Shown here: one piece after another, positions 1-36,134 of the stretch
How the letters are laid out: each line of letters opens with the position of its first letter
Numbering within the stretch: position 1 is the stretch's first letter
From: Rubrivivax sp.
GTDB lineage: Bacteria > Pseudomonadota > Gammaproteobacteria > Burkholderiales > Burkholderiaceae_C
DNA length: 36,134 nucleotides
NCBI GenBank assembly: GCA_026125665.1
Contig: JAHCKS010000049.1
Span: 1-36,134 of the forward strand
Reading direction: 5' to 3'
The notes under the pieces: model-generated
What the model was told of the DNA's origin: nothing
Databases searched by the model: none
Seen by the model: the letters and a program-made list of their open reading frames with translations, nothing else
Made by a program: the position numbers and the translations under genes

Positions 1-25
1 CTCCGCATGCGCTGCGCGCGGCGAC

Positions 26-84
26 GGCCGGGCAGGCCAGGCTGCGCTCCGCACGATACCGGTGCTCGCCTGGCCTGCCCGGCC
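26..84. repeat. 16-bp perfect inverted repeat (possible terminator or stem-loop)
   Basis: Bases 26-41 (GGCCGGGCAGGCCAGG) are exactly complementary to bases 69-84, with a 27-nt loop. The stem is very GC-rich and lacks a T-run. It lies more than 200 bp before the first gene. It could be the terminator of a gene to the left of the window or a structured leader. I saw no coding sequence in 1-296. Confidence 0.5.
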
Positions 85-97
85 ACCGCCGTGGCAC

Positions 98-112
98 CGG
101 AGTTGCACTCCG
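98..112. promoter_or_regulatory. Small palindrome upstream of the ABC operon
   Basis: CGGAGT (98-103) and ACTCCG (107-112) form a perfect 6-bp inverted repeat with a TGC spacer, about 185 bp before the first gene of the importer operon. It could be an operator or a small hairpin; only the symmetry supports it. I looked for a TPP riboswitch between here and the start codon and did not see its conserved core. Confidence 0.2.
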
Positions 113-296
113 CGAGCCCGAGTTCCCAGGCCCTGCGTCTCGGCGCGCGCCGACCGTTGTGCGCCGGGGTTCCGTAAGGCAAGGTGGCGCGACACCGACC
201 CACCCGCACGGACGCATCAAGCCCGGGCGCAAGCCTGCCTTTCGTCCGCTCCCGTACAGTGGCCGCAAGCCCGCCGCCATCACCAGAGGATCCCCG

Positions 297-1532
297 ATGC
301 TGCTTCGCCGAACCTGCCTGCGCTGGACCGCTGCCAGCGCAGGCGCCCTGCTGATCGCCGCCGCGTCGATCACCAGGCCCGCCGCGGCGCAGGCGACGCC
401 CGCGTGGAGCGACGTGCTCGCCCGCGCCCGCGGCCAGACCGTCTACTTCAACGCCTGGGCCGGCGACGAGAAGATGAACGACTTCATCGCCTGGGCGGGC
501 GCCGAGGTGAAGAAGCGCCACGGCGTCGAGGTCGTGCACGTGCGGCTGAAGGACACGGCCGAGGCCGTGGCGCGCGTGGTGGCCGAGAAGACCGCCGGGC
601 GCCACGAGGGCGGCAGCGTCGACCTCGTCTGGATCAACGGCCCGAACTTCCTGGCGATGAAGCAGCAGGGGCTGCTCTTCGGCCCGGTGACGCAGGCGCT
701 GCCGAACTTCCGCTACGTCGACACCACCACGAAGCGCAGCAACGTCATCGACTTCACGACCCCGGTGGACGGCTACGCGGTGCCGTGGCGCATGGCGCAG
801 ATTGTCTTCGTCTACGACGGCGCGCGGCTGAAGGGCGCGCCGCCGCGCAGCGCGCCGGCGCTGCTGGCGTGGGCCGAGCGGCACCCCGGGCGGCTGACGC
901 ACCCCAACGTCTCCAACTTCCTCGGCTCGACCTTCCTGAAGCAGGCACTGCTCGATCTCGTCGACGATGCCTCGGTGCTGCAGCGGCCGGCCACCGACGA
1001 GAACTTCGCGCAAGTGACGGCGCCGCTGTGGGCCTGGTACGACAAGCTGCGGCCGCACCTTTGGCGCGGCGGCCGGCAGTTCCCGGAGAACGGCTCGGTG
1101 CAGCGGCAGCTGCTCAACGACGGCGAGATCGACATCACGATCTCCTTCAACCCGGCCGAGGCAGCGGTGTCGTCGCGCGCCGGGCTGCTGCCGGCGAGCG
1201 TGCGCACCTTCACCTTCGCCAGGGGCACGATCGGCAACACGAGCTTCGTCGCCATCCCCTACAACGCGCGCGCCCGCGAAGGCGCGATGGTGCTCGCCGA
1301 CTTCCTGCTCGAGCCCGCGGTGCAGGCGCGCATGCAGGACATCGCACACGTCGGCGCGCTGAACGTGCTCGACGCGGGCAAGCTCTCGCCGGCGCAGCGC
1401 GCGCTCTTCGAGGCGCTCACCGACAGCCCGGCGCTGCCCACCGCCGCCGAGCTCGGCCGGCCGCAGCTCGAGCCGCACGCCTCGTGGATGACGCGCATCA
1501 CCGCGGAATGGCAGCGGCGAACCAGCCGGTAG
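297..1532 (+). CDS. ynjB: YnjB-type ABC transporter substrate-binding protein
   Basis: This 411-residue protein should be the periplasmic solute-binding component of an ABC importer. The chosen ATG at 297 is preceded by AGAGGA and opens directly into a signal peptide: arginines, a hydrophobic stretch of about 15 residues, then AAAQA near residue 28. The mature N-terminus (VYFNAWAG), the block KDTAEAVARVVAEK and the block GGSVDLVWINGPNF match my recollection of Escherichia coli YnjB. An in-frame upstream start at 159 would place a hydrophilic stretch before the signal peptide and is unlikely. The gene overlaps the permease gene by 25 nt, which suggests translational coupling. The substrate of the YnjBCD family is not firmly known; the downstream kinase and convergent nucleoside hydrolase hint at a nucleoside-like or vitamin-like ligand, but that is inference. 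Confidence 0.88.
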   Translation: MLLRRTCLRWTAASAGALLIAAASITRPAAAQATPAWSDVLARARGQTVYFNAWAGDEKMNDFIAWAGAEVKKRHGVEVVHVRLKDTAEAVARVVAEKTAGRHEGGSVDLVWINGPNFLAMKQQGLLFGPVTQALPNFRYVDTTTKRSNVIDFTTPVDGYAVPWRMAQIVFVYDGARLKGAPPRSAPALLAWAERHPGRLTHPNVSNFLGSTFLKQALLDLVDDASVLQRPATDENFAQVTAPLWAWYDKLRPHLWRGGRQFPENGSVQRQLLNDGEIDITISFNPAEAAVSSRAGLLPASVRTFTFARGTIGNTSFVAIPYNARAREGAMVLADFLLEPAVQARMQDIAHVGALNVLDAGKLSPAQRALFEALTDSPALPTAAELGRPQLEPHASWMTRITAEWQRRTSR

Positions 1533-3313
1533 GCGGCCTGGCGTCGCCGTCCGCGTCGCCCGGGCCGCACGCCCTGGCCGCGGCGCGGGCCGGCGGTGGC
1601 GCGCGTGCCGCGCCGCGCCGCATCGGCAGCGCGCTGCTGCGTGCCGCGCCGGCACTCACGCTCGCCGCCTTCGGCCTGCCGATCGTCGCGGGGCTGGCCG
1701 GCACGGCGCTGCCGGCCTTCGGCTGGCTGCCGTCGATCGGCGGCCACGAGGCGAGCCTCGCGCCGTGGCAGCGCCTGTTCGCGCAGCCGGGCTTCGCGAC
1801 GAGCCTCGCGACCACGCTCTTCACCGGCTGGGTGGCGACGCTGCTGTCGGTGGCGGTGGCGCTCGGCTGGGTGACGCTGGTGCACCACCGGCCGTGGGCG
1901 CGGCGGCTCGGGCGCGCGCTGGCGCCGCTGCTGGCCACGCCGCACTCGGCGCTGGCGATCGGCTTCGCCTTCCTCATCGCCCCTTCGGGCTGGCTCGTGC
2001 GCTGGGTGTCGCCCGGCCTCACCGGCTTCGAGCTGCCGCCGGACGTGAGCACGGTCGGGCATCCGAGTGGCTGGCCGCTGGTGGCCTGCCTGCTGCTGAA
2101 GGAGGTGCCGTACCTGATGCTGATGGCGCTCGCCGCGCTGAACCAGGTGAACGCCGCGGCGCAGATCGGTGCCGCGCGCTCGCTCGGCTACGCGCCCGGC
2201 ACCGCGGCGCTGAAGGTCGTGCTGCCGCAGCTGTACGCGCAGCTGCGGCTGCCGATCTACGCCGTGCTGGCGTTTTCGCTCACCGTGGTGGACGTGGCGC
2301 TGGTGCTCGGGCCCGGGCATCCGCCCACGCTCGCGGTGCTGGCCGTGCGCTGGTTCTTCGACCCCGACGTGAGCCTGTACTTCCCGGCCGCGGCCGCGGC
2401 GCTGCTGCTGCTGGCGCTGGTGCTGGCGAGCGTCGCGCTGTGGCACGGCGGCGAGCGTGTCGTGGCGCGCGTCGGCCGTGCGTGGCTGGCGCGCGGCGGC
2501 CGGCGCGGCGTGGCGACGACGATGTTCGCCGCCGCCGGCCAGCTCGTCGCCCCGCTGATGGCGCTGGCGGCGCTGGCGCTGGCCGGCATGGCGCTGTGGT
2601 CCATCGCCGCGCAGTGGCGCTACCCGCACGCGTGGCCCGCGGCGTGGAGCCTCGCGGCCTGGCAGCGGCAGCTGCCCTCGCTCGAAGGGCCGCTCGTCGC
2701 GACGCTGACGATCGGCGCCGCGGCGACGCTGATCGCCCTCGTGCTGGCCGTCGCCTGCCTGGAGAACGAGGCGGCGCGGCGCATGCGCGCCGAGCAGGCG
2801 CGTTCGCACCACTGGCTGCTCTACGTGCCGCTCGTCGTGCCGCAGGTGGCCTTTCTCTTCGGCGCGCAGGTGCTGCTCGTGCGCACCGGGCTCGACGCGA
2901 CCTGGGGCGCCGTCGTCTGGGCGCACCTGGTCTTCGTGCTGCCGTACCTCTTCCTCTCGCTGGCCGACCCCTGGCGCGCCTACGACGAGCGCTACACGCG
3001 CAGCGCGCTGGCGCTCGGGGCTTCGCGCTGGCGCACGTTCTGGCGCATCAAGCTGCCGATCCTGCTGCCGCCGGTGGCCGTGGCGGCGGCAGTGGCCTTC
3101 GCGGTGAGCGTCGGGCTGTACCTGCCGACGCTGTTTGCCGGCAGCGGGCGCATCGCCACGCTCACCACCGAGGCCGTCACGCTCTCGGCTGGCGCCGACC
3201 GGCGCGTCATCGGCGTGTGGGCGCTGCTGCAGGCGCTGCTGCCGATGCTGGCTTACGCGCTGGCGCTGGCCGCGCCGCGCCTGGTGCGGCCACGCGGCGG
3301 GCCGAGGGCCTGA
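1508..3313 (+). CDS. ynjC: YnjC-type ABC transporter permease (fused double permease)
   Basis: This 601-residue inner-membrane protein carries two permease halves in one chain, as in YnjC. Each half has several hydrophobic helices and an EAA-like loop that contacts the ATPase: ARSLGYAPGTAALKVVLPQL near residue 225 and ALALGASRWRTFWRIKLPIL near residue 500. The ATG at 1508 lies inside the end of the binding-protein gene (25-nt overlap). The open frame extends much further upstream, but that part is antisense to the logic of the binding protein and has no membrane character. The N-terminal 35 or so residues are Ala/Gly/Pro-rich before the first helix, so a slightly later start is possible. It works with the binding protein and the ATPase encoded on either side. 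Confidence 0.87.
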   Translation: MAAANQPVGGLASPSASPGPHALAAARAGGGARAAPRRIGSALLRAAPALTLAAFGLPIVAGLAGTALPAFGWLPSIGGHEASLAPWQRLFAQPGFATSLATTLFTGWVATLLSVAVALGWVTLVHHRPWARRLGRALAPLLATPHSALAIGFAFLIAPSGWLVRWVSPGLTGFELPPDVSTVGHPSGWPLVACLLLKEVPYLMLMALAALNQVNAAAQIGAARSLGYAPGTAALKVVLPQLYAQLRLPIYAVLAFSLTVVDVALVLGPGHPPTLAVLAVRWFFDPDVSLYFPAAAAALLLLALVLASVALWHGGERVVARVGRAWLARGGRRGVATTMFAAAGQLVAPLMALAALALAGMALWSIAAQWRYPHAWPAAWSLAAWQRQLPSLEGPLVATLTIGAAATLIALVLAVACLENEAARRMRAEQARSHHWLLYVPLVVPQVAFLFGAQVLLVRTGLDATWGAVVWAHLVFVLPYLFLSLADPWRAYDERYTRSALALGASRWRTFWRIKLPILLPPVAVAAAVAFAVSVGLYLPTLFAGSGRIATLTTEAVTLSAGADRRVIGVWALLQALLPMLAYALALAAPRLVRPRGGPRA

Positions 3314-3315
3314 CG

Positions 3316-4029
3316 GTGGCCCTGGCCGCGGCGACACCCCGGCCGGACGCGGCGCACGCCCCGGCACCGCCTGCGCCGCTGCGCCTGGTGCAGGTGCACC
3401 TGGCGGTGGACGGGCACGTGCTCATCGACGGCCTCGATGCGCAGGTCGAGCCCGGCACCTGCCTCGTCGTGATGGGCGCCAGCGGCAGCGGCAAGTCGAG
3501 CCTGCTGGCGTGGATGGCGGGCACGCTCGACGCCGCCTTCACGGCGCGCGGCGGCCTGCTGGCCGGCGACGAGGACCTGACGATGCTGCCGCCCGAGCGC
3601 CGGCGGCTCGGGCTGCTGTTCCAGGACGATCTGCTGTTCCCGCACCTCACCGTGGGCGGCAACCTGGCGTTCGCCATGCCGCCCGAGGTGCGCCCGCGCG
3701 CCGAGCGTGCGCGTCGCATCGCCGCCGCGCTGGCCGAGGCCGAGCTGGAGGGCTTCGCGGCGCGCGACCCGGCCACGCTCTCCGGCGGCCAGCGTGCGCG
3801 CGTGGCGCTGCTGCGCACGCTGCTGGCCGAGCCGCGCGCGCTGCTGCTCGACGAGCCGTTCGGCAAGCTCGACACCGGCCTGCGCGACGCCTTCCGCCGC
3901 TTCGTCTTCGAGCACGCGCGCGAACGCGCGTTGCCGATGGTGCTGGTGACACACGACGGCGCCGATGCCGACGCGGCGCTGGCCGCCTGCGGCGGGCAGC
4001 TCGTGCAGCTGGGACGCGAACGCGGATGA
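3316..4029 (+). CDS. ynjD: YnjD-type ABC transporter ATP-binding protein
   Basis: This 237-residue ABC ATPase should energise the importer. Visible motifs are Walker A GASGSGKS (54-61), Q-loop LFQDD near 103, signature LSGGQ (155-159), Walker B ALLLDEP (175-181) and the switch histidine in VTHD near 213. The start is taken as GTG at 3316, two bases after the permease stop, because no ATG lies between there and the nucleotide-binding fold. The first 20 residues are Ala/Pro-rich and weakly supported. The length is close to that of E. coli YnjD, about 217 residues. It ends in an ATGA overlap with the kinase gene. Confidence 0.88.
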   Translation: MALAAATPRPDAAHAPAPPAPLRLVQVHLAVDGHVLIDGLDAQVEPGTCLVVMGASGSGKSSLLAWMAGTLDAAFTARGGLLAGDEDLTMLPPERRRLGLLFQDDLLFPHLTVGGNLAFAMPPEVRPRAERARRIAAALAEAELEGFAARDPATLSGGQRARVALLRTLLAEPRALLLDEPFGKLDTGLRDAFRRFVFEHARERALPMVLVTHDGADADAALAACGGQLVQLGRERG

Positions 4030-5153
4030 CGGCCGGGCGCGGCGCGGCGGCGGGGCCGGGCGATGCGCTGCTCGACGCGCTGCGCGCCGCGCTGCCGCAG
4101 GCACGGTGGCGCGCCGGAGCGAGTGCGCCGCGCGCGAGTGAAGGGCTGCGGCTCGAGCGCCTGCCCGACAAGGGCCTCGCGCACGACCACGTGCGGCTGG
4201 TCGGCCGCGGCCTGCTGGCCCGCGTGCCGAAACAAAGCCAGATGGGCCTGCCGGCCGAAGCCAACCTCGCCTACCAGGCGGCGTGTTTCGAGCGCGCCGC
4301 GGCGAGCGGCCACGCACCCCGGCTCGCCGGCTGCATCGACCCCGTGCCCGGCACGCCGCTGGCGCGCGGCGCGCTCCTCGTCGAGGAGATCGACGGCGCG
4401 CCGGCCGCGCTGCCGCAGGCGCTGCCGGCCATCGTCGAAGCGCTCGTGGCAATCCACCGGCTGCCGCTTCCCGAGGTCGCGCAGCGTGCGCCGCTGCTCG
4501 ACGAAGCGGATGCCCTGGCAGCCCTGGCGCGCGAGATCGACGCGCAAGGCGCGCACCTGCCGAGCGCCGGGATCCCTGCCGCGTCGCTGGCCGGGATCGA
4601 GCGCGTGCGCGCACGCTGGCGGGCCCTCGTCGCGCTGCCGGCACGGCCACCCAAACGCCTCATCACCTTCGACGCGCATCCGGGCAACTTCCTCGTGCGC
4701 GCCGACGGTCGCGCCGTCATCGTCGACCTCGAGAAGGCGCGCTACAGCCACCCGCCGCTCGACCTGGCACACGCCACGCTCTACACCTCCACCACCTGGG
4801 ACGTGCAAAGCCGCGCCGAGCTGAGCGTGGACGAGGTGGCGCGGGCGTGCGAGCGATGGTTGCAGGGCATGCGTGCATCGGGCGCCGCGACCGACTGGCG
4901 CCCGTGGCTCGTGCCGCTGCGCGAGGCGATGTGGCTGTGGGCGGTGACCTGGTGCGCGAAGTGGCGCGTGCTGTCGGCGGCGCCACGCCGTGCCGGCGGC
5001 GACGGCGAGGACTGGTCGGCCGAAGGCAGCGACGCGGCGCTCGTCGCGCACGTGCGCTCGCGTGTCGACGACTACCTGTCGCCGCGGGGCGTGGCGCGCG
5101 TCGTCGAGGAGTGCGAGGCGCTGCGCCGGCGCTTCGGCGCGGCGGACGCCTGA
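4026..5153 (+). CDS. Aminoglycoside phosphotransferase (APH) family kinase-like protein
   Basis: This 375-residue soluble protein has the APH/choline-kinase fold signature. A Brenner-like catalytic loop FDAHPGN (215-221) supplies the catalytic Asp216 and metal-binding Asn221, and VIVDLEKA (231-238) supplies the DFG-equivalent Asp234. A lysine in RVPKQ near 69 may be the ATP-binding lysine. The ATG overlaps the ATPase stop by 4 nt, so it is very probably the last gene of the importer operon and may phosphorylate the imported molecule. Thiamine kinase, methylthioribose kinase and choline kinase belong to the same superfamily. Real antibiotic-resistance activity is not suggested by the context. 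The substrate cannot be named from sequence alone. Confidence 0.78.
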   Translation: MTAGRGAAAGPGDALLDALRAALPQARWRAGASAPRASEGLRLERLPDKGLAHDHVRLVGRGLLARVPKQSQMGLPAEANLAYQAACFERAAASGHAPRLAGCIDPVPGTPLARGALLVEEIDGAPAALPQALPAIVEALVAIHRLPLPEVAQRAPLLDEADALAALAREIDAQGAHLPSAGIPAASLAGIERVRARWRALVALPARPPKRLITFDAHPGNFLVRADGRAVIVDLEKARYSHPPLDLAHATLYTSTTWDVQSRAELSVDEVARACERWLQGMRASGAATDWRPWLVPLREAMWLWAVTWCAKWRVLSAAPRRAGGDGEDWSAEGSDAALVAHVRSRVDDYLSPRGVARVVEECEALRRRFGAADA

Positions 5154-5162
5154 CGCGCTTCC

Positions 5163-6326
5163 TCAGCCCGGCGCGAGCGGCGGCAGCGCGGCGAGGCGCT
5201 CGAACAGGTCGCCGAAGATCGCGTCGCGGTGCACCGCGTGCACCTCGCGCATCACGTGCCGGCCCGGCCCGCCGGGCCGCCAGCGCAGGTCGTCGCCGAG
5301 GTGCGGCGTGCGCACGAGCGTGCCCGGCAGCCAGCCGGGCTCCAGCATCCAGGCGATGCACACGAGGTCCCAGATGACCCAGCTGTAGGCCGCCTGCGCG
5401 TGCAGCCCGTCGATGCCCGCCAGCGGCCACAGCGGGTTGTGCGTGTACAGCTCGTGCAGGTAGGCACCGATGGCGCCGCGCCCGCGCACGAAGGCCTCCA
5501 TCTCGGGCAGCGAGAGCCGCAGCTGCGCGCCGACGTGGTAGCCGGGGATGTAGACGAGCGGCACGCCGCTGTCGAGCACCAGCCGCGTGGCGGCCACGTC
5601 CTGCTCGAGGTTGAAGGCGCGGTTGACGTGCGGCGCGTGCGACGGGTAACCCGCCGTCCAGACGACGACGAGTCGGCGCACGAGCTCCGGCTCGAGCAGC
5701 AGCGCGTTGGCGATGTTGGTGAGGCAGCCGAGCGCGAGCACGTACAGCGGCTCGTCGTTGCCGGCCACGGCCTCGGCGAGCTCGATGAGCCGCGTCGTCG
5801 CCGGGCTCGCCTCGGTCGCGATGGATGTGTCCGGCGCATCGCGCGCCGCGAGCGCCGTGAGATAACGTGTCGAGCCGGCAAAGGCGCGTCCGTCCGCCGC
5901 CGCGCCCGGCTGGCCGAGCAGCGCGTGCACGCGCTCGATCTCGGCCAGGCTGCGCCGCATGCCTTCGGCCGGCGTGCAGAACGAAGGCAGCTCGAGCGTC
6001 GCCGGGTCCCAGCCGCGCGCTTCCCAGAAGGCCAGGCGCCCGGCGTGCAGCGCCAGCAGCTCGTGGTCCTCGGCGCCGGCGTTCGCCGGGTCGTCGCGCG
6101 CCACGCGCGCGCGCAGCACTTCGGCACGCCGGTGCGCGAACGAGAACGGCGCAGCACAGGTGGCGAGCAGCCGCAGCCGGTCGGGCGCCAGCAGCGCCCA
6201 CGCGAGCGCGAACTGGTCGTCGATCTCGTTGGCCGCGTCGGTGTCGATGACGACCGCGGCGCCCGGTCGCGGCGGCGCGAGGCGCGCGTGCCGCGTCGTC
6301 TCGTCGAGGGTGGGGAAGGGCGTCAA
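5163..6326 (-). CDS. Inosine-uridine preferring nucleoside hydrolase family protein
   Basis: The protein carries the Ca2+-binding N-terminal motif of nucleoside N-ribohydrolases, here DTDAANEIDDQFA, with Asp28, Asp30, Asp36 and Asp37. Most family members have DTDPGxDDA, so this belongs to the variant with two extra residues between the Asp pairs. Downstream blocks fit the fold (VLALGCLTNIANAL, then HVNRAFNLEQDVAATRLVL). The start is uncertain: no ATG lies close to the motif, and I chose TTG at 6326, giving about 387 residues; the open frame continues upstream into non-family sequence. The family cleaves the N-glycosidic bond of nucleosides to ribose and base. It converges on the ABC/kinase operon with only 9 bp between stops, so a shared pathway is possible but not shown. 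Confidence 0.8.
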   Translation of the reverse strand: MTPFPTLDETTRHARLAPPRPGAAVVIDTDAANEIDDQFALAWALLAPDRLRLLATCAAPFSFAHRRAEVLRARVARDDPANAGAEDHELLALHAGRLAFWEARGWDPATLELPSFCTPAEGMRRSLAEIERVHALLGQPGAAADGRAFAGSTRYLTALAARDAPDTSIATEASPATTRLIELAEAVAGNDEPLYVLALGCLTNIANALLLEPELVRRLVVVWTAGYPSHAPHVNRAFNLEQDVAATRLVLDSGVPLVYIPGYHVGAQLRLSLPEMEAFVRGRGAIGAYLHELYTHNPLWPLAGIDGLHAQAAYSWVIWDLVCIAWMLEPGWLPGTLVRTPHLGDDLRWRPGGPGRHVMREVHAVHRDAIFGDLFERLAALPPLAPG

Positions 6327-6420
6327 GGCGGCGGCGATCGTAGCGGCCGGCGGGCCCGCCACTGCGGCTTCGCGCGCAGGCCGCTCCCGGCACGCTGCGT
6401 CGGGTCCGCCTGCCGTGTGT

Positions 6421-8229
6421 TCAGGGCCCGCGGTGGCCAGGTGTCGGGAGCGCCACAGGGCGGCGGACGGCCCCGACGATGGCGCTTGCCAGCCCGGCGC
6501 CATCGAGCGGCTTGTGCAGCACGCCGATGCCCCGGCCTTCCAGTTCGCCCAGGCGGTGCGGCGCCGTGTCGCCGGTGACGATGAGGGCCGCCAGCCCGGG
6601 GCGCGAGCGGCGCAGGCGGTCGATGACGTCGACCCCGGTTTCGTCGCGCAGCCGGAAGTCGACCACCAGCGCGTCGACGGGCAGCCCGTCGGCCAGCGCT
6701 TGCGCGGCCTCGCTGCCGCTCGCCACGCCGCGAGCCGTCCAGCCCAGCTGGCGCAGGTAGGTGCAAAGCGAGTCCAGCACGGCCGCTTCGTCGTCGACGA
6801 CGAGCACGCAGAGCGGGCCTCCGTCCTCGGCGGCCTCGCCGGCCGATCCGTCCGGGTGGGCCGGTGCGGATGGTGCCGCGGCCGGCATCCGAAGCTCGAA
6901 GCTCGCGCCGCCGGTCGGACCGGCGGCCAGCCGCAGCTCGACGCCGATCAGCGCCGCAGTGCGCCGCACGATGGCCAGACCCAGGCCGAGCCCCTGCGCG
7001 CGGTCGCGCGACGGGTTGCCGACCTGGTAGAACTCCTCGAACACCCGCTCGCGTTCGGCGGCCGCGATGCCGGGCCCGGTGTCCGAGACGCTGACGAGCA
7101 CGCGCCCCGGTGCCTCTTCGTGCGCCGCCAGCGTGACCCCGCCCTCGCGCGTGAACTTGAGGGCGTTGTCGACCAGGTTGGCGAGGATGCGCATCAGCTG
7201 GTCGGCGTCGGTCATCACCCACGGCGCGGGGTGGGCCACTTCGACCTCCAGGAACAGGCCACGCTGCGCGGCGAGCGCCGCGAACTCGTCGCGCACGGCA
7301 CGCAGCCGGGTACCGACGTCGCAGGCGGCCAGCCGTGTCTTCACCGCTCCCGCATCGAGGCGCGAGATGTCGAGCAGGCCGTCCAGCAGGGCCCGGCTCT
7401 GGCGCAGCGCGCCGCCGATGCCCTGGCTCAGCTCCTTCAGCAGCGCGTCGTCGCTGCGGCCGGCGACGAGCTCGAGCGTCGTTGCGTTGATCGACAAGGC
7501 GTGCAGCGGCTGGCGCAGGTCATGGCTGGCGGCGGCGAAGAACCTCGTCTTGGCCTGGCTGGCGGCTTCGGCGCGGTCACGCTCGGCCGCCAGCGACGCG
7601 GCCAGCTTCTCGTTGTCGTCGAGCAGGCGGACCAGTTCTTCCCAGGACCGCCGTTGCTGGCGCACCCCGACGGCGCCGAACACGGCAAAACCCGCGTACA
7701 TCAGCGCCAGGCCCCAGCCCAGCACACCCCCGTGCCACGACCAGGCCACGGCCACCATCGCCGTCGGCGGCACCGCGCCGCCGATGTAGGCCCCGACGCT
7801 GCCCGAGGTCGCGACCAGCACGAAGCCGACCACGCCGCCCAGCAGCAGCGTGATCAGCATCTTGGCCGTGAGCCCGTCGGTGTCGACGAAGAACAGCGGC
7901 AGCAACAGGGCATGCAGCACCCCGCTGGCCCAGTAGGCGCGCGTCAGCTGCACGATGCCTGCGCGTGCATCCGGCCCCGGCCGGGCTCGCAGGCGGCCTG
8001 CGCTCCGGTGGATCCAGGCCTGCGCGCCGACCCATGCGGCGAACCAGGCGACCGCCCACCCTCCGGCGTCGAGCTGCCACGCCACCCAGGCCAGCAGCAC
8101 GCCGCTCGGCAGCAGCAGCCCCGTGCGCCGGGCCCACTGCAGCATGTGCGCCAGGCAGCGCGCGTCGGTGCGGCGTGCGATGCGCGCTTCGCGCTCGTGA
8201 TCGGGGGCGGATGCGGCCGCGTCAGGCAA
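6421..8229 (-). CDS. Hybrid sensor histidine kinase with C-terminal receiver
   Basis: This 602-residue membrane kinase has about six hydrophobic segments in residues 34-190, a short coiled coil near 195-225, and a HisKA domain with phospho-accepting His236 in ASHDLRQPLHAL. Its HATPase domain shows an N-box (NLVDNALKF, 351-359), G1 (DTGPGIA, 383-389) and G2 (GLGLGLAI). A receiver domain at about 473-590 has acidic pocket DDE (479-481) and phosphorylatable Asp524. The membrane part lacks a recognisable periplasmic domain, so the signal may be sensed within or at the membrane. Its start overlaps the end of the LuxR-type regulator gene by 8 nt, and the two form one operon. It can probably relay phosphate both to its own receiver and to that regulator. 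Confidence 0.9.
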   Translation of the reverse strand: MPDAAASAPDHEREARIARRTDARCLAHMLQWARRTGLLLPSGVLLAWVAWQLDAGGWAVAWFAAWVGAQAWIHRSAGRLRARPGPDARAGIVQLTRAYWASGVLHALLLPLFFVDTDGLTAKMLITLLLGGVVGFVLVATSGSVGAYIGGAVPPTAMVAVAWSWHGGVLGWGLALMYAGFAVFGAVGVRQQRRSWEELVRLLDDNEKLAASLAAERDRAEAASQAKTRFFAAASHDLRQPLHALSINATTLELVAGRSDDALLKELSQGIGGALRQSRALLDGLLDISRLDAGAVKTRLAACDVGTRLRAVRDEFAALAAQRGLFLEVEVAHPAPWVMTDADQLMRILANLVDNALKFTREGGVTLAAHEEAPGRVLVSVSDTGPGIAAAERERVFEEFYQVGNPSRDRAQGLGLGLAIVRRTAALIGVELRLAAGPTGGASFELRMPAAAPSAPAHPDGSAGEAAEDGGPLCVLVVDDEAAVLDSLCTYLRQLGWTARGVASGSEAAQALADGLPVDALVVDFRLRDETGVDVIDRLRRSRPGLAALIVTGDTAPHRLGELEGRGIGVLHKPLDGAGLASAIVGAVRRPVALPTPGHRGP

Positions 8230-8872
8230 TGCGCAGCCCCTCGCGCGAAGCCTGGTAGGCCGCCTCGGTGCGATTGCGCACCCCCAGGGCGGCGAAGACC
8301 GCGGTGAGGTGGGTCTTCACGGTCGATTCGGCGATGCCCAGCCGGCGGGCGATCAGCTTGTTGGGCAGGCCACGTGCGGCGTCGAGGTAGACCTCGATCT
8401 GGCGCGGCGTGAGGCCGGCGAAGCGCGGGTCGGCTTCGATCGACGCGGGCCGCGCGGCGCCGCGAGCACCGGCCCCGGCATCGGCGAGGCCCTGCGCGGG
8501 CAGGTAGATGCGGCCCGCCAGCACCTGGCGCAGCGCCGCGATCATCATCTCCGAGCTGTAGGTCTTGGGGATGAAGCCGGCCGCGCCGAGCTCGACGCTG
8601 CGCCGGATGAGCGCGCTGCCGGTCTCGCCCGAGAGCACGACGACGCGCGCCGTGCAGCCGGCCTCGCGCAGCTTCTCCAGCGACTGCGCGCCCTCGTGCT
8701 CGGCCAGGTGCCAGTCGAGCAGCACCAGGTCGTAGGCCGTCAGCTGCGCCAGTTGCAGCGCCTCGGCCAGGCGGGGGCTCGTGTCCACCTGCAGCTCGGG
8801 CGCGAGCACGGCGAGCAGGTTCTTCAGGCCCTGCAGGAACATCACGTGGTCGTCGAGCATCAGGACACGCAT
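8222..8872 (-). CDS. LuxR/NarL-family response regulator
   Basis: This 216-residue regulator has an N-terminal receiver (acidic DD at 7-8, phospho-Asp53 in VLLDWHL, Lys in FIPKTYSS) and a C-terminal LuxR helix-turn-helix (LTPRQIEVYLDAARGLPNKL, then STVKTHL). It is the first gene of a two-gene operon and overlaps the hybrid kinase by 8 nt, so the kinase is the likely partner. It is divergent from the PhlG-like hydrolase gene. The shared 164-bp interval has inverted repeats that could be its binding sites, which would allow both autoregulation and control of the divergent genes. Confidence 0.9.
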   Translation of the reverse strand: MRVLMLDDHVMFLQGLKNLLAVLAPELQVDTSPRLAEALQLAQLTAYDLVLLDWHLAEHEGAQSLEKLREAGCTARVVVLSGETGSALIRRSVELGAAGFIPKTYSSEMMIAALRQVLAGRIYLPAQGLADAGAGARGAARPASIEADPRFAGLTPRQIEVYLDAARGLPNKLIARRLGIAESTVKTHLTAVFAALGVRNRTEAAYQASREGLRIA

Positions 8873-8926
8873 GCGCGGCTCTCCCTGCGCAGGCCCGACT
8901 GTAGGCCGCGGCGCCGCCGTGGCGTA

Positions 8927-8960
8927 TCCGACTTCGGTCGGAGCCGGCGTCCGACGGACG
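8927..8960. promoter_or_regulatory. Candidate operator: repeated TCCGAC half-sites between divergent genes
   Basis: TCCGAC (8927-8932), TTCG, then GTCGGA (8937-8942) make a perfect inverted repeat. A second one, CGTCCG-A-CGGACG, follows at 8948-8960 and contains another TCCGAC at 8950. The three half-sites lie in the shared regulatory interval between the LuxR-type regulator and the PhlG-like gene. NarL/LuxR-type regulators usually bind such short inverted half-sites as dimers. An RNA hairpin with a TTCG tetraloop is an alternative reading. Confidence 0.4.
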
Positions 8961-9036
8961 TGGGTGGCAGCGCGTCGACCGGCCGCCTACGCTTTTGTCC
9001 TCGACCGGCGACCTCGCCGTCGGCGAAGGAGCTTCG

Positions 9037-9840
9037 ATGACGCCGCACCACCGTGACCAGCGGGCCGGGCACCCCTCGCGCACATGCGCGCCAGGCGGCA
9101 CCGCAACAAGCGCAGTGCCGTTCACACGCCGCCAGTGCATCGCCGCGCTGGCGGCGGCAGGGTCGGCGCAGCCCGTGCGGTCCCGCGCCGGCGCATTCGG
9201 GCGGCTGCCCCTGCTCCCCGAGCGCCCGCATGTGGGCCCGATGAAGCCGGTCACCTCGGCTGCGACTTCCGCGTCGCAGCTGCCGTCGGGTCAACGGCTT
9301 CTCACGATCGAGCACGACGTGATCCGTGGCGTCACGCCAGCCATGGTCCGCTGGTGGTTCGAGAACCTCGGCAAGACCATGCGGTACCGAGGCACGGTCT
9401 ACCCGCGCTACCTGCTGTGGCATCCGCGCGACCACATCCACTTCGAGGTGGCCACGCTCTCGCCGGGCGGGGGCGCCGGCCAGGGCGCGATGGTGCGCAT
9501 CGTGGAGGCGTTCGCCGCCCATGCGGACTACCACGTCGACTCGATCGTGCTCTTCGAGAAGCTGGACGACGAAGGGCTCACCCTCGTGCGCCGGGAGTTC
9601 GGCCGTGAGCTGTTCCGCCTCGAGCACCGCTTCGCGAGCGTGCCCGGCGGCACGAGCTATCGCTCGCGGCTGCTGGCAGGGGCTTCGTCGGGCCGGCTGA
9701 CGGGCCTGATCAACTCCGTGCTGCTGCCGCGCGTCTTCCCGGACGCCATGGCGACGGCCTGGCTGACCCACAACGTGGAAGAGGTCGGCATGCTCGAACA
9801 CGTTCTCCCGGCGCTCCATGCCGCGCGCGGCGACGCGTGA
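9037..9840 (+). CDS. DAPG hydrolase (PhlG)-like family protein
   Basis: The blocks GVTPAMVRWWFENLG, YRGTVYPRYLLWHPRDHI and the late LTHNVEEVG resemble the 2,4-diacetylphloroglucinol hydrolase family. In PhlG, histidines and a glutamate bind zinc and the enzyme cleaves a C-C bond linking an acetyl group to an aromatic ring. His129 and His133 in WHPRDH, and the His in LTHN near 244, are candidate ligands. The ATG at 9037 is chosen for the GAAGGAG seven bases upstream and gives 267 residues. The N-terminus has FTRRQCIAALAAAG near 29-42, which looks like a short twin-arginine signal, so the protein may be exported. A later ATG at 9241 would remove this part. The real substrate is unknown. Confidence 0.6.
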   Translation: MTPHHRDQRAGHPSRTCAPGGTATSAVPFTRRQCIAALAAAGSAQPVRSRAGAFGRLPLLPERPHVGPMKPVTSAATSASQLPSGQRLLTIEHDVIRGVTPAMVRWWFENLGKTMRYRGTVYPRYLLWHPRDHIHFEVATLSPGGGAGQGAMVRIVEAFAAHADYHVDSIVLFEKLDDEGLTLVRREFGRELFRLEHRFASVPGGTSYRSRLLAGASSGRLTGLINSVLLPRVFPDAMATAWLTHNVEEVGMLEHVLPALHAARGDA

Positions 9841-9900
9841 CCAGGCACGCCGCCTGCGCCCGCGTTGCACGGCGAACCTGCTGCTAACGAAGGAGATTCG

Positions 9901-10482
9901 ATGACATCTCGCCACCCTGTCAAGCGGGCCGCGTTCCTCGCGAGCGCATGCCTCGTCGCCTTCACGGCACCAGCCCAGCCCGACCCGCGGCCCGGCGCGC
10001 GCGACACCGCCGAGCTGCAACGGCAGTTCTGGCGCTGCGACCATGCGGCCACCCGGGCGCTGCTGGACCTCGAGACCGCGGCGCGCTGCAGCCGCGTCAC
10101 CGAGGCGTTGCGCCAGCGGCGCTTCGGCGACGACTTCCCCGCGTTCCTCGCCTGGTGGCGTGCGAACAAGGCGGCCGAGCATGCGGCACTCGACACGGGC
10201 GCGGCCGCCACGGCGGCAGCGCGGCCCGCCCCGGGGCCGGCGGCGCCGCCGGCCAGGCCGCTGGATGACGCGACGCCCGAGCAGCTGAAGGCGGCCTACC
10301 TGCACTGCGACCGGCTCGCGACCACCGAAGACTTCGACCCGGCGGCCGCGATGGCCTGCTCGATCGTCTACGAGGCGCTGAAGGCGCGCGTCTTCGGCGG
10401 CAGCACCGAGCGGGTCATCGCCTGGATGAAGCAGCAGCAGGCCACGCTCGCCGACCGCACTCGCCCGGGGCGGCCGCGCTAG
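9901..10482 (+). CDS. Exported protein with a duplicated Cys-containing unit, unknown function
   Basis: This 193-residue protein has a signal peptide (residues 1-25, KRAAFLASACLVAFTAPAQ) and a strong ribosome site (AAGGAG) before ATG 9901. It contains two copies of one unit, residues 44-90 and 134-180, alignable without gaps over 47 positions. Shared positions include the starting C-D, A-T, a second Cys exactly 17 residues after the first (Cys46/Cys63 and Cys136/Cys153), V-x-EAL, R-x-F-G and AW. The Cys pairs could form one disulfide per unit in the periplasm. An Ala/Pro linker joins the units. It follows the PhlG-like gene by 60 bp and may be cotranscribed with it. I do not recognise the family. 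Confidence 0.75.
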   Translation: MTSRHPVKRAAFLASACLVAFTAPAQPDPRPGARDTAELQRQFWRCDHAATRALLDLETAARCSRVTEALRQRRFGDDFPAFLAWWRANKAAEHAALDTGAAATAAARPAPGPAAPPARPLDDATPEQLKAAYLHCDRLATTEDFDPAAAMACSIVYEALKARVFGGSTERVIAWMKQQQATLADRTRPGRPR

Positions 10483-10527
10483 CTGGCGGCGCGTCGACGT
10501 CCGTCCGGGCCGCTGCGCGAATCCCGC

Positions 10528-11667
10528 TCAGCGCTGCGGCTCGACCAGCAGCTTCTCGCCCGTGGCGCGCGCGGCGAAGCGCTTGACCACCGCCGGGTCG
10601 AGCATCTGCGCGAGCGAGATCGTGCCGCTGTAGCGGCTGGCGAAGGTGGTCGTGAGCTCGGCCGCCACGCGCGCCTTCAGCGCCGACACGGCCGCCGGCC
10701 CGATGCGCTGCAGGAAGCCGAAGAGCAGCCAGCCGCCCAGGCTCCAGTGGAAGCCGAAGTTGCGCCGGACTTCGGTGGGCCCGGGGTCGAGCGTGCCGTA
10801 CAGGTACACCTGCTTCAGCGTCGAGGTGCCGTAGCGGCTGTACTCGGTGGCGCTGCGCAGCAGCGCGGCCTCCATGCCCGTGAGCAGCTGCGAGGCGAGC
10901 GTGCCGCCGCCCACGGCGTCGAAGGCGATGGTGGCGCCGGTGGCGGCGCAGGCATCGGCCAGCGCTTGCGCGAAGTCGGCCGCGCTGCTGTCGCACACGT
11001 GTTGCGCGCCCTGTGCACGCAGCAGCGCCGCCTGCCCGGGCTTGCGCACCACGTTGACGAGGCCGATGCCGTCGGCCAGGCACAAGCGGTTGAGCATCTG
11101 CCCGAGGTTGGAAGCGGCCGCGGTGTGGGTGAGCGCACGGTGCCCCTCGCGCTGCATCGTCTGCACCATGCCCAGCGCCGTGAGCGGGTTGACGAAACAC
11201 GAGGCACCGGCCGCCGCCGGCGTGCCATCGGGCAGCAGCAGGCCATCGGCGGCCTTCGCGGCGCGGTACTGCGCGTACATGCCGCCGGCCAGCACGGCCA
11301 CCGTGCGCCCGAGCAGCGCCTGCGCCGCGGGCGAGCCGCCGGCGGCCACGACGGTGCCCGCGCCCTCGTTGCCCACCGGCATCGCCTGGCCGACGCGGCC
11401 GGCCACGCCGGGCATCGCCGCCGGCGGCACCTGCGCCTCCAGCACGGTGCGCCCGCCCACCTCGGCGCTGCGCACGGTGCCGAGGTCGGCCGGGCCGAAG
11501 AGGTTGCCGATGTCGCTCGGGTTGACCGGTGTCGCCTCGACGCGGATGAGCACCTCGTCGGCCGCGGGCTGCGGCACCGGAACCGGCTCGAGCGTGATGC
11601 GGACGACGCCTTCGGGCGTGATGAGCGAGCGCAGCTGCAGGGCTTCCTTGGGGAGGGTGGTGGTCAT
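10528..11667 (-). CDS. Zinc-independent MDR-superfamily alcohol dehydrogenase/quinone oxidoreductase-like protein
   Basis: This protein of 379 residues has the GroES-like N-terminal fold of medium-chain dehydrogenases (ADEVLIRVEATPVNPSDIGN) and a nucleotide-binding half with ATGATIAFDAVGGGTLA. The catalytic and structural zinc ligands of classical alcohol dehydrogenases are absent, as in quinone oxidoreductases. The usual Rossmann glycine motif is replaced by a segment reading AAASNLGQML, also seen in some enoyl-reductase-like MDR proteins. The start at 11667 is the first ATG next to the conserved fold; the open frame upstream has no family character. A cytoplasmic NAD(P)H-dependent reduction is likely, on an unknown substrate. 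It is divergent from the VOC gene. Confidence 0.82.
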   Translation of the reverse strand: MTTTLPKEALQLRSLITPEGVVRITLEPVPVPQPAADEVLIRVEATPVNPSDIGNLFGPADLGTVRSAEVGGRTVLEAQVPPAAMPGVAGRVGQAMPVGNEGAGTVVAAGGSPAAQALLGRTVAVLAGGMYAQYRAAKAADGLLLPDGTPAAAGASCFVNPLTALGMVQTMQREGHRALTHTAAASNLGQMLNRLCLADGIGLVNVVRKPGQAALLRAQGAQHVCDSSAADFAQALADACAATGATIAFDAVGGGTLASQLLTGMEAALLRSATEYSRYGTSTLKQVYLYGTLDPGPTEVRRNFGFHWSLGGWLLFGFLQRIGPAAVSALKARVAAELTTTFASRYSGTISLAQMLDPAVVKRFAARATGEKLLVEPQR

Positions 11668-11939
11668 GAGGGTCTCCGGGCAGGCCGACGTGGGTCGGCC
11701 ATCGGGTGGGCAGCGGGCCGCTACGACGCGGGCCGACAGGTTCATGCGGACAGTGTGATCGCCGCCGCCGAGCACCGCCAGGCGGCACCGGCTGCCGAGG
11801 AAGGCCAGGCCAGGCGTTGACGCCCATCGCGCCGAGCGCCTCTCCCATGGCCAGGCGCAGGGCCCGGCTCCTGTTCCGATGGCGCGAGGGTATTCTGGGC
11901 CCGGGATGCGACGGACCCTCGACGACACGGAGCCACGCG

Positions 11940-12323
11940 ATGCCGATCGAACTGAACCACACCATCGTGCACGCCCGCGACCCGCTCGCTTCGGCGACGT
12001 TCCTCAGCGAGATGCTGGGCCGCCAGGCGCCGGTGCGTTTCGGCCCGTTCTGGGACGTCGAGCTCGACAACCGCGTGACGCTGGCCTACATCCAGGCCGA
12101 CCAGCACCTCACCATCGAGCACTACGCCTTCCTCGTGAGCGAGGAAGAGTTCGACCGCATCTTCGAACGCATCCAGGCGCGCGGCCTGCCGTACTGGGCC
12201 GACCCGGCGCACCAGCAACCGGGCCGCATCAACCACCATGACGGCGGACGCGGCGTGTACTGGAACGACCCGGACGGGCACTACCTGGAGGTCATCACGC
12301 GGGCGTATGGGAGTGGGGGGTGA
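11940..12323 (+). CDS. VOC (glyoxalase/bleomycin resistance/dioxygenase) family protein
   Basis: This 127-residue single-domain VOC protein shows the usual order of elements: N-terminal strand with His7 (ELNHTIVHA), the central strand with His61 (LTIEHYAFLV), and the C-terminal GVYWNDPDGHYLEVIT with Glu117. Together these could form a divalent-metal site completed by a second monomer or module. The ATG at 11940 has GGAG about 10 bases upstream, and a TATTCT box at 11890-11895 could be a -10 element. Members include glyoxalases, thiol transferases and extradiol-type enzymes, so the reaction cannot be assigned. Confidence 0.85.
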   Translation: MPIELNHTIVHARDPLASATFLSEMLGRQAPVRFGPFWDVELDNRVTLAYIQADQHLTIEHYAFLVSEEEFDRIFERIQARGLPYWADPAHQQPGRINHHDGGRGVYWNDPDGHYLEVITRAYGSGG

Positions 12324-12877
12324 GGCGGGGACGATGCCGGGCTATGGGCTGTCTGCTGCGCAGCGTAAGGAGCCGGTCGCCGTCGGCGCACGTACGCACG
12401 GAGATCGTCACCAAGCCGACCTTCGGTACGGCGGCCGATGGCACCATGAGCGGCAGGAAAGCGATGGACAGCAGCCGTTCGCACACCCGGTGGGCGGTCC
12501 CGCACGGTCAACGACCGGTCCCGGCCGGCGCGACGGGCTCGACTCGACCCATCGGCGACATTGGGTGCCCTTGTTTGGTGGCCGCAGAGCAGTCGGCCGC
12601 ACAGGCGCTGGCGCTGATCGAACACCACGACCCCGCGTGGTGGCCGAGGACGAACTGCTGGCGCTCGCATGACCGGCGAGCCTCGGCGGCGTCCTGCGCA
12701 CGGCTCACGACGCGCTGCGACCACAATCGCGAGTCGCGAAGCGCGCAGGGCCAGTTGCCGCGCAAAGCGACGGGGCGTAGCGGAACACCCATGCGCGACC
12801 CCGGCCGCCACCGCAGTTCACTGACCGCCACGCACGACCGCGACACACAAACGCAACGCACGCCGACGACCGACTGC
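12324..12877. other. Non-coding or decayed interval
   Basis: About 550 bp separate the VOC and MFS genes. Open frames exist on both strands, but none shows family motifs, and codon use is less biased (TCA, ACA, CAA and AGT occur) than in neighbouring genes. The MFS gene could start at ATG 12791, which would claim the last 87 bp. I saw no terminator or RNA gene. Confidence 0.5.
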
Positions 12878-14095
12878 ATGCCGTTCCAGCGCCTGCTCGT
12901 CGCCAATCTGCTCGCCCAGATCGCCTTCGGCTTCCTGGCGATGACGATCAGCGTGCCGTCGATGCAGGAGTGGGGCGCGATCCTCGGCGCCGACCAGGCC
13001 AGCGTGCAGCTCACGCTCAGCGGCTTCCTCGTCACCTATGGCGCGCTGCAGCTCGCCTACGGCCCGATGTCGGACCGGCTCGGGCGCAAGCCGGTCATCC
13101 TCGGCGGGCTGGTGCTGGCCTTCGCGGGCTCGGTGCTGGCGGCGCTGGCCGGCGACATCGCCGCGCTGATCGGCGCGCGATTGCTCCAGGGCGCGGGCTG
13201 CGCCGCCGGCATGGTGGTCGGCCGTGCGATGGTGCAGGACCTGTTCCAGGGGCCGCAGCGCACGCGCGTGATGGCCTACCTCGGCATGACGATGGGCCTG
13301 TGCCCGCCGGCAGCCACCATCATCGGCGGGCAGATCCATGTGCGCTTCGGATGGCAGGCCAATTTCGTGCTCATCGCGGTGCTGGCGGCGGGGCTGTTCC
13401 TCGCCGCGTGGCGCGGCCTGCCGGCCGCGCAACGCCGCGAGGCGTCGGGCCCGCAGCCGCACTGGCTGCGCTCGGCGCTGTCGGCCTACGCGCGGCTGGC
13501 GCGCGAGCCGGTGTTCCTCGGCTACGCGGCCATCCTCGGGCTGACCGTGGCGACCTTCTATGCCTTCCTCGGCGGTGCCCCGCTGGTGCTCGGCAGCTAT
13601 GGCGTCGGCCCCGAGGGCATCGGCTTCTACGTGATGTGCGTGCCGCTGTCCTACATCTGCGGCAACTACTTGGCCTCGCACCTCGTGCACCGGGCCGGCG
13701 AGCGCCGCATGATGTCGCTGGGCCAGCTGCTTTCGGTGAGCGGCATCTCGCTGATGCTGGCGCTGGCGCTGGCCGGCTGGCAAACGGCGCTGGCCTTCGC
13801 GCTGCCCCTGACGCTGCTCGGCCTCGGCCACGGCCTGCTGGTGCCGCCGGCGATGGCCGGCACGGTGGGGCACCTGCCGGCGCTGGCCGGCGCCGCGGCG
13901 GCGGTGGCCGGCGTGACGCAGCAGCTGATGGGCGCCTTCGGCGGCTACGCGGTGGGCTGGTTCTCGCACCACGATGCGGTCGACGTCGGCTGGCTGATGC
14001 TGGTGTTCGCCTCGTGCGTGGGGCTGGCGCTCATGTACCTGCGCCGCCGCCTCGACGAAGCGTCGGCCGCCCCGGAGGCCGCGAGCCGCGGCTGA
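12878..14095 (+). CDS. Bcr/CflA-type drug-resistance MFS transporter
   Basis: This twelve-helix major-facilitator transporter has the motif A loop between helices 2 and 3 (GPMSDRLGRKP, about residues 63-73) and the motif C-like helix 5 region (GMTMGLCPPAATIIGGQI), typical of proton-coupled drug:H+ antiporters of the Bcr/CflA group. ATG 12878 puts the first helix immediately after the start and gives 405 residues, the usual length. An alternative ATG at 12791 adds 29 hydrophilic residues with atypical codon use. Neither start has a strong ribosome site. It is probably monocistronic, with a hairpin 11 bp after the stop. The substrate cannot be named. Confidence 0.87.
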   Translation: MPFQRLLVANLLAQIAFGFLAMTISVPSMQEWGAILGADQASVQLTLSGFLVTYGALQLAYGPMSDRLGRKPVILGGLVLAFAGSVLAALAGDIAALIGARLLQGAGCAAGMVVGRAMVQDLFQGPQRTRVMAYLGMTMGLCPPAATIIGGQIHVRFGWQANFVLIAVLAAGLFLAAWRGLPAAQRREASGPQPHWLRSALSAYARLAREPVFLGYAAILGLTVATFYAFLGGAPLVLGSYGVGPEGIGFYVMCVPLSYICGNYLASHLVHRAGERRMMSLGQLLSVSGISLMLALALAGWQTALAFALPLTLLGLGHGLLVPPAMAGTVGHLPALAGAAAAVAGVTQQLMGAFGGYAVGWFSHHDAVDVGWLMLVFASCVGLALMYLRRRLDEASAAPEAASRG

Positions 14096-14105
14096 CGCCG
14101 GGCGG

Positions 14106-14138
14106 CGCTGGCGCGGCTGTCACCAGGCTGCGCCAGCG
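14106..14138 (+). terminator. Hairpin downstream of the MFS gene
   Basis: CGCTGGCGC (14106-14114) pairs perfectly with GCGCCAGCG (14130-14138) across a 15-nt loop, 11 bp after the MFS stop codon. No T-run follows, so this is a terminator candidate only. Confidence 0.45.
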
Positions 14139-14321
14139 GCATCCGAACCGCGGCTGGGCAAGGCCCGGGCATTCGCGCGCAAGCCGCTCCGTGGCTCAGT
14201 CCGGAGATTGGCGCATCGGACCAACGAAAAAGACGCGCGACGCTGCGCTCTTTCAACTTCGCACGCGGTCGAGGCTTTCAACGAAGATTCGCGCGAGGTT
14301 GTCTGCCACCGAGGCTCCTGC

Positions 14322-14643
14322 CACGACCTTGCGCAGGTTTCCGTTCTCGGTGATCGGAACGCGGCCGCCAAGCTCTTCGCCGAGGCGTTTGGAGATAAGC
14401 GCGTCGCGATCCACGCTGGCCACGGCATCTTCACCACCGGCGCGACGGTGGACGAGGCGGTTCGTGCTGATGAACAGCTGCTGTGACGACCAATTGCGCG
14501 CCGAGGCCGCGGGCACGCCGACGCAGTATCCGGCCGAGGACGCGGCATGGTTGGCGTCAACGCTGGGCTCGCCGCGCTTCGCTTGGCTATCGTTTCAGAC
14601 ACTTTGGGACGACATCGCCAGCAGCGATCCTGACCTCCGGGAC
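14322..14643 (+). pseudogene. Class II aldolase/adducin family, C-terminal fragment with frameshift
   Basis: Two frames together read as the C-terminal third of a class II aldolase/adducin-type protein. The first frame gives QVSVLGDRNAAAKLFAEAFG, then KRVAIHAGHGIFTTGATVDEA, the family's conserved segment ending in the H-G-L/I-x-T-x-G motif. At about 14460 the match moves to another frame: FVLMNSCCDDQLRAEAAGTP, then GSPRFAWLSFQTLWDDI and SDPDLRD, matching the usual family ending. The catalytic N-terminal domain and the normal start are missing. A stop interrupts the first frame at about 14484. The gene is broken by truncation plus a frameshift, unless the shift is a sequencing error. Confidence 0.7.
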
Positions 14644-15266
14644 TGCGGCGGCGCCGCTGCAACGACCGTGCACTTGCCTGGCCGCGACAAAGCGCGTTCG
14701 CCCAACGTCGGTCTGTACGTGCTGCCTGACCGGAAAGCCGCCTCGCGCCAGCGACAGCTCCTGGCCGAGTCCGGCTCTACGATGGGGTCGCCGCAACCTG
14801 ACCTTCACGGACAAGCCCGCCGGATCGATGGTCAGGTTCCGGGCGCGGCTGCGAATTCACGCGACCGGCCACAAGCGGGCGGTCACTCGGCGCTCTAAGT
14901 TATGGCCCCGGCGGGCGCTTGAACGGCAGCTTTGCGACGACCGGTCCAGATTGCGACTCGACCCGACTCGCCCATCTGCTCACTTTCGAGTCTGTCAAGC
15001 GAAGGGCAGCTGGCTGACCCCTCCCGAACTCCATCCGAGCATCCCGAGATTGGACGCCCCACACCAAACGAGTTCCCGCCGCAATGCAGCGTGTGATCGA
15101 AGCTCGAGCACGCCTTAGACGAACGACGTTTCTGTCTTGGCCGCCACGATGTCAGTTGTCCCAGCGAGAATCAGGTTTGCCTGCTGTCGGCCCATCGCGT
15201 CCAAGGTTCCGAAGGGGAACAGGATCGCAAGCATCGCAGCGCGTGGACTCCGTCGGGGAGGTGCCC
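14644..15266. other. Gene-poor interval before the GMC oxidoreductase
   Basis: About 620 bp with no convincing coding sequence on either strand. The bases are visibly less G/C-biased than in neighbouring genes, and the short open frames show no motifs. It probably continues the decayed DNA that holds the aldolase fragment. Confidence 0.5.
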
Positions 15267-16793
15267 ATGGCTCAAGGATCGGACATCGTGATCGTCGGCG
15301 CCGGTTCTGCCGGCTGCGTGCTGGCCGCCCGCCTGTCGGAAGACCCGGCGTGCCGGGTCACGCTGATCGAGGCCGGCGGCGAGGCCGACTCGGACGTGGT
15401 GCGCCAGCCCAGCCAGTGGCCGCTGCTCTGGGACCGTGAAGAGAACTGGGGCTACTCGACGACCGCGCAGCGCGGCTACGCGCTGCGCAGCATCCTCTGC
15501 CAGCGTGGCAAGGGCCTGGGCGGGTCGAGCGCGATCAACGCGATGATCGTCATCCGCGGCGACGCACACGACTTCGACCATTGGCGCGACCTGGGCAACC
15601 CGGGCTGGGGCTGGCGCGATGTGCTGCCGTACTTCATCCGCTCCGAGGATCATGTGCTCGGCGCGTCGGCGTGGCACGGAGCGGGAGGGCCGCTCGCCGT
15701 GACGGCACCGACCTCGCCGAACCCGATTGCGCACGCATTCGTCGACGCCGCCGTGGCGTGTGGGCACCGCCGCAATCCGGACTTCAACGGCGAGCACCGC
15801 GACGGTGCCGGCCTTTACCACCTGTCGGTCCGCGATGGTGTTCGTTGTAGCGCGGCGGCCGCGTACCTGCGGCCGGCAATGGCTCGACCCAATCTGGAGG
15901 TGCTCACCAAGGCGCGGGCACTGCGCGTCGCGCTCGACGGTGACCGGGCAGTCGGCGTCGACGTCTTTGATGGCCTGCAGGTGAGACGCATCGATGCGAC
16001 GCAAGAGGTGTTGGTATGCGCCGGCGCGATCGACTCGCCGAAGTTGCTGATGCTGTCGGGAATCGGTGATCCGGCTGCGCTGCAGGCGCATGGCATCGGC
16101 GTGAAGCACGCGCTGCCTGCGGTTGGTAGACACCTGTGCGACCACCCGGGCGCCGCTCTGGCCTTGGCATTGAAAGCACCCATTCCCGCCCAGCCCAGCA
16201 GCAACCTCGTGGAGGCTGGGCTCTTCATGAAGAGCGCAAGGTCGAGCGGCGGGTACGCGACGGAGATCCAGTTTCTCGTCTTGCCGCAAGCGCCGGGCAT
16301 CACGGCAGCACGCGGGCGGAGCCCGGCCATGGCCATCGTGGTTCAGAGTTGCCGCCCGCTCAGCCGGGGCAGTGTGACCCTGCGTTCCGCCGATCCGCTC
16401 GACGCCCCGCTGATCGATCCGGCCTACATGACAGCGCCCGAAGACCTCGCGCTGCAGATCGAGGGCCTGCGCGAGGCGCGGCGAATTGCGGCAGCCGGGC
16501 CGCTGGCCCGCCACCTGACCGGCGAGCTGGCGCCTGGTCTGACCGCAACGGCGGATGCCGATCTGGAACGCCACATACGCGGTACCGGTGGCTGCATCAA
16601 TCACCCGGTGGGGACGTGCCGGATGGGTCCGGGCGAAGACGCCGTGGTGAACGCCGAGTTGCGTGTGCACGGTCTGCTTGGCCTGCGAGTGGTGGATGCT
16701 TCGGTCATGCCGCAGATCACCTCGGGCAACACCGACGCGCCGACGATCATGATCGCCGAGAAGGCAGCCGATTTGATCAGGCGAGCCGCGTAG
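15267..16793 (+). CDS. GMC family FAD-dependent oxidoreductase (choline dehydrogenase-like)
   Basis: This protein of 508 residues has the N-terminal FAD-binding motif GAGSAGCVLAARLSED (11-26) with IEAGG at the end of the second strand. It has the GMC signature near 85-105 (GKGLGGSSAINAMI) and the C-terminal catalytic His in CINHPVGTCRMG (about His446) with a partner Asn in SGNTDAP (about Asn488). The ATG at 15267 is chosen for GGGAGG a few bases upstream and because the FAD motif begins at once. GMC enzymes oxidise alcohols such as choline, glucose or polyethylene glycol. The electron acceptor and substrate are not predictable here. Flanking genes are relics, so there is no helpful operon context. 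Confidence 0.88.
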   Translation: MAQGSDIVIVGAGSAGCVLAARLSEDPACRVTLIEAGGEADSDVVRQPSQWPLLWDREENWGYSTTAQRGYALRSILCQRGKGLGGSSAINAMIVIRGDAHDFDHWRDLGNPGWGWRDVLPYFIRSEDHVLGASAWHGAGGPLAVTAPTSPNPIAHAFVDAAVACGHRRNPDFNGEHRDGAGLYHLSVRDGVRCSAAAAYLRPAMARPNLEVLTKARALRVALDGDRAVGVDVFDGLQVRRIDATQEVLVCAGAIDSPKLLMLSGIGDPAALQAHGIGVKHALPAVGRHLCDHPGAALALALKAPIPAQPSSNLVEAGLFMKSARSSGGYATEIQFLVLPQAPGITAARGRSPAMAIVVQSCRPLSRGSVTLRSADPLDAPLIDPAYMTAPEDLALQIEGLREARRIAAAGPLARHLTGELAPGLTATADADLERHIRGTGGCINHPVGTCRMGPGEDAVVNAELRVHGLLGLRVVDASVMPQITSGNTDAPTIMIAEKAADLIRRAA

Positions 16794-17303
16794 ACGCACA
16801 CGGCCGGCGCGACTGAAGGCACCGGCCTCTCGGTGACGAGATCAGTAGAGCCGACGGTCGCGCATATCTTTCGCCGTCCACCAGCCTGCGTTTGCAGCAA
16901 TTGCGCGAACGACATCTTTCTCTGGCCCAGGCGTTCAAACACCAAAGACGAGCAGCGGCCTTGGGTCACGATGACTCATCGGCGAACGGCAGCTTCCGGG
17001 ACTCGAAAACGTCAGCGACGGCTTCCCGGCGGTCAGTCCGAAAGGGCGGTCGGCGCGGATCGACCCTGAAGGGACATTGGCTGACCTGATCTCGCCGCCC
17101 TGAAGCTGTCGGTCGTTCTCGCACCCAGGCACCCGTGTTGGAGGCCCGCGGCGGAGGGCACACATCGACGGGCAGCACCCACGACGACTGAGGAGAGGAC
17201 CACGGCTTGCGACCGTGCAAGCCCACCGCTTCGGGAGCCTTGCGTGCCAGCCATCGGCCGGCAGCCCCAGCGGGCGCCCGATGGCGCGCTGGACTTGGAC
17301 TTG
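16794..17303. other. Gene-poor interval with one copy of a diverged repeat
   Basis: About 510 bp between the GMC gene and the MFS relic. Codon bias is weak and no frame carries recognisable motifs. It contains the left copy of the 52-bp repeat (17061-17112). The left breakpoint of the truncated MFS gene also lies here. Confidence 0.5.
17061..17112 (+). repeat. Left copy of diverged 52-bp direct repeat
   Basis: The copy starts CGACCCTGAAGGGAC and ends CTCGCCGCCCTGAAGCTGTC, followed by GGTCG. It has the same length and orientation as the copy at 20051-20102. Both ends are nearly identical (single changes), while the central 15 bp differ. The two copies flank the MFS relic and the TIR gene. Confidence 0.55.
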
Positions 17304-18042
17304 GACTATGGCATCAGCGCACCGCTGTCCGGCGGCCTGATGCTGCGCTACGGGCCGCGGCCCATGATCGCGGTCTCGGGCACGCTGCTGATCCTCGGGC
17401 TGGTGGTGGCCATCACCACGACCACCCAGTGGCAGCTCTGGCTGGGCATGGGTATCCTGCTGGGGAGCGCACCGGGCATCACGGCCATGCAGCTCACTTC
17501 GGCAATCGCGACGCGCTGGTTCGTCGAGCGCCGGGGGCTGGTGCTGGGGGTGCTCGGTGGCGCCGTCGCCACCGGCATGCTGGTCTTCATGCCGCTGGCG
17601 GCCTGGGTGAGCGAGCGCTGGGGCTGGCGCGCGGCCCTCCTGATCCCGACCACGGGCGCGCTGCTGAGCTCGCTGGCCTTCCTGTGGCTGGCGCGTTACC
17701 GGCCGCAGGAACTCGGCCTGCCGCCCCTGGGCGAGACCGAGATGCAGGCCATCCCGCCGGCGCCCCGGGGCAACTTCGTGCAGCCGTCCTTCGCCGCGCT
17801 GCGGCTGGGCGTGCGCCACCGGGTGTTCTGGATCCTGGCGTTCGCCTTCGCGATCTGCGGCGTCTCGAGCTTTCGGCGTCACGCAGGCCACCACGGCGCC
17901 GCCAGCTTGATGATCTTCGGCGCCGGCGCCAGCCGCGATGTGCTGGGCACCTACGAGCCGGCGTTCCTGCTCGCCGGCGCTGTGCGTGCTGGCCGCGGCG
18001 AGCTTTGCAGTGCTGCGCCAAGGACAACTGCGGCCCGCGTGA
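17304..18042 (+). pseudogene. Truncated and frameshifted MFS transporter
   Basis: The frame from about 17304 to 17872 encodes five to six MFS helices (YGISAPLSGGLMLRYGPRP, then ITTTTQWQLWLGMGILLG and ATRWFVERRGLVLGVLGG), but the first helix and a normal start are missing. After VFWILAFAFAICGVSSF the sequence jumps to a typical MFS C-terminal end: LMIFGAGASRDVLGTYEPAF, then, in a shifted frame, ALCVLAAASFAVLRQGQL and a stop at 18040-18042. Most of helices 8 to 11 are lost. The gene is thus cut at the 5' side, internally deleted and frameshifted, and cannot make a functional carrier. Its end lies 67 bp before the TIR gene. Confidence 0.75.
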
Positions 18043-18109
18043 ACCGCTGGCAATCGGCGGCACCGCCCACTTGACGCCCGGGGCAACCGATCGTCGAATC
18101 CCACCTGCC

Positions 18110-19918
18110 ATGACACGTTTGTTCATCAGCTACCGCCGCGCCGACGCCGATGCCGACGCGGGCCGCATGGCCGATCGACTGGCGGAAGCCTTCGGGCTCG
18201 ACAACGTTTTCCGCGACCACGAGGCGCTGCAGGTCGGCATGCCCTGGCGTTCGCAGATCGACGACGCGCTGGCCCGCAGCGATGTGACGCTGGTGATCAT
18301 CGGCCCTGGGTGGCTTCAGGCCCAGGCCGACGACGGCTCACGGCGGCTGGACGATCCCGAGGACCTGGTGGCCTACGAGATCTCGCGGTCGATCGAGCGT
18401 GGCACTCGCATCGTGCCAGTGCTGGTGCGCGATGCCGCACTGCCCGAGGCGCCGCAGCTGCCCGCGGCCCTGCGGGCGCTGCCGTCGTACCAGGGATGGC
18501 GCGTGCGCAACGACAGCTTCGGCCCGGACATGAACGCGCTGATCGACAGCCTGGACGGCACACGACGCCAGCCCAAGGGGCGCAGGGTCTGGATCGGTGC
18601 CGCCGTCGGTGCCCTGGCGATCGGTATGGCAGGCGCCTGGTGGTGGACGCACGAGGGCCCCGAGGTCCGGCGCGGCTCGCTCGGTCTGCGCATCCAGCTC
18701 GGGCCAGAGGCCGAAGAGGCGGGCGGTCAGGCACCGCGCTTCCTGTTGTCGGTGCATGAGCCGGTCATCATCCGCAAGTCCGAGCTGCCACCGCCGAAGC
18801 GCCTCGCCCCCGGCCTGTTCGAGGTGGAGGAGGGCAACACGCCGTTGCCGGGCCGCGGCGAACGCTACCGGGCCGACGTTCGGCGGCAGCCCCTGTCGGC
18901 CCGCCTCGACCACTCGCCGCATCACGGCCGCACCTCGGTCTGCCTGGAACGCAGCCCCGGGGCGCCGACGCACGATCTGCGGGCGAGACTTTCCTGCGAC
19001 GAGGGCGAGAACTGCGCGCGGGCCGATGACGATCCCGGGCACTTTCACGACTGCGGTCAGGCGGTTCAAGGGCGCGCTGCGCCGGCGTGGACCTGGTGGC
19101 CGACCGCCTTCGCTCAGGCGCCGAACGCGCCGGCGTGGGTGGTGCCGTCGATCGAGACGCTGCGCGCCCGGGCCGGCACTGGCCCGGACTTCACGGCGAT
19201 CAGCCTCACCACACCGCCCTTGCCGCAACTGGCCGAAGCCCGCGCCGTCAGTGTGCAGCTGGCGGTCAATGGCCACGAGGTGCTGATCGACGGCTTCCCA
19301 CCGGATGCCAGCGCCGTGGACTTCGACCCCAAGGTCGGCGTGAGGCTGGACTTCGGGCTGGAGAACCTCAACTTCACGGGGGCCCAGCAGGGCATGGACC
19401 ACATCGACGTCGTGCTGCGCTTTCTGGCCGGGCAGCGCCTCGTGCGCGAAGCACGGGCGACGCTGGCCTACATCTCGCTGCGCGACCACGAGCCACCCAC
19501 CACCGTGGGCGATCCGGCACTCGGGCTGCGCTGGTCGGCGCGCGCCGTGCGCGGCAACCCCAACGAGCGCTGGCAGGTCTGGATCGCCGGGGCCAAGGAC
19601 CCTGCGCTGCTGATGCGCGCCAGGGTGGCGTTCGACCAAGCCCGGCTGCGCGTCTCGATCGACGGCCAGGACTACCCGTTGACGGCGCACATCCGACCAC
19701 CATCACCGGGCCTTAGCGACCATTGGGGTCTGTATGTCGGAATTCGACAGCCCAGCGGGCAGCTGTACTTCATCCTGGACGATGTGGCCTCGGCGGCGGT
19801 ATGCCAACGGCTTGCAGAAAGCGCAGGCCGTGCGCGCGTCGCGGGTCGCGACGGCTACCGCAGGACCATCGACGGGCCACGGGTGTCCCAGCCCTGTCAG
19901 CGGCTTCTCCCCGGCTGA
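18110..19918 (+). CDS. TIR-domain protein with one transmembrane helix and a large unknown C-terminal region
   Basis: This protein of 602 residues opens with a bacterial TIR domain (about 1-150): LFISYRR (4-10), VFRDHEALQVGMPW (33-46), DVTLVIIGPGWL (58-69) and a candidate catalytic Glu90 in AYEIS. Bacterial TIR domains often cleave NAD+ or make cyclic ADP-ribose signals, for example in antiphage defence. A single hydrophobic helix at about 159-179 is followed by roughly 420 residues of unrecognised sequence, which would lie in the periplasm if the TIR domain is cytoplasmic. That region has several Cys (near 283 and 300-330) and beta-rich stretches. There is no clear ribosome site. It is flanked by relics and diverged repeats and followed at once by a strong hairpin. 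Defence, stress signalling or a simple adaptor role are all possible. Confidence 0.72.
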   Translation: MTRLFISYRRADADADAGRMADRLAEAFGLDNVFRDHEALQVGMPWRSQIDDALARSDVTLVIIGPGWLQAQADDGSRRLDDPEDLVAYEISRSIERGTRIVPVLVRDAALPEAPQLPAALRALPSYQGWRVRNDSFGPDMNALIDSLDGTRRQPKGRRVWIGAAVGALAIGMAGAWWWTHEGPEVRRGSLGLRIQLGPEAEEAGGQAPRFLLSVHEPVIIRKSELPPPKRLAPGLFEVEEGNTPLPGRGERYRADVRRQPLSARLDHSPHHGRTSVCLERSPGAPTHDLRARLSCDEGENCARADDDPGHFHDCGQAVQGRAAPAWTWWPTAFAQAPNAPAWVVPSIETLRARAGTGPDFTAISLTTPPLPQLAEARAVSVQLAVNGHEVLIDGFPPDASAVDFDPKVGVRLDFGLENLNFTGAQQGMDHIDVVLRFLAGQRLVREARATLAYISLRDHEPPTTVGDPALGLRWSARAVRGNPNERWQVWIAGAKDPALLMRARVAFDQARLRVSIDGQDYPLTAHIRPPSPGLSDHWGLYVGIRQPSGQLYFILDDVASAAVCQRLAESAGRARVAGRDGYRRTIDGPRVSQPCQRLLPG

Positions 19919-19923
19919 AGGCC

Positions 19924-19950
19924 GGGCCGCCGGCAGCTGACCGGCGGCCC
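19924..19950 (+). terminator. Strong GC hairpin after the TIR gene
   Basis: GGGCCGCCGG (19924-19933) and CCGGCGGCCC (19941-19950) form a perfect 10-bp stem with a 7-nt loop, starting 6 bp after the TIR stop. A T-run is missing, but position and stability fit a transcript end. Confidence 0.6.
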
Positions 19951-19952
19951 GC

Positions 19953-20031
19953 AGGCCGCCAACGCCGTGCGCGCCCGGTGCAGGCGCACGAACAGGTTGT
20001 CCTCGGTGATGGCCAAGGCCGACGAATTCGA
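19953..20031 (-). pseudogene. Possible ECF sigma factor C-terminal fragment
   Basis: On the minus strand one frame reads ALAITEDNLFVRLHRARTAL, which closely resembles the helix-turn-helix end of sigma region 4 in ECF factors (usually I-S/T-E-x-N-V/L-x-V-R-L-H-R-A-R). No other part of a sigma factor is seen around it, so it is a relic at most. Identification rests on about 20 residues. Confidence 0.4.
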
Positions 20032-20050
20032 GGGACCGGTCGACGCAAGC

Positions 20051-20102
20051 CGACCCTGGAGGGACTTGCGCAGTTCTCATCTCGCCGCCCCGAAGCTGCC
20101 GG
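20051..20102 (+). repeat. Right copy of diverged 52-bp direct repeat
   Basis: The copy starts CGACCCTGGAGGGAC and ends CTCGCCGCCCCGAAGCTGCC, followed by GGTCG. It has the same orientation as the copy at 17061-17112, with an offset of 2,990 bp. Similar short pieces (for example TTGCCGGTCGCG near 21412) suggest a dispersed, decayed intergenic repeat family. Confidence 0.5.
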
Positions 20103-20205
20103 TCGCGTTCTGAATTGACCCAACAGGACGAATGTCAGCCTATTCCGCGGCGGGTTTGGTGCTGTCAGTTGGCCGGTCAATTCTCATTGGCATGTCGCAG
20201 AGCAC

Positions 20206-21273
20206 TCAGGCAAGGCGGGCCAGGACGTCAGAGGTTTCGGCGGCCAGGGTCTCGACGAGTTGGCCGGCGTTCATCACGCGGCCGAGGGCTGCAGACTGCC
20301 CGACCCAGACGGTCTGCATCGCCGCGTCAGCGTCCCACAATGGCTGCGTCAAGATGAGCTGGACCGGGAAAGGCGCCGGCAGGTTCGCCAAGTCCTGAAG
20401 CAATGCCGCCATCTCGTTCCTGAGGATCCGCGACGGTTTGCCGGAGGCCCGGTCGGTCACCGTGGTCTGATGGTGGCCGGTGCGGGCAAGGGCACGGAGG
20501 TAGTTGACCGGCAGCTGGGCCTCAGGGCAGGTCAGGAAGGCTGTTCCCAACTGAACTGCACTGGCCCCCAGGGCAAGGGCAGCGGCGACACCACGTCCGT
20601 CGGCAATCCCGCCAGCGGCGATGACCGGAACGGAAACCGCGTCCACCACCTGCGGCAGCAGCGAGACAAGCCCCGCCTGTGCATCGGCAGCGCCCGGCAA
20701 GAAGGAACCGCGATGACCGCCGGCCTCGAGGCCCTGGGCGATTACCGCGTCCGCACCCCGCCGCTCGAGTTCGCGTGCCTCGTCCACCGTGGTTGCTGAA
20801 CTGATCACGAATATGCCCGCTCCGTGCAGTGCATCCATGATGTCGTCCGGGGGCAGACCAAGATGAAAGCTCACCACATCGGGTCTCTGTTCGAGCACTG
20901 ATTCGAGGTCGTGCGGCGTAACTTGGCCGTCCAGGGGTGGGATCTCCGGGGGCGCCCCGAGGCCGAATCGCGCGTAGTGCGGCACCAGCGCCTCGCGTAT
21001 CCGTGCCGTGCGCGCCTCGTGATCGGGCGCCGCGTCGAACAGGACGAAGTTGACATTGAGCCTGCCATCGCTCATCTGGCGGAAAGAACGAATGCGATCG
21101 CGCAAGGTCCCGGGCTTCGCCATGAGAAGCCCGATTCCGCCGAGCCCGCCGGCATTGGCGACTCCGGCCGCCAGGGCCGGCGAGGCGATGTTCCCCATCG
21201 GCGCCTGGAAGATCGGCCACGTCAATCCGAGGCGCTCTGTCAGCGCGTTGTGTGCCCATTCGTGCTTTGCCAT
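20206..21273 (-). CDS. Nitronate monooxygenase family (2-nitropropane dioxygenase-like) flavoprotein
   Basis: This 355-residue FMN-binding TIM barrel has the N-terminal PIFQAPMGNIASPALAAGVA (20-39) and GGLGGIG (42-48). The phosphate/active-site segment QGLEAGGHRGSF carries the conserved His187 of class I nitronate monooxygenases, followed by VPVIAAGGIADGRG and LGASAVQLGTAFL. These enzymes oxidise alkyl nitronates, such as propionate-3-nitronate, with O2. The ATG at 21273 is preceded by AAGGGAG and places the barrel at once. The in-frame extension upstream has no family character. It stands alone: relics and repeats lie on one side, and the lytic transglycosylase is divergent on the other. Confidence 0.88.
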   Translation of the reverse strand: MAKHEWAHNALTERLGLTWPIFQAPMGNIASPALAAGVANAGGLGGIGLLMAKPGTLRDRIRSFRQMSDGRLNVNFVLFDAAPDHEARTARIREALVPHYARFGLGAPPEIPPLDGQVTPHDLESVLEQRPDVVSFHLGLPPDDIMDALHGAGIFVISSATTVDEARELERRGADAVIAQGLEAGGHRGSFLPGAADAQAGLVSLLPQVVDAVSVPVIAAGGIADGRGVAAALALGASAVQLGTAFLTCPEAQLPVNYLRALARTGHHQTTVTDRASGKPSRILRNEMAALLQDLANLPAPFPVQLILTQPLWDADAAMQTVWVGQSAALGRVMNAGQLVETLAAETSDVLARLA

Positions 21274-21892
21274 GAGCGCTCCCTTTGCTGCGTCAATGTA
21301 GCGATCTGGATCACGGCCTTCAATGCCATTTCGCAGCGCAAATCTGGCTGTAAGTGCGCGCTCAATGCCTGACAGCAACAAGCAGATACTGCGGAGTCGG
21401 CTGCCGCAAAATTGCCGGTCGCGAAGGTCACGTGATGGCCGGGTCCGGGTTGCCGCGAACGACTGCTTCGGGGACGCGGAACCAGGGAGAGGTCGTTTCG
21501 AGCGTCAGGCAGCTTTTGAGAAGCTCGTCGGGCGGCTTTGGGTCGGGCTCGACCGGTCGGCAAGGCTGGGAGGAGGCGTTCGCGACCTTACGCGAACAGC
21601 TTGTGCTCGAGCGTCCGGTGTGAGACGTGCAGCGGTCCTCCGACCTCCGGCCTCGTCAATGGCCGGTTCCGCTCGCGGCTGTCGCTCGACTGCCAAACCT
21701 GAGAGACGGCAACCAGTCTGAAGCCGCCGCCAGCCGGCAGCCGCGCTTGGCAGCGTTCGGCCTGTCGGTGGCCGGTCGCCTCGCCGCAGGCCTTCGCGGG
21801 TGGAGTGGCCGTGTATCGCGGCTCGCGCGTCAGAACCGGCATCGCCCCCGGGCCGAACGGCCCGCCACCCGCCCCTCGGCACAATCGGCGCG
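21274..21892. other. Gene-poor divergent interval
   Basis: About 620 bp between the divergent nitronate monooxygenase and lytic transglycosylase genes. It must hold both promoters, but I cannot place them with confidence. Pieces such as GGCTTTGGGTCGGGCTCGAC and stretches near 21655-21780 look like degenerate intergenic repeats common in this kind of genome. No coding signal was seen. Confidence 0.45.
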
Positions 21893-23215
21893 ATGCCTCG
21901 GCCGACCGCGCCCCGCTCATCCCGCCGCGCTCGTTGGCGCCACCTTGCGCCAGCACTTCTGGCCGCCTTGGCGCTGGCGGGCTGCGCCGGTGCGCCAGCG
22001 GCGGTGTCGCAGGCAACCACCGCCCCGGCGCCCACCCCCACCGCTTCGGCGCCGGCCGACAGTGCCTCCGCCGACGACGCCACGCTGCAAGCCTTCGCCC
22101 GCTGGGTCGCGCAGTTCCGCGAGCACGCCCGTGGCGAAGGCATCGACGAGGCCACGCTGCGCGTCGCCTTCGACGACGTGCGCTACCTGCCGCGCGTGGT
22201 CGAGCGCGACGACAGCCAGCCCGAGCTCGTGCGCACGGTGTGGGACTACCTCGACCGTGCGCTGTCGCAGCAGCGCCTGGCCACGGGCCGGGAGAAGCTG
22301 GCGCAGGTGCGCGCCGAAGCCGACGCCGCCGCGGCGCGCTACGGCGTGCCGGCCGAGGTGCTGGTGGCGATCTGGGGCCTGGAGAGCAACTACGGCGGCA
22401 ACGCCGGCAGCACGCCGACCATCGATGCGCTCGCCACGCTCGGCTTCCAGGGCCGCCGCGAGGCCTGGGCGCGCCGCCAGTTGCTCGCCGCGCTGCAGAT
22501 CCTGCAGGCGGGCGACATCGACCGCGCCCGCATGGTGGGCTCGTGGGCCGGCGCGATGGGGCAGACGCAGTTCCTGCCGACGAGTTACCTCGCCTATGCC
22601 GTCGATGGCGACGGCGACGGGCGGCGCGACATCTGGGGCAGCCTGGCCGACGTGATGGCCTCGACCGCCCACTTCCTGGCCCGCGCCGGCTGGCAGGCGG
22701 GCCAGCCCTGGGGTCTCGAGGTGCGCCTGCCGGCGCGCTTCGACCCCGAGCGCGCCGACGCGCAGGTGCGCCAGTCGAGCGAGGCCTGGGCCGCCGAGGG
22801 CGTGCTGTCGGCGATGGACGGCGCGGCGCTGCCGGCGATGACCGACGCGGCCGTGCTGCGGCCCGCGGGCGTGCGCGGGCCGGCCTTCCTCGTCGGCCCG
22901 AACTTCCGCGCGCTGCTGCGCTACAACAATTCCAGCAGTTATGCGCTGGCCGTGGGCCTGCTCGCGCAGCACCTGGCCGGCGGGCCACCGGGCGCGCTGG
23001 CCGCCTGGCCGCGCGAGCTGGCCGCGCTCACCCGCAGCCAGCTGCAGGCGCTGCAGGCGGCGCTCAACGAGCGTGGCTTCGATGGCGGCACGCCGGATGG
23101 CCTGATGGGCCCGGCCACGCGCGCCGGCATCCGCCGCTATCAGCGCAGCATCGGCGTGCCCGCCGACGGCTACCCGACGCTGGAGCTGCTGCAGCGGCTG
23201 CAGCAGGAGCGGTAG
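21893..23215 (+). CDS. mltB: MltB-type membrane-bound lytic murein transglycosylase
   Basis: This 440-residue lipoprotein has a lipobox LALAGC with lipidated Cys31, then an Ala/Pro linker. A transglycosylase domain (about 65-355) contains the catalytic Glu164 in WGLESNYGG and the blocks GSWAGAMGQTQFLPTSY and DGDGRRDIWGSLADVMAS. A C-terminal peptidoglycan-binding repeat (about 383-436) reads LQALQAALNERGFDGGTPDG, then MGPATRAGIRRYQ. It should cleave the MurNAc-GlcNAc bond non-hydrolytically, leaving 1,6-anhydro-MurNAc ends, at the outer membrane's inner face. The C-terminal binding repeat follows the SLT_2-plus-PG-binding arrangement common outside the enterobacteria. The ATG at 21893 leads directly into the signal. 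Confidence 0.92.
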   Translation: MPRPTAPRSSRRARWRHLAPALLAALALAGCAGAPAAVSQATTAPAPTPTASAPADSASADDATLQAFARWVAQFREHARGEGIDEATLRVAFDDVRYLPRVVERDDSQPELVRTVWDYLDRALSQQRLATGREKLAQVRAEADAAAARYGVPAEVLVAIWGLESNYGGNAGSTPTIDALATLGFQGRREAWARRQLLAALQILQAGDIDRARMVGSWAGAMGQTQFLPTSYLAYAVDGDGDGRRDIWGSLADVMASTAHFLARAGWQAGQPWGLEVRLPARFDPERADAQVRQSSEAWAAEGVLSAMDGAALPAMTDAAVLRPAGVRGPAFLVGPNFRALLRYNNSSSYALAVGLLAQHLAGGPPGALAAWPRELAALTRSQLQALQAALNERGFDGGTPDGLMGPATRAGIRRYQRSIGVPADGYPTLELLQRLQQER

Positions 23216-23402
23216 GGCACACGCGGCCAGGCCGCGAGGGCTGGACGTGCGCCAGCGATGACAGATGCAATCCGGCGGAGTGCGCCACCCGCTTGCCGCG
23301 CCGAACCCGTGCGCACACACTGGCCGCACTTCCTCGCTTCGCCTTCCCGCACGCGCCGGCCGCCGCGGCCGGGCGCCCGACATCCCGCCGCTCACCACCG
23401 CC

Positions 23403-24254
23403 ATGACCATCGCACCCTCGCGCCCCTCCGTCGCCGACCGCCGCCGCACCTTCCACCGCCTGCACGCGAGCGGCTGCTTCCTGATCCCCAACCCATGGGA
23501 CGTGGGCAGCGCGCGCTGGCTGCAGGGCCTGGGCTTCGCGGCGCTCGCCACCACGAGCTCGGGCTTCGCGTGGTCGCGTGCGCGGCCCGACAACGGCATC
23601 ACGCGCGCGATGGCGCTGGCGCACCTGGCCGAGCTCGTCGAGGCGACCGACGTGCCGATCAACGCCGACTTCGAGAGCGGTTTTGCCGACACCGCGGCCG
23701 GCGTGGAGGAGAGCGTGCGCCTGGCCATCGGCACCGGTGTCGCCGGCCTGTCGATCGAGGACTCGACCGGTGATGCGGCGCGGCCGCTTTTCGCCCTCGA
23801 CGAGGCGGTGGAGCGGCTGCGCGCGGCGCGGCGCGCCGTCGACCACGCCGGCGGCGACACGCTGCTCGTCGGGCGCGCCGAAGGCTTCATCGCCGGACGC
23901 CCCGACCTCGACGAGACGATCGCGCGCCTGAAGGCCTACGCGAATGCCGGCGCCGACTGCCTCTACGCACCCGGCATCGGCACGCGCGAGCAGATCGCTG
24001 CCGTCGTCGCCGCGGTGGCACCGAAGCCGGTGAACGTGCTCGTCGGTGGCAAGAGCGAATGGACGCTCGCGTCGCTGGCGGCGCTCGGCGTGCGCCGCGT
24101 CAGCGTCGGCGGCGCGCTGGCGCGCAGCGCCTGGGCGGGCTTCATGCGCGCAGCGAACCTGCTGGCGAAGGAGGGGCGCTTCGACGGCTTCGCCGACGCG
24201 GCGTCGGGCAAGGAGCTGAACGCGTTCTTCGCGGGCCGCGCGGCGCAGTCGTGA
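23403..24254 (+). CDS. Isocitrate lyase/PEP mutase family protein
   Basis: This 283-residue TIM-barrel enzyme shows IPNPWDVGSARWLQGLGF (28-45), TTSSGFA (50-56), metal-binding NADFESGFAD (87-96) with Asp89 and Glu91, and LSIEDSTGD (116-124). The KKCGH loop of isocitrate lyase is absent, so it belongs to the large group that includes 2-methylisocitrate lyase-, phosphonopyruvate- and oxaloacetate-hydrolase-like enzymes. The reaction should involve an alpha-keto acid and Mg2+, with C-C or P-C bond chemistry. ATG 23403 is the start closest to the conserved N-terminus. The gap of about 190 bp from the lytic transglycosylase suggests its own promoter. Confidence 0.85.
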   Translation: MTIAPSRPSVADRRRTFHRLHASGCFLIPNPWDVGSARWLQGLGFAALATTSSGFAWSRARPDNGITRAMALAHLAELVEATDVPINADFESGFADTAAGVEESVRLAIGTGVAGLSIEDSTGDAARPLFALDEAVERLRAARRAVDHAGGDTLLVGRAEGFIAGRPDLDETIARLKAYANAGADCLYAPGIGTREQIAAVVAAVAPKPVNVLVGGKSEWTLASLAALGVRRVSVGGALARSAWAGFMRAANLLAKEGRFDGFADAASGKELNAFFAGRAAQS

Positions 24255-24273
24255 GCGATGGGTCAGTCGTTGG

Positions 24274-25104
24274 TCAGTCGTCGTCGGCCGCCCGATCCTC
24301 GCCTGCCTGCACCTCGCCTGCGGCAGCCTTCGGCCACAGCCCCTGCGGGTAGGCCCGCCACTGCCAGGCAGCGAAGCCCAGCACCGCGGCGAGCAGCAGC
24401 ACGGCGAGCCAGGCGCGGTTGCGCGGCACGAGGTCGGGGCCCGGGCCTTCGACGCGGCCGGTGAACATCACCGCGGCCTGGTTGCGGCGGCGCAGGAGGC
24501 TCAGCACGACGACCGCCGTGACGTGCACGACGACCACGGCGAGCATGGCGCTGCCGAGCGCCTCGTGCACTTCGGCCAGCGCTTCGCCGACGATGTCGCC
24601 GCCCCACTCCTGGTACGCGGCGTAGCCGCTCAGCGTGAGCGGCAGCGCCAGCGCCAGCAGCGTGGCGATGGCCGTTGCCATCCCCAGGTTCTGCCCCTGC
24701 CGCCAGGGCACGCCGGCCCGGCGGCGCTGCACGAGTGCCGTGCGCACCGCGCCGAGCCAGGCGCGCCCGGCGCCGAGCTTGCGCCACAGCAGCGCGAGCC
24801 GCGCCGGCCGCGGCCCGGCGAGCCCGTAGAGCACACGAAAGGCCAGCAGGCCGGCCATCGAGTAGCCGAGCGTCACGTGCAGCGCGCGCCAGGCCTCGCT
24901 GTCGCCGGTGATGTAGGCACCGGCGAAGGCGAGCGCGAAGAGCGCGTGGAACATGCGAACCGGGGCGTCGACGACGCGGCGCGTCGCGGTGGGCGCGGCG
25001 CTCGCGGCGCTCGTGGCGGTCGCGGCGCTTGTGGCCGTCCCGGCAGTCCCGGCAGTCGGGGCGCCGTGGCCGGCTGTGCCGAGGGTGGGTGCGGTGGTGG
25101 TCAT
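24274..25104 (-). CDS. Cytochrome b561-like membrane protein of the SHP/DHC operon
   Basis: This 276-residue protein has four to five hydrophobic helices. Histidines placed for two b hemes are His53 (VRMFHALFA), His76 (RALHVTLGY), His180 (AEVHEALG) and His194 (VVVHVTA), the pattern of di-heme b561 domains in bacterial cytochrome b subunits. An extra Ala/Thr/Gly-rich stretch of about 40 residues precedes the first helix, and a single helix near 227-246 closes the membrane part. It is the last gene of a three-gene operon with two periplasmic c-type cytochromes, so it probably passes electrons from the quinol pool to DHC and then SHP. The family is known from Rhodobacter sphaeroides and relatives. 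Confidence 0.84.
   Translation of the reverse strand: MTTTAPTLGTAGHGAPTAGTAGTATSAATATSAASAAPTATRRVVDAPVRMFHALFALAFAGAYITGDSEAWRALHVTLGYSMAGLLAFRVLYGLAGPRPARLALLWRKLGAGRAWLGAVRTALVQRRRAGVPWRQGQNLGMATAIATLLALALPLTLSGYAAYQEWGGDIVGEALAEVHEALGSAMLAVVVVHVTAVVVLSLLRRRNQAAVMFTGRVEGPGPDLVPRNRAWLAVLLLAAVLGFAAWQWRAYPQGLWPKAAAGEVQAGEDRAADDD
24994..25058 (-). repeat. Imperfect short tandem repeats coding the Ala/Thr-rich N-terminus
   Basis: Several degenerate copies of GCGGCGCTCGTGGCGGTC and CCCGGCAGT follow one another inside the start of the b561-like gene. They encode the low-complexity TAGTATSAATATSAAS region. Such tracts vary in copy number by slippage; the sequence alone does not show variation. 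Confidence 0.5.
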
Positions 25105-25134
25105 CGTGGGCTCGCGTTCGAGGTCAGGTGAAGC

Positions 25135-25668
25135 TCAGTCGTGCCAGGCGCGCCGTTGCCCCGGGCTCGCGCCTTCGGGCAGGCGCAGGCGGTCGTCGTC
25201 GAAGTCGCCCCGTTCGGCGCCGGCATGGCAGGCGGCGCAGTTGGCGGCGCTCTTCACCCCCGGCAGCCGCCACGTGGCGGGCTCGACGCGCCGGTGCTCG
25301 CGCAGGAACCAGGCCGAACGCGTGATGCGGTCTTCCGGCGGTGCCTCGCGCGCGCGTCGCGTGCTGCCGGCGTGGGCCAGCAGCCAGGCTTCGATGCGGC
25401 GGGCCAGCGCCTCGTCGATCGTGGCGTCGGTGCCGTAGTGCCGCTCGAGCCCGGCCATGACGCGCCGCGACGACTCGCGCGGCAGCAAGCCGGGCGGGAA
25501 GGCGACGTGGCACGAAGCGCACTCCTGGCGGACCTCCGCCGGCAGATCGGCGGGCATGCGTTCGCGCTCGCCGGCGCCGGCCGGGCCGAGGGCGAGCAGG
25601 CCCGCGGCAGCGGCCGCCGCCAGCACCAGGCCAGGTCTTCCTGCTCGAGCGAGGCGGCGCCGCGTCAT
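25135..25668 (-). CDS. Diheme cytochrome c (DHC family)
   Basis: This exported 177-residue protein has a signal peptide (1-33) and two c-heme sites, CASCH (50-54) in ECASCHVAFPPGLLPRESS and CAACH (144-148). The first block, with the Pro-rich PPGLLP after the heme site, is the DHC family signature known from Rhodobacter sphaeroides and methylotrophs. DHC is the electron donor to SHP in those organisms. Its ATG overlaps the SHP stop (ATGA, 4 nt), and the b561-like gene follows 30 bp later, matching the known shp-dhc-cyt b order. An open frame running far upstream covers the SHP gene in another frame and is not real. Confidence 0.9.
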   Translation of the reverse strand: MTRRRLARAGRPGLVLAAAAAAGLLALGPAGAGERERMPADLPAEVRQECASCHVAFPPGLLPRESSRRVMAGLERHYGTDATIDEALARRIEAWLLAHAGSTRRAREAPPEDRITRSAWFLREHRRVEPATWRLPGVKSAANCAACHAGAERGDFDDDRLRLPEGASPGQRRAWHD

Positions 25669-26087
25669 CGCGCAGCTCCGCGCAGCGTCAGCAGCCAGGC
25701 CAGCACGTCGGCCTTCTCGGCCGGCGAACACTCGCGCGCGAGCACGTCGTTGCAGTTGCGGCGCAGCCACTTGTCGACGCGGACCGGGTCGGTGAAGGCC
25801 TGGGGATTGGCCGCCGGTGCCAGCGGGTCGAGGCGCTTGCCGGTGCTCGCGTGTCTGCCCGTCGCCGTGGGCGGGTTGCCGTGGCACGAGGCGCACGACC
25901 ACTCGCCGCCATGCCGCGTGGTGAAGAACGACCGGCCACGCTCGGCGTCGCCCGGGGCACCGGCCTGGCGGCTGAAGCGGTCGAGCTGTTGCGCGGGCGA
26001 GGTTCCGGCGGCCAGTACCGGGTGGGCCGCGGCCGCGGCGGCGAGCAGGGCGATGCGCATCGGGCGCAGCAGGGGAGGGGCGGTCAT
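25665..26087 (-). CDS. SHP-type monoheme cytochrome c (DUF1924 family)
   Basis: This protein of 140 residues has a signal peptide ending near residue 27 (HPVLAAG) and one heme site CASCH (65-69). Near the end it has RRNCNDVLARECSPAEKADV, with Asn111/Asn113 and two cysteines (112, 120). In Rhodobacter sphaeroides SHP an asparagine is the sixth heme ligand and a nearby disulfide shapes the site. That Asn leaves on reduction so that O2 or NO can bind. The same arrangement seems to be present here. Its role could be oxygen or NO handling in the periplasm, with electrons from DHC. GAGGA precedes ATG 26087. It is first in the operon and divergent from the PepSY/two-component genes. Confidence 0.88.
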   Translation of the reverse strand: MTAPPLLRPMRIALLAAAAAAHPVLAAGTSPAQQLDRFSRQAGAPGDAERGRSFFTTRHGGEWSCASCHGNPPTATGRHASTGKRLDPLAPAANPQAFTDPVRVDKWLRRNCNDVLARECSPAEKADVLAWLLTLRGAAR

Positions 26088-26150
26088 CGGATGTCCTCGT
26101 CTCGGGCTGCCGGCAAGGCAGCACCGGCCAAGGCATTCTTCGGCGCGGTG

Positions 26151-26190
26151 CTTGAACCTCGCCTGAAGGCGGCGTTCATGCCGCGTTCAG
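26151..26190. promoter_or_regulatory. Two opposed pairs of hexamer direct repeats (candidate response-regulator boxes)
   Basis: CTTGAA-N5-CCTGAA (26151-26167) reads toward the SHP side as TTCAGG-N5-TTCAAG. GTTCAT-N5-GTTCAG (26174-26190) reads toward the PepSY side. Both pairs have the 11-bp period typical of PmrA/QseB-type OmpR regulators. They sit in the 125-bp divergent interval, upstream of the regulator encoded 600 bp away. One regulator could control both the cytochrome operon and its own operon. Confidence 0.5.
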
Positions 26191-26212
26191 GTGGCGGCGC
26201 CGACAATGGGGC

Positions 26213-26767
26213 GTGGTTCGTGACGTTGCCGCCCACTGCCGGTGTGCTTCGCGCCGCGGCGCGTGGCCGGGGGCGCGTGGTCTCGCTCCATGGCTGCTCG
26301 CGGCGCTGCTCGCCGGGCCGGCGCTGCCGGCGGCACGCGCAGGCGGCAAGGGCGACCACGACCGCGCGCGGGCCGCCGTGCAGGCCGGTGAGGTGCTGGC
26401 GCTGCCGGTGCTGCTCGAGCGGCTGCAGCGCACGCACCCCGGCCGCGTGCTCGAGCTCGAGCTGGAGCACGAGGATGTCGAGCACGCCGGGCCGGCCGAA
26501 CGTGGCGGGCGGCTCGACCGCGACGGGACCCGCGAACGAGATCGAGAAGGCGTTCGCACCGCGCGCCGCTGGATCTACGAGGTCCGGCTGCTGCAGCCCG
26601 ACGGGCGGCTCGTGAAGCTGCATGTCGACGCGGCGACCGGCCAGGTGCTGAAGACCCGCGATGAGTCGCCGGGGCGCGACCGTCGCCCGTCGGGGCGCGA
26701 CGGGCAGGCCGACAAGGACCAGCGCAAGGACCCGCGCAAGGACGAACGCACGGACGGGCGCCGATGA
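26213..26767 (+). CDS. PepSY-domain exported protein
   Basis: The protein is about 184 residues. It has a signal-like segment (WLLAALLAGPALPAARAGG, near 27-45), then a PepSY fold: HDRARAAVQAGEVLALPVLL followed by an HPG turn and, later, RWIYEVRLLQPDGRLVKLHV and DAATGQVL. The last 35 residues are highly charged (Asp, Lys, Arg). PepSY domains are often found before two-component genes, where they may bind or inhibit a protease or a sensor. The GTG start at 26213 is tentative; later GTG codons are possible. The regulator gene follows after 28 bp, so it is first in a three-gene operon. The two opposed repeat pairs lie just upstream. Confidence 0.72.
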   Translation: MVRDVAAHCRCASRRGAWPGARGLAPWLLAALLAGPALPAARAGGKGDHDRARAAVQAGEVLALPVLLERLQRTHPGRVLELELEHEDVEHAGPAERGGRLDRDGTRERDREGVRTARRWIYEVRLLQPDGRLVKLHVDAATGQVLKTRDESPGRDRRPSGRDGQADKDQRKDPRKDERTDGRR

Positions 26768-26795
26768 CCCGCGGCGTTCGTGCGCACCGGCGCGG

Positions 26796-27458
26796 ATGAG
26801 GATCCTGCTCGTCGAGGACGACCCGACGCTGCGCGCCCAGCTGCGCGCCGCGCTCGCCGAGGCCGGCTACGCCGTCGACGAAGCCGCCGACGGGCGCGAG
26901 GCGCTGCACCTGGGCGAAACCGAACCCTTCGACGCGGTGGTGCTCGATCTGGGGCTCCCCGTGCTCGACGGGCTCTCGGTGCTGCGCCGCTGGCGCGAGG
27001 CCGGCCGCGCGATGCCGGTGCTGATCCTCACCGCGCGCGACACGTGGCACGAGAAGGTGGTGGGCATCGACGCCGGCGGCGACGACTACCTGGCCAAGCC
27101 GTTCCACATCGAAGAGCTGCTGGCGCGCGTGCGCGCGCTGATCCGGCGCGCGCAGGGGCTGGCTTCGCCGATGCTGGCCTGCGGCGCGGTGGCGCTGGAC
27201 ACGCGCAGCGGCCGCGTCACGGTGCACGGCCGGCCGGTGTCGCTGACGGCGCACGAGTTCCGGTTGCTCGCCTACCTGATGCACCGGCCCGGCACCGTGG
27301 TCTCGCGCACCGAGCTCACCGAGCACCTCTACGCGCAGGACCACGACCGCGACTCCAACACCATCGAGGTGTTCGTCGCGCGGCTGCGGCGCAAGCTGCC
27401 GCCCGCGGCCATCGAAACCGTGCGCGGCCTCGGCTACCGCCTGGTGGCCGTGCCGTGA
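26796..27458 (+). CDS. OmpR-family response regulator (QseB/PmrA-like)
   Basis: This 220-residue protein has a receiver domain (LLVEDDP, phospho-Asp51 in VVLDLGLP, LTARD, Lys in YLAKPF) and a winged-helix DNA-binding domain (about 128-218: LTAHEFRLLAYLMHRPGTVV, then IEVFVARLRRKL and TVRGLGYRL). The ATG at 26796 begins exactly at the receiver. It overlaps the kinase gene by 4 nt, so the two should be a cognate pair. The direct repeats at 26151-26190 have the form bound by this subgroup, so likely targets are this operon and the divergent SHP/DHC/b561 operon. Confidence 0.92.
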   Translation: MRILLVEDDPTLRAQLRAALAEAGYAVDEAADGREALHLGETEPFDAVVLDLGLPVLDGLSVLRRWREAGRAMPVLILTARDTWHEKVVGIDAGGDDYLAKPFHIEELLARVRALIRRAQGLASPMLACGAVALDTRSGRVTVHGRPVSLTAHEFRLLAYLMHRPGTVVSRTELTEHLYAQDHDRDSNTIEVFVARLRRKLPPAAIETVRGLGYRLVAVP

Positions 27459-28975
27459 ACGGGGCCGTGCTGCCCGGGCGAGCGGCATGGCGCCGTTCGC
27501 TGCGCTGGCGGCTGCTGGCGGCCACGCTCGCGGCGCTGCTGCTCGCGCTGGTGCTGGCGGGCCTCGTGCTGGCCGGGCTCTTTCGCGGGCACGTGCTGCG
27601 CCAGTCCGTGGCCCTGCTCACCACGCAGCTTGACCAGGTGACGGCGCGCCTGGAGTTCAACGCCGACGGCCGGCCCGGGCTCGATGCAGACTCGCTCAGC
27701 GACCCGCGCTGGTCGCGGCCGCAGTCGGGGCTGTACTGGCAGGTCGACCGCGCAGGCGACGACGGGCATGCCGCGCCCGAGCGCGGCGTGCTGCGATCGC
27801 GCTCGTTGTGGGACGCCGCGCTGCACCTGCCGGCCGACGCGCTGGCCGACGGCGAGGTGCACGTGCACGAGCTCGCCGGGCCGCGCGGCGAGCCGTTGCT
27901 GGTGGTCGAGCGCACGGTACGGCGTGGCGCCGAGGGTGCCGGCCGATGGCGGCTCGCCGTGGCCGCCGACCTCGGAGAGACCGAGGCGGCCGTCCGCCGC
28001 TTCAACGGCGTGCTCGCCCTGTCGCTGGCGAGCCTGCTGGTGCTGCTCGCGGCGGCGGCGTGGGCGCAGGTGTCGGTGGGGCTCGCGCCGCTGCGCGCCT
28101 TGCAGCGCTCGCTGGCCGACGTGCGCGACGGCCGTGCGCCGCGCCTGCACGAAGGCGTGCCGGCCGAGGTGCAGCCGCTCGTCGACGACTTCAACACCGT
28201 GCTCGAGCGCAACGCCGAGCTGGTGCGGCGCGCGCGCACCCAGGCCGGCGACCTGGCGCACGCGCTGAAGACGCCGCTGGCCGTGCTGCAGCAGGCCGCC
28301 GCCACGGCTGCACGCGCCGAGGACGGCGCGGCGGAGCTCGCACGGCTCGTGCACGAGCAGGCCGGCCTGGCGCAGCGGCAGGTCGAGCGGCATCTCGCGC
28401 GCGCGCGTGCCGCCGCCGCCGCGCAGGGGCTGCCCGGCGTGCGCACGGCGGTGGCGCCGGTGCTCGCCGCCCTCGTGCGCGTGATGTGCAAGGTGCACGC
28501 CGCTCGCGCGCTCGCCATCGACGTGTCGGTGGTGGACGAGCGCTGCACCTTCGCCGGCGAGGCCGAGGACCTGCACGAGATCGTCGGCAACGTGCTCGAC
28601 AACGCCTGCCGCTGGGCACGACACCGGGTACGCATCGTGGCCGGCCCGGAAGCCGGCTCCGTGCCGGCGCGCATCCGGATCGACATCGCCGACGACGGCC
28701 CGGGCATCGCCGAAGACCGGCGCGAGGCCGCGCTGGCGCGCGGGACGCGCCTGGACGAGTCGATGCCCGGCAGTGGCCTCGGGCTGTCGATCGCGCGCGA
28801 TCTCGTCGAGCTGTATGGCGGCACGCTCGTGCTGCTCGGCGAGCCGCCGGCCGGCCTCTCGGTGCGCATCCGGCTGCCGGCCGCGGCCGCGGGCTTCAGC
28901 TTCGCTTCAGGCTTGTCACCGGATCCGTCGGCCGCGCCGGCGCCGCCCGGTGCCGGGCGGCCGCCGCCCGCCTGA
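27455..28975 (+). CDS. Sensor histidine kinase (QseC/PmrB/PhoQ-type)
   Basis: This 506-residue membrane kinase has one helix at about 20-43, a periplasmic domain of roughly 140 residues, a second helix (about 186-207) and a HAMP-like linker. Its HisKA site is DLAHALKTPLAVLQQ with His269. The HATPase has an N-box (IVGNVLDNACRWA), DDGPGIA and GSGLGLSIA. The GTG at 27455 overlaps the regulator's TGA. The periplasmic part is similar in size to kinases that sense cations or oxidative signals and includes several His (His105, His124, His136, His138). A metal or redox signal is therefore possible but not shown. Confidence 0.9.
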   Translation: MNGAVLPGRAAWRRSLRWRLLAATLAALLLALVLAGLVLAGLFRGHVLRQSVALLTTQLDQVTARLEFNADGRPGLDADSLSDPRWSRPQSGLYWQVDRAGDDGHAAPERGVLRSRSLWDAALHLPADALADGEVHVHELAGPRGEPLLVVERTVRRGAEGAGRWRLAVAADLGETEAAVRRFNGVLALSLASLLVLLAAAAWAQVSVGLAPLRALQRSLADVRDGRAPRLHEGVPAEVQPLVDDFNTVLERNAELVRRARTQAGDLAHALKTPLAVLQQAAATAARAEDGAAELARLVHEQAGLAQRQVERHLARARAAAAAQGLPGVRTAVAPVLAALVRVMCKVHAARALAIDVSVVDERCTFAGEAEDLHEIVGNVLDNACRWARHRVRIVAGPEAGSVPARIRIDIADDGPGIAEDRREAALARGTRLDESMPGSGLGLSIARDLVELYGGTLVLLGEPPAGLSVRIRLPAAAAGFSFASGLSPDPSAAPAPPGAGRPPPA

Positions 28976-29102
28976 CTCTGGACCGCGCCCGCCCCTCGGC
29001 AGCGGCAGCGTTCGAGGTTCCTCGCATCGCGCGGCGCGGCGCACACATCCCCTCACGCTTGTGATGCCGCCGGCGCTTGTCCTTCAGGCGGGCCTCAGGG
29101 AC

Positions 29103-29123
29103 AAATGCGCAAATTGCGCATTT
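29103..29123. promoter_or_regulatory. 21-bp perfect palindrome immediately before the DUF6502-like gene
   Basis: AAATGCGCAA (29103-29112) and TTGCGCATTT (29114-29123) are exact inverse complements around a central A. This A/T-rich symmetrical site stands out against the GC-rich surroundings and ends 11 bp before the start codon at 29135. A repressor bound here would block transcription or translation start. The gene it precedes carries a helix-turn-helix-like segment, which suggests autoregulation of the cytochrome operon. Confidence 0.6.
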
Positions 29124-29134
29124 CGTCCTGAACC

Positions 29135-30010
29135 ATGCCCGACACCGCGAACGCCGCCGACCGCGAGGCGCTGCTGCTGCGCACCGCCGAGGAGGTGCTG
29201 CTGCCGCTGGCGCGCCTGTGCGTGGCGCAGGGGCTGCACTTCGCCAAGGCCGGCGAGCTGTTCAAGCGGGCCTACGTGCGCGCGGCTCGCGAGCGCCGGT
29301 CGGCCACCGGCGAACGATCCGCGCGCGACGTCAGCCAGGTGGCCACCGCCACGGGCCTCAGCCGCCGCGACGTCGCACGCATCGGCGACGCGCCGGCGCC
29401 GCGCGCGCTGCAGCGCACGACGCCGGCCACGCAGCTGCTGACACGCTGGCTCGCCGACCGCTCGCTGCGCCATCGCAACGGCCGCATGCGCAAGCTGCCG
29501 CGGCAGGGGCCGCCGCCGAGCTTCGAGGCGATGGCGCAGGCGGTGACGCGCCACGTGCATCCGCGCAGCCTGCTCGACGAGATGCTGCGCCTGGGCTACG
29601 TCAAGCTGGTCGACGACGGCGCCAGCGTCGTGCCGCTGCCGGTGCGCGTGGTGCCCGAGGCCGACGAGGCGCGCATGTTCGGGTTCCTCGCGGCGAACGT
29701 CGGCGACCACCTGTCGGCCGCGGTGGCGAACGTGCTGCACCGCGACCGCCGCCACCTCGAGCAGGCGATCTTCAGCAACACCCTCTCGGGCACGGCCGTC
29801 TCGGCCGCGAAGGCGCTGGTGGCGGCGCAGTGGACGCACCTGCTCGGCGCGCTGGTGCCGGCCCTCGAGGGCCTGATCGAGGAGGACCACGCGGCCGGTC
29901 GCACCGCCGACCACCGCCTGCGCGTGGGCCTCTATGCCTATCACGAGCCGCTGCCGGCACCACCCGCGGCGGCCATGGAGCCTTCCGATGGCAACGATGC
30001 AAGAACCTGA
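29135..30010 (+). CDS. DUF6502-like protein, putative regulator of the multiheme operon
   Basis: This soluble 291-residue protein without signal peptide matches my recollection of the DUF6502 family, with LHFAKAGELFKRAYVRAA (34-51). A helix-turn-helix-like segment SARDVSQVATATGLSRRDVA is at about 62-81. The C-terminal half is helical and charged. It is the first gene of a chain of overlapping genes; its end overlaps the DUF5666-type gene by 23 nt. The 21-bp palindrome at 29103-29123, directly upstream, would be a natural binding site. A DNA-binding role is inference. I know of no experimental work on the family. Confidence 0.7.
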   Translation: MPDTANAADREALLLRTAEEVLLPLARLCVAQGLHFAKAGELFKRAYVRAARERRSATGERSARDVSQVATATGLSRRDVARIGDAPAPRALQRTTPATQLLTRWLADRSLRHRNGRMRKLPRQGPPPSFEAMAQAVTRHVHPRSLLDEMLRLGYVKLVDDGASVVPLPVRVVPEADEARMFGFLAANVGDHLSAAVANVLHRDRRHLEQAIFSNTLSGTAVSAAKALVAAQWTHLLGALVPALEGLIEEDHAAGRTADHRLRVGLYAYHEPLPAPPAAAMEPSDGNDART

Positions 30011-31259
30011 TTCGCGCGACGGCGGGTACGACCGCCGCTCCACGCTGGCCGCGCGCGCGGCCTGGGCCACCGCCGCCGTGTACGCGCTCGTCGCCCTCGT
30101 GGCGATCTGGGCGCTGTCGGGCTGCGGCGGCGGGGTCGACTCCGGCGGCACCGGCGCCTCGACGGCGAGCGCGACGTTGGGCCCGGTGAGCGGCTTCGGC
30201 TCCATCGTCGTCGCCGGCATCCACCACGACGAGACCGGCGCGCAGATCGTCGACGACGACGGCCGGCCGCTCGGCGCCGAAGCGCTGAAGCTCGGCACGA
30301 TGACGAACATCGAGGGCTCCGCCGTCGTCACGAGCGGTGCGCGGCGCGAGTCGACCGCCGCGCGGGTGCGCGTGATCGAGCAGGTGGTCGGCCCGGTCGA
30401 CAGCGTCGATGCCGCGGCGGCGTCGCTCGTCGTGCTCGGCCAGCGCGTCGTGATCACGCCGACGACGGTGCTCGACGCGGCGCTCGCCGGCGGGCTGGCC
30501 GTGTTGCGCCCGGGCGAGGTGCTGGCCGTGCACGGCCAGCTCGACGTGGCGGCCGGCCGCATCGTCGGCACGCGCGTCGAGCCGCGGCCGCTGGCCACGG
30601 CCTACGTGCTGCGCGCGCCGGTCGTCTCGTACGCGCGTTCGGCCCGGCGCATCGTGCTCGGCGGCGTCGAGATCGACCTCGCCGGCCTCGCCGAGGCCGA
30701 GCTGCCGGCTTCGCTGCCGCCGGGCACGCTGGCGCGCGCGAAGCTCGCGACGCAGCCGGTGGGTGCCGGCTCCACCGCCCCCGTGTGGCGCGCGACGGCC
30801 CTGCGCGCCGCCACGCCGATGCTCGGCGACCGCGAGCAGGTCGAGATCGAGGGCCGCATCACGGCCTTCACGTCGCCGCAATCCTTCAGCGTCGACGGCG
30901 TGCCGGTGGACGCGAGCGGCGCGAGCTTCGAGGGCGGGACGGCCGGGCTCGCGGTCGGCGCCCGTGTCGAGGTCGAGGGGCGCGCCGTCGGCGGCGTGCT
31001 CGTCGCGCGCGAGGTCGAGCTGGAGTCGGACGACGGTTCCGACGGTCGCCGGTTCGAGGTGGAAGGCCGCATCAGCGCACTCGACACGACGGCACTGACC
31101 TTCGTCGTGCGCAGCGTCACCGTCAGCTATGCCGGTACCCCGCGCTTCGAGGGCGGCACGGCCGCCGACCTGGCGCTCGAGCGCAAGGTGGCGGTGAAGG
31201 GCACGCTGTCGGCCGACCGCACGCGCCTGCAGGCCGAGAGCATCCACGTCGAGCGCTGA
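29988..31259 (+). CDS. DUF5666-type repeat lipoprotein
   Basis: This protein of 423 residues has a cytoplasmic N-tail, a hydrophobic stretch and a clean lipobox ALSGC with Cys46, followed by a Gly/Ser/Thr linker. The mature part is a series of small beta modules of about 60-75 residues with the DUF5666 pattern: EIEGRITAFTSPQSFSVDGV, then ASFEGGTAGLAVGARVEVEG, repeated as EVEGRISALDTTALTFVVRS with PRFEGG. At least two clear and two or three weaker copies are seen. These look like OB-like beta-barrels. The start at 29988 has GGAG upstream; ATG 29997 is an alternative. It is likely anchored to the outer membrane and may be a scaffold for the multiheme cytochromes encoded downstream. Confidence 0.82.
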   Translation: MATMQEPDSRDGGYDRRSTLAARAAWATAAVYALVALVAIWALSGCGGGVDSGGTGASTASATLGPVSGFGSIVVAGIHHDETGAQIVDDDGRPLGAEALKLGTMTNIEGSAVVTSGARRESTAARVRVIEQVVGPVDSVDAAAASLVVLGQRVVITPTTVLDAALAGGLAVLRPGEVLAVHGQLDVAAGRIVGTRVEPRPLATAYVLRAPVVSYARSARRIVLGGVEIDLAGLAEAELPASLPPGTLARAKLATQPVGAGSTAPVWRATALRAATPMLGDREQVEIEGRITAFTSPQSFSVDGVPVDASGASFEGGTAGLAVGARVEVEGRAVGGVLVAREVELESDDGSDGRRFEVEGRISALDTTALTFVVRSVTVSYAGTPRFEGGTAADLALERKVAVKGTLSADRTRLQAESIHVER

Positions 31260-31261
31260 AC

Positions 31262-32239
31262 ATGGGCCACATGGCGGAACCGTTTGCGCCGACGGTGCTG
31301 GACGCGGCGCTGCACGGCCTGGCGCGGGCCGCGCCGGCAGACCCTGCGCCCGCCGCCATGGCGGCCCCGGAGCCGCCGCGCGCGAAGGTGCCGGCCGCGC
31401 GGCAGTGGCTGCGCGACCTGCTGCTCGTCGCCGTGCTCGGCGGCCTCGTCGCGCTGGCCTGGCAGGTCGGCGAGCGCGGCTGGGTGCGGCCGCAGGAAGA
31501 CCTCGGCTACTGGATCGGCGTGGCCGGCGGCTCGATGATGCTGGCGCTTTTCGTCTACCCGCTGCGCAAGTACGCCGGCTGGATGCGCCGCCTGGGCAAG
31601 GTCAAGGGGTGGTTCTGGTTCCACCTCGTGATGGGCGTGGCCGGGCCGTGGCTGGTGCTGGTGCACGCGGGCTTCCGCACCGGCTCGCTGAACGCCGCGG
31701 TGGCGCTGTACAGCATGGCCATCGTCGTCGTCAGCGGGGTCGTCGGCCGTTTCCTGTTCGTGCGGCTGAACAGCCGGCTGGAGGAGGCGCAGGTCGCGCT
31801 GCAGGCCGTGCGCCGGCGCGCACGGCTCGACGACGAAGGCGGCGAAGGCTCGGCCCTGCACTACGCGCCCGGGGTCGAGCAGCGCCTGCGCGACTTCGAG
31901 GCGCGCGAGCTCGAAGGCGCGCCGCGGCGCCTGCGCGACCTGCGGCAGGTGGTGCTGCTGCCCATGCAGCGGCGAGTGCTGCTGTGGCGCTGCCTGCGCG
32001 AGCTGCGCCGTCCACTGGCGGCGCGCGCGGCCGCTGGCCGCTGGGGCCGCGACGAGCTGGCGCGGCGGCGCCGGCGCGTGCACCGCCTCGTCGACGATCA
32101 CCTGGAGGCGGTGGTGCGCGTGGCGCGGCAGCAGGCCTTCGCGCGCGTGTTCGCGCTGTGGCACGTGGCGCACCTGCCGTTCATCGTCCTGCTCGTGATC
32201 AGCGCCGTGGTGCACGTGGTCGCGGTGCATGCCTACTGA
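31262..32239 (+). CDS. Membrane protein with cytochrome b-like histidines
   Basis: This 325-residue protein has hydrophobic helices at about 52-68, 82-100, 118-136, 146-167 and 297-321. Histidines lie at both ends of helix 3 (His121 and His135 in FHLVMGVAGPWLVLVHAGF) and in the last helix (His301, His304, His318, His323). They are suitably spaced to bind two b hemes across the membrane. A long charged cytoplasmic segment (about 168-295), rich in Arg and probably helical, splits the helices. It sits just before the multiheme cytochrome genes (TGATG overlap with the next). A quinol-oxidising membrane entry point is the simplest reading. Similar helices occur in the membrane parts of some ferredoxin- or cytochrome-linked reductases. 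Confidence 0.72.
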   Translation: MGHMAEPFAPTVLDAALHGLARAAPADPAPAAMAAPEPPRAKVPAARQWLRDLLLVAVLGGLVALAWQVGERGWVRPQEDLGYWIGVAGGSMMLALFVYPLRKYAGWMRRLGKVKGWFWFHLVMGVAGPWLVLVHAGFRTGSLNAAVALYSMAIVVVSGVVGRFLFVRLNSRLEEAQVALQAVRRRARLDDEGGEGSALHYAPGVEQRLRDFEARELEGAPRRLRDLRQVVLLPMQRRVLLWRCLRELRRPLAARAAAGRWGRDELARRRRRVHRLVDDHLEAVVRVARQQAFARVFALWHVAHLPFIVLLVISAVVHVVAVHAY

Positions 32240-34197
32240 TGTGGCGGTGCGGATGGCCGGGCGTGATGGCCATGGCTTCATGCGGCCGTGCCGCGTTGCA
32301 GCGGGTGCTGCCGGCCGCACGCCGGCCGGCACGGCGGCCCGCGGCGTGGATCGCCGGCCTGCTCGTGTGGGCCGGCTGCGGCACGGGCTTCGCGCAGAGC
32401 CTGGAGTCGGTGCTGCGCCCGGGCGACGTCATCGCCGGCCATGCGAAGTGGGAGGACGACTGCAGCCAGTGCCACGTGCGCTTCGACCGCGCCGCGCAGG
32501 ACCGCCTGTGCATGGCCTGCCACAAGGACGTGGGGCAGGACATGCGTGAGCGCACCGGCTACCACGGCCGCCTGCGCGCGGGCCCCGCCTGCCGCAGCTG
32601 CCACACCGACCACCGCGGCCGCGACGCGCGCATCGTGCTGCTGGACAAGGCCACCTTCGACCACGCCGCCACCGACTACCCGCTGCGCGCGCGCCACGCG
32701 CGCGTCGAGTGCGCCTCGTGCCACGTGCCCGGGCGCAGGTACCGCGAGGCCCCGCACGACTGCGTGGGCTGCCACCGCCAGGACGACGCCCACAAGGGCG
32801 GCCTCGGCACCCAGTGCGCCGACTGCCACGGCGAAGCGGGCTGGAAGCCGGCGAAGTTCGACCACGGCAGGACGCGCTTCGCGCTCGCCGGCGCGCACGC
32901 CACGGCGCGCTGCGAGTCGTGCCACCGCGACGGCCGCTACAAGGACACGCCGCGCGCCTGCCTCTCGTGCCACCGCGAGGACGATCGCCGCGCGCACGGC
33001 GGGCGCTTCGGCGAGCGCTGCGAGTCGTGCCACGACGTGAAGGCCTGGAAGCCGGCGCGCTTCAACCACGACGTGGCGACGCGCTTCGCGCTGCGCGGTG
33101 CTCACCGCAACGCCACATGCGCCGACTGCCACGGCGCGGCGCCGGCCGGCAGCGCCGCCGGAGCCTTCGCGCTCGGCCGCGACAAGCCCGGCAGCGCCTG
33201 CATCGACTGCCACCGCAAGGACGACCGGCACGAAGGGCGCCTCGGCACCGATTGCGCCTCGTGCCACACCGAGGGCAGCTGGAAGGAGCGCGGCCGCTTC
33301 GACCACGACAAGACGGCCTTCGCGCTGCGCGGCAGGCATCGCGAGGCACGCTGCGAGTCGTGCCACAGGACGCCCGACCACAGGCAGGCGCCGAAGGACT
33401 GCATCGGCTGCCACCGCGCCGACGACCGGCACGGCGGCACGCTCGGCACCGACTGCGCCGCCTGCCACGGCGAGCGCGAGTGGAAGAGCGCGCCGAGGTT
33501 CGACCACGCGAAGACCCGCTTCCCGCTGCGCCACGCGCATGCGGTGCCGGGCCTGGCCTGCAGGAGCTGCCACGCCGATGCGAAGCGCTTCCGCGGCACG
33601 GCACTGGAGTGCGTGGCCTGCCATCGCAAGGACGACAGGCACGAGGGCCAGCTCGGCACGCGCTGCGAGAGCTGCCACGACGAGCGCCGCTGGAAGGTGG
33701 CGGCGTTCGACCACGCGCGCACGCGTTTCGTGCTCACCGGCGCTCACGTGCGGGCCGCCTGCAAGGACTGCCACGCGACGCCGCGCTACCGTGACGCGCC
33801 GCGCGAGTGCGTCGGCTGCCACCGCAAGGACGACCGGCACGAGGCGCGTTTCGGCACCGCCTGCGAGAGCTGCCACAACACGCGGCATTGGGGTCTCGGC
33901 AGCTTCGACCATGCACGCACGAGCTTCGTGCTCGACGGCGCGCATGCGCCGCTCGCCTGCGAGCGCTGCCACGTGCAGCCGGCGCCGCAGGGGCGCGCCG
34001 CGGCGGCGCTCGGCGCGGCGTGCGTGTCGTGCCACCGGCGCGACGACGTGCACGACGGCGCCTTCGGCAGTGCCTGCGACCGCTGCCACACGACCGGCCG
34101 CTGGAAGCCCGTGCGCCCGCGCGCCGGCCGGTTCGAGATGCCCGGCGAGAGCCGGGGAGCAGCCCGGGAAGAGCCTCGGGAAAGGAGGCGACCATGA
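32239..34197 (+). CDS. Periplasmic multiheme cytochrome c with 24 CxxCH motifs in seven triheme modules
   Basis: This 652-residue protein has an N-terminal signal (helix about 36-50, AQS near 52-54). I count 24 CxxCH sites. Three form an N-terminal unit (first at 75-79, second at 91-95). The other 21 fall into seven tandem modules of roughly 65-70 residues, each with the order F-D/N-H, T-x-F-x-L, H, CxxCH, then about 10 residues, CxxCH-R-x-D-D, G-x-x-x-x-CxxCH, and W-K. The conserved extra histidines in FDH, (G)AH and DDRH are likely distal heme ligands, giving bis-His hemes. The last 25 residues are charged and Gly/Pro-rich with no heme. ATG 32239 overlaps the preceding stop, and the following gene overlaps by ATGA. 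Confidence 0.9.
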   Translation: MWRCGWPGVMAMASCGRAALQRVLPAARRPARRPAAWIAGLLVWAGCGTGFAQSLESVLRPGDVIAGHAKWEDDCSQCHVRFDRAAQDRLCMACHKDVGQDMRERTGYHGRLRAGPACRSCHTDHRGRDARIVLLDKATFDHAATDYPLRARHARVECASCHVPGRRYREAPHDCVGCHRQDDAHKGGLGTQCADCHGEAGWKPAKFDHGRTRFALAGAHATARCESCHRDGRYKDTPRACLSCHREDDRRAHGGRFGERCESCHDVKAWKPARFNHDVATRFALRGAHRNATCADCHGAAPAGSAAGAFALGRDKPGSACIDCHRKDDRHEGRLGTDCASCHTEGSWKERGRFDHDKTAFALRGRHREARCESCHRTPDHRQAPKDCIGCHRADDRHGGTLGTDCAACHGEREWKSAPRFDHAKTRFPLRHAHAVPGLACRSCHADAKRFRGTALECVACHRKDDRHEGQLGTRCESCHDERRWKVAAFDHARTRFVLTGAHVRAACKDCHATPRYRDAPRECVGCHRKDDRHEARFGTACESCHNTRHWGLGSFDHARTSFVLDGAHAPLACERCHVQPAPQGRAAAALGAACVSCHRRDDVHDGAFGSACDRCHTTGRWKPVRPRAGRFEMPGESRGAAREEPRERRRP

Positions 34198-35564
34198 AGC
34201 ACTGGCCGACCCGGCGCGGTGCGCCGCTGCTTGCCGCCTTGTTCGTGGTGCTGCTCGGTCTTCTCGTGATCCCGGGCCCGGGCTCGTCGCCGCGGGCGCA
34301 GACCGCCGGCCCGGCGTCGGCGCAGGCCACCGACTTCGACCACCTGCGCACTGGCTTCGCGCTCACCGACCGCCACGCGCAGGCGCGCTGCGAGAGCTGC
34401 CACCAGAACGGCATCTTCCAGGGCACGCCGCGCGACTGCGCCTCGTGCCACCGCACCGGCATGCGGCTGGCGCGCGGCAACGTCGTGATGCCGGCCAAGC
34501 ACGTGCCGACCCAGCAGGCGTGCGACGCCTGCCACAACACGCGCACGTTCACCGGCGCGCGCTTCAGCCACGCGGGTGTCGTCCCCGGCAGCTGCACGAC
34601 CTGCCACAACGGCTCCATCGCCCCCGGCAAGCCGGCCACGCACCTGCCCACCACCGCCTCGTGCGAGAGCTGCCACCGCTCCACGAGCACCTGGCTGGCG
34701 GTCAGCGGCGGCCACACCGCCGCCACCGCAGTGGGCACCGGCACCTGCGACACGTGCCACAACGGCATCGGCGCGCGCGGCAAGCACGCGGCACACATCC
34801 CGGTGCCGGCCGGCGCCGCCCGCTGCGACAGCTGCCACCGCTCGCAGGCGAGCTTCACCGTCGCCGTGCGCATGGACCACGCGGTGGTGGCCACCGCCGC
34901 CTGCGCGAGCTGCCACAACGGCACCTCGGCCACCGGCAAGCACGCCACGCACGTGACCACCACCGCCACCTGCGACACCTGCCACCGTTCGACGGCGGTG
35001 TGGAGCAGCGTCACCGGCGCGCACACGGCGGCCAACGCCGTGGGCACGGGCACCTGCGACACCTGCCACAACGGCACCTCGGCCAGGGGCAAACATGCCG
35101 GCCACGTGCCGGTGCCCGCCGGCGCCGCCCGGTGCGACGGCTGCCACCGCTCGCAGGCGGCGTGGACGACCGCCGTGACGATGAACCACGCCGTCGTCGC
35201 GACGGCCGAGTGCAAGACCTGCCACAGCGGCCAATACGTCGGCGAAGGCACGACCGGCGCGCTGGCCAAGCCGGCCAACCACGTCCCCGAGGCGCAGCTG
35301 CTCGGCGGCTCCCTGATGGACTGCAAGTCGTGCCACAGCAGCACCACCAGCTGGTCGACGCAACGCGTGAACCACAACAACAGCCAGGGCAACGGGGCCG
35401 GCTGGTGCAAGGGCTGCCACGACAGCGCGACGCGCTACGCCGGCTCGATGGAGCGCAAGGCACTGCGCCACTACGAGCGCGCGCCGGCGGTCGTCACCGA
35501 CTGCTCGATGTCCGGTTGCCACCGGCCGCTGGGCACGCGCGGCACGCCCTACAGCAAATGGTGA
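34194..35564 (+). CDS. Second multiheme cytochrome c with 14 CxxCH and one CX4CH motif
   Basis: This protein of 456 residues has a signal anchor at about 10-28 and an Ala/Pro linker. Its first heme unit begins like a module of the preceding protein (FDHLRTGFAL, then CESCH). After that it changes to a different repeat: CxxCHNG, then GKHA-H, then C-D-x-CHRS, a tryptophan or phenylalanine, H-A/T and A-CxxCH. Fourteen canonical sites are counted. At the C-terminus CSMSGCH is a CX4CH site that could bind a fifteenth heme. The ribosome site AAAGGAGG lies inside the preceding gene, whose stop overlaps this start (ATGA). It should work next to the 24-heme protein as an electron carrier. Periplasmic or outer-face location is undecided. 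Confidence 0.88.
   Translation: MKHWPTRRGAPLLAALFVVLLGLLVIPGPGSSPRAQTAGPASAQATDFDHLRTGFALTDRHAQARCESCHQNGIFQGTPRDCASCHRTGMRLARGNVVMPAKHVPTQQACDACHNTRTFTGARFSHAGVVPGSCTTCHNGSIAPGKPATHLPTTASCESCHRSTSTWLAVSGGHTAATAVGTGTCDTCHNGIGARGKHAAHIPVPAGAARCDSCHRSQASFTVAVRMDHAVVATAACASCHNGTSATGKHATHVTTTATCDTCHRSTAVWSSVTGAHTAANAVGTGTCDTCHNGTSARGKHAGHVPVPAGAARCDGCHRSQAAWTTAVTMNHAVVATAECKTCHSGQYVGEGTTGALAKPANHVPEAQLLGGSLMDCKSCHSSTTSWSTQRVNHNNSQGNGAGWCKGCHDSATRYAGSMERKALRHYERAPAVVTDCSMSGCHRPLGTRGTPYSKW
34731..35210 (+). repeat. 309-bp tandem repeat inside the second multiheme gene
   Basis: The block starting GTGGGCACCGGCACCTGCGA at 34731 recurs from 35040 with the same order of heme sites. Long identical stretches are kept, such as the part coding VPAGAARCD-x-CHRSQA. 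The period is 309 bp (103 residues). The second copy is incomplete and ends near 35210. It points to recent duplication within the gene. Confidence 0.7.
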
Positions 35565-36134
35565 GGTTCCCCTCCTTGTCGTCCCTGTCCCTGCCCTTGT
35601 CCTTCATCTTCCGCCGGAGCCGCCTCGCGCCGCTGCGCGCGATCCTCGCCGCCGCCGCCCTCGTCGCCAGCGCCGCCGCCCACGGGCAGGCCATCGACCA
35701 TGTCGAGTCGCGCCGCGACGGGCCGAACACGGTGATGCAGGTGCACTTCACCGAGCAGGTGCAGCTGCAGCGCAGCGTCGCCGCCGACCGCGCGGCGCTG
35801 CTGTCGATCCACTACGCGCTCGTCTCGACCACCAACGCGCAGCTGCGCTCGTCGCAGGCGCTGCGCCTCGGCGCGCGGCAGGGCCTGCCCGAGCTGGAGC
35901 TGAGCGACGACCCGGAACCCGACGTGCGCGGCCGCCGGCTCGTCGTGCGCGCGAGCGGCGTGTCGCGCCTGAGCGTGCGCGCCGGCGCCGGCGGGCGCCT
36001 GCTGGAGATCGTGCTGCACGACTGGCCGGGCGCGACGGCGGCCGCGCCTGTGCCGGTGCCGCCAGCCTCTGCGCCGGCCCCCGTGCCGGCCTCGGCGGCC
36101 CCGACGGTTCCCCCGCCACCCGCACCACCCACGC
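35558..36134 (+). CDS. Exported protein of the multiheme operon, 3' end beyond the window
   Basis: ATG 35558 overlaps the last seven bases of the second multiheme gene, and the frame stays open to the window end (192 codons). The product starts with an N-terminal segment rich in Ser, Leu and Pro, then a signal helix (LAPLRAILAAAALVASAAA) with a likely cut near HGQA (about residue 43). The following 115 residues are beta-rich (VESRRDGPNTVMQVHFTEQV, then RRLVVRASGVSRLSVRAG and LLEIVLHDWPG). They vaguely recall AMIN-type or secretin-associated beta domains. A Pro/Ala-rich linker follows and reaches the edge. Such a lead-in often precedes repeats or an outer-membrane barrel, so it could be the outer-membrane partner. 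The family is not recognised. Confidence 0.7.
   Translation, partial: MVRFPSLSSLSLPLSFIFRRSRLAPLRAILAAAALVASAAAHGQAIDHVESRRDGPNTVMQVHFTEQVQLQRSVAADRAALLSIHYALVSTTNAQLRSSQALRLGARQGLPELELSDDPEPDVRGRRLVVRASGVSRLSVRAGAGGRLLEIVLHDWPGATAAAPVPVPPASAPAPVPASAAPTVPPPPAPPT

Follow-up and report, generated by a model that had tools for sequence, protein, structure and literature searches.

A probable PCC3 electron-conduit gene cluster in Rubrivivax sp. and its iron-sulphur flavoprotein companion

The window, one whole contig of 36,134 nucleotides (C212 of genome G000, Rubrivivax sp.), ends in a gene cluster that is likely a PCC3, a putative trans-envelope electron conduit that in the genomes sampled nearly always occurs with a 4Fe-4S/FAD/NAD(P) oxidoreductase, hereafter FSO. 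The name PCC3 was given by He et al. in 2017 to a putative porin-cytochrome complex (PMC5566968). In the sections of the literature available, its extracellular multiheme cytochromes (MHCs) are given 10 to 85 hemes, the 85 sites being found in one of the most heme-rich proteins reported (PMC5566968). The original prediction recognised no named pathway in this combination of genes, while allowing that the same order might already be characterised under another name. The order has indeed been described, as PCC3, but not functionally characterised: the PCC3 literature available to us demonstrates no function for any PCC3, and since 2017 has established neither a donor nor an acceptor nor the direction of flow. 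FSO is a concrete candidate for the missing cytoplasmic end of PCC3 because the two co-occur almost one-to-one. If FSO does link the conduit to NAD(P)H, PCC3 would let the cell dispose of reductant, or take it up, without the quinone pool, and models of what it does in iron cycling and in electrode respiration would change. Without this partner, the operon would simply add one more case to a cluster that already has a name.

Six plus-strand genes occupy positions 29135-36134 and, as predicted, all overlap or lie 2 bp apart, the junctions being in gene order a 23-bp overlap, a 2-bp gap and overlaps of 1, 4 and 7 bp. The first two encode a DUF6502 protein of 291 aa (29135..30010, +; PF20112, 46.9 bits against a cut-off of 27) and a DUF5666 lipoprotein of 423 aa with three DUF5666 stretches (29988..31259, +; PF18914, 100.8 bits). 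They are followed by the PCC3 inner membrane protein (IMP) of 325 aa, recognised by its published signature (31262..32239, +), and by two MHCs recognised by their motifs: a periplasmic-type protein with 24 CxxCH (32239..34197, +, its start being possibly 32305 instead of 32239) and an extracellular-type protein with repeats, 14 CxxCH and one CX4CH (34194..35564, +). The last gene, cut by the contig end, encodes the first 192 aa of the PCC3 porin (35558..36134, +), identified from relatives and from contig C84.

The order IMP - periplasmic MHC - extracellular MHC - porin is that of Slit_1446-1449 in a table of PMC12016527, and the arrangement IMP-24-heme MHC-MHC-porin is kept in most relatives seen. 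Likeness to the PCC3 of Sideroxydans and Leptothrix was judged by published signature and gene order, from their descriptions. In the parts of these descriptions available (Sideroxydans Slit_1446-1449, CL21, Leptothrix), the periplasmic MHC has 21-27 hemes and the second MHC varies, as here; copy 1 of Sideroxydans sp. CL21 has 24 and 14 hemes (PMC12442390), the same numbers as in the window. Two features set this locus apart from published PCC3: the DUF6502-DUF5666 genes joined to the operon front, and FSO after the porin. The PCC3 passages available from the published descriptions make no mention of FSO.

As given in the accessible part of PMC5566968, the PCC3 IMP has about 300 aa, five transmembrane helices (TM), WX3HX13H on TM3 and TM5 and SGXXG on TM4. 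The window protein has five TM helices by hydropathy and in its AF2 model, and carries W117/H121/H135, W300/H304/H318 and S158-G159..G162. Both WX3HX13H motifs and SGXXG recur in 14/14 aligned IMP proteins and, across the 80 named loci, in 78/78 IMP frames of full length. The TM2-3 and TM4-5 loops are basic (mean K+R of 5.6 in 18 and 22.9 in 133 positions), whereas the stretches on the opposite side have mean K+R of 1.4, 0.6 and 0; by the positive-inside tendency, this would put H121 and H304 near the cytoplasmic face and H135 and H318 near the periplasmic face. This anatomy and the comparison with relatives support the b-type-like membrane protein of the original prediction, which probably binds two b hemes. 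A Pfam search gave no match above its cut-off for IMP, PF01794 (NOX/FRE ferric reductase domain) being absent even from the matches at E <= 1. The AF2 model, built from 14 sequences (pLDDT 82.6), had no Foldseek match in the PDB at E <= 0.001. VIA-align gave helical bundles, with chemoreceptor sensor domains at the head; cytochrome b561 came 16th, its rmsd being low, but this match was too weak for a fold to be named. A plasmid search with IMP as query returned no match.

Motif counting gave the predicted 24 CxxCH in the first cytochrome and 14 CxxCH plus one CX4CH (residue 437) in the second, hence 38-39 hemes in total with CX4CH as candidate 39th site. Over 2000 shuffles, the two proteins had on average 0.32 and 0.15 CxxCH, with maxima of 3 and 2. 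Outside the motifs, 28 further His are present in the first protein and 20 in the second (one of them inside CX4CH), enough for every heme of both cytochromes to be ligated. At 27.2 aa per heme, the 24-motif protein fits the PCC3 periplasmic MHC and is predicted to be periplasmic. The second, with 32.6 aa per heme and repeats spaced 309 nt (103 aa), shows the many hemes in repeats, at 22-39 aa per heme, of the second PCC3 MHC, and its predicted site is extracellular. The MHC first downstream of IMP has 24 motifs in 69 of the 75 named loci with at least 2 kb downstream of IMP; the others have 27 motifs (two), 21 (one), a split frame (one) or none (two). Motif numbers of the second MHC range from 11 to 53 over 29 frames away from contig edges, some of them split, and reach 70 in locus L045. 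Since the corresponding MHC has 22 motifs in the relative L055 and 14+7 in two frames in L056, the second cytochrome may have more than 14 hemes in the living strain. Repeat collapse during assembly is unsupported as the cause of the number 14, two 222-nt repeat copies being just 78% alike. With phmmer, both cytochromes gave only weak matches in the PDB, the best being NrfB and MtrC/MtrF.

The exported protein that appeared cut at the edge is the N-terminus of the porin gene. Beyond position 36134, its C-terminal part is carried by a different contig of this genome (C84, 23-1801) and ends with F, the barrel being judged from sequence; the FSO gene comes next. L055 and L056 each have this order, porin then FSO, within one contig, from which we infer that C212 and C84 adjoin. 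Together, the cut sixth gene and this remainder provide the porin that belongs to a PCC3 cluster. Among the 34 loci with at least 9 kb, 26 have a porin downstream and three more upstream. The predicted layout, from inner membrane protein through periplasmic-type wire to second MHC and porin, thus agrees with the anatomy and with the relatives, for putative cellular locations.

A porin with periplasmic and extracellular MHCs is also common to MtrCAB/MtoAB. However, the window cytochromes score 27 and 43.2 bits with TIGR03508 (DmsE decaheme, MtrA/MtoA), far below the cut-off of 192.2, which rules out these systems as the original prediction had done from motifs; a separate MtrA/DmsE-family protein is encoded on C195 of the same genome (273.5 bits). 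In the available text of He et al. (2017), PCC4 and 'other MHC' clusters with 5-TM IMPs have similar IMP motifs, PCC4 subgroup II has an Fe-S gene and other clusters have another redox gene. PCC4 comprises three MHCs in the periplasm and none outside the cell, whereas the window has only two MHCs, the second of the PCC3 extracellular type, and the locus was not assigned to PCC4.

FSO, encoded next to the porin remainder, has an N-terminal hydrophobic helix and was searched for in three genome samples. In the family sample (200 genomes), it was found in 14/14 PCC3 genomes against 1/186 others. In the class sample (274 genomes), where 34 have the PCC3 IMP, it was found in 33/34 against 2/240, and in the phylum sample (299 genomes) in 4/4 PCC3 genomes, only G605 being new: the samples overlap, G000 being common to all three, while the family and class samples already contained G091 and G285. 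Fisher P values were 1e-20 (family) and 5e-39 (class), which are not true probabilities as the genomes are related. The class cut-offs (E <= 1e-50 for IMP, E <= 1e-70 for FSO) were picked after seeing gaps in E-values, from 6.5e-51 to 5.1e-17 and from 1.6e-71 to 8.7e-47, respectively. They leave out 10 of 44 genomes with IMP matches and 13 of 48 with FSO matches as weak, the weaker FSO matches falling mainly on the flavin portion of frames of 780-880 aa; scoring was limited to 8 first-look candidates per genome for IMP and to 6 for FSO. For the family sample, the FSO threshold of E <= 1e-60 was fixed beforehand and 7 of the 21 genomes with IMP matches were left out as weak.

In G389, the sole class genome with IMP but without an FSO match, a 115-aa FSO-like frame adjoins IMP. 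Of the class genomes with FSO only, G376 (72% complete) has a porin nearby, while in G297 the FSO gene is split in two. In G019, IMP and a porin match are absent and FSO adjoins putative ccm genes. The IMP and FSO genes lie within 2 kb of each other in 24 of the 34 class PCC3 genomes; in 19 of these 34 they are 269-483 bp apart, divergently oriented in 19/19. They are on different contigs in some genomes (e.g. G199, 6 contigs). Of the 80 named loci, 26 include FSO, as do 14 of the 28 that span at least 20 kb; these counts are not independent of those on the 200 genomes (e.g. L060 = G193, L062 = G173, L065 = G199). In the genomes sampled, FSO is a near-obligate companion of PCC3 and probably the cytoplasmic redox partner of IMP.

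The flavin domain of FSO resembles YpdA/thioredoxin reductases; the score with TIGR04018 (YpdA), 159.6 bits, is below the cut-off of 339.9 and FSO was not identified with YpdA. One cluster Cys is replaced by His in 58/58 alignment rows. Our literature search, which covered text of PMC5566968 (He et al.) and PMC10734462, found no tie of such a protein to PCC3. According to Table 1 of PMC10734462, 41 of 87 FeOB genomes have cluster 360, named '4Fe-4S ferredoxin iron-sulfur binding domain protein', and 42 have the periplasmic PCC3 subunit; this cluster may be FSO. Relative to the literature found, the co-occurrence of FSO with PCC3 is new, as is the DUF6502-DUF5666 pair as optional PCC3 neighbour.

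Since the co-occurrence is so tight, we propose that FSO may link the diheme IMP to NAD(P)H through putative docking. In the reading that we consider likely, the five-helix IMP, with one b heme per membrane face, would move electrons through the inner membrane, with FSO as its probable cytoplasmic redox partner. The 24-heme cytochrome would be the wire spanning the periplasm, and the 14-heme cytochrome, in or outside the large barrel of the cut sixth gene, would trade electrons with an extracellular partner. A bolder reading, somewhat less likely than not, makes PCC3 a conduit of five components that is linked to NAD(P)H and bypasses quinones, a 'split NADPH oxidase' with electrons passing between NAD(P)H, FSO and the diheme IMP, which would feed or drain the wires (about 24 hemes, then variable and extracellular); the His ligand of FSO would tune the NAD(P)H-IMP step. 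In NADPH oxidase and ferric reductase (FRD, PF01794), two HX13H helices hold two b hemes across the membrane, a spacing shared by IMP, and the NAD(P)H-FAD domain has here a proposed analogue in the cytoplasmic partner. Unlike these enzymes, IMP is without PF01794, its flavoprotein partner would be a chain of its own that has 4Fe-4S sites, and the proposed acceptor is a multiheme wire. The published model, which we consider possible though doubtful, has IMP giving electrons to, or taking them from, the quinone pool, with FSO off the main route, as in an MtrCAB-like system with a cytochrome-b quinol dehydrogenase or a reverse inlet from an extracellular donor. It was proposed from the HX13H pairs in the text available from He et al. 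(2017; PMC5566968), and is consistent with a NapC/NirT tetraheme gene (PF03264, quinol-dehydrogenase type) in L056, separated from IMP only by DUF6502 and DUF5666, and with a similar NapC/NirT-like gene at the same place in L057, but leaves the near one-to-one presence of FSO unexplained. Quinol oxidation as originally predicted is therefore one option only, the FSO co-occurrence suggesting that a link to NAD(P)H replaces or complements it.

That FSO would instead mature the heme-rich PCC3 cytochromes, supplying reductant for heme or thiols, seems to us unlikely. Its flavin domain and its position in L185 and L188 among genes that we take, by recognition, to be ccm genes would suit such a role, but its short divergent spacing from IMP argues against it, as does a second IMP family (L182-L184) that likewise abuts a flavoprotein, 4 to 52 bp distant. 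We give still less credence to the conduit being a charge store or stress handler (electron capacitor, periplasmic redox buffer) and not an extracellular respiratory chain. The widely varying heme numbers of the second MHC would fit this, as would PCC3 expression in S. lithotrophicus ES-1, which does not track Fe(II), both clusters being lower on Fe(II) (PMC8788666); the retention of a porin gene with the cytochromes speaks against it. In the columns available of the proteome table of PMC12016527, the ES-1 extracellular cytochrome Slit_1448 is 0 throughout; this and the lower expression on Fe(II) count against the conduit reading.

The two genes at the operon front are an accessory pair and an optional PCC3 neighbour, where the original prediction had counted them as members of the conduit operon. 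The pair occurs in 13 of the 80 named loci, within 2.6 kb of IMP in all 12 with a measured distance, and is joined to the PCC3 operon only in the window and in L055-L057. In L103, from the cultured Piscinibacter defluvii SH-1, a single locus carries the pair together with IMP, MHCs of 24 and 34 motifs, a porin and FSO. A functional part in the conduit, as regulator and lipoprotein, is rather improbable: the co-directional, tightly packed arrangement in the window, the like order in L055-L057 and the proximity to IMP favour it, but DUF6502 is found in 77/200 family genomes, just 11 of these with PCC3, and is missing from 3/14 PCC3 genomes, which rules out the pair as core parts. DUF6502 did not appear in our literature search, as far as the sources were accessible, whereas DUF5666 did. 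The AF2 model of DUF6502 is of middling confidence (pLDDT 73.8) and a fold search gave no significant match, several DNA-binding proteins being listed, all with E above 0.1; that DUF6502 is a regulator is a guess. Just upstream of the operon, the genes at 26796..28975 (+) are presumably a response regulator and a histidine kinase; the close relatives L055 and L056 have them in the vicinity of PCC3 too, and they possibly regulate it.

All six genes of the operon at 29135-36134 were found as originally predicted, and the predicted heme motif counts of its two multiheme cytochromes (MHCs) are exact: 24 CxxCH in the first, 14 CxxCH plus one CX4CH in the second, with a repeat spacing of 309 nt. Shuffled versions of the two contained at most 3 and 2 CxxCH (2000 trials). 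Pfam assigned gene 1 to DUF6502, gene 2 to DUF5666 and genes 4 and 5 to class III / c7-type cytochrome families; no match above cut-off was obtained for gene 3, an inner membrane protein (IMP), or gene 6. The IMP of the putative porin-cytochrome c complex 3 (PCC3) is defined by He et al. by two WX3HX13H motifs and SGXXG (PMC5566968). The window IMP carries both motifs plus SGXXG, as do 14/14 aligned IMPs and each of the 78 full-length IMP frames in 80 named loci, which are the best 80 out of the 402 relatives of the IMP confirmed in a scan of genome contigs. The gene order is identical to that of Slit_1446-1449 in Sideroxydans lithotrophicus ES-1, IMP - periplasmic MHC - extracellular MHC - porin (PMC12016527), with heme numbers of 24 and 28 there (PMC8788666). 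One PCC3 copy of Sideroxydans sp. CL21 has 24 and 14 hemes (PMC12442390), like the 24 and 14 CxxCH of the window, and Leptothrix genomes also contain PCC3 (PMC13386937). Since IMP motifs and gene order match published PCC3, the combination already has a name: the electron conduit that was originally predicted is plausible and published, as a putative complex, and was wrongly held to correspond to no named pathway. The accessible parts of the cited PCC3 literature demonstrate no function for it.

Gene 6 is, from its sequence, the predicted N-terminus of a porin. Eight porin homologues among the matches listed are 704-875 aa long; TPR-like stretches were seen in all six scanned, mostly under Pfam cut-offs, SPOR-like stretches in two of the six, and the C-termini, judged by eye, resemble outer-membrane barrel ends. 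The window makes up the entire contig C212. A search of the same genome (268 contigs, 88.6% complete) with a relative's porin as query recovered the remainder at 23-1801 of contig C84 (62% identity over query residues 296-875), at the very start of a contig separate from that of the window. The order DUF6502-DUF5666-IMP-24-heme MHC-second MHC-porin is complete on a single contig in two close relatives, a Burkholderiales MAG (L055, IMP identity 76%) and a Rubrivivax MAG (L056, IMP identity 74%, second MHC split into two frames).

Directly after the porin, C84:1831-3135 encodes a 434-aa 4Fe-4S/FAD/NAD(P) oxidoreductase (PF13237, PF13738), here called FSO, which is an almost invariable companion of PCC3. 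This companionship is what goes beyond the PCC3 descriptions that were found: the main text of PMC5566968 and PMC10734462, as far as accessible and supplements and figures aside, does not tie such a protein to PCC3. Strong IMP matches occurred in 14 of 200 family genomes (E <= 2.5e-63, against 6.7e-11 for the best match in any other genome), and FSO in 15 (E <= 1e-60), namely these 14 plus G019. Among 274 genomes of the class sample, 34 had a strong IMP (E <= 1e-50) and 35 a strong FSO (E <= 1e-70): 33 had both and 238 neither, with IMP alone in one and FSO alone in two. IMP was found in four of the 299 phylum-sample genomes, all with FSO; three of them (G000, G091, G285) overlap the other samples and only G605 is new, outside the class, and the sole other FSO match was a 34% partial one in a 780-aa frame (G337). 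Copy numbers were two separate IMPs and two FSOs in G232, G235 and G300 of the class sample and in G048 of the family sample, and two IMPs with one FSO in G173 of the latter; G461 has two IMP matches that are fragments of a single gene. The IMP-FSO distance was below 2 kb in 24 of the 34 class-sample genomes and 269-483 bp in 19, all 19 divergent. The link is looser in the named, mostly burkholderial loci (best 80 of 402), where FSO lies within 26/80, and within 14 of the 28 having at least 20 kb of sequence. PCC3 or FSO genes adjoin what we take, by recognition, to be cytochrome c maturation (ccm-like) genes in L038, L049, L050, L185 and L188. A protein of about 650-780 aa, presumably with Sel1-like repeats, adjoins FSO or an FSO remnant in all four of L186, L187, L189 and L190.

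In FSO an N-terminal hydrophobic helix is followed by basic residues and by two domains, one a 4Fe-4S dicluster and the other of pyridine-nucleotide/FAD type. Alignment of the reference with 57 distinct sequences of at least 400 aa from the loci examined (58 rows) shows three invariant Cys in both clusters; at the second ligand position, cluster 1 has Ser in 35 rows, Cys in 21 and Thr in 2, and cluster 2 has His in 58/58. Among solved structures, the flavin part comes nearest to YpdA, thioredoxin reductases and ferredoxin-NADP reductases, and from its family FSO would use NAD(P)H. Because basic residues follow the N-terminal helix, its body is suggested to be cytoplasmic.

Judged by the loop charges of the IMP, each helix has a conserved His close to the cytoplasmic side of the membrane and another close to the periplasmic side. 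NOX/ferric reductases and cytochrome b subunits likewise have His near both membrane faces. The placement argument has also been made for the PCC3 IMP in PMC5566968. Taken with a cytoplasmic FSO body, these positions make a NAD(P)H-to-outside route the simplest reading, and a possible one: electrons would pass from NAD(P)H through FAD/4Fe-4S of FSO to the inner and then the outer b heme of the IMP, and onward through the 24-heme wire to the second MHC with the porin and outside. The whole route may run in reverse. It is also possible that the IMP exchanges electrons with the quinone pool and not with NAD(P)H/FSO, a link proposed for PCC3 in PMC5566968. As to iron, ES-1 data count against Fe(II) oxidation by PCC3 under the conditions used (PMC8788666), and for CL21, PCC3 copy 2 showed an increased IMP in cells capable of iron oxidation (PMC12442390).

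Related flavoproteins adjoin two divergent IMP families. Three class-sample loci (L182-L184) contain distant IMP relatives (E 5.1e-17 to 1.0e-13) with a 789-810-aa flavoprotein 4 to 52 bp away and a 10-heme protein, and the flavoprotein's N-terminal domain is 30-33% identical to that of FSO. The L183 flavoprotein, the only one scanned, also has 4Fe-4S and CRP-like parts, and the L183 copy of the 10-heme protein has FHA domain matches; a 10-motif 'Forkhead-associated protein' cluster appears in Table 1 of PMC10734462. In L053 and L054, counted with this second system, a distant IMP adjoins a 10-heme protein as in L182-L184, the three loci with the flavoprotein of about 800 aa.

Gene order proved conserved, IMP being followed by a 24-motif MHC in most relatives examined (best 80 of 402). 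Downstream sequence of at least 2 kb was available for 75 of these loci. Their first downstream MHC carries 24 motifs in 69 cases, 27 in two and 21 in one; it is split 9+15 in L062, and none was found in L110 and L117. A second frame with at least five motifs has 11 to 53 motifs in the 29 loci where it lies off the contig edge, counts affected by split frames in L056, L061, L062 and L107; the 15 motifs counted in L062 are part of its first MHC, and its second has 49. One complete frame in L045 holds 70 motifs. Where at least 9 kb of downstream sequence exists (34 loci), the porin is downstream in 26; of the other eight, it is upstream in L085, L104 and L125, the flank is filled by the second MHC in L075 and L127, and no porin was found in L105, L111 and L117. 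Arrangements outside the family are IMP-24-24-porin (L185), IMP-21-23-porin (L186) and IMP-21-porin, with no second MHC between (L189). L085, L102, L104 and L125 are rearranged as second MHC - porin - lipoprotein - 761-772-aa protein - IMP - 24-heme MHC; in L104 the lipoprotein has a match to DUF3443 and the large protein a weak one to BNR repeats. L117 has a full IMP at 10001-10918, and its three forward frames, read over all 20.9 kb of the locus, contain no CxxCH; we read this IMP as stand-alone or moved. L105 lies on contig JAPZAO010000098.1, assigned to a Candidatus Methanoperedens MAG; its IMP and 24-heme gene are of burkholderial type, and the contig is probably mis-binned.

The overlapping or 2-bp-apart arrangement that placed DUF6502 and DUF5666 in the operon is real, and the pair is only an accessory to PCC3 here. 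DUF6502 occurs in 77 and DUF5666 in 74 (71 above cut-off) of the 200 family genomes, so the pair exists independently of PCC3; DUF6502 is present in 11/14 PCC3 genomes versus 66/186 others. Among the 80 best of 402 loci the pair was found in 13, comprising 12 of the 70 with at least 4 kb upstream, plus L064. In those 12 it is always less than 2.6 kb from the IMP gene, divergent in 8 and co-directional in 4, and it almost touches that gene only in the window, L055, L056 and L057. Directly upstream of DUF6502-DUF5666-IMP, L056 (4112-5358) and L057 (3624-4870) have a diheme cytochrome gene and a tetraheme gene of NapC/NirT type (PF03264 in L056, the only one tested); both are absent from the matching position in the window and L055.

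Elsewhere in the window, Pfam identified a cytochrome b561 (PF01292), a diheme DHC (PF09626) and a DUF1924 cytochrome (PF09086) at 24274-26087 on the reverse strand, divergent from a two-component system. A block judged similar by likeness occurs near PCC3 in L055, and in L056 up to where its contig ends. At 38426-39274 of contig C195, the same genome encodes another, separate decaheme protein, an MtrA/MtoA (DmsE) family member scoring above the TIGR03508 cut-off.
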